Source: Chondrosia reniformis (Eukaryota; Porifera; Demospongiae; Chondrillida; Chondrillidae). Taken from it: a stretch of 64,000 nt of DNA. The position numbers were made by a program, and so were the translations under genes. Positions 1-64,000 of this stretch are shown piece after piece (the stretch's first letter is position 1; each line of letters starts with the position of its first letter). The notes under the pieces were generated by a model. It was given only the letters and a program-made list of their open reading frames with translations. It was not told where the DNA came from and ran no database searches. The stretch lies in the NCBI GenBank assembly GCA_947172415.1, contig OX359190.1, positions 3,844,001-3,908,000 of the forward strand, written 5' to 3'.

Positions 1-591
1 CTGCACTATGCAAGGGCATACATATAAAGGAGACAAAGGATTTCAACCTGACACACAAGAAAGTGTACCGCTATTAAGTGCTCGGGGGATTACATGGTGT
101 CACAGCTCTGGCAAGAGCTATTACAGGACCCATCAAGGTGACATATACAGTGTTCAAAAAAGTTACACTATAACATTTTAATGCTAATTTTAAATAAACG
201 ACCCTATGTGAACAAGTATCATAACTGCCCTTTTATTTAATTGTACTATTATACTGTCAATGCAGGATACGAAGCATTCAAAGATGTTTCAAGCATCATC
301 TACTGTGGTCTCACAGATGATGAATCCTTACGTCCGGCTGCCAGACATAATATAAATAGCCACTTCATACATGCGGTGACACACCGGGGCTATGTAAGTT
401 TGCAATAAGGTTAGTGACATATCAAAGACAATTAATCATTGTTATGGGTCCTATTTGACACTTTAACACAGCTTGATGGTTGCAGAAGAACGTTTTTCAC
501 TATGGCCAATAAAGATCCTGAAAAGGATAGGACACCATTTCCCTCCACAGAGTGGAAAAAAACATGTCAGCAGAACATGTTATATACATAG
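1..591 (+). pseudogene. three exons of an unnamed multi-copy protein family
   Basis: Three coding pieces fit GT-AG splicing. Piece a ends at 137 before a GTGACA donor and reads ...LARAITGPIK; it needs one frameshift near base 90. Piece b (266-393) follows TGCAG and ends before GTAAGT; it reads DDESLRPAARHNINSHF and ends THRGY. Piece c (486-591) follows TTGCAG and reads MANKDPEKDRTPFP before a TAG stop. The pieces resemble, from memory, uncharacterised sponge/cnidarian proteins with an 'RHNINGHF...THRDY' core. I know no function or domain name. The 5' part lies off the window. The frameshift and the early stop in piece c suggest a decayed copy; splicing is inferred from the sites only. Confidence 0.45.
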
Positions 592-1019
592 TGTCATAAA
601 TTAGTATATTTATACTGACCTTTTGAGCTTACTGTCTTGTTGTTGTTCTTACGTAGAATATCTCTCCTCACTTTCACTTGCTGAACATGTCAAAAACCTG
701 AAGAGAAGTCAGGCCTCATTTCGACAAAGCTGTAGTTACTGAACACCCAGGTTCAAGAGGGGACAGCTGAAGGCGCAATCTCAGCCCACAAATAAAACAC
801 AACTTAACAGCATAAAGCAGCATCACTTACAACCTTATCATCACCTTGATGAAAATTTCCAGGTTTGAGCCAAATAATACTCATACCTTTATATAATAAC
901 TGAGCGACTCATTGAAAGGTACCGTATTTCCGTTAACACAAAACATGATAAATATGTGCACATGCAGATCACAATAGGCCCAAACTTACCTATTTTATGG
1001 TATTATACCTCTTTCTGTA
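592..1019. other. no gene seen
   Basis: AT-rich sequence after the exon group. I see no coding similarity, terminal inverted repeat or tandem array here. Confidence 0.4.
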
Positions 1020-1020
1020 C

Positions 1021-1243
1021 AAAGATGGACATGCTACAAATGCTACTTCAAAAGAAAATATCTTTTGGAGAACTGAGAGAGAGGGCAATGAGCTTTAGAG
1101 CTTTAGAAGCTCTTAAGGGTGCCTTTGTAAGAATTACAAGTAGCAATAATTGGCAATCAGCAAGAGATATGTTACCACATCATTCTGCTCTGGAAAGATT
1201 GATGACATTTACAAACCTCTCCTTTAAAGGTACCACATCATAA
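1021..1243 (+). CDS. unnamed conserved-looking ORF fragment
   Basis: The open frame beginning at the internal Met near 1024 reads KMDMLQMLLQKK, then ELRERAMSFRALE, KGAFVRIT and ERLMTF before a stop at 1241. It looks like a charged helical segment, and its spacing resembles a helical region of uncharacterised sponge/cnidarian proteins that I cannot name. It lies on the same strand as the exons at 1-591 and could be a further exon of that family. No catalytic motif is visible. Confidence 0.3.
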
Positions 1244-2054
1244 CATTGTAATCATGGAGAAAACAGATCATCTTACGTCACTCTTGTCTCATATAATAAT
1301 GCATACAAATTTACAAAATCTATTAAAATACAAGGTGGACGCAATGCCATGTTGTCTACAGAGTCAGCATCCATGGACAACACTACAAACAAAACCTTTT
1401 CCAGGGAAGGTTATTCAGTTTCATTTTTAAAAGCTGAGAGTACATCTCAGACAGGGGAGCAAATCAAGCGGCACCTAACCTGACTTATGTGGTGAAAATC
1501 TTGTGTTTGCATCATTTCCAAGGCTACCAGAGTGACTACTTACTCCCCTGTAGAATAATCACTTTATGTATAGATTCAAATTTCCATACATCAACATTTA
1601 AGAGCTAAAAGGTTACTGAGCATCAACAACAAGGAATGCTTTAGTAAAACGTTTCAACCCTTGTTGATGACATTCAACTCATCATGACCACAAAAAATCA
1701 TTTCTTAATCTTTAAATATAAATTTCCATAAGGTCTAGCAGTACGTTTTGCGTAGGCGTAAAGAGTATAAGTGCAAGGAGGTATACAGAATATATAGGGT
1801 TAAAATGATTTAGCTACCAATGTATATATACCTTGAAATTCCCTAATGCAGGAGATGGAGACAGAGCAGATTACCTCAATGGGCTACACTGCCAGGGAGA
1901 TTAAACGAATCTGGACAAATATTGAAGTCTTCAATTTTATAATATTATCAGATATGGAGGACAAGAATAGGGTAGAAACCAGCTTGGGCTGCTTTGATTC
2001 AGTCAAACACGCCTATTCTTAAAATGCCAAGGCCACAGGAAGCTTAAGTAAGAG
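1244..2054. other. no gene seen
   Basis: About 800 bases of AT-rich sequence with stops in all frames. No repeat structure was recognised. Confidence 0.35.
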
Positions 2055-3618
2055 TCATTCATATGTAGACATATTTATCAAAAGGAACATAAAATAGAGA
2101 TTCATTGCTACGTTGTTACGATGATAAGTAGGATTGTGAGCTTTCCGTAGCAGAAACCCCAGAACCATCAACCAGTGACTGATCAACCCACAACACCTAG
2201 TTTGCTGACCTTCAATGTTTGGTGGTGTTTCACTGGCCATTTCATCATCACTATCATTGGATTCTTCTATGGCATACTGGTGTAAAATTCTTTGCCTCTT
2301 GGCCCACTGTTTGTGCTCTTGCTGCTCTTCCACACATGCAGCTTTATGAAGAATGCGACTTTTCTTTGCCTTTGCTGATTGTTTTTTCTCCAGGTTTCTG
2401 GCTCTTTCTTGCATATCTGTCTCCCGTATTTGCTACATTCCCTCTAAAATGGGTAATCCTATCTCACTATATAACTCAACATATGGAGAATATTCTGGTC
2501 TCTTTTTCTGTTGTATGAACGATTGGCAACTCATAATAAACCCCCAATTTGTTAAGGTCATATAAGTGAGACGATGCAATGCTAGATTCTTTGATCGATA
2601 TTTTGGTAGGACACTGAATGCTGATTCACAAAGATTTGAGTGTCCCTTTCCCAATTCACTATGTATGACCTTGTTGGCATTTCTTGCCCTTGTCTCACAT
2701 TCTATCTCACATGCAAGTGAGTGTAGGGGACAGGTAATTACATTTTTGATTCCTAAGGCTTTCCCTCACAGTTCAAGTCTTCATCACATTTCCCACAAGA
2801 GCAAATAGAGGGGGGTGAAACGAGCAGAAACCATTTTCCCATGTATGTAGGCCATGTGCATGGTACTTCCCCAGTTCTCTCATTCTACTAGCATACACAG
2901 ATGCATTCATTTCTGCTTGCAAGCACACAAGAAAGTGATTTATACGAGCACTTCGAATGAAACACTCAGTAATGCCGCTGAGTGATTCTGAACTGCCAAG
3001 AGTAGTTGGGGCAACTACTTCATATCAGCCTTTGCAAGGGTGCAACATTGTCTAGCATTCCTTTAATATACTGATACGAATCTTTCACCACACTGTAATA
3101 CTGCAATACCTAAGCCCCTGGCAAGAGTCTTGTAGTCCAGCATGAGTATTTCCTGTGAGTAAAAATGCCAAAGAAACAGAGAGTGATGAAACATACCGAC
3201 GAGAACATTAAACATTATATGTAGATGAATCAAACTGTATCCGGTCTGCACTTCAACCACTGCACACATACTCAACTCTTACACCACCACCCATTCCAGA
3301 TCTCTGTACAGGCACAGGCATAAGTGTGCCTTCACACCCTGCTGTTCTGCAGTGCCTATGTGTACTTATTGTATTCTAAAACTTCTAAAGCTCGCAATTC
3401 AGTAAAAAAAACAGGCAATTCGAGGGTACTTCTCTTTCTTCTCTGCAGCTTTCAGGTGATTGAAGTACTTGTCTGCCTTTCTTGGGTGTAGGGAAGTATT
3501 CTGATCCTGAATCATCTGTAGCAAGTCTGGCCATCTCGGAAACTGTCTGTTCACCAATTACTGCTGTCATACTAGGTGGCCTAAGTTCGCAAACATTGTG
3601 CATACTCAAAAATAACAA
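2055..3618 (-). pseudogene. broken ORF of unnamed transposon-like family
   Basis: Several minus-strand pieces appear to be one decayed gene. From 2700 down the frame reads ARNANKVIHSELGKGHSN, continues through a 73-codon piece (2433-2654) ending LYSEIGLPILEGM, and after one in-frame stop continues at 2414 as MQERARNLEKKQSAK, a Lys/Gln/Arg-rich helix with EEQQEHKQWAKRQRILHQY and an acidic SNDSDDE tail. Further upstream pieces at 3063-3275 and 3385-3618 (MARLATDDSGSEYFPTPKK) share the strand but cannot be joined with certainty. The HSN...LY..IGLP pattern followed by a charged helix recalls uncharacterised, transposon-associated cnidarian/sponge proteins (possibly Mutator-like). I do not recognise a catalytic domain. 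Confidence 0.35.
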
Positions 3619-4258
3619 GCCTGAGAGTAATGGAAATGAACGACTACCTGCTCCAATACCTCATGTGGTATGACCCAACGGCACTGAGGAGGCTTCTCTG
3701 CAATCGTTTTTCTCGCTTCTTCTTCAATTTTGGCATCTCTGCATATGGCTTTATGTCAGACGTTTTGCGGTTAAATTGTTAGCATCTACTACTGTAAATT
3801 CAAAGCTATATGGGTGCATATTACCTTTGAATACCTAACTTAGTAATACGGAGCATGCAAATCCTATTGACTTTAATGCATACTAAGAATGAGTAAATGG
3901 GTACAAAGACAAACAATAAGGTAAAGAATACTACATGTACGTATATGGTTTAAACGTCAATTGATTCATACGTATGTATATTTCACTTTAAGTAAGAGTG
4001 ATTTACATTTGTAACACACCAAATATTGTCATCTTCATTTGGCATCTGATGAAGACATTGTGTAAACAATCATTACATGGAAATGACGAATACACTTCAC
4101 TTGAAATTGTCTTATTCCATCGTGACAGAACTCTGGCTTTTGACATGTTTTTGTAGACGAAGTCTTACTAACTTAGGTGATTTTTTCTATGCTCTTCTTC
4201 ATTTTCATATTACTAAATATTTGTGAAATAAGAAGTATGGAAGAGGTGTCGAATATAA
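3619..4258. other. no gene seen
   Basis: AT-rich spacer with no coding signal or repeat recognised. Confidence 0.35.
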
Positions 4259-4400
4259 AACGAGTAGTTCGAGTTTAAAACTCGTAGGGCTCCTGCCCCC
4301 GAATTTATTCGAACTACTTGACCGCATCGTTGGGCTTTGATATACTATTCTTAATCCTAACGATTGAGGATTTCGGCTACAAAGGTTAAGTAAACAAATT
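4259..4400 (+). repeat. hairpin-capped repeat, copy A1 (5' fragment)
   Basis: This is the 5' part of the family whose full copies lie at 20168 and 34854. The outer stem (GTAGTTCGAGT paired with the matching TCGAACTAC) encloses a small stem and a GGGCTCCTGCCCC hairpin. The second block, CATCGTTGG...CTAACGATTGAGGA, is present. The element then decays and the 3' hairpin is missing. Confidence 0.7.
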
Positions 4401-5289
4401 GTTAACCGCACACAAGCTTCAGATTAGGTTTATTTTAATAAAAAAGAATAATAGGTCTTTGTCGTGGTATGCGATTTGTAAACACTGTTTTTAGTAAAAA
4501 AGAGATATGGTAGGCATGGAAATTATCTTTCCATTCGAAGTTGAAACTACGCGAAATTAAGCCCAAAATTTGGAACAAAGATTGAAGCTTTACTTGGGCA
4601 ATTTCTCTGAAGTTTCAGGCGCAGTTTTAAGGTATTATTCGGTGAAGTTTTAGGTATTTTCGGTGAAGTTTTGTAGGCACTTTCAGCAAAGTTTTTCATA
4701 TTGTATAAGCGATGTAAATTAGCAGAACATAACTAACTAAAGGTGCAATATTGAAGTGATACTTACATGAAATTCGTATATTTAACACCTAACACTTAGA
4801 GAATTTCGATTGGACATTTTGCGTAGTTTAAAGGAAAATTTTATCGTAGTTGTAGGGATGTTTTTGTTGTCACATTAGGAATATATTCTCAACTCTTTGT
4901 GTTTGTTTACTCTGTTACTTTGTTTGTTTGTAAAAAATCATATCATTAAGTTAAATCAATTTAATGGAGGTTCAACAGCACCTTTCCACTCTTTAATATC
5001 AAGGGCATAGATAACTTTTGGGGGCTAGTCCTGAAATATTTGGGGATGACATCTCCACTTCATTTTAATTTAGCTATGTTACTTACTTGTGTAGTATTAT
5101 TCTATCTATCTTTTATGTCTATTATTGATTTATTTTGTATTTTGTCAATCCAATCATTACTATCAATGATTACAAAATGGGATATAAATAGTGTAAATGT
5201 AAAAGATGAAGTAACTATTTAAACAGGATATTGTTGTTCGATGTGTGCACTTTGGCTTTGAAAAGCTTCACTTTTTGATACCACATACC
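4401..5289. other. no gene; degenerate short tandem motif
   Basis: About 890 bases without coding signal. Around 4605-4695 a motif close to TTCGGTGAAGTTTTAGG recurs about four times with changes, which looks like a decayed minisatellite. Confidence 0.4.
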
Positions 5290-6018
5290 GCTCCCACCAC
5301 AGGAACTCATCCAGGTAGGATGGTAGCTGTTCTTCCGAAACCCCTCTTATATTTTTAATTTATTCTTCCTTCTATTCCAATAACTTTCAATGTTCTGTGT
5401 GTGGGTCCCAGTAGGACCCATAAAGTTAAGGCTATTATTTACAGTTCTGTGGGCAGCTACATTGGGTAGCTATCCAAGATTGTTGTATGCTCTGCATTCA
5501 TCAGAGGCAATAATGGTGGCAGGATTCACGTGCGCTTGAACCCAAACACCCATCGTTCCTGCCTTGGAAGTCTGCCCTTGTGATTCTGTGTATACATAAG
5601 TACATTTGGAATGTTAATTTAATTTTAAAGTTAAATTCTTTTTCAATCATCCTTTCTTGTAATTTTATATACCTTAGGTTTGTGGGAAAACAGAGACTCA
5701 TCTATGAACCACCACCCCTTGGCCTAAAAGGAGAATCTGCAGAAAACACAGCTTAGTGAAACACACCTCCTGAAACCACTGGTGTGCTGCACATGCCGTG
5801 TTCTCAGTGACCTCTATTTGGGCAGCAGCAGTTGTCACAGCTATCTCGAAGGCCGACCACTGCATGAGGAGGAGCCACTTCTGCAGCGTCGGCTTAGATT
5901 TACTGAAGAAGCTCCCCTCCCTCAGTGGCACACTTGTGACTTGCAGGACATCTCCATCTATGTGATAATTACATAAACAGTAGTACTCGCTATGTATGGA
6001 TGGCTCTGGTTGTTTCAT
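5290..6018 (-). pseudogene. Merlin/ISXO2-like transposase relic
   Basis: Cut-and-paste DDE transposase related to Merlin and bacterial ISXO2/IS1016. Starting at 6018 the minus strand reads YYCLCNYHIDGDVLQVTS (degraded zinc-ribbon region), then LREGSFFSKSKPTLQKW, the HTH-like linker typical of the family, then LLLGQGVVVHR, where the first catalytic region should give an ID/E motif. After frameshifts it continues as AHVNPATIIASDECRAYNN (second catalytic Asp in ASDE), VNNSLNFM and TGTHTQNIESYWN (NIESYW carries the third acidic residue), ending near a YLDEFLW-type tail at about 5300. The family call is secure from this motif order. At least three frame breaks mean no active enzyme. No terminal repeats were found. 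Confidence 0.75.
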
Positions 6019-6028
6019 TTTCCCTATA

Positions 6029-6436
6029 CAGTGTCACCTGCTTATTTAACCGCCGGATAATAGGCCAAACCGCTAATCCGTCTGAGTTTGTATAGAAGGA
6101 GTTCATTTGCATACTAGAAATATCTATTTAATCCGCCAACCGCCATTATTTTCTCACCTCAATTGCAAATTTAAAGGTGTTTTCCACCTTCGTAATCTGC
6201 CGCTTACATCATGATTTTAATTGTATGAAGTAAATCTTAGAGATGGCCTCTAAGCGTTCCAAAACTGATTTGAAAATCGCCCGATATATGACTATACGAG
6301 GAAGAATTTGATAGCAACGCAGGAGCAAATATCATTTATAATTATATTTAGCTGGCTATAAATATTATTGCATAATGAGGATATTCAGTTAATATGCGGA
6401 AGTCAATATTCTGCCAAAAAATCCTTGAACGAATAG
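6029..6436 (+). mobile_element. Tigger-like element, 5' part, copy 1
   Basis: Begins after TA with CAGTGTCACCTGCTTA and is alignable by eye over about 400 bases with the complete MITE at 14066-14409. It keeps a start of a transposase frame at 6243 (MASKRSKTDLKIARYM, then a stop at 6308). The right inverted end of the 14.1 kb copy is not seen here, so this copy is 3'-truncated or diverged. Confidence 0.6.
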
Positions 6437-6622
6437 TGGCTTTTGGACTACTTCTTTAGCGTAAATACTCCAAATTTTCCGCACTGTATCCTTTTGTAGA
6501 AGCGAAGGTGATAACGTTATTATTGAGCATAACTTTTCGTGGCATAAGAGTCAAGGCTTCAATATATTCACCATTTTAATGAAGTCATATTCAGTCGAAA
6601 ATTGTGAAACCAAAATGGTATA

Positions 6623-7198
6623 CAGTTAAACCTCGATAAAGCGAACACAGTTAATGCGTAACACCGGTTAAGACGAACATATGCTCAGTCCCAGCTTTGT
6701 TACCATATAAATGTGTATAAATAAAGACTGCTTAGGATGAACACAGTTAACACGAAATCTTGGTTAGTACGTATGCATTCCTTGCCAACCTTTTCAAATA
6801 TATAACACATACACTTCCAGCCGCTGTTCATTTTTTACCAGCTATGGCTGCTAAGCAATCTTCTCTAACCCTGTCCAAGAAATTGGACATTTTAGCTGCT
6901 GTCGATAAGAAGAACACCACTATGACACAAATCGCAAAAACATTTGGTATTACCAAGACTACCTTATCGACCATCTTAAGGAACAAGGACAACATTAAGG
7001 AGGCATTTGAACAGTCTAAGTTCGAGCCTGGATGAAAGTATTTCAGGACAGCAGTGTACTAAGATCTAGAGGAAGCGTTCGTTAAGTGGATTGCTCAAGC
7101 AAGGAGTCTGAATATGCCATTTTCTGGGACATTAATTGTGGAAAAGGCTGATTCCTTAGCCAAGAAGTTCAGACATTCCAGCACTCCCAAGAGGTTTT
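6623..7198 (+). pseudogene. Tigger/pogo transposase N-terminal relic
   Basis: A second Tigger-type 5' end (TA then CAGTTAAACCTCGATAAAG) is followed at 6844 by MAAKQSSLTLSKKLDIL and IAKTFGITKTTLSTIL, the CENP-B/pogo N-terminal helix-turn-helix. The frame stops at 7033, but relic coding continues as FVKWIAQARSLNMP and EKADSLAKKF up to about 7195, the second (CENP-B type) DNA-binding region. No DDE catalytic part follows. The family call is firm; the copy is a truncated pseudogene. Confidence 0.75.
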
Positions 7199-7423
7199 AA
7201 CCTCAAACTACTTGTTTAATAATGCTTATATTCACCTTATAGGAAAACTACTCCTTCTATAGAAAGTATAAATAGAAGTCCGTTAAAATACTTACAAGTG
7301 AATGAAGTGGGAAGATGTAATGCATGCTCAAAACCTAAGCATTTATTTAGAAAGAATGATATAGTGTCTCTCCTGGTAGTCCTAACACCAATCATCCTAA
7401 TTCATATACTATCAAAAGCATTA

Positions 7424-7975
7424 GAGTGTAACCTCTCTAAGACGGACACCATCGGGACATAGCCATGTGTCCATTATATGGAGGGTGTCCTTTATTCAGA
7501 GGTTTTTGTTTTAAGTTTAAGTTTATAGATAGAGATATACTGCGTACAATCGCACCGGCTGTATCTCACTTACTGAAAAGAAGCACTAATAAAGCCGCGG
7601 TTGAAGTTATTGTAGCTGCTGTTAGTCGTAGCGCAGGATATGGCATAGATTTTATGGCACACAAGACTACATTGATAGACTCCAAGAAGTTATCATGCCG
7701 TAGAAATAGAATAGCAATTTTTTTAATAAACTGGTGCTAATCACGTGTCCGAGAAAATAGCGCAAGCGTCTACAATCTCCGTTATCAGAGGTTCTTTTGT
7801 ATTGTGTCGGTCAAACGGGGAGTATTTTGTTGTCTGTTTTACGGGTTAGAGAGGTGTCCGTTTTTGGAGGTTTTTTTGTACAGAGATTACCGGATATCGT
7901 TCGGGACCTGCGTAAGTGTCCGTTTTATCGCAAGTGTCCGCCATTGGGAGGTGTCCGTTAATGGAGGTTCCACTG
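7424..7975. mobile_element. MITE with Tigger-like ends
   Basis: About 552 bases flanked by TA on both sides. The left end reads GAGTGTAACCTCTCTAAGA, and the right end, reverse-complemented, reads CAGTGGAACCTCCATTAAC; both then contain repeated CGGACAC(C) blocks pointing inward. This is the usual plan of pogo/Tigger nonautonomous elements. It has no transposase; open frames inside it are not meaningful. Confidence 0.6.
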
Positions 7976-8676
7976 TAATCTTCAATGACTCCGTTACTAT
8001 ATCTTCCCACTCCCGTTATTGGCTGCTCACCCCTTTAAGGTGCATAGTTTGCCTAATCTAAGGACGATTAAAGTTGCAGTTGATCGCTTTCGATCTTAGA
8101 ACAATCCTGTAATAAATTAATAAACACTAGAGGTGCTAATTAGTACTATAATAGAATGTCTTTATGGCTTACCATTGTAAAATGCCCTAAGACCATCTTA
8201 CTTTTGGTTGTGTAGCTTCTACAAGTTGAATTGTATTTCATGATTGAAAACTAGAAGTTTAAATAATACAAAAACGAATAACAATGGCCAAAAATTTTAC
8301 ACTTCCGTTATGCTTATATTAATGAATAAATCTATAGACAGTGATAGTCAGACTGTTTCACATATTGGAAAGGCTACCAGCTAAAGGATAAAATCTGATT
8401 TTGTTGAAGGAATAGCAAGGAAACAAAAGGAATTATTATCGTGAAAATTGGTACAGCCATTTTACTTTAGTAAATGCTAGCATAAACTTGCATTTTTCTC
8501 TAAACTGATATGTAATTTAGTTTTTTTCATTGTAATTTATTTTATTTTATTTCTATTTATACATAAAACACTGCTTGTTTTTAAGATATTAAGTAACTAA
8601 TTGTTGTACAAATGATATAACCTATCGAATAATATAAATTTCATCAAAATATGGCCATTTCTCGGGGCTACCGTTG

Positions 8677-8993
8677 CAGTGGCGGATCGAGAAACTTATT
8701 TTGGATGGTGCACACATCAGGCACAGGAAGCAATTAGATTGCACAAGACGTCAAAGAAAGATGGAGTTCAGCAAAAAGGAAGAGAGTAATAGAACGTTTT
8801 AGACTACTGCATAGTCTAAGTACATCATGAAGCTTCATACGATGTACTTAGACTATGCAGTAGTCTAAAACTGGTTAGTTACCGTTTCTAATGTTTAGTT
8901 AAAATTGTTTTTGTGCTAGTAATAATGGTAATTCTTAAGAAAAAAATAGAAGCTTGTCTGGGCACCCCAGGCACCACCCTAGATCCGCCACTG
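8677..8993. mobile_element. CAGTGGCGG-ended MITE with internal palindrome
   Basis: A 317-base element with inverted ends CAGTGGCGGATC...GATCCGCCACTG and a direct CGTTG on each side (8672-8676 and 8994-8998), consistent with a 5-base target duplication. It contains a perfect 30-bp inverted repeat at 8797-8826/8841-8870. The superfamily is undecided: the ends recall hAT- or CACTA-like MITEs, but the short duplication does not fit hAT's usual 8 bases. Confidence 0.65.
8797..8870. repeat. perfect 30-bp stem with 14-base spacer
   Basis: Arms 8797-8826 and 8841-8870 are exact reverse complements. Each arm holds its own near-palindrome (TAGACTACTGCATAGTCTA), and the spacer contains ATGAAGCTTCAT, itself a perfect palindrome. 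It lies in the middle of the MITE at 8677-8993. Confidence 0.9.
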
Positions 8994-10752
8994 CGTTGAT
9001 TACCCAAGGAGCCATAAAGGGGTGAGCAGCTGATAAAGGGTTTAAGGAGATGGAAATTGTGTATTTAGCAGGAGTAGAAAACTAACATGCAAAAATGTAA
9101 GACAATTATCAGTCACATGTACACTATACCTTGGTCCTCATATAACTGAAAGCAGTGTGGATGAAAACATTCAGAAAACCCAAATGGATAAAGATAAAAC
9201 TTGGGGCACTTTTCAAGAGATATTGGTATTTTCTCATTTATTACAGACAAGGGTGTTGTCATATGATGTACCTCGTAAAATGTGGGGTGTTCACAGTCGG
9301 GTTTTTATCGAGGATTTCTCAAGCGTTTCACTTGATTAGTGGAGTGCCTCAACCTTAATCCTATAGAGTGTTGACGTTACTTTCCGTGTGTACCTTAGGT
9401 TGCTATAGTAGACGATTTTACTCAAATGTCAATCTACCTTCAACATCCTCTAAATCGTAATGTTAGGTGCCATGTTGTATCAATTGTTGAAGAGTTGGAG
9501 AGCACATATCCACTAAAAAGATCTAACCTCTACACCTAAATATCCAACAGAAATGCTTTCAATACTATCTACCACTTCATGAGCTTTCAATTGATGAACA
9601 GATGGTTACAAACAAATATTTGGAATAACAAAATTTAGTAAATGCCTCAAAACACCAGTCTAAAATTTATTGCTAAAACATAAAAACAAGCACCTTCAAA
9701 CAACCAAAATAGTCTCATTTACATCCCACTTCCTGCCTCGATTTTAAACTATAAGGTAACAGAAACATTGTCAACCACTTCAACATTCTTCCATTATATC
9801 ATCCTATAAACGCTATATTATCCTCATTCTTAGTATAATCAAAAATTCCTCTTGTACAGTGATCAAAATGCATTTGAAAGACTGTCACATCATCATTTAA
9901 AACTTGAAACATATATCTTACCCCCGCATTTGGGAAGTAGTGTGGGCCATCAGATTCAGATTGATAAAATATAAAAAATAAGTTTAAAATTCCAAAGAAA
10001 GGAAGTACTGTAAACAAGAAATCCTAATTAAAAACTTGTCAAACTGCTTAGTAGTAGCTTAAGCAATTATGTGAACATAGCTTACGTCATAAAACGTCTC
10101 ATAACTACGTCATAAATACCTTGTGACATTGGTGTGACACAAGCTAGAGCAATAGTCTTTGAAGATGGATGAATTCGTTTTCAATAGGTGGAGATCTAAA
10201 TGAAGTTCTCCACTCCCAAAATTTAATGGCTCATTGACAAAAGATAATACTAAATTTTCACCAGGTATACTTTTGATAGCTTCCTAAATTACCAACACGT
10301 GCAGGGGTCTGTGTGTTATTCCTTGCTAGAATCTCTAAAATATTGCACATCCCTTGAAAAAGCATTTGAAAAGTATGCGTGCTGAAAAATTGATATAACC
10401 GGGGGAAATATTTTGAGACCGTTATCATGACTTTAAAGAGGAACTGACATTCAAAAAAGTTGGCTTTAAAAGTTAGGGTTTGATACATAACAAATAGAAA
10501 TGGGTGTGTTTTTTGCAACTGGCACTTCGTTTGGCAGAAACCATAAAACCATACCCAAAATTTATAGCAGAGGTTGCTGGGCATAGCTTCTAAGAGGACC
10601 TTGCTTCCAGATGCTGTTCCCAGCATTTTCAACTTCCCAAGGCAACAACATGCTAAAAACGTCCCTTGAGTGAGGGTAGAGTTCTTACTAAGAGATCCAG
10701 AGAAGAACTAGACAGCTAAAATCTCAAACTGCTTTTCTAGAATTATATACTG
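8994..10752. other. no gene seen
   Basis: About 1.75 kb of AT-rich sequence. Short open frames (9155-9358, 9799-10017, 10258-10632) show no recognisable motif and I do not call them genes. A 20-base block at 9015 is inverted relative to 8020 (GCTGCTCACCCCTTTA core). Confidence 0.35.
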
Positions 10753-11640
10753 AATGGACGACGACCCTCTAAACTCTACCTTAGATGATACGTTTGAAGA
10801 AGACCAGAGTTGATTGACTGTGAAGGGTCTCATGAGTGTTCATCTAAAGAAGGAAAGTTCATTGTATTCGAATCAGCCTAGTTCCCTTTATTAAGACATT
10901 GTAGATCATGTGGGCAGAATACCGCTTTGAGCACTTCTATGTGTGGTACACTACTGGTTATCAAGGGAAATTGTCCTGGTGACCATACATTATATTGGCA
11001 GTCTCAACCTCTTGTAGGTGTATAAGGCGCCTGCAGGTAATTTATTGTTAGCAGGTGCCATACTGTTTTCTAGGCTAACATATACTAAATTTTTCACTAT
11101 AGCCAACGTACTTTATATAGAATGCAAGAGGCACGATTATTCCCTATAATAAATTCATTCTACAAAGAGACCCAGATTGTAATAACTGCAATACTAAAAA
11201 TGAGGGTGCTCTCAAGTTTTCTGGTGATGGCCGTTGTGATATAATCCTGGATATTGTGCAAAGTATTGTACATATTCTTTGATGGACAATTCATCAGGTC
11301 TCAACTTAGATTACAGTATGGTATAGGTCACTGACACTGGCAGCTCAGGAACTATGGAGAAATAGGGCTTGAGACAATGCCTTAACACGGTTCTTAATGA
11401 ATTTAATTTAAATGTTTGCACCCTTGCTAATGATAGACACAACAAATATCTACCTTTGTAAGAGCAGATTACCCAAATATTGAACATCAATGTGATGATT
11501 GGCATATTAGCAAAAGTATCACAAAGAAGCTGAACAAAGAGGGCAATAAAAGCGACCATGGTAGTCTGCTACCTTGGATTCATTCCATATCAAACCACTT
11601 CTGGTGGTCGGCACAGAGCTGCGACTTAAACCCTGGTTGA
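10753..11640 (+). pseudogene. DDE transposase-like relic (possibly Kolobok-type)
   Basis: A heavily decayed coding track begins at the ATG at 10753 (MDDDPLNSTLDDTFEEDQS, stop), then KFIVFES, HCRSCGQ, GNCPGDHTLYWQSQPLV, FPIINSFYKETQ, GDGRCD near 11225, GSSGTMEK.GLRQCL near 11335, then LANDRHNKYLPL and SGGRHRA. The order 'WHSQP... GDGRCD... GNS..ME..GL... TDRH' is that of a large family of sponge/cnidarian transposase-like proteins, which I tentatively link to Kolobok. Stops and shifts occur every few dozen codons, so this is a fossil. The family name is uncertain; the fossil coding track is well supported. Confidence 0.45.
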
Positions 11641-12022
11641 TCTTACATTTCAAGAACAGCAAAATTTAGACTATCCGAACTTAATCTACCTTCAAACATA
11701 GCTAAAGTTCCAGGCCCTAACACATTTTGGAAGTTATTTTATTGTAATGTTTATTTCATACATCACAAAGTATATACTTGCTTAAACTTGTTTTTAACTA
11801 CCATTGATACTCTAGATTGGCTAAATGTTCTTTAAATTCTACATATACTCCTGATTGCTCTGGAAAGGAATTCCTAATGGCTATTACAGCGCAAGATAGT
11901 ATTACTCTACGTACTCTTCTCCCCAGCTTGGAATGTGTGTACCATGTAAGAGCACTTGTGGGTATGGGTATTGAAGAAGAATATTCAATCAGTTAAACAC
12001 CTATACGTAATTATATGTATAT
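11641..12022. other. no gene seen
   Basis: AT-rich stretch with no coding or repeat signal recognised. Confidence 0.35.
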
Positions 12023-12319
12023 TTAATGGGGTAATGGGGCAAATCCAACGCCAATTGTACCCACAAGTGCTGTTTCAAGAGCAGCTTCATTCAAAACGAC
12101 TGTGCTAAATGCCTCCCCTTCCGTAAAACATTTGTGTGTGGCTTCCACTTTAGCTTGCACTCCTGCAATCGCTTGGCAAAAAAGGTTTTCTATTTGCCCT
12201 TCCATTCTCGAACATTTGCCACAAAAGCCCCAAGTCGAAACATCATCTTCACTCCCGTTCTCTTCTGTCGATGTTTCGTTCCCAGCAGAAGTCTGAGTCT
12301 TCTTCGGCCTCGCTGCCAC
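12023..12319 (-). CDS. small ORF of unknown function, retroelement-like
   Basis: A 98-codon frame reads AARPKKTQTSAGNETSTEE, an acidic stretch, then WGFCGKC and a helical segment ending near a stop at 12023. The first codon is GTG, not ATG, and TATAG immediately precedes it, so it may be an internal exon. A basic N-terminus, acidic linker and short Cys pair followed by a coiled segment recall ORF1/gag-like proteins, but I recognise no family. Confidence 0.3.
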   Translation of the reverse strand: MAARPKKTQTSAGNETSTEENGSEDDVSTWGFCGKCSRMEGQIENLFCQAIAGVQAKVEATHKCFTEGEAFSTVVLNEAALETALVGTIGVGFAPLPH

Positions 12320-13241
12320 TATAAATCGACTCGCCTAATCACAGCCATAACTCAAGGCTACCAGGGATGTTTTTGACGCACAAATGCAAAAAAATGCCTG
12401 CCACGATGGGCGATTTTGACGCTTCCGTATTCTTCTTTCAGGTAAGTAATTTTGTTACTGACACTACCACTATCGGGAACGGTAGGTATTGACTGTAGAC
12501 TGGGCGATCCATTCTCCAAGATAGTAACTAATTGCAGCCTCCAATTGGAGGAGAGCTAGTCTGGGGGTGGTATTGCTAGGAATAGCTAACAGATGGCTGA
12601 TGGCAGAGGGGTGGGTTCTTTGAGAGCCTCTGGTACCTGCAGGTGGTAAGAAGTTGCTAAATTACGGGACATCAAGAAGTAGCATCCCAGGTGAAAGGCC
12701 TGATTGCAGCCCAGCCACTAACCAGCTTACTAAACGCCTCTGGGAAGTCTCGTAAAGCCTCCTGCCACCGGAGTGGCAACAGTGGAGATGGGGTCACTCA
12801 AGAGAGCAATGTTGAACAACTCTCCATGGATGGTACCCTCCCTGCGAAGGCATCCAATGCCTGCAGGTCTTTGATGTATACATATTGGGAACCTATAAGG
12901 AATGACATACGGGAGGAGGGAGTCTTTCCGGCTAGTAGGGTTCTTTTTTGGAACATATGAGTTATATTTCTTGACTCTCTCCTGAATAGCTATAAGTGTA
13001 TGCAGTCTTGTTCCCGATTGTATATATAGAGCTAATTTAACACATGCACATCTGCCTCAATCATGTATGGTATGCAGGGTCTACATGCTTTGTGGTGCAT
13101 GTTGTATAAGAAATGACTATGTATATATACACGTGCATGATGCACCCAAAGGTACTTAGTTATACATGTAAATGTATATAGTTAAATTATGTAGGGCAGT
13201 CACAGGGAAGAAATATGATATTACATATATAGTTATGCTTT
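12320..13241. other. no assigned gene; GC-richer 12430-12950
   Basis: From about 12430 to 12950 the base composition is clearly richer in G and C than the flanks and contains a 89-codon + strand open frame (12691-12960) with no recognised motif. It could be a retroelement 5' leader, but nothing decides this. 12960-13241 is AT-rich. Confidence 0.3.
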
Positions 13242-13990
13242 TTAAATGACTACTACTATATAGTTGGTTGCTGCTGGCTCCTTCCCTACTGTCCTAACAG
13301 CTGGCTGGCTGCTTCGTGGAAGGGGGCTGCTGTCTTTGCTAGTGGAAGCGAAGTCAGAGGTGGACCCAGTCCCCTGCAATTGGCTAGAGGGGAGGCTCAG
13401 TGGCTGGTGGTTCATGTACCCCCCATGGGCAAGCTGTTGATCAATGGTTGCTGCTGCAACAGAAGACACATGAAGTGGTGCACCTACCCTGTGATGCGAC
13501 AAAACGGGTGTAGTGGCTGAGGTCTACTTGCCTCCAATTCACGAGCTGTTGACTTGAGGCTGCCTGGATTCTGCAGGATCTATCATACACCCACCAGCCA
13601 TCCCCTGCAAACTGCAAGTGAGCCTGCAGAATAATGTTGGTGTAGGCCATTAGCACGGGGAGTCTGTGCGGGTGTAAGGTGCACAGTGCTGCCGTATACC
13701 TATGGAAACTTAGCAGCCATGTGAAGATATCATCCACTGTCTTTCTGCTGCGCTTACGCAAGTGATGGGTGGAGCAGTGGTGTGGTGAATGCAGTCCTTC
13801 CTGGGAAGGGCTGTCTGCAATGGAGAAGCTGGCAAAAACCAATGAAGCTCCACAAAGGAGCCCTCCTGCAAGTACAGGATGAGCTTGGCAGGAAGGACCT
13901 CTTCTGTGTCACGCACCACCAGCTGCAAGCCTAGCTGGGTGGACCTCACCCCTTGGAGTCCACTTCTCCTGCTGGAGGTAGTGCAGGGGG
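13242..13990 (-). pseudogene. DIRS-like ORF1 (gag) relic
   Basis: DIRS-type retroelements encode a gag-like ORF1. Here minus-strand pieces read LPAKLILYLQEGSFVEL (about 13870) and, after a frameshift, TVDDIFTWLLSFHRYTAAL, LPVLMAYTNIILQAH, GDGWWVYDRSCRIQAA and NWRQVDLS (13720-13510). These match the DIRS gag pattern 'LP.KLV..I..G.FV.M..LL ... I..W..CF.IY.AVL... P.L..Y...I... W..YD..FR..A'. The region is GC-richer than its flanks. At least two frameshifts break it. No RT, RNase H or recombinase lies nearby, so this is an isolated fragment. A second DIRS gag lies at 23640-27151. Confidence 0.65.
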
Positions 13991-14065
13991 CATAGGGGTG
14001 GCGGCAGTTGTAATTTTGTGTTGTATACTTGAGTTGTGTGTAAGCTGCCTGTGTTTAACCATGTA

Positions 14066-14409
14066 CAGTGTAACCTGGATAATCTGCCCCCGCTTAATAT
14101 GCCAAACTGCCAAATCTGCCTAAGTTTGTATAGAACAAATTCATTTGAATACTAGAAGTATCTATGTAATCCGCCAACTGCCGAATCTGCCTTCCGCCAT
14201 TATTTTATTGCCTCAGTTGCTCATTTAAAGGTGTTTTTCACCTTCGTATTCAGCCGCTTTCATCAAGATTTTAATTATACGGGGTAGATCTAAGAGATGG
14301 CCTCTAAGCATTCCAGAACATTTTTGATGATATTTGGTTAATCTACCAAACTCAATATTCCGCCAAAAAGTGCTTGAACGAATTGTGGTGAATTATCCGG
14401 GTTATACTG
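14066..14409. mobile_element. complete Tigger-like MITE, copy 2
   Basis: A 344-base element flanked by TA (14064-14065, 14410-14411). The left end reads CAGTGTAACCTGGATAATC and the right end, reverse-complemented, CAGTATAACCCGGATAATT. It shares nearly its whole interior with 6029-6436, including a vestigial MASKHSRT start at 14297. It therefore derives from an autonomous pogo/Tigger element by internal deletion. Confidence 0.75.
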
Positions 14410-14619
14410 TACGTACTCTCTAAGGAGGCATACAAAATAATTGGCTGTAAATGTATGGCAATAACAAGCAAATGTAACAAAAGATTGAGAACTTTCTTTT
14501 GGTCTAGTATTTAAATGAAGTTCTAAGAATATTGTTCTCTTCACTGGAAGTACACATTATTCATTTTTAGATTGAATCATATTGCAAATCTAATCTAGAT
14601 TTTTAACCCTTTATGAGCG

Positions 14620-15535
14620 AGATAATTACGTGGGCGGAAGAATCGTCAACAGGAACTATAAATTGTCTCAAGGGGACCATGAGGAAGAAATTAAATTTTG
14701 TCACCTCGATTGAAAGCGTCAACTTAGTTCTGACTTTACACTATTATAATTCTTAGCTAGAATAAACATATTGGTGATAGCTAGGTCAAAGCAGAACCTA
14801 AAGATGTATTTGTAGCACTTTATTCCTTTTAGTCGTACCTTGTAAAACCCCATAGCTGGTCATTTCTCTCTACTCCTCCCATTTACCTTTTATATAAAAA
14901 GACAGCCTGGGGACAGGAGAAGTTGTCATGTGAACCATCTCTTTTCCTTCTCTTTACCAATTCTGAGGTCGTAAGGTCTGAGTTAGAAGCTGCTACACAC
15001 ACTGCCTTGTTGTCTTAACATATTGAAATGGTAAGATATTTGTACAGTTCTGTTTAGGTACATCCTTAAGTGTTATAGGAAACCATTTCTGTTTGTTCTA
15101 AGGGTGCCACACCCATAGAGCCCCATTCTAGAAAGGTCAATAAGACGACATACACTGGTAAAAATTTGTCAAAATAGAAATGTTGCTGGTTGTCTCTGAA
15201 GTTGCGCCATAATGTCTTTACCACTCTTGTCCCTAACCCTACCTCTTGGGTGTTTGGCGTCTTTTCAGTGTAAATGTCAAATTCTGAAACATATCCAATA
15301 TGGGCATCAGCCAGTGTCCACACCTTTATGCCTCTTTTGGTGGGTTTTTGGGCATATATTGTTTAAGACTGTATCGGCCCTTATAAGGTATCATTGCCTC
15401 ATCTACTAACATATCCCAGTTTGTCTTGTTCACAGTTGACATGGATTTTGAAAGCTTGCTAATGATTGGTTGTACATTGCCAAGTTGGTCATACAGGTGG
15501 AGTTCCAGGTAAGGCAAGAGATTCATTGTCAACGA
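14620..15535 (-). pseudogene. piggyBac transposase relic
   Basis: DDE_Tnp_1_7 family. From 15480 down the minus strand reads DMLVDEAMIPYKGRYSLKQY and PKNPPKEA (the D of DEAM is catalytic), then WTLADAHIGYVSEFDIYT, GLGTRVVKTL, the linker with DNKAVCVAASNSDLTTSE and KRRKRDGS, and at about 14880 GVERNDQLWGF (the D of RNDQ is the last conserved catalytic Asp), ending CYKYIFRFCFDLAI and TNMFILAKNY. Three or more frame breaks separate these. The N-terminal half, before the VDEAM motif, is absent. No TTAA-flanked inverted ends were identified. Confidence 0.8.
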
Positions 15536-15805
15536 AGTGTCTTGTGATTCTTCTTGCTACACTGAAAAATTATTTATTTTAACCTTTTTTAAAGGTTATT
15601 TCTTATGAAACTGTTCTGACCTTATAAAATGTTACTTTGACCACATACAAAATGAGGTCATTTTTACCTAATTAAATTTGTATTAAGTTTACAATAAACT
15701 TTGGCTATAACAACTATTTATTATGATCACTGTAAACATTTTTATTAGTATACATAGTCATAGCTGATTGTAAATGGCAATTATATTTATTTTGTTGAAT
15801 CATTA

Positions 15806-16305
15806 CTGCGCTAGTGGAACATGTCAACACTTCTGGAATTATCAATAAAGTCGCTAACTAACACTCTTTTTTAATATATTCTATTTTACTTTAGAAACAT
15901 CGTATCACTAAACAAATTATATAGAATTGAAGCGCCATTCTTTTGTAATATTTTAGCTACACCAGCATCAGGATAGCAGGCTTTAAGGAGAAGGTAAGTG
16001 GCCGAGGTGATAGGTACCAAATCGCCAAAACTGTTTTATCAGACAGTGGAAAATACGAATATAGAATAAATGGTGACACCAATCTATGAAGGATAATAAT
16101 ATCTAACGATTGTATTTTAAATTCCCTATAGTTTTGAACTATAATCGAAAACGTATTTTCTTACCTTTATCGGGCTCCTCTAGTACTTCATAACTCAGTT
16201 AAACAAGGGAATATTCCAGGAGTATACATACAACACTTACTGAAGAGATTGATGTCAAAAAATGGTTAGATATACAATCCTCCTCTGTCTGATAATTGGC
16301 TCATT
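15806..16305 (+). repeat. dispersed ~500-bp repeat, copy 1
   Basis: This segment reappears in inverse orientation at 35246-35750 with the same order of landmarks (GTGGAACATGTC, ATTATATAGAATTGAAGCG, GGTGACACCA, CATTTTTTGACATCAA). No coding frame spans it. It abuts the inverted arm at 16358 here and a hairpin-capped repeat at the other copy. It may be a solo LTR or a nonautonomous element; the ends are not defined well enough to decide. Confidence 0.7.
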
Positions 16306-16357
16306 TTCCATTTGTCTCTTCTCCTTCTAACAGTATTGTCACATGATTGTCAGCCAA

Positions 16358-16930
16358 AATTAATAGTATAGCTTAGCCATCATACAATAACGTCTTAGGA
16401 CGTCGCATATACACCCAAATATTTGGTACACATTATACAAACATGAGACTTCCTAAGTTGATATTTCAAGTAAGGCTTCTCGGTAGCAATACAGTTTTTT
16501 TGATTGAAGTTTTTTGTTGTCGTAAGATGTAAGTGGAAACAGTAAGCATATTGCATGTCTACTAATATCTATGTAATTATCAATGGCGAAAATGTACGAG
16601 CAATTAACGTAGTATAATCAAAAGAAAAATAGAACGTTTCAGTCATGTATGCCTTTATTCCTCAGCTATTATTAACGTAGTATAATCGAAAGATAAACAG
16701 AACGTTTAGGTCACATTGGTCTTCCTCTGCTATACTATATGAATTGCTCATAAGATTTGGAAATTGATAATTTGACATTGATAACGACTAGTGATGACTC
16801 GTGACATTTCAGTGGCTGGTGCTCCACTTCACGTACAGGTCACATGCTAAAGACGCTTCCACTTGGAATGTGACACGTTTGTAGGCGCTAATATGACGAT
16901 TTACAAAAATCGGAAATTCGTTGACATGTG
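16358..16930 (+). repeat. left arm of long inverted repeat
   Basis: About 570 bases that pair with 18944-19610 in inverse orientation. Landmarks shared in reverse are ACTAATATCTATGTAATTAT, GCGCTAATATGACGATTTAC, CCACTTCACGT and ATCATACAATAACGTC/GACGT. It probably contains an inverted copy of the gypsy element's 3' LTR plus the last codons of its integrase, since the matching right arm overlaps the end of that gene. Confidence 0.75.
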
Positions 16931-17619
16931 TCACATGCGTGTTTTATGCTAATCCATTCACTATTACATGTAAATTGAAGTCACATATTCAATTTATGTT
17001 AGAGACAACAATTTTATGAGTAGATACTAGCATGCTGTTAGTCTAGCATGCATGGTTGAGTGTAAAATATGCAGATGCACTATCAATAAAAGCATCCATA
17101 CACATACATGGCAATTAAATAACTAGAGCTTTAGGTGTTCTCAAAGTAATCCAGCTTTCTGCTTAAAATAAGCATAAAAAAGGAAAAAGAAGCAAACAGG
17201 GAAAAAGTTAAAATACAGTTAGTTTTAACCAGAAACCTAAGCTGCTGTAAAACCTTGAATGTTGCTGCTAACTGTCAGATAAGTAGCACTCTTTTTTATG
17301 GTAACAGCTGGAAGACCAAAAACAAACTCTGGAATAAACAAAGCCACTTCACTTATGGTCTTCTCATACTCCAGATTAAGTATGTAGTAGGCTGAGAACC
17401 ATAACATCAGAGCTTTACTGAATCTCTAAATACCTAAAACCAATACCTTCTTTTCCATTATCAAATAATAGGTGTAAATGTTATTGATGTCTTCAACACA
17501 GATAATTGTAGGAGATGGTGTAGCAGCATTATTTGCAATAGAATCCAAACCTTCACTTATCTGCAAATCTAATAATAGACAAACGCTAAAGTCAGTCTGC
17601 CACTGCTGGACCCCTCAAA
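16931..17619. other. spacer inside the inverted repeat, no gene seen
   Basis: About 690 bases between the left arm and the gypsy protease relic. No coding similarity was recognised. Confidence 0.35.
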
Positions 17620-18995
17620 TGCTTAGTGTTTAGTGGAAGGTCTACCTCTTGAAATGGAGATTGACACAGGAGCAGATGTTAGGGTCTAAAAATGGGATTC
17701 TGCCACTAGCTGCTGCCAGGCTACAGCGACGGGCTGTCTTGTTGTCTGCTTATCGGTATGACATTATCTATAAGTCAACGCAAGTCCGGGCCAATGCTGA
17801 TGGTCTGGCTTGATTGCCCTTACCAAGCATGACAAAAGAGGGAGATGCTCCTGCAGCCAGTGTACTTAATTATAGACCATCTCCCAGTAGCAAATAGCCA
17901 GCTTGAAGCAGCTACTCAGAAGGACCCCACTCTAAGTAAAGTATGGACATACACTTGTCAAGGCTGGCCCCAAGATTTCCCTAAGGAGTTAAAATACTTC
18001 AGCTCCATTAGTTCACAATTGACAGTTGAGGGTTGGATTGTGCTTAGAGGAAGTCGGGTCGATATTCCTCAATCCTTGAAGGGAGGGATCAAGAAGGAAC
18101 TCCATTTAAATCACCTGTGAATGTGTAGTGTGAAAAAGGTCGCCAGGAGTTATGTTTGGTGATCAGGACATAGAGAACTTAGTGATCAGGACATAGAGAA
18201 CTTAGTAAAAGCATGTGTAGCATGCCAGCAAAGCAAGGATTTACCAGCAGTAGCACCTTTGAGTCCATGGATATGGCCTTTGAGGCCATGGCAGAGAATT
18301 CACGTGGATTTTGCTGGTCCTTTCATGGGTAAAATATTTTTCATTATCGTGGATGCACACTCAAAGTGGCCTGAAGTGTTCCAAATGCACGAAACCTCAG
18401 CCGCCAAAACCATCGCATTACTACAACAAGTTTTCGCCTCCTATGGACTTCCACTGTAGCTGTTTTCAGACAACGGTCCTCAGTTTAGATCAGAGGAATT
18501 TGGTGAATTCCTGAAAAGGAACAGAGGGAAGCATATACGTTTCTCTCCATACCATCCTGCTTCAAATGGACAAGCTGAACGTTTTGTAAGAACCTTTAAG
18601 CAGGCCATGAGAGCCACAGCAACTGGCAGTTCGCAGCTTCACACAAGGCTCTGCAATTTCCTTTTAGGCTATCGATCAACACCACATTAAACCACTAATC
18701 GAACACCCAGTTCTCTTTTCTTACAACGAGACGTACGCACCCAGTTAGACTTGTTGAGAGCAAACTGTGAAGAGCAGGTGGTTAAGGCACAGGCTAGACA
18801 AGTAGTTGATAACGACCAGCACGCCAAATTGAGGTTGGGAAAAACGTTATGACAAGAAATTTTGGTCTTGGCCAGAAGTGGATCCCTGGAGTTATTGTAG
18901 AGATGCTAGGACCCCGTACCCAGTTGGTTAAAACGGCACGTGGAACATGTCTGCGAATTTCTGATATTTGTAAATCGTCATATTAGCGCCTTCAG
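17620..18995 (+). pseudogene. Ty3/gypsy pol relic: protease scrap, RNase H tail, integrase
   Basis: Three parts in order. 17639-17691 reads LEMEIDTGADVRV, an aspartic-protease DTGA site. From 17692 LAAARLQRRAVLLSAYRYDI and ANADGLA form the gypsy RNase H C-terminus, so the RT and most of RNase H are deleted. The integrase follows from 17845: zinc-binding region degraded by a stop at 18118, but VKACVACQQSKD remains; core WQRIHVDFAGPF (first Asp), a stop at 18457, then LFSDNGPQF (second Asp) and NGQAERFVRTFKQA (Glu). A 24-base tandem duplication (about 18160-18207) lies before the core. The C-terminal WIPGVIVEML...LVKTARG matches the usual gypsy integrase tail and runs into the right inverted arm. 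Confidence 0.8.
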
Positions 18996-19610
18996 ACTTG
19001 TCACATTCTAGGCAGAAGTGTCTTTAGCATGTGATCTGCACGTGAAGCGGAGCACCAGCACTGAAATGTCACGAGTCATCACCAGTCGTTATTGATGTCA
19101 AATTATCAATTGTGAAAACTTATGAGCAGTTCATATAGTATAGCGGAGGAAGGCCAATGACGGAGGAAGGCCAATTAAGGCCTACGTGACCGAAACATTC
19201 TATTTTTCTTTTGATTATACTAGGTTAATAATTAAAAGAAGAATAGAAGGTTTTGGCCACGTAGGCCTTAATTCCTCAGCTGTTATTTAGGTAGTATAAT
19301 AGCTAAGAAATTAAGGCCTACGTGAATGAAACGTTCTATTTTCTTTTGATTATACCACGTTAAATGCTCATACATTTTCGCCATTGATAATTACATAGAT
19401 ATTAGTAGAAATGCAATATGCTTACTGTTTCCACCTACCTCTTACGACAACAAAAAATTTCGTTCAAGGAAACTGTATCGCTACCGAGAAGCCTTACTTG
19501 AAATATCAACTTCGGATGTCTAATGTTTGTATAACATGTTACCAAATATTTGTGTGCATATGCAACGTCATTACACGTCATTGTATGATGGCTAAGCTAT
19601 ATTACTAATT
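18944..19610 (-). repeat. right arm of long inverted repeat
   Basis: Pairs with 16358-16930. It begins within the integrase tail and continues through sequence likely to be the element's LTR. It is about 95 bases longer than the left arm because of internal short repeats at 19140-19340, where GGAGGAAGGCCAAT and a TAAGGCCTACGTGA motif recur in direct and inverted order. Confidence 0.7.
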
Positions 19611-20167
19611 ATTGAATGGCTCTATGCCAATCTAATTCTTTGAGTTTACCAGTGTTTTGGCTGCCACCTCTTGCATTGATTACCCAGATTTGTTGCCCTC
19701 ACCATTTGCCTTGGCATCAAGATGCCTTTAGGCTTTGGCGGTCTGGCTAGAGAAAGAATTCCACGCCCTCTTTTGCAGCTTTTGGAGGACGCAGTTCACC
19801 TCCAAGGATGACGTAACATGAAACAGGTGACTCATTACTCCCAAAGCACGGAATAATTTGTAATAACAGCTGCTAAGAATCGTATCATCAAAAGAAGCAG
19901 CTGAACTCCTGGAGATGAAACTATCCATAGAATACATGGTCCCATCACTCAATCATGCTTACCATGCCTATAAGATGACAAACCAGCACTCTTGCAAATG
20001 AACCTAGGGAAAAAGATCCGCTGGTCTGAGTGACAAATCCATGCAGCCTACCATGTGTATACTGGTACACTTTCAACCAATCAAAATCAACCGACCATGA
20101 ACATCTCAACTTTAAATAGCAACTAATAGTATGCACAATATAATAAACTGATCAATGTATATACAAA
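19611..20167. other. no recognised gene
   Basis: Two minus-strand open frames (19728-19952, 19945-20136) have ordinary amino-acid composition but no motif that I can name. They lie just downstream of the DIRS-like element and could be a decayed piece of it; I do not call a gene. Confidence 0.3.
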
Positions 20168-20558
20168 AACAATTATTTCGAGTTTAAAAACTCGTGGGGC
20201 TGCCACCCCCCGAATTAACTCGAACTACTTTGCCACATCGTTGGTATGTAATACATATATTCGTAATACTAACGATTGAGGACGCTTAAGTGTCCTGAAA
20301 TCGATAAATAACGATGGAAAAGGTTCGTTAACTAAAGCTTCCTAAACGTCGCCATTTGCAAAAACGATGTATTGATGTGTAAATTAAGTGTTACTATAGT
20401 TGCGTATGAATTCGTATTATACATTTATCGATGTATAAAATAAATGTTGTAATAGTTGCGTATGAACCCGTACTATATATATCTTTCTGTAACATGAAGC
20501 CGTACAATGTATTCGGCAAATGAAAACAATATAAGGGGCTGCCTGTGGCAGCCCCTAA
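20168..20558 (+). repeat. hairpin-capped repeat, copy A2 (full)
   Basis: Starts in a run of A with ATTTCGAGTTTAAAAACTCG, then GGGGCTGCCACCCCCC and the return arm of the outer stem (AACTCGAACTACTT). Next come CATCGTTGG...CTAACGATTGAGGA, the palindromic GGACGCTTAAGTGTCC, two GTTGCGTATGAA blocks, a TATATA run, CATGAAGCC, GAAAACAATATAA and the 3' hairpin GGGGCTGCCTGTGGCAGCCCC followed by TAATAA. It sits directly downstream of the tyrosine recombinase gene on the opposite strand. Confidence 0.85.
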
Positions 20559-20631
20559 TAAATTAATATATTAAAGTCACATCTTAATATGTACTGAAAT
20601 CAAACGTATAATATATACTCCAAATCAAGGA

Positions 20632-21780
20632 TTAATGTATAGCTACTGACTGTTTAGAAATCTTAGATAATTCTGAACAGTGGATGCAAATATATAACTG
20701 ATATGCAGAACTCTCCCATCTGCCCAACATCTTAATAATGTTATCGGGAATACCCCTTTTGGCAACTGTTGTTGCAGCCCCAATCCTAATGCTATGTCCA
20801 CAAAAATCCTCTGGCTTAATACTGGGTGTATTTCCAAGTGCCTCCCGAAGTTTTGCCACAAATGATGTCCGAATACAAGGTTTATTAGTTTTAAAACAGA
20901 AAAGAGGACCATGATGGTTACCACGGTTATTAGTGTAATCAGTCAATGCAGCCACTGGACATAAATTGGTCTCTGTCCTGCCCAAATGAATTGTAACACC
21001 CTTCCTAAAGGGATAAGTCTTTGATGATTTAATGTGAATAGCCACTGATGTGGGTCGAGAACCATTATCCGAAGTAACATCTGAAAAGGATGAATGTACT
21101 GTTGAATCATAACTCACGCCATCAGGAATTTAAAACTCATTGAATCGTAGAAAACCAAAGAAACCATTGTTAGCTGCTGCCCAATACATTCTATTATTTC
21201 TACGATTAGGATCTACTGCTAAATGTCGTTTCAAGATCCTCATTGTGTCAGGAGTAATAGGTAAACGAGGACGTGAAATCTCCCCCTGCGACCTATGGAT
21301 ACCTCTTAACAGTAACAGAATGCGCGGAGAACTATTAAAAAGTAGACCGTATGACACATGCAAATGCCTGACTGCAGACAGGTATAACTTAATAGTTTTG
21401 TAAGACAGGCCTTCTTTACCTAGGCTAGCCATGAATAACAAACGTGTAGACTCTGATACTGGAGTAGCAATCAGGTTATATTTAGTGCAAAAAGCTAAGA
21501 AGTGTTTTATGCCCGATTGGTAGCTCTTACGGGTGTATTCTGCGAGGCCTCTTTGCAAATACTCAAAAACAGAGTCCTCCACATCTCGGACAGCCTGCGT
21601 GAATCCTGTACCACCACCAGCTGCCACAGATCTTCTGAAATTTGAGTTGGCAGTTTGTCTGCTGAGGGAACCTGGTAAAAATTAATCCATCTTACCCCTA
21701 GATACACTATCAGCAGGACCATTCCAAATACCAGGTACATGCTCAATAGCAAGTGTAAACCTAAAAAATGGCTGTCAAAC
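20632..21780 (-). pseudogene. DIRS-like RNase H tail and tyrosine recombinase
   Basis: DIRS-type retroelements integrate with a tyrosine recombinase instead of a DDE integrase. From 21760 the minus strand reads LAIEHVPGIWNGPADSVSRG, the end of the DIRS RNase H. The recombinase follows: N-terminal SAM-like region EYTRKSYQSGIKHFLAFC, then RFNEF with a single TAA stop at 21130, then the C-terminal domain. Catalytic residues are present: R in FGFLRF, H and R in GHSIRIGAATT, W in LGRWES and Tyr in YQLYI. Apart from the stop and a shift near 21690 the gene is nearly intact, so it is fairly young. RT and methyltransferase are missing, replaced by the LINE at 21841-23640. Confidence 0.8.
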
Positions 21781-21840
21781 AAACACATTATTATTACAGA
21801 CATTTCACAGTTTAATATCAGTGATATGCACTTGTTACAG

Positions 21841-23640
21841 TCAATGATAAAGTCTGTATATGTAATGGGTCAGGTTTTCCCATGCTCCTCTGTCGGTGGC
21901 TAGTCTTCTCAGCATGTCTAGGTCTCTGGGGCTGGACAGTTTAAGGTTTCGGTATGTTGCATTCTGTGCAGCTGCTGTGCATAGTTCTTTCCTGATCACA
22001 GTCATCAGTCCGGTCTGGTGTCTTCCAACTCGTCCTTTCATTCCTGAGACTTTGGGTGGCATAACATATAGGTCTAGGGCAGCTTGAGCAGGGGACAGCG
22101 GTGGAAGTCGGAGCACATGCCCTAAGAGGTGCCATCTGGCTAGTCTAACATCCCAGGACAAAGGCTGTGTGTCACACTTTGTGTATAGCACTCCGTTGCT
22201 GATGCGATTGGGATAGAATACTTGGGCAAGTCGTCTCAGATGTCTACGGTGGGTTGCATCCAGTTTGTCAGACAAGAACTGAGTTAGTCGCCAAGTGCCA
22301 CTATTGTACAGCAGGATTGGATGGATGTATGCATTGCAGAGCCGCACTTTGATGGCAAGATTCACTCGGGATGCTCCCCACATTCCCTGCAGCTTTCTCA
22401 TCGAGAGCTGTGCCAGGTTGATACAAGCCTGTAGATCCACTACACAGACTAAACTTGAGCCTAAGGTCTTCATCTTCCTCCAGGCTTCATTGCTATGATC
22501 AGGAGAGCCTTTAGGAGCCAGGTAAATGTGGGTGCGCTCGGTCTTATCTTTGTTGACCTGCAAGCTCCACTCAGGAAGTTGGTCTGAGCATACCTCCAAA
22601 GCCTGCTTTAGATGTTGTTGAACAAAGCTAAGGAAGTCTAGATCATCTGCATCTGTGTTTCTAATGAAAGACCTCTACAAGCATCTTCCTGTGGAAGTGC
22701 AGGGAATCGTGGGCAAAGATCACGCATAGCTGCCTCATAGTAGCAGTTGAAGAGAATGGGACTGAGGCTATCACCCTGTGGAGTGCCAATGTTGGTTTCA
22801 AATGCTAGTGCTTCGACATTGCCTATGCGGACTTGAAGAGTAGTCTGGGTCAGGAGTGCCTGGACCATGCGGACCACATCCATGTCATTTGTCAATTCAC
22901 TAACTACATGCAGCAGTCGATGACTGTCTACTGTGTCAAAGGCACAAGAAAGGTCTATGCCTAGGATTTGTAGCTCCGTAACTTTGTCCTGTACCATGTT
23001 ATTCAACACACGTTTGGCAAAGACAAGGTCAGCCGTTAAGCGACCCTTCCGGAAAGCACTCTGAGAAGTGGGAATGTAGCTATCCACCTGTTCACTTACA
23101 CGCTCTAGGACTACCAAAGAGAAACCTTTATGGATAGAATTAAGCAGAACCACTGGACACAGATTTTTGAGTTCCCCTTTTGGCTTACCAGGTTTCTGCA
23201 GTGGGATGATCACTCCCTGTCCAATGGTACTATTCACTTCTCCTCTTTCAAAAATGTCATTCAGTACTCCAGCTATGTGTGCAGCTAAGGCAAACCCACC
23301 ATACTTCAATAACTCGTTGGGAATCTTGTCGGCGCCACATGCACGATGGCTTTTAAGGGTCTTCATGGCTCGAAATACTTCCTCTGGGGTAATGGGGTGA
23401 CATAGGGGCCTTGAAACCAGGGCATCCAGATCTTGTGCATTGGGGGACTTGAACTGGCCTTCAAAGAATCTACTCACTCGAGAGACTTGTTCGTTGGGAT
23501 CCACAATTCTCTCTCCTGCAATGTTATTTACCATTATACCATGGGCTACCTTCTGTAACTTCATCTCCTTAACAGCAGCAAACATCTTAGCCCCGTCATT
23601 GTGTAACTTCTCAAACGCATATGACAAAACCAAATCAGAA
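21841..23640 (-). pseudogene. LINE (non-LTR) reverse transcriptase and C-terminal region
   Basis: The RT domain begins around AFEKLHNDGAKMFAAVKEM and has HPITPEEVFRAMKTL, ACGADKIPNELLKYG, GVIIPLQKPGK, TSQSAFRKGRLTADL, the ILGIDLSCAFDTVDSHRLL motif A, and GTPQGDSLSPILF motif B. The catalytic YADD box is altered: after a one-base shift at about 22640 it reads NTDADDLDF, so Tyr is replaced by Asp. The rest (22599-21841) has VNKDKTERTHIYL, GSSLVCVVDLQACINLA, AYIHPILLYNSGTWRLT and the HLRRLAQVFYPNRISN region that follows RT in many LINEs. No endonuclease domain is seen upstream, as expected for a 5'-truncated insertion. Confidence 0.8.
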
Positions 23641-26600
23641 AATATCTCCAGAGGAATAGTTTTCTTTCGTTTATCTTTCTCATCCTTTAACTGATTCATG
23701 ATGTTCTTGGGGAGCAAATCCTGAAAATCCACCCAGTCCCCATTACGGATCTTCTCTACCAATTGACCGCGGATAGCCGGTAAGCCCCCACCAGAAACAA
23801 AACCAGGTTTCTTCACCTTAGCCTTTTTCTCCTCAGACTCATTTGCAATTTCCACTGGTAAATCCTTAGCAAGGGTACTAGTTCCCTCCACAATTCCCCC
23901 TTCAGTTTCTGGGGACACACCCGATAAGGTCCCGGCCTCTATAGCGATGTCAAAAATAAAAAAATAATAATGAGGACAACCAACCAATTGCAAAAGACTG
24001 TAAAAACTTGACATTCGTAAAAACTCAGTTAATATATCTCCATACAGAGTCATGAACCGCTAAAAACTTTCTACCGAAGAAAAAAAATCAATAAGATTGT
24101 AGGACAAAAGTCAGATAATTTATGTACATGATTATCTGGTAGATTCATGCACATATATACCACTCTAAGCTTTGCAAATGATAGATATAATCAAATGGAA
24201 ATAATTACAAATTTAAAATCCTATCCACTAGGATAATTATCCTTTTATTCTCAAGGGATGATATTCACTGAACTGAACAACCCTATCATGCTAAGGTACC
24301 TATATAGTAAAACGAAAAACTACCATACGTAACAATAATACTCAGTAAGTATCACATCAGCTCAAAGCTATCCATTCAAATGGTAAAAAATATTGCAAAA
24401 CCCTCAAAATCCCAAAAGTAGCCCAAATAAAATTTGACGATATAAAAACAAGTATTTTGAGTTTAAAACTCGTGGGGCTGCCGCCCCCCGAATCAACTCG
24501 CACTACTTGGCCGTATCGTTGGCATTTAATATATATATTCGTAATACTAACGATTGAGGACGCTTAAGTGTCCTAAACATTATAAATGGCGACAGAAAAG
24601 CTTCGTTAACTAAAGCTTCCTGAAAGCCGCCATTTGCAAAACGATGTATTGATGTATAAATTAAGTATTATAATAGTTGCGTATATATGAACCTGTATTA
24701 AATATATATCGACATATAAATTAAGTGTTATAATAGTTGCGTATCAACCCGTATTATATATATAGATATATATACTGGAATTTTTGCTGATAATGGCATC
24801 CAGATGCATCATCTTCAGTCTATACTTAGGTGTGAAAAGGTAATTGGAAGGCCATGTATTTAACCTTATATGATCTGTAGAGACTACTACTCTGTATGCA
24901 GCAGTTGAGAATTTCAGTGTGGCTAAAGTCTTGCAGCGTTTAATATACCTGATTGTGATTATTTTGGGAGTCATTTGCATCCGTATTATATTATATACCT
25001 CAGTGTGATTATCTTGGGAGTCACTTGCATCCGTGTATAAATTTGTAACTTGCACTGTGTAGTACTTGATTGTATTTAAACAAGCATAATATATAACACT
25101 CCTTATTCCTACACATGGACAATTGCAAGTAAAAAATGAATAAAAACATAAGAAGAGAAGACAGAGCTTTAATTACCAAAGTTTTAATAAGGTCGACTAA
25201 ACGAATTTCTTTTGCATCAGTATAGGGACAATTCTGCCTCAAAATTAACGGGAACGTATACAAATACGCTTAATCTCACCTTCACTACAACTCGCTTATT
25301 CGGTAGCCCCTTCTCGTAGGAGAGCGTCGACTAAGACAGAGCTTAAATTACCAAAGTACGAATTTCTTGTATCAATATATAGCAACAATTCTGGCTTAAA
25401 CTTAACATGAACGTATACAAATACGCTTTATCTAACCTTCGCTACAACTCGCTTATTCGGTAGCTCCTTCACGTAGGAGAGCGTCGACTTGTCATAGCCG
25501 TTCTCGAAAGGATGATCTCCTTTAGCAACGAGGCGGTGACGTTTTCGCAACGTCACAAGATTCACAAAATGTGTGTACGGAGCGACATACGAAGGTGTTG
25601 GTGACGCATTCGAAGAACATCACAATACATCACCAGCTTGCGCAATCGTAACTTTGAATTTTTCATTATATCTTGATTATTTTGCTCATTTAATTAAGCA
25701 AAACTTCGCCAGACGTTTCTTATACACATGTACCATGATATATGTTGATTTCACAGTTATCGGACAAACTGAAAATTTTTATCAATATAACACATGGTTT
25801 GCATATAAATTTCCCATAGGTTTTCTATAGTCCTAATATGCAAACTTTGTCCTCCGTTTTCTAAGAAACGGAGGCCTAAATCAAAAATCCCTTAATTTAA
25901 AATGAGTTTTATACCTTAAACTTTATGATGATATGCCCATTTTGTTTCTAGGTCCTTTCTTGGAGCCATATGAATTATTTATTTACTTATTTATATTATA
26001 TTATATTATATTAGATTAGATTACCTTTGTATATTGTAACTTGCACTGTATATATATATCTATATATTTATTTATTTATTTATTTATATTAGATTACCTT
26101 AGTATATTGTAACTTGTACTGTATATATATATATATATATCTTTCCGTAACATGAAGCCATACAACGTAATCGGCAAATGAAAACAATATAAGGGCACAG
26201 GCAGCCCCTAATAATCAACTACTACCAATATCCCTGCAACAGGAAAACATCAACCTCAAATTAACATATGCGTATCAAACTTAGAAGCCTTCACCAAAAC
26301 CTAACAATGCATGGGGTAAAATCTGGTACTATAAAGGCCAACTGTACAAGTCTACTTCAAAAACCCAACAATGTAGAAAGTACGGCACCATAGGCCAATC
26401 AACTTAATTCATTAGAACCCAACAATTGGGAAAATATGGCACTAGAGGCCAATTGACATCATGAACAAACCCAACAATTGGGTAAAATACAGCACTTGAG
26501 GCCAATTGATTTCAACAACTGGCAACCCAACAAGAGGGGCCATACTTTAATGGACTAGAGGCCAAATTACACGTCAGCAATAAAACTTGCCATGCAACTA

Positions 26601-27151
26601 ATTTGAACACATGCATTAGCTAGCAAAGACTGAATAACTGTTTACCTATATCAATAATTTTACATGAGGTATACTAGATTGGACTCTACAACTTATAAAA
26701 CTGACTAGAAATATCTAAGAAGAAACACTTGATAACTATTAAAGTTAAAATTTTCAATTATATATAACCTAAATTGTAAATTGCCTAACCTAACTAGCTA
26801 TAGTATATTGTAAAAATATAACTTATATAACTTACGGGACAACCTTTCAGAGGAAACAGGGAGGACGAACTGAAAACTGGAAATAGTACCAGAGGCTTCG
26901 CTAACAGGAACCTGCGTCGCCGGCAAGGGCTGGCAGATTTGCACTGAAGGTTGGTTAACTTTTTCTGATAATAGTTGAAGAGACTGGCCAAACTGAACTT
27001 GCTGGTGATGAGTACCTTGAACAACCTGGGCAAGGAGCATAAGCGACGATTCCAAAGACATCCCGTCAAGTGATGCAAGTTGTGGGGACTCCGTTGAAGG
27101 AGCTGGCGCAAAATTCGTGTTCCCTTTCAACATTTGTCTGCTTAAATACAC
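22638..27151 (-). CDS. spliced DIRS-gag / LINE-RT chimeric gene
   Basis: Exon 1 (27151-26836; first good Met at 27133) encodes KGNTNFAPAPSTESPQLASL, a Gln-rich helix and VSSERLS. It ends before a consensus GTAAGTT donor. Exon 2 begins at 23938 after TCGCTATAG; donor and acceptor phases agree (phase 1, one C plus AG gives Gln). Exon 2 then reads SGVSPETEGG, KKPGFVSGGGLPAIRGQLV and NGDWVDFQDLLPKNI, the DIRS gag pattern, and passes without a stop into LINE RT at about 23640. The intron (26835-23939, 2.9 kb) contains hairpin repeat A3 and a 1.36 kb insertion. This could be a nested insertion that happens to stay open, or an expressed chimera; transcripts would decide. Confidence 0.55.
24448..26210 (+). 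repeat. hairpin-capped repeat, copy A3, split by a 1.36 kb insertion
   Basis: The 5' part (24448-24775) has all blocks from the capping stem to the second GTTGCGTAT motif. The 3' part resumes at 26135 (TATATCTTTCCGTAACATGAAGCC) and ends at 26210 with a damaged hairpin that has lost most of its left arm. It has the same orientation as A2, so the two bracket the DIRS-like genes like direct terminal repeats, although other copies have no such gene between them. Confidence 0.8.
24776..26134. mobile_element. insertion inside repeat A3, with tandem duplications
   Basis: It separates the two halves of A3 inside its TA run. It contains a ~55-base tandem pair at 24935-25035 (TTGGGAGTCA.TTGCATCCGT), a 173/154-base tandem pair at 25160-25332 and 25335-25488, an 8-bp hairpin GTGACGTTTTCGCAACGTCAC at 25531, and at the right end two copies of TATTGTAACTTGCACTGTATA. 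No coding sequence is recognised. Its own ends are not clear because both lie in TA repeats. Confidence 0.5.
26285..26575. repeat. degenerate minisatellite, ~55-base unit
   Basis: About five imperfect copies of a unit starting AACCCAACAATTGGG, then AAAATA.GGCACTAGAGGCC and an AATTGA tail. Three central units are the most alike. It lies in the inferred intron, between repeat A3 and exon 1. Confidence 0.7.
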
Positions 27152-27701
27152 GAGCTAAAGTTGTGTCGCTTCTTGGTAAAAGTTATTATATCGTTATAGT
27201 AACCAACTACCAATCAGCGTACGAAGGACCTACATTATTCTGCACACCAAGATCGCCAATAAGATCATTCGCAAGCGTAATCAATTATACCGTAAGCTCT
27301 CCGTTTATTCATTAACTCGGTTTAACCTTATTTAAGCTCCATTTTTGGCTTATAATTGCGTGACAATACCATTAAGGTAAACCGTCCTAATTTGGGACAC
27401 ACTTTCATATTCTGTTGTACTTACCCGCGAGTAGCGACACAACAGAAGTCAAAAGGGTTCCAAAACAAGCTTTGGTGCACAGACGTCTTGCAGCTGACGC
27501 TGCTTGCAGACTAACTGCTTCTCGAAGACAAACAGAGTGCCGTAATGCGAACGGGTATATACCGCATGTTTGCATAATTTGGGACATGTGACTAAAAATG
27601 GATGTCACGGGCTGTGCAAGTCCGGGCAGATTGATATCGTGATATTTTATACATTGTCGGCATAAAGATTGTTGGAAAAACATGGTCGTAAGTGTAGAAT
27701 G

Positions 27702-29394
27702 TTAATTTTGACATATGTGGCATACAAACTGTTCTGCTTCCTTGGGTAGCCTTTTAAATCCTGTCCATTTGAAGTGAAACCATCTGTAGCAACTGTCGCA
27801 GCCAACCCATTCATGCCCCTCTGTGTCAAGGTATACACCACCACACTTGAAACAATGGCTAGTGTCGTCATCACTGTTTTCAGGCAACTGAGCTGTCTGA
27901 GGTTCCTTCCTTGGACGAGCCTTCTGCCTTTGCTTGCCCTTGTCCCTGCCTTTCTTCTCTGTTCTCTTCTTTTTTGCCTCTTTCTCCTCTTGCTGCTTTT
28001 TCATCAAATCCATTACTTCATCATTAGTCAGTGCCTCACCTTCTACATGCACTTGTATCCTCTTTCTCTTGGCTTTTGGAGCATCTTGAGATTGCTGCAG
28101 ACGCTTTGCAAAGAAGTGTCTTAGCTCAGTATGCAAGGGAGTTTCCATCACTGTTGTAGAGGCACTTCTGTCATTGCTCAGAACTGCAATAGATGGAGCA
28201 ATCTTGTACTGAGGAATGGCTGCAGGATTGAGTGGAAACAGGCCACTTGTTTGGAAGCCTGTTTTAATGTGATCTGGACAGATGGATTTGGCCCACAGCT
28301 GGTTGAGAAGTGATGGAAACCTTCGTAACATTGGCTGCTCGTGTCTTAGTCTTGTACTCCTTGAGCACGCTCCTCCAAGTTGCCTCCACTGGACCAAAGA
28401 CCCCGAAGTCCAAGGGCTGGAGTACGTGCGAGGTGTGTGCTGGCAGGCAGATGAGGTGAATGTTGATGGACTTTGCCTTTTCCAGCAACTCCATAGTCAT
28501 GTGTGAGTGGTGACCATCAAAAATAAGCACGACTGGACCTGTGTCCAGAATTTCTCGTACAGATGGCATGAATACTTTCAGGAACCAACTAAGGAAGTTG
28601 GCCTTCTCCATCCAGCCGCTCTCACTGACAGAGTATGCTGCACCAACAGGGCCTCTTTTTGTCCAAGAAGAATACAATTGTTTCCCCTTGTACACAACGA
28701 ATGGAGGCAGGCGTCTTCCTGATGCTGATCAACCCACGTGGATGGTAGTGATCTCACGTCCAGATCCATCTGTTGTCTAATGGACCCATTTCGCACCTCT
28801 CCTTGCAAGTACCATGCTGGATACAACTGAAGTGCATACCCCACTCTCATCACAATTCCAAAGCCTGTCTCCAAGGTCATGTTTGTCTGTAATCTTCAAT
28901 TCCTGTAGCAAATCCCTGACCTTGCCAATGAAGCAGTGAATGGTTGATTCATTGGTAGCAATTGCCTGATATTTTGGAAAATCTTGAGGCTTCCGATCCA
29001 CCAGTTGAGGGAATCTCTTTTGAAAGCTCTTCCACCACTTGAAGCCTGGCTGTCCATGGAATGGGTTGTCTTTACCAACAGTGGTGAGGTAGTCAACAAC
29101 AATGGCATTTACAATCTCCCTAGTCATCCCAAAGCCATCTCCTGTAGTACCTGGCATGAGTAAACTATCTCCTTCTCTTCTGCAGGTAGCAACACAGTTG
29201 GTCGGCCAGCACCGATGTTGCTTTCTGCTTGTACATGACGGTGTAAGGTGGAGGGAGGAACACCATCCTTTTTGGCCACAGATCTCACCGACACACCTTG
29301 TTTCTTTGCTGAATTTTGCGCAGTGCAGCTTGCAAGCTCTCCTTCTTTGATATTCTGTTTTTGAATCACGCATCCAGTCATATAACTTAATCAC
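27702..29394 (-). pseudogene. pogo/Tigger-like DDD transposase with C-terminal PHD finger
   Basis: Order of domains: N-terminal HTH (GVSVRSVAKKDGVPPSTLHRH, in a shifted frame at 29300-29130), CENP-B-like second DNA-binding part (MTREIVNAIVVDYL, GFKWWKSFQKRFPQL), then the DDE_1 core: WNCDESG (first Asp, about 28830), VVLIFDGHHSHM (second Asp) and HTSHVLQPLDFGVFGP (third Asp). A basic KKKRTEKKGRDKGKQRQKA region leads to a C-terminal PHD finger, CFKCGG...CDSC..WFHF...CHIC (about 27860-27710). Breaks are few: a shift near 29130, stops at 28777 and about 28730, a shift near 28330. The PHD Cys expected after HFK is Trp. It is decayed but recognisably one gene, with termini at 27375 and 32779. Confidence 0.85.
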
Positions 29395-29787
29395 TTTTTA
29401 TCACTTATTTTTGCATTGTAAGATTATAATTACTGCAAACGCCTTGCAAGCGTTTACGCACCCCCGGCGACTTGTCTCGGTTGAAGACTTCAACGTCAAT
29501 GAGTGATTTTGCGGCGAAGCGAGAAGCGAGCTACAATCCTGTAGCTGGCATTATCAAAGAGAACAAGCACTAAGGTAATGTTTCATATGCTAGCAATTGT
29601 GGTGAGTGCTCTAAACAGGTATTACAGCAAAGTTTCATCACTAAATCATAAGTTTTAGCACTACCGCAGGAGGTTCAATGGTGATTTGCGCTGAAGCGAC
29701 ACAAGCCACAATTTTACTGTAAATGTTTGCATAAGGAGCATGAACTAAGGAACAATTTGACAGGCTTAGCAACATCATGAAAAATCT
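29395..29787. other. 5' leader of the pogo element, no gene
   Basis: Sequence between the transposase start and the Penelope 3' boundary at about 29788. It holds a GC-rich patch (29450-29540) and no open coding track. In the nested-insertion model this is transposon leader sequence. Confidence 0.45.
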
Positions 29788-32753
29788 AAGATACCATTTT
29801 CCTACATGCTATATGCCTATTCTGTAAAAAGAGCCTATAGGGGAACTAAACCTAAAGAGAGCTTTAGATGAAGATACAGGAGTCTTTTCTTCCTTCTTTC
29901 ATCTTCTTCTCCACTGGGTCAGACAGCCGTTTCTGGGAATTCCACCCTTCATCAGTGATCCTGGGAGTCTTTGTCTTTTTCTTTATCTTGATCTTCTGTG
30001 AATCCTTGGCTCACTATGCTAAATCTAGGGGCCTTATATACACTATTTTGGCGCCAAAAGTTAAATAAGGTGTTAACTAAGACACATGATGAAATTTAAT
30101 TTTATGAAAGGAATGTAGGTCCAATTAACTTTTATGAATTAATTATAAATCTATTAGTAATCTTGCTTGTACAGGTAAAACAGACTCAGCATAACTATAG
30201 ACAAAAGTAGGACATATTACGTAAGTCTACCCTTAGGTCTTCTAGTAGTAACATTTCTTTGAAGGTGGGGTAACACAATATGGGGTAACACAAGACAGTC
30301 CTTAAACATACTAGCTACTTTTTGCTTATACTTGATTCTAACTAGAGGCTGCCGGGATAAGAAGGTTTTAAAGGTTGATTTTAGCTTAAAGTATTTATAA
30401 CCCTGCTTAATAAGCCTACTGCATAACTGCAAACTTTTAGCCTGAAAACTGGAGAAGTCACTACATATTCTAGAATACCTAATTAGTTGTGAAATAAAGA
30501 CACCATAGGCGGGGGGGTATTAGGAATATTACTATCTAAATGGGGGAAATTTACTATATCAAAGTTAAAGTCCTCTCGCTTATCATATACTTTAGTTATA
30601 AATTGATTGTTAGTAATGGTTATATCTCAGTCTAAAAAGGGGGATTTTTTAGGGCTGGTATTTGTCTTTTTAAGAATAAGTTCTTTGGGGTAAATATCAC
30701 TAATTGACAGTTCAAAATCCTTGTTGTTAATACATAAAAGGTCATCAATATACCTATAAGTATTGGAAAATTTAATAGCTAGGGTGATGTTATCCTTAAG
30801 TAGTCCTTTCATAAACTCATACTCATAGGCAAACAGAAAAAGATTAGCAACTACAGGTGCACAGTCAGTACCCATAGGGGTACCTACACATTGCTTAAAT
30901 ACAGAACCGTCTACACATACATAAATGTTGTCAATAAGGTAATTAAAGAGCTCTACTAAATGAACAACTGTGACTGCTTTATTGGAGACATTGTTAGACC
31001 AAAAGGCTTTATCCTGACAGACTTCTATATATTGGGACTTTCTACAGGTATAGGTACTATAAAATAGGTTAGTAATCTTATCTTTAAGTAGGTTATGGGG
31101 ATCGCTGTATATAATGTAGAAAAATCAAAACTAGCTAGCTGGGCTTTTCTAGTGGGTATAGACCTAAGACTATCTAAGACTTCTAGTGAGTTTTCTACAA
31201 TCCAAAAGGCATTAACACCAGTATTCCTATATATACCTAGGCAGTATTCTCTAAAATGTTTGAGAATTAGTCTGAGTGCCGAATTTAGAAATCTAGAAAG
31301 GGGTTTGGTAGTACATTTGTGAGAGGCGGCTAAGAATCTGTAGCTGTAAGGGTTCTTATGTAGCTTAGGCATCCAGTAAAAAGAGGGAAGGTTACACCAG
31401 TCTGGTTTAGGTTCTAAGTTCTCTAGTTTTAAGAAATCTATGTGTTTCCTAATTAACTGTTGTGGTTCTACTGTACATTTAGCATAAGTGGAGGTACTGC
31501 CTAGTTCTTCATTAATAATTTGTCTATAGTAGGACTTACATATAAAAATTATATTATTAGAGGCCTTATCGGCAGGGGCTATAACATACTTATCATGTAG
31601 GTCTGCTAAGAATTTCTTAATTTTAGGGCAAGTAAGGGTCTTCTTGGCTACTGAGGATTTGGTATACGATTTAGACAGCTTAGAGATCCTATCATTAATT
31701 TTCTTAAGTACAGCATTTTCCCACTCACTAAATACAAAAATAGATACATTTTCTCTACGGGCCCAGGTAATCTTATATTTTCTAAGACCTTCCTTACACA
31801 TTTTTATAGCAGTTACCCAATTAAAGTTATTAGGTTCTCTAAATTTTGGTCCTTTCTTAAGAAGTTTTCTAAGTTTTGGGTTACTAACAATACGTAGATC
31901 ACCTGTTAAAACATGGCCTAGGGGCTTGTAAATGAAGGGGGACTTGTGACACTCACATGGTTCTGGTTTTATAAAAATATCTGACTTAGAGGTTTGTGAA
32001 AAGTTAAAGATTTGAGGTCCTATTGGTTGGGTATACTTATATACTACACATGGGGGCTCTTTGTTTTGTATAAAGGGTGGGACAGTTTCTAACACTAACT
32101 TTTGGTTTAAGATACCTGAGAGGCCTATTTTTTCTACACCTTTATTATGAAACACAATTTTAAGAAACCCTTCTGGACTTGTCGTTTTCATTGGGTGTTT
32201 GGGAAGGCTGGCTGAAGCGCGTGCTTTAATAACGTCTTTAATCATTAGCATAAGTCTAAGTGGAAAAGGTGTTTCTGGGGTATCGATGAGACATTGTACC
32301 GAGTTTAACAAACGATGAAGGTGTCGAGCTTGTAATGCAAAAGTATCGCATTTAAGTTTGGCTAGAAAGCCCACGTTCTTGTAAAGTGGTAGTCGTTCTT
32401 TGAGCCATTCAGGGTCGTAGGCAGCGTTATTACTACTGCCTGTCGATTTTAGATTGGAGCGCCGATGCCGTCTTTTATGAGATAAGCGATTAAAAAGGTT
32501 CCATACAATGATTTCTTTTTTAAGTTTTGAAATATTGTCAACGCCTTTAATGTTATCGTTAAGTCCATATGGGTAAATAGAGCAGAGTTCCTTGTACCAG
32601 AACGCTTCTCTCAGTAGTCTGAGGCTAGTAGAATTAGGTGTCTCAGGTATCTGTTCTATGGGCATAATCAAGGCATCATCAAAACTATGGTTATCAGAAT
32701 TAAGGCATTGCATGCATTCTTTCTGAGCCCGACGTTTTACGCTTTTGTTCAAA
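29788..32753 (-). pseudogene. Penelope-like element reverse transcriptase
   Basis: Penelope elements are retroelements with a distinctive RT, often linked to a GIY-YIG endonuclease. The 575-codon frame (32752-31025) opens with the last part of a GIY-YIG domain (DDALIMPIEQIP, REAFWYKELCSIYPYGLND), then a basic linker and the Penelope RT region: DKYVIAPADKASNNIIF, FYWMPKLHKNPYSYRFL and ASFDFSTLYTAIP (motif A Asp). After a shift near 31030 come GTPMGTDCAPVVANLF, TYRYIDDLLCINN (catalytic YIDD) and KKSPFLD, then a TGA at 30624. The tail continues to about 30217. The noncoding 3' part (29788-30200) is repeated at 50580-50975. The GIY-YIG N-terminal half is missing, cut at the inverted repeat of the host transposon. 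The annotated first codon is TTG, so the true start is unknown. Confidence 0.85.
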
Positions 32754-32983
32754 GTGTCCCAAATTAGGACGATTTACCTTACTCGAAGGAGAAGAAACAA
32801 ATGAAAATGATTATTGATAATGATTATTATGAAAATTATTAGACAGTGGAGTGAATAATAATAATAACATTGGAGGTGTGAAAAAACGGCTACCTTCGTT
32901 AGATTTCACGATTAGTATCTGCTTGATTGTTCTTCGTAACTGTGTTGAGATAAGTTGCAGACTTTACTGCTAGCGGCCTGAAG

Positions 32984-34687
32984 ATGCCCAAATGTTGCCC
33001 TTGTCAGAAGAAAGGCCGGTGTATAAGCTGTGCCTGTGTTAAAGCCGGTAATCGATGTTCAGACTGCTGGCCTTCTACAGCCGGACAATGCAGAAATCAA
33101 CAACATTCAGACGAATTAGACTCACAATCATTGTCAGTAGCCTCATCACTGCCCAGTCATTCATCGCCACCTTGTGTGAGTTCTTCTAGTGGAGAAGTTA
33201 ATCTAATAAATACTGCCAATATCGCCAATCGTGCACCCCAAGTTCCAATGACGCTGCTACCTGCTAATTACCATTGGGGAGATCTTGACGGCTCATCTTT
33301 GGAACAAACTATTAATGCCGCCTATGAAGTGGTGTTTCACTGGCGTCAGAATACGTTTCTTGTTCCATATGGGAAAGGTGGGTGTCAATTCGTTCGTAAG
33401 CTTGCCAGACTTTACCAAGCGTATGCCGATGCCACAGTTCTAGAAAGTGTCGCCCTCAAAGCTTGTGCAATTCTTCCACACCTCTTGCTGCAAAAGCCCC
33501 ATCCAAAGAGCAAGTCTAAGGAGCACTGTACTCATCTTGCTAGAAGGTTATCTCTTTGGGAAAAGGGTGGGTTTGCAGAGTTGCTGAATGAAGGTCAATG
33601 TATTCAGAATAGACTGCAGAACCTTCCTCTGGGTCACTATGCCAACAGTGGTGCTAGACAGTTTGACAAATTGATGAAGCTCGGTAAAGTCCAGTCTGCA
33701 CTCAGGCTGATATCAACAGAGGGAAAAGGCAATGTGCTTTCTCCCAACAGCATTCAATCTACAACAGATGGGCCAAGGTCAGTTCTTGACATCCTTATAG
33801 CAAAGCATCCACCTAGTACCATACCTCCTGCTGATATCTTGCTTAAGGGTGACAATGTAAACTGCTTACACACACCCATCATTTTTGAGGCTATAACCGG
33901 TGAAGTCATAAGAAAGGCCACTCTGCATACACAGGGCGCAGCAGGCCCTTCCGGCTTGGACGCCTATATGCCTGGCGACGATTAAGTACCTCATTCAAAG
34001 GTGCATCATCAGATCTCTGCGACTCACTTGCTGCTGTGACACAGAGAATTTGCTCCACAAATGTCAAACCAGAGGGACTATCTGCCTTCACAGCATCTAG
34101 ACTTATCCCTTTGGATAAATCTTCTGGTATTCGGTCCGTTGGAATAGGGGAAGTTGCTCGTAGAATTGCCGCCAAAGCAGTTCTTCGCCTACTGTCTGAA
34201 GATATTCGTGCTGCTACTGGCCCACTTCAATTATGTGCAGGCCATATAGCTGGATGTGAAGCCGCTATACACGCAGTAAACGAAATGTTCAACCAATAAA
34301 CCAGTGATGCTACGTTGCTAGTGGACGCAAGTAATGCTTTCAATACCATCAATCGCCAGGCTGCACTACACAACATCGAGTATATCTGTCCATCAATAGC
34401 AACCATACTTAATAACACCTACAATGCCCCTGTCAGGATGTTCATTACCGGAGGTGGTGAAATTAAATCAATGGAGGGCACAACCCAGGGTGACCCTCTT
34501 GCCATGGCCATGTATGCCTTGGCCATCACACCGCTCATACAAAGACTGGGTACACACCATCCTTACAGTGGGCAACTATCTTTCTCTCTGGTCAAATCAG
34601 CAATCATGTGCATTAGAGATAGCAGATCCATCAAAGCTAATTATAATGATAATATTACACTGGGATTGACCGAAAGTCACCCAGTTT
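32984..34687 (+). pseudogene. Cys-rich (CXC-like) domain plus reverse transcriptase ORF
   Basis: The ATG at 32984 opens CCPCQKKGRCISCACVKAG and CSDCWPS, a dense Cys cluster like the CXC/'TCR' motif, likely metal- and nucleic-acid-binding. A Ser-rich linker and a long unassigned region follow. RT similarity begins at 33960: GAAGPSGLDAY, one frameshift (33985), IPLDKSSGIRSVGIGEVARR, LQLCAGHIAGCEAAIHA, a TAA (34297), then [20 protein letters not shown] (motif A) and [18 protein letters not shown] (motif B). The frame ends at 34687 without any YxDD box, so motif C is lost. This architecture is common in sponge and cnidarian repeats that I recall but cannot name. A hairpin-capped repeat follows 160 bases downstream. 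Confidence 0.7.
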
Positions 34688-34853
34688 AATAACTTTACAT
34701 GGACTTTATTTATTTATAATATCTATCAGTTAGTAATATATAAACTCATTGACTTGTTTTATTTGTTACTATTATTGTTATTATTGTTGTTATTGTTGTT
34801 ATTATTATAATAAAATAAAAAAAATAAAAATAAAAATAAAAAACAAGTAGTTC

Positions 34854-35229
34854 GAGTTTAAAAACTCGTGGGGCTGCCGCCCCCCGAATTTACTCGAACT
34901 ACTTGGCCTCATCGTTGGGCTTTGATATATTATTCTTAATCCTAACGATTGAGGACGCTTAAGTGTCCTGAAAATTATAAATAACGACAGAAAAGCTTCG
35001 TTAACTAAAGCTTCCTGAATGTCTCCATTTGTAAAAACGATGTATTGACGTATAAATTAAGTGTTACAATAGTTGCGTATGAACTCGTATTATACATAAT
35101 TTGATGTATAAAATGTGTTATAATAGTTGCGTATGAACTCATATTATATATATATATATATCCGTAACATGAAGCCATACATAAATCGCGTTATGAAAAC
35201 AATAGAGGGGGCTGCCTCTGGCAGCCCCT
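34854..35229 (+). repeat. hairpin-capped repeat, copy A4 (full, best preserved)
   Basis: A 376-base copy. The 5' cap CAAGTAGTTCGAGT pairs with ACTCGAACTACTTG and encloses a GAGTTTAAAAACTC hairpin and GGGGCTGCCGCCCC. Then come ATCGTTGGG paired with CCTAACGAT, GGACGCTTAAGTGTCC, AAAGCTTCGTTAACTAAAGC, two GTTGCGTATGAACTC blocks, TATATA, CATGAAGCCATAC, GAAAACAATA and the 3' hairpin GGGGCTGCCTCTGGCAGCCCC followed by TAAAAA. It begins after an A-rich run (34808-34853). Confidence 0.9.
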
Positions 35230-35245
35230 AAAAATAGAAAAAATT

Positions 35246-35750
35246 AGACAGTGGAGGATTGTATATCCAACCATTTTTTGACATCAAACTCTTTAGTAAG
35301 TAACAGCCTAAAAGTTGTATATATACTCCTGGAATATTCCCTTGTTTAACTGAGATATAAAGTACTAGAGACGCCCGATAAAGGTCGAAAATACGTTTTC
35401 GATTATAATTGAAAAACTAAAGGGAATTTAAAAGGAGTATACTTGCAATCGTTAGATATCATTATCCTTCATAGATGGTGTCACCATTTATTATATATTC
35501 GTATTTTCGACCGTCTAATAAAACATTTTTGGCGATTTGGCACCAATCACTTACGGCCGCTTAGCTTCTCCTTTAAGCCTGTAATCCTGACGTAGGTGTA
35601 GCCAAAATATTACGAAAGAATAACGCTTCAATTCTATATAATTTGTTTCGTGATACGATGATTCTAAAGGAAAATAGAATAAATTAGAAAAGAGTGTTAG
35701 TTAGCAAACGTTATTGAAAATTTTCAGAAGTGTGGACATGTTCCACTAGC
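35246..35750 (-). repeat. dispersed ~500-bp repeat, copy 2
   Basis: Inverse copy of 15806-16305, starting a few bases after hairpin repeat A4. Landmarks: CATTTTTTGACATCAA, CCTGGAATATTCCCTTGTTT, AATACGTTTTCGATTATAA, TTGGCGATTTGG and GTGGACATGTTCCACTAGCG. Confidence 0.7.
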
Positions 35751-35859
35751 GACTACTATGGGGAAGCTTTGGAAGAGACATTAGTACCATGTTCACACAT
35801 ACCACGGAAACTCTTTTTCTGAGTCACCACCAGAAGACATGTTCCCATTTCGGTCTCTT

Positions 35860-35975
35860 GATCCTCAGCAAGCAGTAAAGACCCCTGGTCAAGTGGATAC
35901 TGCAAATCAACGACGATATCCAGAGAGGAACTGTCAACCTCCAAATTGACTCCGGTTCTGTAGTATTCATTATCA
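35860..35975 (+). pseudogene. possible aspartic-protease scrap of an LTR element
   Basis: One + frame reads DIQRGTVNLQIDSGSVVFII before a stop. The LQIDSGS.V.II pattern resembles the active-site loop of retroelement proteases (D-T/S-G). It lies next to the dispersed ~500-bp repeat, which could then be its LTR. The match is short and the call is weak. The opposite-strand frame at 35756-35944 has no motif. Confidence 0.3.
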
Positions 35976-36304
35976 ATTTAGCCTGACTTGTGTGATTGTG
36001 ATTGACTGACTGGTTATAACTTGTATACTGCTGCGTGTATTCTGTTCTAGAACTCTCTGTGCATGTGTATATATATCTATATACCTTTAGTGTACTTTGT
36101 TCTTATTGAAGTGGTATTACAGTTGAAGTTTACTTGTTAGTGCAGTATATTTAGCGTATCGTATGAGTATTACAACTTAGTTATATAACATATGTAGTGG
36201 AACCTCCATGTTATTCAAGTCACCCTTCTAAAAATTCTATACTATCATGTATATATAAGCAGATGGTCTTGTATATGGGAAAATTAATTAACAAAAAACA
36301 TTGT

Positions 36305-37250
36305 TAATCTACAGAAATTCCTTTGGTAGAACATTTTGAATATGTGAAATATAACAGGCACATTTCTGCTTTGTCATTCTTAGTTTCCAAAAAAGTGCTA
36401 TTCCTTGTACCAATTCCCTTTTTAACAACGGTTTTACATGCCCTGCTAAGAAAAAGTTTAATTCTCTCCACACTCGCTCTATGGGGTTCATGTCGGGACT
36501 GCTAGCTGGGGTGGGCCACCAATTAATTCCTTCTTCCACAAAGAAAGCCTTTGCCAATCAACAGATATGTTTTGGCTGCTTAAATCGATATGAGGAACCC
36601 TGAAATTTCTTTTCAATGAAAGAAAGAAGGAAGGCACACAAGATGTTGAAGAAAAGGGGCGCATCCATTCAAAAATGCAGATGTTTGTCGCTCCCTTCAT
36701 AGAGATACCTCACTAAACGTCAGCCTTTAATGTTTGTTTGCCTGTGGCTTTAATGTTTATTCATGTCCTACCTTAAGTCTCATCATTTGGCTGTGTCTTC
36801 ATAGTTGAATAGATTATTCATCTGTCCATATCACATTGTTGAAGGTATCACTGGTTTCGAGACACATCTTGGAAATCCGAAATCATTGGACAAAACCTTG
36901 TCCTGACTAATACCCATTTCAAATTTAAACATAAGTATCTTCATATGGTAGAGGAAGAGACTTCAATTGAAAACGTTCTAGTGATTAATCGCTGAAATTC
37001 AATTGAAGAGATCTCATCATCGTCTTCTAATTGCTGCTTCATGAAGGTAGCAATTTGTTTTGAGATTTTTGATAATATACCATTCCTATGTTTGTCTTTA
37101 AGACCATGGTTCTGTTGTGAACAATATATCCATTTTCTTACCATTTCTGGTTTGATTCTTTTCCTTCCAAGCTTAGAATCCTAACAATTGAGAAGACATT
37201 TTCGCCATCCTTCCACAAACGAACAATTCTGGGAATCCTTTCCTTCCAGG
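36305..37250 (-). pseudogene. Tc1-like transposase relic
   Basis: From about 37245 the minus strand reads PRIVRLWKDGENVFSIVRIL (first helix-turn-helix), HGLKDKHRNGILSKISKQI, EISSIEFQRLITRTFSIEV (second HTH), a degraded first catalytic region near 36820 (TMWYGQMNN where the family has WTDE), GATNICIFEW, SSQNISVDWQ where the family has the second Asp (DNDPKH), and finally EEGINWWPTPASSPDMNPIE (PDMNPIE with the third acidic residue) and ISHIQNVLPK. First and second acidic residues are lost, and several frame breaks occur. No inverted ends were found, but TAGTGGAACCTCC at 36196 may be a Tigger-type end. Confidence 0.75.
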
Positions 37251-37705
37251 ACTCTACTGTTAAACCACTAACATCTCCTGATTCTCCACTTACAGTCATC
37301 TTCCTTAAGTTATGTCTCTTTTTCCATTGTCAAACCAGTCATTTGAAGCCTTCAAACATTCAGCTACACCAAGTTTCTGAGCAATCTCCACTACTTTTTC
37401 AGTCAGGTATCTTTCATCAGGATAAATATTCTTCGAGATAGGAAGCAGGTACCATTGATACAAGGCTTCATTGACATCAGAATATTTCGACTCACATACT
37501 CGCTTTCTAGTGTGTCGCAGTTCAGCAGAAGCATTGTTCTCATACATTCTGACAATCTTATCCTTGCCCTTCAGGATAGTGTTGATTTGTGTCTTTCCAC
37601 ACTGAAATATTTCAGCCAACTTTCGAATGCTTAGTTAACTTTCCCTTTCACTAGTTTTGACTACATCATACTTCAGTTCTAGAGATAGATCATTTTGATT
37701 TTCGC
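37240..37705 (-). pseudogene. Tigger/pogo N-terminal DNA-binding region fused to Tc1 relic
   Basis: From about 37700 the frame reads QNDLSLELKYDVVKTSERES, then (after a stop near 37634) SIRKLAEIFQCGKTQINTIL, the CENP-B N-terminal HTH, then RKRVCESKYSDVNEALYQWY, IYPDERYLTEKVVEIAQKLG and KASNDWFDN, the CENP-B-type second domain. After one stop it continues MTVSGESGDVSGLTVESWKE and passes directly into Tc1-type sequence. A Tigger catalytic core should follow here and does not. This is a chimeric join of two Tc1/mariner-superfamily relatives, on one strand and nearly in one frame. Confidence 0.7.
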
Positions 37706-37828
37706 TGCCATGTGACACAATGTGCTCAGCTATTAGATGATGTAATTCGACACATGAATTTAAACTGTCCACCATACGACCATTGAAGATCCAACTATAG
37801 TTGTGCAAGTTAAGTAAACAGATAATAA

Positions 37829-38508
37829 TGGCTAGTCAACCACCTGGTGGTAGCAACATAGCAGATTTATAAAAGTACCCTCACATATACGAGGATATCA
37901 TGCCTATCAAGATGCATGGCAACCGACCTTAGAAGTGCTATCGTTGAACAGAGAACCAAATAATATTGAGGACAATACAGCAGTGGCCGTTTTGAAGAGC
38001 TTTACTGTTGTAGGACACATACCTAAGGAATTATCACCACTTTTTCCCCAATTTCTAAGATGGTGCAAAAAAGGCATTGCAAAGGGGACAGGTAATAAAG
38101 TAAATCATGGCGCTGGACTTGGTTTGGAGATTCCGTGTACATACTGTCCGTATGGTCCTAAAGCTTCCTGTGATCGATTGAAGAAGATCCTTGAAGAATC
38201 CACCAGCTGTTGGCTAATGACCTTGATCAGGCACAACAGCATATAGAAGAAACTACAAGCACTGACAACCAAGATTAAGAACTTGCAAACATTGAAGAGC
38301 AGGATGAATGGATGCTATTCTGTCTTCAGAATCCTCAATTTCCTGAAGTATCCCAGGATGAAGATCCTTCTTTTAGTGCACCTCCATTGCCTCTCCTTCC
38401 TGGACTACCTTTATTGTCACAACAATGCGTCGATATGATTGCAGGTGCTGCAATTGGTCCAGGATTATTTTATTCGAACTGGTCACCTAAACACAAAGAC
38501 GCTAACTG
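37829..38508 (+). pseudogene. HIRAN-like domain ORF
   Basis: The ATG at 37829 opens MASQPPGGSNIADL and a TAA. Coding continues in shifted frames as RGYHAYQDAWQPTLEVLSLN, REPNNIEDNTAVAVLKSF, VVGHIPKELSPLFPQFL, a Lys-rich stretch with GAGLGLEIPCTYCPYGPKAS and LKKILEE. This is the HIRAN pattern (REP.N..D..AVAV...G..VGH.P...), a DNA-end-binding fold known from HLTF/Rad5 helicases and also found alone in many invertebrate proteins of unknown role. The C-terminal part has FLQNPQFPEVSQDED-type Pro-rich sequence. Three breaks mark it as a pseudogene or a poorly assembled exon series. Confidence 0.55.
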
Positions 38509-40202
38509 ATGCTATTAATCGTTATGCTAACTGGGCCTATTTGCTATTTGCTTTCTAGTTAGACTATCTATTTTGCGATTAGCTTGTAGTGTTTAGATGA
38601 ATAGAAGCATATTGTAGCGTGTCCTTGTATATATGTATAGAGATAAGTACTTAGAATATGCCATCTTTTGTAAAGTGGTGGCTCTGAAAAATAGCCTTTA
38701 TGTTTTAGTTAACACATATAACACGTGGTGGTACTGATGGAAGTTAGTCCAGTCACTAGACCCTAGGGAGTATTCACACTCTGGGGTAAGGCCTATAAGA
38801 AATTGTATTGTAGGACCATCCACTTCCATAACGTCACCATTCGGCATTCCCTGGTGCAAATTGGCTTTCCCGTGTGCCTAAATTTCTAGTGGTCTTGCAG
38901 GAATTCTCTCTGTATGGATTCACTTTAAAATACTTGAAGTTTTAATTTCAGCACTGGCAAATGGGTACACTAAGTAGACCAAGCAATGATTGTAGCAGCC
39001 TAGATTCTGTATACTATTTATATGTGTTGAATGAAATTGTACAATGTTAAACCTGTATGGTTGTAGTAACCTCCTTTAACAAGTAAGTTACCATTTTTCA
39101 ATTAACTATTACCGAAAACTGGTAACAGGTAACTGTTAACTTTTATCTGTTAACTGTTAATGGCTATGTCTTTGGATGTTCTGATCTACTTATGTACGTA
39201 TTTGCCTATGTACTCGTCAATATCCATCACAATGGCATCCAAAGTCTTGATTTTGTCTTGATCTTAACTGACTCACCCTTCTTTAAATTTCAGGTGGCAC
39301 CTTTCTCTCTTAGCAGCTTCTAAGTAATCTTTCCCATTCTATCTTACTGATTCATTATTTGTGTATTGTATAAGGACTCTATCCATCTTAGCAAAAATGT
39401 TACATAAACATTTCACTTAGATGTATGGAGATTTACTACATTCTGTGATGCAACAGAAGTCATGTAATAAATAGTCCCAGTTAACGGGTAACGGTTAAAC
39501 GGTAACCGTTAACCATTATAGGTTTTCTGTTAACTTTTGCTTGAAAAGCTTGAAAAGTTAAATTCCTTACCTTTTTATAAACCGTACTGTCGAACAAAAA
39601 CCAGCAGGTTTTGCCTTCTTCTCATTATTGATTTTTGCAAACTTCCTGTTTCTAGTGTCTTCTAATTAGCGAAGTATAGTATAATTGCTTCCAAAATATG
39701 GCTGCCATAGTTGAGCGACAGAAGCACTTTTGATGCTTGAGGTTATGAAAACCTATTCGTTTTACTATAACGAAGTATCAATATACATAACAGCATAGAT
39801 TATGTATACTTTAGTCTGTTGGATTGCAACCAATTCAAATGCGGAAAACTTGCCTGTAAAGGCACCCAAAGCATGCAGAAACTGACGGGAGAGAATTGGG
39901 ATACTCGAAATTTAGACAAAAATATTGTGATTTTTGGAAAACAGGAATTATTCCAGAATACAAGCGAAAACGGCGGTTCGCTCTCATAGTCCTGTGAACC
40001 CATGCTTGTAGATTATATACACCAAATTTGGTGCTTCTCAGTTTATTTATGTAGAAGTAGATAGCCTTTTTGTGGAACTAATTGACATTTTTGAGTTGAC
40101 ATTTTTCAACTTTAAAATATCTCGGTAACGGAGTATCCAATCAAATTATGGCTGACACCAAATAATGAGCACATAGTTATTTTGCTTGTAAAATTCAAGT
40201 TA
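38509..40202. other. no gene; GTTAAC-rich stretch
   Basis: About 1.7 kb. Two clusters rich in GTTAAC and GGTAAC motifs lie at 39085-39165 and 39480-39540 and look like the two ends of a decayed inverted-repeat element, but I could not define its limits. No coding similarity was seen. Confidence 0.35.
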
Positions 40203-41211
40203 CAGTGGATGGATTTAACGAAACGTTTTGAATAAACGGTTATAAACAACGTAAAGCCTTCAGCTTATACCGAATTTTTAGGGGCGAATCTTGGAAAATA
40301 TTGTTTATAACGAAGCTTTCCTGGTCTGGTGTTTTGATCCTGGACGAGTTAAGTTTTAGTGAATGAAGTGTATATGCATAGTGGATACGAACATTATATT
40401 GAATTCGATGTTATTTTGGCAGTCAAGTAATAACTAACACCTTAATGCCTTAAGTATACGATATTTTTTGTTATGCTAAAGTTGATTTTAGGATGTCCAA
40501 GCGACAGTCTTACAGTGTTCATTTCAAACTGAAAGTGCTAGAAGAATTTGATGCAGGGATGCAAAAGAAGACCATTTGTCAGAATCCTAAAATTGCTCCA
40601 TCAACACTGTGTAATTTCATTAAAGACAGAGACATACTAGAGAGGGCCTGAGATGGTGATCACATTAGTTCAAAGGCTGAAAAATTAGGTTTACCTCTTT
40701 TAGTGACCTTGACAAAGCTCTGTACTTATGGATAAAGTAGGCCAGAGCTATGAACATTCCCATTAATGGACCAATCATTATGGAGAAGGCAAACAGTTTG
40801 TCCAAGGAGTTAAAGAACTTGATTTCAAGGCCAACAGTGGATGGTTATATTGTTTCAAAATCAGGCGATCTCTAGCTTTCAAAACTGTTTGTGGAGAATC
40901 TGGAACTGGTACTCCTAACATGACTGATGAATGGAGAAACCAAAAGCTTCCTATTATTCTCTAGGTATTAGTATTCATCTGTAGTTACAGTCCTGCATGG
41001 CATTTTAAAACTTGGGTAAGTATACGAAATCACGCAACCTTTTTTAATTTATTTTGATGTCAAAGTACTACAAAAAACAAACAAACGACTTAGAGCTATA
41101 GACATTCCATCTATAATTTACCGTGACGAGTGTGGATATGATGCGTGCCTAAAAACGTTATAACTAAATTCTGTTCTGCAATTTGAAGTCCCTTATATCC
41201 GTGCTCCACTG
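40203..41211 (+). mobile_element. Tigger element with internal deletion
   Basis: Flanked by TA on both sides, with ends CAGTGGATGGATTTAACG and, reverse-complemented on the right, CAGTGGAGCACGGATATAAG. Inside, the transposase start at 40493 gives a 52-codon frame (SKRQSYSVHFKLKVLEEFD, IAPSTLCNFIKDRDI) that stops at 40649; relic coding continues as RAMNIPINGPIIMEKANSL and FKTVCGESGTG up to about 40930, the CENP-B-like second domain. The DDE core is gone. At 1009 bases it is about half the length of a complete Tigger. Confidence 0.75.
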
Positions 41212-42834
41212 TAGTTGGACTTATGGTCAGAGAGATACATCACCAAGTCCAATATACCCCAAAAAAGCCGTTAGCCCCCCCTACTACCTCAACAAGAAGA
41301 ATGGACGTATATCTGTACAGGTGTGTTATAAGATTTAACCTTTCATTCTTGTGTATTATGTTACAGGTGATAATTGTTTGCTAATTGTACTGACTCATTC
41401 AGACATTTTTCATGACTCTATTTTAATTTTTACATAGCCCTATGAGGTCCAAGTGACTATATAATAGTAAAATTACAGTCTAGTACTAGCTACACATGCA
41501 GTGCAAATTACAAATTTAAAGAGATCCAAGTGACCCATGGGATAATCAGTATTTTAAACAGTACTAGACTTTACTCTCTGCGTATAACTGCCGTACTTAC
41601 TGCATTTCTACGGATGGCCTCTCCTGTGCCTGTGGACCCACCAGACCCGCACCATTCTACCAATTCATACTACGTATAAGGAGAAAATTATTTAAACTCA
41701 ATGACACTATTGCATCATTACATATATAATATTAAATCTTATGTGTAAAAAGGGCAGATATGGCCCCCACAAGCCCCAAACAGCCCACGCGTTACTTGTT
41801 CTCATAGTGAAGTTACTTGCCAGCATCCTATATTCGCTCTCTTGTAGCCTAATTACCAGAAGTCATACATGAAATTAGTACAACATTGACCTATTAACCT
41901 TGTAATAGAATAAAATTGACTGACTTGTTGCCTTTATAGATTGCCTATCTCTGCTAAAGCATAGTAACCATCTAAATTACTGAAAATTTGAATAATGTCT
42001 AGGCTCCTTTTCACATTGGTGTCCTTCTAGGTTATCAAAACCATAAGAATGTTGTATTACTCTGGTTCGAAGGAAATATTCAATTGCACAGGGTGGACTG
42101 ACACAAAGTGCCTTTTGCCTGGAATTCCAAAAAACACAGTAAGGTGCTAAATTTCATAGATTAATTTTGATTTTTTCCATGATTTTACCTTTTTCTGACA
42201 AATTGTTGCTTTACCATTCTGTACTTCAATTATTTAGAATCATAATAATTGCATTTGGATGAGCAAGGCTGATTTTGTCTTCCAAAGGGTAGGGGCATCT
42301 TGATCAGTGACATTTGGAAATTTCTACAGGTTGAGGTTTTCTTTTTAATGGTAATAGTAGTGCATCTAACCTAGGCATAGCAGTGCATTTAATGTCGCTT
42401 TAGTGTTAATTGCAAGATATACTGAAGCACTTTGGAGCAGTGATAAGATACCTGTGTGGTACTCTTAATGTATGTACATAGCAAATCTTATCCAGTGTTG
42501 ATCTCATTGAATTTCGTTGATTTTACTCTTAACACTAAGCAACAACAAAGAGGGATACCTAGACTTTGCTATAGTCTCGCATGTACCCTCATTACCAGGA
42601 AATTAGTCAAATATGTACTGATGGGTGCCTTGCATTTTAGCATAACAGTATGATGGATTGTGCATGGACCTGGGTGAAGGTTGAAATACAACAACAAATT
42701 TTTAGGGACATGATCAAATTACGTATACGTGTAAAAGGAACATGGTAATCTTTTGGTAAGTGGTGGCTGTGATAAAAGCCGTTTCTATTTCCTTAATATA
42801 ATAATAATTGTAAGTAATGTAAGTTAGTGTATTG
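41212..42834. other. no gene seen
   Basis: About 1.6 kb of AT-rich sequence with no recognisable coding or repeat structure. Confidence 0.35.
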
Positions 42835-43150
42835 GTCATCGCTCAACTCACCAGCTTTCCACTTTCTGCTGATTTCAGCTAAATACTTTCCTTTCTAAGT
42901 CTGAACCAAAGTAGGCTTCATTTTGACTCCTAACTGCTTCAAAAAATGATGATTAGCTGCCTGGTTGCCGTGCAGCGAGGCATACTCGCTGATCAATCCC
43001 TTTTGTTCTGGTGTGAAATTGGCATATTTCCCTCTTGGCTTTCTGTTCCTGGTGACGCATTTCTCACAGCTTCGTTGACATCTTTAATCGCTGCTTGCAT
43101 AATGTGTGCAGACAGAGGTCCACTGGGATCTGGAACAGAACCCGTGCCCT
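42835..43150 (-). pseudogene. HTH-like transposase N-terminal scrap
   Basis: One minus frame reads GKYANFTPEQKGLISEYASL, HGNQAANHHFLKQLGVKMK and KGKYLAEISRKWKAGEL. The 'FTPEQK..I..YA..HG...A..HF...LG' spacing is that of helix-turn-helix N-termini in transposase-like proteins from invertebrate repeats. A frameshift separates it from an upstream AHIMQAAIKDVNEAVRNA piece. I cannot assign the superfamily. Confidence 0.35.
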
Positions 43151-43683
43151 AAGGCTGGAAGTACCGGTACAACGCTCTATTGACGTGTCACATGGGTGAT
43201 TGCCCACATTCAAAATTTGATGTGATTAAAATTTGTAATGCAAAACGTTTCATATTATTTATTTTACTATAGCGAGCCATCATCTGAAATACATGAACAT
43301 TTGCACTGATCCAAATTTTCCCGCTATATGGTGTCAAGCAATACCTCATAAATCAAGAATGACGTTATTTTTGGGTATTTGTAGCTATTCATGCGTGCTT
43401 TGTGAAATACCGCTACATGTTTCAATGCTCTACACCCTCTACAGATTGGCTAACCAGGAACAGACCTGTGTTAACCTTTACCTCTTACATTAATTAAGTA
43501 TGATATAATGATGCATTTGACCTTTTCCTATTTAAAACCCCTATGTATCTATTTATAGTCAGTGTTATTTTTGCTGACTTTGTTGTTAAGGAAATTATTG
43601 TGAACACTTTGTTAGTGCTTAAGTTAGATATAGCACCACAATATCACGTGTGGCGACAGAATTGTATGGGATTATTTATCATT

Positions 43684-44340
43684 ATGGCAGTAACTATTGG
43701 AACAATTCAGGAGTTTGATGATGAGGTAGAATTGGTAACAGCTTATCTGGAGCAAGTTCAGCTCTTCATGGACGCGAATACCATAGCAAATGAGAAGAAA
43801 GTAGCCGTTTTTCTTAGTCTAATAGGTAGTAAGGCTTATGAAGTGCTCAGAAATATTTTGGGGCCTGAGAAGCCAACCAGTAAGTCATATGAGGAATTGA
43901 GGAAGGTGCTAAAACAGCACTATGAGCCTCAGCCAGTGATTAATGCTGAGAGATTCTATTTTTTGCAGGCACTAGGAGAGTCTTGTACCACATACACTGC
44001 AGAGTTATAGAGTACATCCAGAAACTGCCAGTTTGGTATTCATTTAGAGGAAGCTCTCAGAGATCAATTTGTTTGTGGAATGTGATAACTAACATTGCAA
44101 GAAATGTACTAGTTTGCAAGTATGGAAACCGCTATGCTTTACAAGCAGAATGAAACATTTGCAATTTTGAAAACTACATGTGTAGGGCGGCTGAAAACTT
44201 ACCTGATTCTTCTCATGTGCAGTTCATCAAACAGCATCCGTCACCTGTAGCCTTGCAACCGTCTCGGTACCCTTGCAACCGTTCGTTTCGATGTTTAGAA
44301 CAAAGGGGGAGTAAAAGAGCCAGAACAACAGACTAAGCGA
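43684..44340 (+). pseudogene. Ty3/gypsy-like gag relic
   Basis: The Met at 43684 opens AVTIGTIQEFDDEVELVTAY, then YLEQVQLFMDANTIANEKK, AVFLSLIGSKAYEVLRNIL and SYEELRKVLKQHYEPQP, the capsid-like gag pattern of gypsy elements (a D...W..Y..RL..FF.AN motif followed by FLS..G...Y..L). After a frameshift at about 43990 coding resumes (ARNVLVCKYGNRYALQA, then AENLPDSSHV). No zinc knuckle is visible, and no pol follows. It is unrelated in position to the gypsy pol at 17.6 kb but could be the same family. Confidence 0.7.
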
Positions 44341-45082
44341 TAAGAGTTCACTTACGGTTGCGATCTTAATAATTGAAACGAACCAAAACTCGGTGAAGAC
44401 GCAAAACGACTATAGCCTTAATGCGCATCGAATCGGTTCCACTGAAAGCAGTCTGAACAAATTGGTTAACGTTAATGCGCATTCAATCGAAGCACATTAA
44501 TGCGCATTGACGGAATGCGCATACAGTGTGAAAGTGCCTTTACTGAATTTGCTATGGCTTTCTGTAGTTTGCATTATTAACAATAGCTTCAACCACAAGG
44601 TGAGATAGATTATAAATATGATTGACGATAAGTCTCAAATAACGCCCCTTTTCTAATGGATTAAATAATATACCTTCCACACCTCTAAGCAGCTGGCATG
44701 TGATTGACCTCTTTATGGTGACGTTATACTTCACTTTTATTGCACAACTGAATTAAAATGGATTTACAATGATATTCTCACTTACAGTTTCAGTAATCAG
44801 TCTATTGATATAAACCAAAGTTGTTAGTCTCTCATTAGTGTTCTTGCAGAGATCTTGGTGAAAGAAAATAGATGTTAAACGGTAATGAAGACTACCAGTA
44901 TACACAGCTAGCTACTTAGCTATATACCTGTAATTTATTTATAAACCACTCCACAGTTACCTGTGGAGGAGTTGATATTGATTTTCCCCTAAAACTCTGG
45001 ATATCTTTGGGTGCCCTATGTGCCTTCCTCTTTAGACTATCTTCATACATTTTCTCAAGTTCTGACAGGAATGGATTGGCCT
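44341..45082. other. no gene; short repeated motif
   Basis: No coding similarity. Around 44405-44525 the motif TTAATGCGCATTGA/CAATCG recurs about four times with changes. Confidence 0.35.
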
Positions 45083-45679
45083 CTAATATGTTGGTAAGTC
45101 ATCTATGCTGAATTTGAATATAGCTGTTATTGCAGTTCTGTATGAGTTACCTTCTGATCTCCATAGGTGTTTGTGTAACACTATTCCTATTTCACCTGTT
45201 TCTGGATCTTCCGGGTCAGATTCTTTAGTCATGTAGTCTGCCTTGACGTCCTGAAACTTTTCTCGCTCATCATCTTTCACCTCTCATGCTCTACTTTCCA
45301 CTTTCTATATGTATAGGTTGAGGTAAACATAATAGAATATATCCTTTTTAGAAATAGTTACCCTTTGCCTTCTCTTTTGTCTTTTAGCAATCCTGAGACT
45401 AAGATTTTGTTCTTCCATTGTTTCCCCACTCTGTTTTTCAAGTCTCTTAAGATTTTCAAATAACCTTTTCACTGCAACGTAATTAAATGGGATAGGATAT
45501 GTGAAGTAAATTATTATACATATAATGATTGCATATTTATTAACAGCTGAGGGGTACTTACGATTGACTAGATCCATTGTTTCCTCTTGTATATAACGTT
45601 TGACCTCATCTATAATTTTCTTTTTTGCTTGTACATTTTCACAATATAAGAAGCTATACTCATTGACAAATACACTCAT
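45083..45679 (-). CDS. unnamed ORF with a candidate 90-base intron
   Basis: Two minus frames. The upstream one (45679-45305) reads VNEYSFLYCENVQAKKKIID, KRYIQEETMDLV, then after a GTAAGT donor (45561) and a TTGCAG acceptor (45472) VKRLFENLKRLEKQSGETME and a basic KRQKRRQRV stretch. The 90 bases between the sites contain no stop and keep frame, so splicing is possible but unproved. The second frame (45280-45083) reads KADYMTKESDPEDPETGEIG and HKHLWRSEGNSY, where an acidic patch is followed by a WRS motif; the same layout occurs in uncharacterised sponge/cnidarian proteins as I remember them. No function can be given. Confidence 0.35.
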
Positions 45680-46150
45680 GACTCTATAATCCTGCCATGT
45701 TGGTTTTATAGAAATATGCTGGATTAAAGAGGGTGCCGGATTAACAAATCAGCAGTATCATCAGCAATGCAGTATCTCTCATCACTGACTGCCACGTTTC
45801 TAGCGGGAACGTCAGAAAACCACAAAAACAACGCACGCTTAAACCGAGAACCTATCTCAGCGGCTGTTTCCTCATGAGTATCCTTCTGATTCTATTCCTT
45901 AAACAAACACAGCACTCTCTTAATAGTGGATGTAAGTTCCGTCCTTGTTCGTTTAGATGAAGAGCGGATTAACAAGACAAAAACGCATAATAACGTATAC
46001 GAAAGTGTGAAAACTGGCGCTGCTGGATCCAGAAACCGAAGTCCAGATTAACGTGTTCAAAAATGTACAGAGTACATCGGTTTTACCTAATAATTGTCTG
46101 GATATCAAGGGTGCCGGTTTAACAGAGGCCGGATTAAAGAGTCATGACTG
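45673..46150. mobile_element. TA-flanked MITE, 478 bases
   Basis: Flanking TA at 45671-45672 and 46151-46152. Left end CACTCATGACTCTATAATCC; right end, reverse-complemented, CAGTCATGACTCTTTAATCC. Over 24 bases the arms differ at three positions. GGTGCCGGATTAACA (left) and GGTGCCGGTTTAACA (right) recur further inside in direct orientation. Consistent with a nonautonomous pogo/Tigger-type element; it overlaps the first codons of the ORF at 45679. Confidence 0.65.
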
Positions 46151-47106
46151 TAATGTATAGGAAAAGACTGTTGAAGGAATACATCTGGGCTTAAGATTTA
46201 TACCTTTATGCATAACCATTATTCTACTTTTTCCTTTTTTCAGTTATAAAACTTCTTTTCATCTGGAAAATCATCATGCACACTCCAAAGTGCTTTCTAT
46301 CATTTTATAAAGGCATATTATTGGTTAGTAATGCAGCATTCACACTTGCATGCACATAGATATGGGCTTCATGGACTAACAGTAAGTTTTCCTGTTATTC
46401 TTTTAGGGCGTTTTTGAGTACTTCTAACAGTGGCTGGATTGCTATTATTGGTGGAGTAATCAGTAGATGTGTTCATTGGCTGTTCCTTCAGTTTACTTAA
46501 ACACTCATTTACAAATTTTTCAAATTTTCCATCCTAACCTCCATTCTATTAATACTCTTAACTTAATTGTTTCGGAACTGTATATAGGTAATTATGTTGT
46601 ATATTTCCTAACCTTTGTATATATATATATAAAATTGTAGTATAAGTGATCTGCCGTACTTATCAGTTGTTATTTCATTCATTTGCTGTTGGACAGTATT
46701 GTCATCATCAGAAAATGACTCAAAAAAGACTATTCAGGTGTAGAGTATATATTTCATGAAGTTCAATTAGTAAGTTGCATATACATGATACGTACTCCTC
46801 TCTGGATCCTCAAAAACATATCTTGGATCATCATTGACTTCTACCATTCCAGACTTCTGCTGTAGTTCTTCTTGACAACTATAGTGCTAAACCTATTTCA
46901 AGGATTTATCAAATTCCCTCCAAAATTAATAATATTTATTGGCATCTTAGTGATAGCTTACGTCATTAAGCATTTAACCAAGCCATGTCTGCTTTAATTA
47001 GGAAGCTTCCTAAAACGTACTACCAGACAAAGAAATTTGTTGCTTCAAGATGACTTTGAAAAGTATAGATATTGTAAACACAATCTGATATAAACCGTTA
47101 ATATAT
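46151..47106. other. no gene seen
   Basis: About 950 bases, AT-rich, with a short (TA)n run at 46618-46632. No coding or inverted-repeat structure recognised. Confidence 0.35.
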
Positions 47107-47526
47107 TTTTGGCGCCCCTATATTGTTTTCAGAAAATATATTAACATATGACTTCCTGTTCGTGACCTTGTATATATCTATATTTCTCTCGCCAAAATTG
47201 CAGATGCTCCGCTAGCTTCCTTTTCTAGCTTAAAATTAGCGTTCTCTTCCTTAGCGTCGAACATTGAACTAACGAAAAGGATTTAGAAACCATATTTACG
47301 AATACTAAAATCCATATTTATGAACGCTATGTAATGTAAAGCTTGCGTGAAAATGTTTTCTCCGGGATATGGCCTCGAAAAATTGACAGCATAAATCAAG
47401 AATCGACCGGAATCGGTCAACCGGACATCTAACTAGAACTGCACATCTAATTTGTGCCAGCCAAGTAGTTCGAGTTTTCTTAGGGGCGCCTGTGGTCTCA
47501 CGAGTTTTTTAGACTCAAAATACTTG
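47107..47526 (-). repeat. hairpin-capped repeat, copy B1 (subfamily B)
   Basis: Reverse orientation. The 3' hairpin is cut (GGCGCCCC remains, the partner arm is lost), then GAAAACAATAT, AGGAAGTCATATG, a TATATA run, the interior of subfamily B (CGAAAAATTGACAGC, AGAATCGACCGGAATCGG) and the 5' cap with GCCAAGTAGTTCGAGT, an internal GGGGCGCC and GAGTTTTTTAGACTC. The interior differs from subfamily A. Confidence 0.75.
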
Positions 47527-48146
47527 TTTAATAAAATGCCTCAAATCATTTATTAATTGGTCTTTTCCTGTAAAAAAAAGAATTTCATATGTCTTACTGG
47601 GAGTGTCTTCTTAGAAGCATTTCAGCCATGTATCTAGTGCTTTTCTTACACTTTCCAACATTTACAATTATACAAGAGACTGGTAAATTTAAATACAATT
47701 ACGATGTCATGTTAATTTATAATGAAATATGGTAAATGTATGTACTCTGGAATAGGATCATGATGATGATATGCTGTATTCTCTTGTATATAGTTCCTTT
47801 AACTGTTAATACTGTTTTCTTTTTAGGTAAGTAGTCTTTACAATATAGAGCTTCTTGGCACACTTTGTATCCAATCCACTTTCTTTCTCCTATCCCAGGC
47901 ATCTGGGATCTTGCAGTAGTGCCATGCTGTGAAATATGTCCCCTCCATCCACTTTATGTTATTATCATCCATGCCGACGTCTCTCATCTCCCCAATTGCT
48001 GGCTCTGCGGGGAAATAATCACAGTGGATAGCCACAAGATGTCCAATTTCCAGATTGCTGGTGTTCTCCACAGTTGTAATTAGGTTCTCTGGTGGCTAAT
48101 ATCTGCCAATGTATATTTGAAATGATTCCGATTTCAGATTAAGCAA

Positions 48147-48280
48147 ATTTGTACTCATCTCAATGGAGTGCAAATTTCTCCTCATCTCCACGGAGTGCAA
48201 ATTTGTACTCAACTCCACCAATTGCAAAGTTGTACTCATCTTTACAAAGTGGAAATTTGTACTCATCCTCTCCAGTGTGT
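48147..48280 (+). repeat. five-unit tandem repeat, ~30-base unit
   Basis: Units follow GTGCAAATTTGTACTCATCT plus about ten further bases, repeated five times with substitutions. The unit length is a multiple of three, so the + strand stays open (ECKFLLIST, ECKFVLNST, NCKVVLIFT), but this looks like a by-product. Confidence 0.75.
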
Positions 48281-48393
48281 GGCTTCACTTTGATATACAT
48301 ATATATAATACAGATTCATGCATAACTACTATAACACTTAATTTATATGTCAATACTTCATTTTTGCAGTGCCCCGCAAGTTTTGACCAATAG

Positions 48394-49443
48394 CAATGAA
48401 TTCATGTAACAGTATGCTTAGTCATTTGCTCCTCTAACTATGCTAGCCAAGAATGGTGTTAATTTTACTTGACTAAACCTATCTACAAAGTCCTATTTAT
48501 TTCTGGCTCTGTCCTTTTTGTTCCAGAGCCTTCTGATCTCGTCGCCTACAGCCTTCCCCTTAATTAAAAAAGTGCTTTAATTTTTAGTCACATCACCATA
48601 TGGTCACTCCATAAAAGCCCTTCATATATGGTCAGATTGCTAATGTGTGGGTCTGCTATTTAATGTCCATAACACTTGTAATGAATAATTTCACACCTGG
48701 TTGGTGTTGCCCTGTGTTATTTGAGTTTGCTGTGATGTCAAGGTTGATATTATGACACAGTTTTATATGGGGGTATTCTTTGATCCCCTACGGTACAAAT
48801 TATGACCAATTAAATGTTCTACGCCCGTACACTTACTGGGGACATAGCTTTGAACACCTGCGGGCTTAACTTAAACATCTATGCCTGTATCCATGGATAT
48901 ACTACGCCCGCAGCCGTATCCATACCACGACCGTACTGCTACCCATTCGTTGTTAGCTTAAGGACAAGGTTTTCTAAGACATCATGCCACTCAGCTTGTC
49001 CTGGGACAGATATCCAAGGCAACCACTTCTTGATGTCCTGTTGAAGGACTGGAAGGTCCATATTTTCTAAGAATGGTTGTAATACTGCAGGTAAGTCAGT
49101 TGAGAGTGTCTAATAGGATTGAAAAATAACCAGGAGACCTTAAAAATTCATGGTTCACTGTGCTGTAATTTGTAGTAGAGATACAGTGTTCTTTTACCCA
49201 ATGCCAAAAGATATCTTGTCACTCTGTACAGGCTTGCTAATTTTTATCCCTATCAATTTCCTTTTCCATACACATGTACGTATGCAATGTTACCCTTAAT
49301 ACCTTTACTAAATTGCCATGATTTTTCCATGGAGTATTGCTCCACCTTGCACTTGACAACTGTGCTCTTCCTTCATTATCCAACTGGAATTCAATGCGGA
49401 ATGGTTCAGAGTGTCCATGAACTACAGCTATGCTGTCCTCTGT
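48394..49443. other. mostly unassigned, inside the DUF7869-like gene
   Basis: No secure exon. A minus frame at about 49060-48960 reads WISVPGQAEWHDVLENLVLK and may belong to the DUF7869-like gene. TACGCCCG motifs recur at 48822 and 48902. Confidence 0.3.
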
Positions 49444-50579
49444 CTAATCTTTGGTATTGTAGAGGTTCTTAGCAAGGATTACCAATGGAGATGGCCTGTA
49501 GCTCTCTTCTATTACTGTTTTCAATCCTGTGTTTAAGCACATGTGCAAAATTTGTGTTAAAAGTGGAGGACACCAATCTGGCAAGCTTTCTGCCCCGGTC
49601 CGCTCTTGTCTTTTAGATATTCGTGAAAATAGCTGGTCGATTAATTCGTGAGTGAGACCCACAGGTAAAAAGTTGAGTTTCACCTAAGTCAAACTGATAT
49701 AGCATTTCAAATGGATTCTTTTATCACACAGGTTTACGACTATACTTATATACTAAATCATGTTTTATATACATACAGGTTTATATATTATTATTATTAT
49801 TTATTAGGTTTCAAATGTAGCTGTAACTACAACCCACCTTTTGAAATACCTTTAACTCCACCAGGGGACTGCAAACGGCCAGCGTAAAGCAGTTTTTATT
49901 CTCTTTGTAGCGGTTGTCTAATTGCCGATTCAGAAGATGTGGTAATTCTCTTAGCACACAAAGCAATATCTGGATGTTCGTGTTGCTGGTGCTTGGCCAC
50001 TGATGCAAATCTAAAAAAATAATGGCTTCTTTCCTCCATCGGTTATGGTATGTAGTAGCCCACCTGAACAGATGATATTGTATATACATTCAAATTGGAC
50101 ACTGTTTTTAAATTCCTATGGTTAAATGTGATTTAGTGACCTTTAAGGATGATCATTTAAGTTGCAGATTACCATACAGATGGATTCACTCACTAGTCAC
50201 GTGTGTTTGCAGATTCCGCCAAAACTTTGAGTGGACTTTGCCACTTTGGGGAGCTGGGAAAGGTTTGTTTTGGCCAGGTCCATCCCATCAATAATAAGAC
50301 ACAAATACTTTCTGGCCCTCTACCTGTGTTTATAATGCTTCATTCGTTCTATCCTGGAATGTATTAAATAATGGCATAAAATGTCCTATGTTGGTGGTAT
50401 AATGTAGATATCACGCCCCTGTCATATATATGGCAATTCTAGATTGTATAGGAATACATTTACAGCTTTGGTGAAATAGCAATCGAATTTCAGCTAAACT
50501 GACATCAAACTGTTGTCGAATTTTGAAACAACTTCACATGGAAACTGAGTTTCCACATATACCATACATGTCGATAGTT

Positions 50580-50975
50580 ATGCTGAGTCTGTTTTACCTG
50601 TACAAGCAAGATTACTAAGAGATTTAATTCATAAAATTTAATTTGACTTACATTCCTTTCATAAAATTAAATGTCATCATGTGTCTTAGTTAACACCTTA
50701 TTTAACTTTTGGTGCCAAAATGGTATATATAAGGCCCCAAGATATAGCATGGCGAGCCAAGGATTCACAGAAGATAAAGGAAAAGACAAAGACACCCAGG
50801 ATCACTGATAAAGGGTGGAATTCCTAGAAGCGGCTGTCTGAACCAGTGGAGAAGAAGATGAATGAAGGAAGAAAAGACTTCTGTATCTTCATCCAAAGCT
50901 GTTTTCAGGTTTAGTTCCCCTATAGGCTCTTTTACAGAATAGGCATAGCATGTAGGAAAGTGGTATCTTAAATGT
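50580..50975 (+). repeat. Penelope 3' fragment (inverse copy of 29788-30200)
   Basis: This is the reverse complement, with scattered differences, of the tail of the Penelope element at 29788. Shared landmarks include ACCTGTACAAGCAAGATTAC, GACACATGATGA in reverse, AGGATTCACAGAAGAT and GGTTTAGTTCCCCTATAGG. No RT coding is attached. It sits in an inferred intron of the DUF7869-like gene. Confidence 0.8.
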
Positions 50976-51760
50976 TCCATGTTGGAATCTTAAAATTTAC
51001 TTATCAAAGTACACTTACAACACGTGTTCCAAATGATTGGTGTAATTTCTTTCCAATTCTTTGGACTGCTCTTCATCATCATACAATTTCGATAGCTGGT
51101 CAGCATACTTGACACACAAGTCACATATGCTGAAACGGATCATCTGTATGGCATTGATGAAAAGTGGCACCTTATTGTGTACAAATCAACCTGTAACTAC
51201 CTTAAGAATTACATTTTTTAAAATCTCTGTTCCAGACTGCAACCAAATGCTGTAATGTGATGATGTCATCTGTGGAAAGTCCTTCTTCCTGTATTGAATC
51301 TGAGAAGACATTTTAAAGGTATTCTCATCACTCACTATAGATTTAGTTCAAAAAGCTAAGCATTTTACAGTGGACCCTAGCTTATCCGTACCATGAGTAT
51401 CAGTCCGTTCAGATTATCTGTCCTTTGGTTCCATTTTCTAATTAACGACACGAAATTTTCACTTGGAAAGATCTCGCCTACAGTACCAAGGGCTATTCAA
51501 TAACACAAACATGTGACAATCAAAAATTTAGTTTAAGTGTAAAAGTTCCTCGCTTGAAATATTCATTGAGGTAGTGTTTCTTTTGGCGCGTATCATATAT
51601 ACACATGTACAGCACAATAATTTTTCCTTCACATTTCTAATTGTTTCAGCTATCTGGGACATAGTCCAGTCTCATTGGGTCTTGATAGGCAAGGGGGTCC
51701 ACTCAACTCTAAAATAAATGTAGCTTGCTGAAAAATAGTGTATTCGATTATTTATATTTT

Positions 51761-51833
51761 TAGGGGCTGCCATAGGCAGCCCCTTATATTGTTTTCATTT
51801 GCCGATTATGTTCTACAGCCTCATGTTACAGAA

Positions 51834-51871
<38 letters not shown>

Positions 51872-52172
51872 CGGGTTCATACGCAACTGTTATAACACTT
51901 ATTTTATACGTCGATATATGTATAATACGAGTTCATATGTAACTATTGTTACACCTAATTTATACATCAATACATCGTTTTTGCAAATGGCGGCGTTCAG
52001 GAAGCTTTAATTAACGAAGCTTTTCCATCATTACTTATAAAATTCAGGACACTTAAGCGTCCTCAATGGTTAGTATTACGAATATATATATTAAATCCCA
52101 ACGATGCGGCCAAGTAGTTCGAGTTAATTCGGGGGGCGGAAGGCCCACGAGTTTTTAAACTTGAAATACTTG
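51761..52172 (-). repeat. hairpin-capped repeat, copy A5 (full)
   Basis: Reverse orientation, 412 bases. Its 3' hairpin reads GGGGCTGCCATAGGCAGCCCC; then CATGAGGCTGT, a 40-base TA run, two ATACGCAAC-type blocks, AATGGCGGCGTTCAGGAAGC, GGACACTTAAGCGTCC and the 5' cap ending AGTATTTCAAGTTTAAAAAC in sense orientation. It lies between the N-terminal and central exons of the DUF7869-like gene. Confidence 0.85.
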
Positions 52173-52999
52173 TTATGTATGGTATGCACCATAAAAAGGG
52201 TAACATCAATAACTTTCTACCTTAGCCGTTATTTTTAATATTTAACTCTAAATAACCGTAAAATGTTATGTCAGCATTATTGTGTAAACGATTACCCAAA
52301 AATGTTAACGTTTAACCAGTAAATGTAACTTTTTTATGACACGTACAATATGTAGAATGATCTGTGTTGTGTATTTCTTAGTTGGAATATCTTATCTATG
52401 TGACACACGCATGCTTTCATTATTTCATACACAAACTTCTTTTCAAAAAGTGAGGAAGATGAATTTGGTAAAGATGTGGCATCTTCTTCCCTAGCCTGTT
52501 GGCATAAGCCTCAAGCCAAGCTACCGTAGTTGTATGTTTTGTAGAGAGACATCTTGATGTCCTCATTCTGCCTGGAAGCTTCGCTGCACCACCCTGCAAT
52601 GCATCATATATGCACTTCAGCCGAGAATAACAGGTAGCAACTATTACAACTAATGCCTTCTCTCAACAACCAACTCTCTTTCCACTTAGATTTAGCTGCC
52701 TATTTTGGATTTTCCCTAATATGCAAATGTATAGGGAAAGCGAAAGAACTGGTACCATCCCTACATGGAGAGTACTACTGTACTCTCTGATAAGCACATA
52801 TGAAGGTACATGTATAAACGATTGGGTGATAAGTAAATTCAATATGACTTCAGTCTACCAGCCAGGATAAGGAACTGATTACTTGGCTGGTGTGGTGTTT
52901 TAATGTTAAATGTTCTCCAATGACATGCCTATAACATGTATTATTTGTGTACACTTAAGTATCCTAAGTGATTGAGATTCAGCAAGAAGTGTAATTTCG

Positions 53000-53070
53000 G
53001 AAGGATAATCTCCTTCCCAGAGGACTTCATCAGCATAATGCTGGTTATGCTGATGAAGACGTCCTGGTCG
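53000..53070. repeat. 16-bp stem-loop
   Basis: CTTCATCAGCATAA pairs with TTATGCTGATGAAG across a six-base loop (TGCTGG), with GGA/TCC nearby extending it partly. It lies just upstream of repeat B2. A transcribed-hairpin or MITE-centre origin are both possible. Confidence 0.8.
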
Positions 53071-53080
53071 AAACATTCAT

Positions 53081-53165
53081 TGGGGCGCCATAGGCGCCCC
53101 TATATTGTTTTCAGAAATTATATTAACGTATAGCTTCCTGTTCGTAACCTTGTATATATATATAC
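53081..53165 (-). repeat. hairpin-capped repeat, copy B2 (3' fragment)
   Basis: Carries the 3' end only: GGGGCGCCATAGGCGCCCC, then ATATTGTTTTCAG, TATTAACGTATAGCTTCCTG and a TATATA run, where similarity stops. Confidence 0.75.
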
Positions 53166-53181
53166 ATGCATGCTTTTAGCT

Positions 53182-53270
53182 ATGGGTATACATCGTTTAC
53201 CATCAGTTAGGGACTACTGGAGCCTAATTGCCTTATTGGCGATCTGCCCCATGCTGTTATGTTGAACATA
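53182..53270 (+). pseudogene. piggyBac N-terminal scrap
   Basis: The + frame reads MGIHRLPSVRDYWSLIALL. 'GI..LPS..DYWS....L' is the conserved segment upstream of the piggyBac catalytic domain. It stops after 27 codons. It is not from the relic at 14.6 kb, which lacks this region. Confidence 0.45.
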
Positions 53271-53285
53271 GAGTATGACTAATGG

Positions 53286-53654
53286 GTGTGGAAGTGGAAG
53301 GGGTGTTCATCTGCTGTTCCTGACACATTGATAGGTGCTTTGAAGGAGTGCAGTGCCCTGGCATACCCAAACCTGAATTCTTTACTGATATTGGCTCTTA
53401 CACTTCTCATCACGTTATCTGAGAGTGAGAGGAGTTTTAGCCCACTGAAACTTGTCAAGACTGCCCAACGTGCCACCATGTCAGAAGCCAGACTGAATTG
53501 CCTTGCATCGATGAAGATCAATTGTAAGAGATGCAATAAACTTTTATCCAATGAAGAGAAAATGAAAGAACTAGTTCCCTTGTTTGCTCAACTACATCCT
53601 AGGAGAATGAAACTCTACTTTAGGCTGCCTGATCATAAAAACCCAGATGTTTAA
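53286..53654 (+). pseudogene. hAT transposase C-terminal dimerisation domain
   Basis: A 122-codon frame reads GALKECSALAYPNLNSLL, then LALTLLITLSESERSFSPLK, KTAQRATMSEARLNCLASMK and IN. The 'LA...L.I..SE.ERSFS.LK..K...R..M...RL..L..M' pattern is the hAT C-terminal dimerisation region, here of the TTF/ZMYM-like type. The DDE core and BED finger are absent. The frame is clean, so the fragment is young or constrained. It overlaps a piggyBac scrap upstream and no terminal repeats were found. Confidence 0.8.
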
Positions 53655-53850
53655 CAGTACCATATATAACATACACTCAGCACATGAACATTTTATGCAT
53701 TATAATGTAAGTTAAAATTTCTGTCTTACTAACTAACTGCAGGATGCTATATATATTGTGTTAATAGCAAATATTCAGTGTTACATAAAGCTTATATCCA
53801 AGTTACGTATATACTGAAACTCAGATATATATACTCTATGTAGCTATGTG

Positions 53851-53896
53851 CAGTGGAATCTGGATATATATAAGTGGAATGACCTGGATTCCACTG
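53851..53896. mobile_element. tiny palindromic MITE relic
   Basis: A 46-base remnant with CAGTGGAATCTGG facing CCTGGATTCCACTG and a TATATATAAG centre. The ends are Tigger-like; almost all of the interior is lost. Confidence 0.5.
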
Positions 53897-55542
53897 TATA
53901 TGACAATGGTCAACATAATTTCTGTATAACATCCATAGAGAAAATCAGCCTCCTTTGGGTGTAATCTAAACAGGAAGTGTGTGTGTGTGACACAAAATTC
54001 AGAAATTTGAAACCACCCTTTCTTGATCCGCCGCTGCTGTGGACATCGTGAAAACACATACAGTTCACTTACTGTTGAATTTACTTCAATTTGCTTTATA
54101 TTCCAGCTGCCTATGCACACTTCAATCCTTCTTTTGTATATGTATGTTCAGGAAGTAAACCAGGTCTCCAAATTCAATTTGAACCCTAGGGTGGGCATTA
54201 AGACCTCCAGAGTAAGGCTGGACAGAGCACAGTCAAGGAGAGCAATTAAGATATAAATGATATATATATTAAATAAAGGTAATAAAGCAAAATATTGTTG
54301 AGTGTTTCAGGATATATTATATTGGAGTGGTCAAGTGTTAGTGCAGTTCTGATTACCAAGGCAACAAATGCATGCATACTAATATCCACATAGTATTTCA
54401 TGAAGTGGAAACATGGAAGATAAATATCTGCTTGTACATGCCTCTGATTTAAAAGTCGAATTTCACTAGAGTGACTAATAGCTGGACTAGCTAGAATTTG
54501 CATTTCATTATATATGGATTATAATTCATCTCTTTCTTTGGAAGATTGAAAATCACTAATGAGTTCCAGTACATGGCTTACTTCTTTGCTTTATGTAATA
54601 CCGTAAAGCGACAATTGTATGCGTGAGTTTTATATATGTGAATTATGCGAGTCAATTCCTGGGCGCATACATCTCTATATGCACTATATTAGTATGGCAT
54701 TAAAGTCTGAGAATGGAAATGTAGCGACAGACAATCAGTAATAAAAGATGTTGCTTAATCTTGATAGACAAAAGTGTATAAATAAGAAATGCATAAATTT
54801 GTCCAGAGGCCAAAATTTCCAAATTTCCATAAATTTTCACATGCGTACAATGGTACCATTATGGTCCAATAAGGATTGTTCTCAACCAACAAACAATGGC
54901 TGAGTCAGATTATTATGTATCATGTACCTTATCACAAGCGTAGTAGCAGCAGCAATTTCTGCAGCACGTGCTTAGAAATAACAGGAACGATGAAGTATTA
55001 TGAGCAGGAACAGCCTCGTACAGGTGTAGTTACAACAGAGACTACATACATACGTACGTGTCACAGGAACTATATACCACAACAAAGACAATTGTTTACA
55101 TAATAAATATGAATATGATCAACAGTTGGATACGTAACCGGAAATGAAGTGCTGTAATTAAAAAAAGAATTATACACACAGCTATGCATCGGCGAATTCT
55201 CCTGTAGTAAAATAACTGGTAGATGCTAAGCGATTGCATTACTGCATAACACATATCGTCGCTCTTGGCAAGCTACATGCATGCAGACATAATACATAAT
55301 AAGGGATAAGTATATGGATATATATCACGTCAAACCATCGGCAACTATATATATGTGCATACCTAAGCATTGTTTAGGAAATCTCAGGAATGCTAATTGG
55401 AGACATTTGACTGTATTAGAGTATGCATGAATAGCGTAACATGCATATGCATAGACTTTCTATGGAATGCAATGTGATAGCGGTCTGAGACTAATGCACC
55501 TACCGTTTTATGTAACATGTAACAGTTAAAATCACATTGATC
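53897..55542. other. no gene seen
   Basis: About 1.65 kb with many short open frames but no motif. GATCCGCCGCTGCTGTGG at 54026 resembles the CAGTGGCGGATC end of the MITE at 8677 and may be a solitary end of that family. Confidence 0.35.
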
Positions 55543-55692
55543 AGAGGAAATGAAAACATAGTCCCTTTACAGTCATATAATTTTCTACTGTAAATAAATT
55601 TACATGCATAGCGATGTAGAGGAAATGAAAACATAGTCCCTTTACAGTCATATAATTTTCTACTGTAAATAAATTTACATGCATAGCGATGC
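55543..55692. repeat. 75-base tandem duplication, two copies
   Basis: Two nearly identical 75-base units, 55543-55617 and 55618-55692, starting AGAGGAAATGAAAACATAG; they differ near the end only (GATGTAG against GATGCAG). The period is a multiple of three and the minus frame stays open, without evidence of a gene. Confidence 0.9.
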
Positions 55693-57154
55693 AGGATTTT
55701 CAAAATTACACGGCCATGATGAATTTAACCTTATATATAACTTAAAATGTTTCAGTAAAGTTGCTTTCACGAGCCACTAGGGCTGCAAGCATGATTAGTT
55801 CTTCTTCCTCTGGTAGTGGATAGGGATCTTCATACTCATTGCTCCCCATTAACTGATTAATCTTCTCTCCTTTAGATAGGAAAAGGGCCCACTCTGAGTT
55901 ATCCGATTCTCCATCTTCTAATCTTGGCATTTCTTTATTTTGGCTACATTTCAGTAGGTCCTCATCATCAGTTAATTCACATTCACTTAATTCCTGTTTT
56001 GTTGAATGTGTTACCTCCTCCTGTTTCTTTTCCCCTATTCCGTAAAGAATATTTTAAGCTAGTATAGGCCATATACTTCCCTTCTCAACATTCATAAAAC
56101 TAAAATTTAGCAAACTTAGCACTTCGATGCTATTTGGCAGATACAATCAATTAATCAATGTTAATCAATTAATTACCCCCACACCATTTAGATGTCCTGA
56201 CGTGCAACTTAATTTATATTTGTTACCGTTAGTGTATTCTACAAGAGCAGTTATCAGTGAAGTAATGTGGACAGAGCTAAAGCTCGGAGGAAATATGTCC
56301 ATAGTAATATATGCCTCTGACTGCAAAAGACCTGCCCAACAAACAACAAAGGCAAAAATGTAAGGAAGACCAGGACGGAAAGGCTATTTACTTTGTGCTG
56401 CTACCAAAGAAACTGCAAAAAGCAGGAACCTGCAAATTCCTTCATGTGTCCCTGCACCCTCAAGAAGCCGTATAAATTACGCTCAGACTACCCTTTGCAG
56501 GAAGGAAAATTGTTCCTTTATTCAGTATAACTGGCAAAATCGGGACACCTCCAAAACCAATGACAATGAAGATCAACAGCCGATATGTGATCCAGCCACA
56601 CCTAAACACTCTGAACATAGTACTGGCTTCTCTCAATCAAGTAAGCTTGATGATGACCTTCAAACTGAAGACTACAATTCGAATTGTGGAGTTATTTTGC
56701 CCATTCACCAACAACTTCCTCCTCTACAAAAGAAAAAGTACATTATGCCTATTTGAGTGAAAAAGCCGTATAATGCAAAACCAGTCAGCAAGTTTGCCAT
56801 GTACATAGTAACCCAAATGTATAGTTTCAGCAACTTTGATGAATTTTGTAATCTAAGCTTCCATGGAGAGTTATTTTGAAATTTTATGCATCCAATTAAA
56901 GATAGGAATTTTTCGTTTCATTTTGGTAAAAGCGTTAACTACGAAGAATATCTAGTAATTGTATTCATTGGTATCTAATAATATTCATTGTATACATTCA
57001 TGAAACACTATGCAATTAAGTAATAAACTGTGATCTATAACCAAGTGGAATTCGAAGCGCTAAAGTATTGAAATTAATCCCTATAATTTAAGACAGACAT
57101 CAGGAGTAAAGAATCATGAGTCACAACGTATCAATTACCAAGAAAAATTAACAA
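55693..57154. other. no recognised gene
   Basis: A 62-codon acidic minus frame at 55742-55930 (EEEELIMLAALVARESNF) may be a real exon but has no family that I recognise. Plus-strand frames at 56127-56363 and 56370-56760 also give no motif. Confidence 0.3.
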
Positions 57155-57310
57155 AAGTAAGAGACCTCCCAAAGACTGTTATTACAAGGTTGAAGTGATA
57201 GAAAGAAAAGTAAAGACGGGAAGAATCAAGAACACTACCGCAGTTACCCCAACAATTTCGATGAATGGAGCAGTCAGGAAGATTTTAAAATACGCATTAG
57301 AAGTAAGAAT
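57155..57310 (+). pseudogene. chromo-barrel-like fragment
   Basis: Over two frames the + strand reads KDCYYKVEVIERKVKTGRIK and, after a shift, HYRSYPNNFDEWSS. 'VEV...V..GRIK.HY.GY....DEW' is the layout of chromo-barrel/Tudor-like domains also found in invertebrate transposon-like proteins. It is too short to name the parent gene. Confidence 0.4.
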
Positions 57311-57424
57311 TTGTTTTTTTATCTGTGTCATACCCGTCCACAAACTACGGTTATTACAATGTACATACAGTCAGCTGGTAGTCATACCACGGGACTATTG
57401 TAGCAGCTCTTAAAGTGTATTTTT

Positions 57425-57510
57425 AGGGGATGCCAATGGGCAGCTCGTATATTGTTTCCATTTCCCGATTACTGTATATGGCTTCAAGTTACAGAAAAAT
57501 AAATAGATAT
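57425..57510 (-). repeat. hairpin-capped repeat, copy A6 (3' fragment)
   Basis: Contains the 3' hairpin in worn form (GGGGATGCCAATGGGCAGCTC), ATATTGTTTCCATTTCCCGA and TTCAAGTTACAGAAA. The hairpin pairing is partly lost. It directly follows the Helitron helicase relic in that gene's sense. Confidence 0.65.
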
Positions 57511-57789
57511 GCTAGCATAGAAGCCCGCCTTTGCCACTATGGTGTGTTAGACGCCGGCGTCTCCCACACATGTAAGTGACTTCCACATCCTTGGGAAAAG
57601 TAAGTGCACAACTGTTAGAAAGCACATCATGCAAAAATAATTGTATGTAGGGGTCATATAGAAGTAATTTATAGAACCTGCATTGGGTGCATACATGTAT
57701 GTGTCTTCAATGTAGTGCCTCCGGATAAACGACAATACAGGTTGAACTATCTGAGTACACTGAAAGTCCATTTTTTCACTAGTGAGAAT

Positions 57790-58060
57790 GCCACATAAAG
57801 CATCCCATGGGAAAGCCTTGTGTGCTAAGATCCACACCAACTTCTTGGAATGTCTGCCCTTGTAATTTGTTGATGTTCATTGCAAAGCATGGCTACATGG
57901 GAAATTGCACTGTCTTAAGCTAAAAGACAATGATGTAATGAGAGGTATCCTTGGGAGTAGAACCGTACGTTTTCCTCATAGATGGTCCATGCTAGATTTC
58001 TGTCTGGAAAACATTCGGTTAAAATCTGGTAACAATGCAGCGTGTACCATGGGTAACATG
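57790..58060 (-). pseudogene. Helitron helicase C-terminal relic
   Basis: Helitrons encode a Rep/Pif1-helicase fusion for rolling-circle transposition. Here the minus strand reads VLLPRIPLITSLSFSLRQCN (region before motif V), then FAMNINKLQGQTFQEVGVDL (motif V/VI block, where the family has AMTINKSQGQT), and GFPMGCFMW in place of FSHGQLYVALSR. The motif VI Arg is lost. At least two frameshifts occur. The Rep domain and most of the helicase are missing. With the N-terminal parts at 58979-61246 it is the remnant of one element cut by a LINE tail. Confidence 0.7.
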
Positions 58061-58409
58061 GGGGGATCCAGGGAGAGCAAGACAATTATGGGATGCCAAC
58101 CTTAAGGCATGGGTTATGCAGTGGTAAACCAGAGACTTCGAGGGAGTTAGGAAACTCAACTGGAAAATGAACTGCTTCTTTACTTTAGAAACAAAAGTCT
58201 TAACCGAGAAGCTTGTTACTTCTTAGTATCTGGGTTGGACAACCCTCAGTCAGTTATGTTTTCCTTACTTTGGATTTTTAGCCAGAAGCCTCGGCTTTGC
58301 CTCCTTCTGGCAGCAGCAGACAGGTACACGTCTGGCCAAAGTTGACCGTCATAATAGGAGGGAGTACCTCCATACACCAATCCACCACTGCTATCCAGAG
58401 GTTGACAGG

Positions 58410-58985
58410 CAAGGACTGGGACAGGACTACCTATCGTCCAGGCCCCAATCCCTCAATAGATAGATGTAACCTCAATATCCTTACAGCCGAACAGAGAACA
58501 GTTCTCTGTATGGCTCTCATCACTTCTACTGCACCTTTTGACATCTTTGGAAGAGAGTAGAGAGAAAATCCCTTGGGCTCACACATGTTTAGTATGTGTT
58601 TGACCTTTTCCATAGCCTTGCCACATTCTCTGTACATTAGGAGGCTAGAATTCCTCAGAATTCTATGTTTGTATCACCTAGTATGCAGCACATCATCTTG
58701 GGCTTCAAGAATGAGAGCCCCAGTTTGAGGTCTGAGTCTCCCCTCAGAAAGCCACACATAAGACTCCCTATTTGTGACTTGTCTGTGGTATGAACCCTGG
58801 TGAGACTTTTCAGCTAGGTTACTTTTTAACCTTTCAGTCTGAGCCTCCCGGAGCTCATGTGCCACACTCCTCCATTCTCTTACACTATTTTGTGAGGGAT
58901 CTGTCTTTAGCCACATTTCCAGTTCTAGTTCTATTCCGTGGCTTCTCAGTATCAATCTGGCTTCTTTCAAGACAGTCCTCATCTG
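58410..58985 (-). pseudogene. LINE C-terminal fragment
   Basis: A minus frame (58982-58674) reads SNLAEKSHQGSYHRQVTN, ESYVWLSEGRLRPQTGALIL and EAQDDVLHTR. It continues in the next frame as YRECGKAMEKVKHILNMCE. 'WL..G.L.P.TE..I.A.QD.V..TR' followed by C..C....E...HI...C is the C-terminal zinc-finger tail of several invertebrate LINEs. It interrupts the Helitron relic. One of the zinc-binding Cys appears to be replaced. Confidence 0.65.
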
Positions 58986-59490
58986 CTTTGAGCATCTTTG
59001 AGCTTATTAATAGCCTGCTCCATCCTCTCACTTTGACCTTCTTGAGGATGTTGTATTCCAGCTGCTTGTTGTACACTGTGGATGGCTGGAAACTGATCGA
59101 AATACTGAGAACTGGAGGGGAAAATCATCCCCAATGCTTCTTGTTGAAGAAGGTCATCATAAGTAAATTGCTGATGTTCAATCAGCCTAGGATTGAGAAT
59201 TGATGGCCTTTCCTGATATCTGTAGAGTGTCTCAAAGTTGGAGTAAAACTCACTGTACAAGTGGTTGTGCCCCTTCAACCACTTCAAGGCCTGATGTATT
59301 CTTACATCACTCTCTGGCTTCTTGCTGTGCTCCCTAACATCTTCCTCTTTAGCAGCTAAAAAGCCAAAAAGCCCTTAATAGTGTCTGTCCTGCCTGTGAC
59401 CTGTGTATACTTGGCCTAGGACATGTCTAGACTGTCTGGGTGTAGCATCACGTAATGTGGTTGAGTACAGCCCAGACAGACTGACTTGCC
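58979..59490 (-). pseudogene. Helitron replicase N-terminal relic
   Basis: After a stop at 59498 the same strand continues: RQVSLSGLYSTTLRD, VYTGHRQDRHY, FGFLAAKEEDVREHSKKP, ALKWLKGHNHLYSEFYSNF, ETLYRYQERPSILNPRLIEH and EALGMIFPSSSQYFDQFPAI. The 'AL.WLK.NN.LY..' box is the signature of the region in front of the Helitron Rep domain. Two stops are present (59498, near 59380). It is colinear with the Cys-rich end of the protein at 59498-61246. Confidence 0.65.
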
Positions 59491-59497
59491 TTTTCTC

Positions 59498-61246
59498 TTA
59501 GTCATTAGCTAGATTAGCAATGGCTCCTGGCAACTCCATATTCCAATTTTCACTTACCTTGGACCTATTGGAAGATGGAGGCAAGTGGACATCCCCAACA
59601 TGTTGTTCTGTTGGAATGGCCTTTCTTTTTTTGCACACAGGGCAGCTGTACCATTTACCACTGGTATGTATAAATGTTAGCTTGTGCTCATAAGGCAGAG
59701 CTTTCAGGTATGCAGCTCCAGGTGCCTTTTCTATGGTAACATCCTTTGGAGGGGGTATAAGGCAAGTCCAACTGTTGTCTACAGTGGAATAGAGTATTTT
59801 CCCACATTTCCAGCAAACAGCCTTGCCAAGGGGCAAACTGTTGAATTTCTTTTGTTTAACCACGAGATTTTTAATCCTTTTAAGTTTGTCTTCTGATACA
59901 TTGAGGACGTTGCTATCAGTGCACAATTGTTCCTCAACTTCTTGATTTGTGCACATTTCTTTGCCCTCTCTTGTGTATGTCTGCTGACATTGTGCTGTAG
60001 TGTTGCTCCTTCTTGATTGCTGGTCTACAGCACCTAGACATCTTCCACCTGCTACACCAATATCATACCCAGCTTCAGCAGTGGTACCTGTGGGTCTGCC
60101 ACGACTTACATCATACCCAGCTTCAGCAGTGGTACCTGTGGGTCTGCCACCGGACTTACTTACGTCATACCCAGCTTCGGCAGTGGTACCTGCGGGTCTG
60201 CCACCGGACTTACTTACATCATACCCAGCTTCGGCAGTGGTACCTGCGGGTCTGCCACCACTTACATCATATCCAGCTTCGGCAGTGGTACCTGCGGGTC
60301 TGCCACCACTTACATCATATCCAGCTTTGGCAGTGGTACCTGCGGGTCTGCCACCACTTACATCATACCCAGTTTTGGCAGTGGAACCTGCGGGTCTGCC
60401 ACCACTTACATCATACCCAGCTTCAGCAGTGGTACCTGTGGGTCTGCCACCGGACTTACTTACATCATACCCAGCTTCGGCAGTGGTACTTGCGGGTCTG
60501 CCACCACTTACATCATACCCAGCTTTGGCAGTGGTACCTGTGGGTCTGCCACCACTTACATCATACCAAGCTTCAGCAGTGGTACCTGCGGGTCTGCCAC
60601 CGGACTTACTTACATCATACCCAGCTTCGGCAGTGGTACCTGCGGGTCTGCCACCGGACTTACTTACATCATACCCAGCTTCGGCAGTGGTACCTGTGGG
60701 TCTGCCACCACTTACATCATACCCAACTTTGGCAGTGGTACCTGCGGGTCTGCCACCACTTACATCATACCCAGCTTCGGTAGTGGTACCTGTGGGTCTG
60801 CCACCGGACTTACTTACATCATACCCAGCTTCGGCAGTGGTACCTGCGGGTCTGCCACCGGACTTACTTACATCATACCCAGCTTCGGTAGTGGTACCTG
60901 TGGGTCTGCCACCACTTACATCATAGCCAACTTTGGCAGTGGTACCTGCAGGTCTGCCACCACTTACATCATACCCAGCTTCGGTAGTGGTACCTGTGGG
61001 TCTGCCACCGGACTTACTTACATCATACCCAGCTTTGGCAGTGGTGCCTGTGGGTCTGCCATTCAAAACACTGTACCCAGCTGAAGCAGTTGTACCCAGA
61101 GGTCTACCCTTTGTCACTGTTTTACTCAATGTAGTGTTTTTTTTCGATTTAGATTTAAGAGCAGTGTTTGAACTGTTTTTGCTTAACATGCACACTTTTA
61201 TTACAATTATAGCAAGTTCTAAATAGGTTTCGCATGTTTTAGACAC
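59498..61246 (-). CDS. Helitron-linked protein with 21 GRP-type repeats and zinc-like C-terminus
   Basis: A 582-codon frame; the likeliest start is the second Met at 61189. It has a Lys-rich N-terminus, then 21 repeats of 16 or 18 residues of the form GRPxGTTAxAGYDVSG (18 with the SKSG ending), and a partial 22nd (GRCLGAV). GRP triplets are the core of AT-hooks, but the flanking residues here are not basic. The C-terminal 170 residues hold CWKCGKILY...CLIPPPK and WYSCPVCKKRKAI, a possible zinc-binding unit. It leads, after one stop, into the Helitron N-terminal region, so it is probably the front of the Helitron replicase. The repeat tract is uninterrupted. Its function is unknown. Confidence 0.65.
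   Translation of the reverse strand: MSKTCETYLELAIIVIKVCMLSKNSSNTALKSKSKKNTTLSKTVTKGRPLGTTASAGYSVLNGRPTGTTAKAGYDVSKSGGRPTGTTTEAGYDVSGGRPAGTTAKVGYDVSGGRPTGTTTEAGYDVSKSGGRPAGTTAEAGYDVSKSGGRPTGTTTEAGYDVSGGRPAGTTAKVGYDVSGGRPTGTTAEAGYDVSKSGGRPAGTTAEAGYDVSKSGGRPAGTTAEAWYDVSGGRPTGTTAKAGYDVSGGRPASTTAEAGYDVSKSGGRPTGTTAEAGYDVSGGRPAGSTAKTGYDVSGGRPAGTTAKAGYDVSGGRPAGTTAEAGYDVSGGRPAGTTAEAGYDVSKSGGRPAGTTAEAGYDVSKSGGRPTGTTAEAGYDVSRGRPTGTTAEAGYDIGVAGGRCLGAVDQQSRRSNTTAQCQQTYTREGKEMCTNQEVEEQLCTDSNVLNVSEDKLKRIKNLVVKQKKFNSLPLGKAVCWKCGKILYSTVDNSWTCLIPPPKDVTIEKAPGAAYLKALPYEHKLTFIHTSGKWYSCPVCKKRKAIPTEQHVGDVHLPPSSNRSKVSENWNMELPGAIANLAND
60041..61100. repeat. coding minisatellite, 48/54-base units
   Basis: The DNA behind the GRP repeats: alternating 48- and 54-base units sharing GGTCTGCCACC(GGACTTAC)TTACATCATA and CCAGCTTCGGCAGTGG on the + strand. 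A four-unit higher-order pattern (48-48-54-54) occurs twice in a row. All units are multiples of three, so antisense frames are open too (60000-60926, 60013-60783); I do not consider these genes. Confidence 0.9.
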
Positions 61247-61445
61247 TTATGTACTTCTCACCAATTTCCTGATTGTTTCAACTGATATCTTGAAGTAGAT
61301 ATTATTAATTCTGCAGATACAGATTGGGAAATGTAAGCTACAGATTTTTAAGTAGAGTAAGTTTTTCCTCATGTAATCAATAAGCTTACTTGATTCTAAG
61401 CTAAACTTCTTTCTCACCAAGGACAAGGCAGAACAATATAACAAT
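61100..61445. repeat. segmental duplication, copy 1
   Basis: Repeats in the same orientation at 61762-62217. Shared landmarks: CTACCCTTTGTCACTGTTT, ACACTTTTATTACAATTATA, TTTCAACTGATATCTTGAA and TTCTGCAGATACAGATTGG. It covers the start of the GRP-repeat gene and its upstream region. Confidence 0.8.
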
Positions 61446-61761
61446 AGATCGATTGATCTGCAAATGAAGTAAAAGTGTCCTAGTGACTAATCTTGAATGT
61501 GCTATCTAAGTAATGTACGTACAGCTGAACCCATTTCAGATTGTAATGATTTTAATCTACGAGCTATGTACGCGTTTGATACAGGTAGGGTACAAATGGA
61601 AAATGTTCAGTTTTTACTGACTGGTACCGTACTTCATTAAAAATTTAACCTCTTCATAATTGTACAGGTCTTTAACTAGTAAGTATATACCTAATTGAAC
61701 TTCATTATATAGAAAGTTAATTTGCTTCTGGCCAATATAAAAATACAGTTTTTTAAGTATA
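61446..61761. other. spacer between duplicated segments, no gene seen
   Basis: AT-rich sequence between the two duplication copies; no coding or repeat feature recognised. Confidence 0.4.
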
Positions 61762-62217
61762 GTTCTACCCTTTGTCACTGTTTACTGATTGCAGTGTTTT
61801 TAACAATTTAGATTTAAGAGAGACAACCCAGTGTTTGCACTGTTTTGCCTAACATACACACTTTTATTACAATTATAGCAAAATCTAAATAAGTTTTGCA
61901 TGTTTTAGAAATTCATGTACTTCTCACCAATTTCCTAATTGTTTCAACTGATATCTTGAATGTAGATAAAATATTATTAATTCTGCAGATACAGATTGGA
62001 AAATGTATAAGCTATGATACACACATGCCATTTCTTTAGCTTTAGTAACTATATTCCTCATTGAACTCTATTAGAAATTTTACCTCTTTCTGGCCAATAT
62101 TACAATAGAATTTTTTCAGTATAGTAACTTTTTCCTCATGTAAGCAGTAAACTTACTTGATTCTAAGCTAAACTTCTTTCTCACCAAGAACAAGGTAGAA
62201 CAATATAACAATAGACT
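61762..62217. repeat. segmental duplication, copy 2
   Basis: Second copy of 61100-61445, about 110 bases longer because of an extra stretch near 62010-62115. It carries the N-terminal coding start of the GRP-repeat gene but none of the repeats. It could be a duplicated Helitron front end or promoter. Confidence 0.75.
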
Positions 62218-62360
62218 TCTTTAACTTGAAGGTGTAATAATATCTATTAATTAGCGCAGCTATAGTGTTTATAGGTACGAGCCATATGTATGTTCATATA
62301 TCCCTAAATCTTCACTATTTTTATGAATTACTTATATTAAGCAAATTAAAAATATTTAAA

Positions 62361-62764
62361 ACAAGGAGTTCGAGTTTAAAAAACTCGTGGGGTGCCAGGT
62401 GCCCCTAAACTACTTGGCTGGTTCTTATAGATATCCGGTTAACCGATTTCCGATCGACTCTTGTTGGCCGTCAATTTTTCAAGGCCGTATCTCGTAGAAA
62501 ACGTTTTTGCGCAAGTATTAGTAAGGGTGGTTTTTAAGTCCATTTCGTTCGTTCAATGTTCTACGCTAAGGAAGAGAAAGCTAATTTTAAGCTAGAAAAC
62601 GAAAGCTAGCCGCACGTCCGCCATTTTTTGACAGATATATATATATACAGTGCAAGTTACAATATACTATATATATATATATATATATATATACAAGACT
62701 ACGAACAGGAAGCCATACGTTAACATAATTACTGAAAACAATATAGGGGCGCCTGAGGCGCCCC
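62361..62764 (+). repeat. hairpin-capped repeat, copy B3 (full, subfamily B)
   Basis: A 404-base copy. 5' cap: ACAAGGAGTTCGAGTTT...AAACTCGTGGGGTGCC and AACTACTTGG. The interior has CCGATCGACTC, CAATTTTTCAAGGCC, CTAGCC and two TATATA runs around CAGTGCAAGTTACAATATAC. The 3' end has AGGAAGCCATACGTTAACAT, GAAAACAATATA and GGGGCGCCTGAGGCGCCCC. A foldback element follows immediately. Confidence 0.85.
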
Positions 62765-63088
62765 AAAAATGAAATTAGAAGTAGGGATGGCCCATGCAAC
62801 AAATGGCAAACACATCTGGAAAGAGTAGCAAAACAAGAGAGTGACCATGTGATAAGGCATACTGAAATTTAAGTGACTTAACAATACACATCACTTCTAT
62901 GTTTGGGCGCACCAGTATCATGATAGCTGAAGTAGGGATGATGCGCCCAAGCATAGAAGTGATGTGTATGGTTAAGTCACTTAAATTTCAGTATGCCTTA
63001 TCACATGGTCACTCTCTTGTTTTGCTACTTTTCCCAGATGTGTTTGTCATTTCTTGCATGGGCCATCCCTACTTCTCATTTCATTTTT
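62765..63088. mobile_element. foldback (long inverted repeat) element, 324 bases
   Basis: Arms of about 147 bases (62765-62911 and 62941-63088) are near-perfect reverse complements around a ~29-base loop. Outer ends: AAAAATGAAATTAGAAG / CTTCTCATTTCATTTTT; inner ends: TTTGGGCGCA / TGCGCCCAA. Each arm contains GTGACCATGTGATAAGGCAT or its complement. A few mismatches show it is recent. No target duplication was seen, because the left edge abuts the hairpin of repeat B3. Confidence 0.85.
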
Positions 63089-64000
63089 TAACTGTTTTTA
63101 TTTTGCTTGTTTCCCCCCTTTTTTCTTAATATTATTTGTTAAAATTTATTTTGTACGTTTTCTCTTAGCGATAAATTTCCAAAGAGAGAAAGAGAGAGCA
63201 GATACCCCAGAAATCTTAAATGGCATCCGAAAAGGTCCCACTCTTAAGACCTTCAGAAATAACATGCTTCATGTAGAACGCGTTCAAACCTAGTGTAGTC
63301 TATTCCCTGGTTCAGGTTCGATTTCGTACAATTTCTAACAAAGGTAATAGGGTATTTCCTTCGACAGGAGCGGTAGCTCGAGAAAAGAAAAAATAATAAG
63401 ACTGAGAAAGTGAGGAATTTTTCAAGATGGTGGCTTTTGGTTTTTCGTTCGCTGCTGGTCTTACTCTTATTTAATGGTTATCTCTGAACTTTATGTATAA
63501 TTCAATTACAATTCGAGCGCTCCTTCATGATGAGTGCTACAGTTGACCATACATTACATAGGGCGGCCATTTTTTGTGGCCATCCCTACTAATGAGTACT
63601 ACCGTACTCTATGATATGAATATTGTAACTTTTAAAATATTCCTAGTTTCTGTATATTTTATGGAGCATGAGCTAGGAAGTATAAAATTAATTCTGTTTC
63701 CGTTTTGCAATCTTCAACTCAATATGATGTCATTGAAGTAGCAAAATTGCATGTTAATTATTATTCTTGAAAGACTGAATACATATGATTTTGGTATGTT
63801 GCACTGATGAGGGCTAATGAGCCCGAAACAGCTGAATTCTGCTAAACATGCATATACATGTTTGCGATCAGTTGTCTGCAACTCCTTTTTTTCTAACACA
63901 CTGTACAAGTGTGCAAATTCTTAAACCTTTTTCATTCTATGTAACTTTTTTCTTTCTATATATATACAGTGCAAGTTACAATATACTAAGGTAATCTAAA
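63089..64000. other. no gene seen
   Basis: About 900 bases with a purine-rich AGAGAGAAAGAGAGAG run at 63183 and, at 63958-64000, the short dispersed motif CAGTGCAAGTTACAATATAC also present at 26030, 26100 (inverse) and 62655. No coding signal. Confidence 0.4.

Follow-up and report, generated by a model that had tools for sequence, protein, structure and literature searches.

Rolling-circle transposons of the Helitron2 type, which are non-canonical and hairpin-ended, have been described as having a 5' ATIR located 0–2 bp from the 5' end within a hairpin, a T at the 5' end, and a Rep-helicase partner; compensatory changes between two related members of the group were published in 2013, and the Chlamydomonas CRe elements in the same source are associated with duplications of 7–19 bp (PMC3627910). 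HINE/DINE-1 elements, that is, non-autonomous Helentrons, are T-rich, insert at TT, carry palindromic subterminal repeats, a microsatellite and central repeats, and originate from a Rep-helicase element (PMC4067079). FoHeli1 and FoHeli2 from Fusarium oxysporum have hairpins at both termini, an inverted repeat in the 3' hairpin, and an AT-rich target, given as TNAT followed by A (by T in a figure legend); the same source reports circles with joined ends for FoHeli1 and names an endonuclease as the domain that Helentrons have additionally (PMC5148889). Cg_HINE elements of the Pacific oyster are non-autonomous, with a microsatellite and satellite-like central repeats, T-rich sites and no duplication, and could be tied to no autonomous partner (PMC7492417).

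In a 64,000-nt stretch of the Chondrosia reniformis genome (further called the window) we have identified repeats of two subfamilies, A and B, that resemble these systems in structural features, and Helitron2 also in the compensatory changes between related elements. Still, there are differences. At the A/B 3' end, the ATIR and the hairpin lie inside an additional outer stem, unlike Helitron2 as described in PMC3627910, and no duplications of the CRe kind are seen at the A/B sites read. The 3' repeat is 28–29 bp from the end, compared to 38–60 bp in HINE/DINE-1 (PMC4067079), and no endonuclease was found in the examined coding partners; FoHeli1 and FoHeli2 differ in host, sequence, and the position of the 3' repeat, 38–51 bp from the end (PMC5148889). 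Finally, B is tied to an autonomous partner, unlike the oyster HINEs as presented in PMC7492417.

With a probability of approximately 0.94, A and B represent two subfamilies of non-autonomous elements within a Helitron2-type family of rolling-circle transposons, mobilized in trans. The placement in Helitron2 is a probable one, made from termini and domains as read in the sequence: the ATIR positions, the hairpins and the coding partner of B, together with the lack of an endonuclease in the open frames scanned and the non-canonical ends, point to a Helitron2-type element, HINE-like in build. The original prediction of a non-autonomous rolling-circle element agrees with Rep/helicase loci having the same ends, but the suggested novelty in kind does not hold, as the elements fit the Helitron2 group as published (PMC3627910). 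The family is not named in the open-licence literature that we searched, by which we do not claim its absence from print.

The A query matches 12 separate places in the window, comprising three near-full A copies, one full B copy, and eight truncated copies or fragments (Table 1). In the genome (117.4 Mb, 15 contigs), at least 43 matches were found for the window interval 34854–35229, this being a lower bound, as scoring was limited to the best 40 of 1371 first-look candidates; all 40 are 90–100% identical to the query across most of its length. The terminal 21-mer pattern ACAAGKAGTTYGAGTTTAAAA has 370 exact genome matches, compared to none for the backwards-read control. The presence of a repeat copy in this interval, with relatives far above chance, had been recognized correctly from the start. 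Paired ends were analyzed in 60 copies with both ends found by BLAST (a stricter expression yielded 38). The sampled copies are mostly the best genome matches, which biases the sample toward young copies; 20 of the sampled loci are from one contig, and 11 of these (L084–L094) have one common flank.

A variant with the B 3' end on another body (containing AATTCATATGGCTCCAAGAAAG) is seen in L052, L059, L060, L062 and L064–L068, and a piece of this body is also present, reversed, near window position 25960. A degenerate 13-bp tandem repeat (ACTAGTTGTATGT) flanks L011, L016, L020, L042, L069 and L072. Elsewhere in the window, an open frame at 59501–61246 on the minus strand matches DUF5568 (PF17724, E-value 6.1e-75, seven stretches) and contains a 48-bp tandem array at 60062–61061, and a reverse transcriptase domain (RVT_1, E-value 9e-14) at 22641–24059, also on the minus strand, marks a retroelement. 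In the 17,451-base contig C15, the first 9 kb look like mitochondrial COX1, COX2, CYTB and ND4, with AGR seemingly at positions usual for Arg, and ARAGORN identifies tRNAs for Met, Pro, Glu and Asp; this appears sponge-like and led to the rejection of a tunicate (Ciona) origin.

Table 1. Features of the A/B family in the window. Positions are counted from the first nucleotide of the window; "sense" refers to the element strand.
Feature	Position	Strand	Basis or match
A element, complete, 388 bp	34842–35229 (A-query match 34839–35235)	–	sequence read in corrected orientation
A 5'-terminal hairpin, sense GGGGCTGCC-AGA-GGCAGCCCC; first arm is the 5' ATIR, 1 bp from 5' end	35208–35228	–	
A 3' ATIR, sense GGCAGCCCC; inverted copy of the 5' ATIR, 28 bp from 3' end	34870–34878	–	
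A 3' inner hairpin CGAGTTTTTAAACTCG, adjoins 3' ATIR	34853–34868	–	read from sequence
A 3' cap outer stem: AAGTAGTTCGAGT (34845–34857) with ACTCGAACTACTT (34892–34904)	34845–34904	–	sequence, fold
A central 54-bp tandem repeat, 2.0 units, adjoins TA microsatellite	35045–35152	–	
A copy, full length	20165–20561	–	A-query match
A copy, full length	51756–52174	+	A-query match
A copy without element 5' end	24444–24772	–	A-query match
A fragment, 3' end	4257–4370	–	A-query match
A fragment, 5' end	26123–26215	–	A-query match
A fragment, 5' end	57419–57510	+	A-query match
A fragment, body	48293–48368	+	A-query match
B element, complete, 405 bp, non-autonomous relative of Rep/helicase-coding E2	62360–62764 (match 62356–62770)	–	
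B-type copy, degenerate, 5' hairpin half lost	47111–47529	+	A-query match
B fragment, 5' end	53082–53164	+	A-query match
Short fragment, 3' end	7186–7217	+	A-query match
Paralogous empty site for the window B copy (CATTTTTTAAC)	63009–63108	.	joined flanks 90.2% over 102 bp
Empty site for B copy L083 (contig C1)	31319–31477	.	97.5% over 159 bp

In both subfamilies, the cap is the 3' end of the element, and the hairpin, the 5' end. The Rep-like domain PF14214 (Helitron_like_N) yields 133 matched stretches in the genome (a single copy can account for more than one stretch), and none in 14 control genomes, which is a weak control. At three Rep matches (C2:5441509, C2:4158857 and C1:4924295) the cap pattern is found 5.2 kb downstream on the opposite strand, which makes the cap the 3' terminus of a Rep-coding element. 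As the coding elements E1, E2 and E3 end in the cap and E2 begins with the hairpin, A and B are non-autonomous elements of approximately 0.4 kb, on the minus strand of the window. Thus the orientation initially proposed, with a 5' cap and a 3' hairpin, has to be reversed, and other details change as well. The true element end is 12 bp before the initially suggested start at 34854. CTAA/TAAA after the hairpin, which had been compared to a Helitron 3' end, is on the other strand a T-rich 5' boundary. The inner GGGGCTGCC..CCCC arms proposed for the A cap do not form a proper hairpin: none of the 34 A copies has a perfectly matching arm nearby, and in the DNA fold of the window A copy this region is paired differently.

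The terminal hairpins themselves are as originally described, GGGGCTGCC/GGCAGCCCC in A and GGGGCGCC/GGCGCCCC in B, with 41 and 93 exact anchored genome matches, respectively, all with 3-base loops. Folding of both ends as single-stranded DNA, which the original prediction had called for, favors structure: each of the four tested ends was better than 200 of 200 shuffles (z-scores –8.7 for the A cap, –4.3 for the A hairpin, –3.2 for the B cap, –5.4 for the B hairpin). The 5' ATIR is within the 5'-terminal hairpin at a distance typical of Helitron2 (0–2 bp), being 1 bp from the end with a 9-bp stem in A, and 0–1 bp (ambiguous because of a T run) with an 8-bp stem in B. The 3' ATIR is 28 bp (A) or 29 bp (B) from the 3' end and is followed by the CGAGTTTTTAAACTCG hairpin.

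The open frames of E1, E2 and E3 each contain DUF6570, Helitron_like_N, PIF1, Pif1_2B and OTU domains. Among solved structures, the helicase part of E2 has matches to PIF1 chains and to chain 7lcc of the Helraiser transposase. The E2 open frame contains RGSPHVH and YICSYMCK, the putative HUH and tyrosine motifs of its Rep. E2 (C2:5433073–5447366, 14.3 kb) is the sole coding element followed across both ends, and both are common with B: positions 2–340 of B (sense) match positions 574–908 of E2 with 79% identity, covering the 5' end and the body, and the 3' termini are 97% identical over 29 bp. Hence B has the ends of an element with a Rep and a Pif1-like helicase. The original prediction was to be considered refuted if the copies turned out to be the ends of one known autonomous transposon; for B, this applies in the sense that its ends are those of a coding element.

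The E1 terminus, CCAAGTAGTTCGAGTTTGCATA-GGGGCGCC-A-GGCGCCCC-CACGAGTTTTTTAAACTCGAACTACTTGTT, is the reverse complement of the B cap, and the E3 terminus is the same with small changes; the 3' ATIRs of both are B-type, and the 3' end of E2 has no GC hairpin. A match to the E2 5' end is found for E1 at C1:4909039, 15.2 kb before its Rep on the same strand, from which E1 would be approximately 20.9 kb long, including a 31-bp tandem array; in E3 the 5' end is matched only partially. On C13, the E2 5' end is found again 8.6 kb upstream of a Rep match, on the same strand; this locus is probably in part a duplicate of the E2 insertion. Arrays of the 31-bp repeat are observed in Rep-coding elements, with approximately 97 units in E1 and 31 units in E3 (L071/L073 on C1, L074/L070 on C2), and imply variable element length.

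The link of A to coding elements is less complete: the termini common with E2 are limited to the last 26 bp and a weak match near the 5' end (75% over 72 bp). No A-type coding partner was found among E1–E3 and the C13 locus, where the A-type 3' end is a part of an inserted whole A copy.

Insertion sites were defined by comparison with empty copies, as had been suggested originally, and reveal insertion between T and T without duplication beyond 0–2 T, with ends ambiguous in T runs. In six filled/empty comparisons, filled sites have 0–2 extra T and no other duplication (the element end counted as CTTGT); the exact ends and the target share of the T run are ambiguous within homopolymers. The window B copy has CATTTTT[B]TTTAAA at the filled site and CATTTTTTAAC at the empty one, and the L083 junction CCCTCTTTTTACTGG is the same as in its empty site in the window after removal of the element. 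Two A copies have inserted within T6 of a B 3' palindrome (L038 compared to empty L055, 92% over 126 bp) and within an A-like copy (L019 compared to L026, 83% over 195 bp), and L017 provides a weaker comparison. In the sixth (L096), A has inserted into the 3' palindrome of the C13 Rep-coding element, for which E2 provides the empty site: GAGTTTTTTAAACTCG there corresponds to GAGTTTTT-[A...CTTGTT]-TAAACTCG at the filled site. C13 and E2 are 98.4% identical over 63 bp that include the 3' terminus and about 37 bp of flanking sequence, and hence probably go back by duplication to a single insertion. A has twice invaded the same T6 in the 3' terminal palindrome of a relative, in the Rep-coding L096 (C13:3358620–3359220) and in the B copy L038. 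The empty-site scan covered the 15 best candidates, of which four were cleanly readable and 11 were in tandem repeats or ambiguously aligned. Among the 49 of 60 copies that passed the boundary and duplicate-flank filters, all have T at both –1 and –2, and either T or A at each of –3 and –4, the background frequency of T in flanks being 0.34.

Pairing of arms was counted in 59 copies with ends of one type (34 A and 25 B, excluding the mixed-end L067), using the best of seven loop lengths and a shift of at most one base, which favors pairing. The 5' arm forms Watson–Crick pairs with its hairpin partner at 265 of 306 positions in A and 184 of 200 in B, and with the 3' ATIR at 266 of 306 and 177 of 200, respectively; for the 3' ATIR and its local upstream arm the values are 127 of 306 in A and 177 of 200 in B. 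The 5' arm is misplaced or truncated in two A and two B copies; without them, the same three pairings have 263, 264 and 119 of 288 pairs in 32 A copies, and 180, 171 and 169 of 184 in 23 B copies. The subfamilies differ by one extra T–A step in the 5' arm, its partner and the 3' ATIR, the fourth arm of A being unmatched, and hairpins with mixed arms and a 3-base loop are absent from the genome (unanchored pattern, compared to the anchored matches, 41 for A and 93 for B). Complementarity within the 5' hairpin and between both ends goes together, as approximately one event. The claim that the arms changed together is therefore correct for three of the four arms, while the fourth arm of A did not follow. 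The further claim, of selection on the fold rather than shared descent, is plausible and no more, given approximately one compensated change between A and B and arm changes inside A that are mostly uncompensated (e.g., L015, L022, L036); an R-scape-type covariation test, as suggested originally, would for these reasons have little power. In the B-like L075, a paired G–C has changed to A–T, both sides being CpG sites.

The 3-base loops of the 41 exact A hairpins are ATA (11), ACA (10), TGT (8), TAT (4) and others (8). The loop, located at 35217–35219 in the window copy, occurs in both orientations (ACA/TGT, ATA/TAT) among similar copies. The middle base of the loop follows the outer pair, with a pyrimidine in 21 of 24 A..A loops and a purine in 12 of 13 T..T loops (Fisher's p = 2.8e-6, for a test chosen after seeing the loops, with four of 41 loops left out and copies that are not independent). 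The score of reverse-complement-matched loops is 12, compared to the shuffle mean of 9.9, and was reached in 2406 of 20,000 column shuffles. On a weakly resolved tree of 34 copies, the inverted state requires six changes, at least two of them forced by well-supported branches, and is somewhat clustered, as few changes being seen in 20 of 500 shuffles. Inverted loops are absent among the 93 matched B hairpins, and a single TAT loop is observed in L054, a B copy with an imperfect arm. Loop orientation in A may reflect recurrent hairpin inversion, perhaps during transposition.

An alternative explanation of the matching A and B hairpins is that the arms have been copied onto each other, by self-templated repair or conversion between the ends, rather than maintained by selection on independent compensating mutations. 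The joint change of three arms, the lack of mixed arms, and the A loops in both orientations (ACA and TGT, ATA and TAT) with repeated changes on the tree make this conceivable, but we find it doubtful, as the matched-loop score is no better than in column shuffles, B hairpins have no inverted loops apart from L054, and the inverted state is clustered. Fold-back templating, in which physical copying of one end from the other during transposition would keep the two matched, seems unlikely. The class of the elements may also be disputed, A and B being HINEs of a true Helentron whose endonuclease has been lost, lies outside the parts read, or is too diverged to be recognized in E1–E3. T|T insertion without duplication (0–2 extra T, ambiguous in T runs), palindromic subterminal repeats, the microsatellite and the central tandem repeats are indeed features of HINEs as described in PMC4067079 and PMC7492417. 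However, no endonuclease family is found in any of the 29 open frames (100 aa or longer) from the parts of E1–E3 read (E1 and E3 without their 5' parts), and the 3' ATIR at 28–29 bp from the end is within the range given for Helitron2 (20–30 bp) and not that given for mite HINEs (38–60 bp), so we consider this assignment rather unlikely.

More distant classes are less compatible with the data. A cut-and-paste MITE with palindromic ends would also be short and AT-rich with near-terminal inverted repeats, but is very improbable given the absence of a fixed-length duplication, the asymmetry of the inverted repeats (1 bp compared to 28–29 bp from the ends), and the Rep and helicase of the coding partner. 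A structured-RNA retroposon or SINE, one of the possibilities offered originally, is scarcely credible: both ends do have hairpins and coding capacity is lacking, but the window has neither an Rfam match at the gathering score nor a tRNA, no target duplication is present at the empty sites read, and the ends are common with a Rep/helicase element. Canonical Helitron1 (5' TC, 3' CTRR, A/T insertion, no 5' hairpin) was considered and rejected, as A and B start with T(A)GGGG, end with CTTGTT, occupy T|T sites and have a 5' hairpin.

For Helitron2-type elements mobilized in trans, we infer the following course. The Rep-helicase from coding relatives would recognize the A and B ends and nick at the T/hairpin 5' end; one strand would then be copied by rolling-circle replication toward the 3' end and stop there, and the product would be joined into a T-tract without target duplication. 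The stop may be set, as hypothesized in PMC3627910, by pairing between the 5' and 3' ATIRs, which would open the 5' hairpin.

These results establish what this abundant repeat family is, how it is oriented and where it ends, and tie the B subfamily to a coding partner. Fold-back templating, if true, would explain both the joint change of three arms without the fourth and the two orientations of the A loop. In A, end-to-end complementarity is kept without the local 3' GC hairpin, and the contrast between A and B offers a natural way to test the published proposal that pairing between the 5' and 3' ATIRs sets the end of replication.
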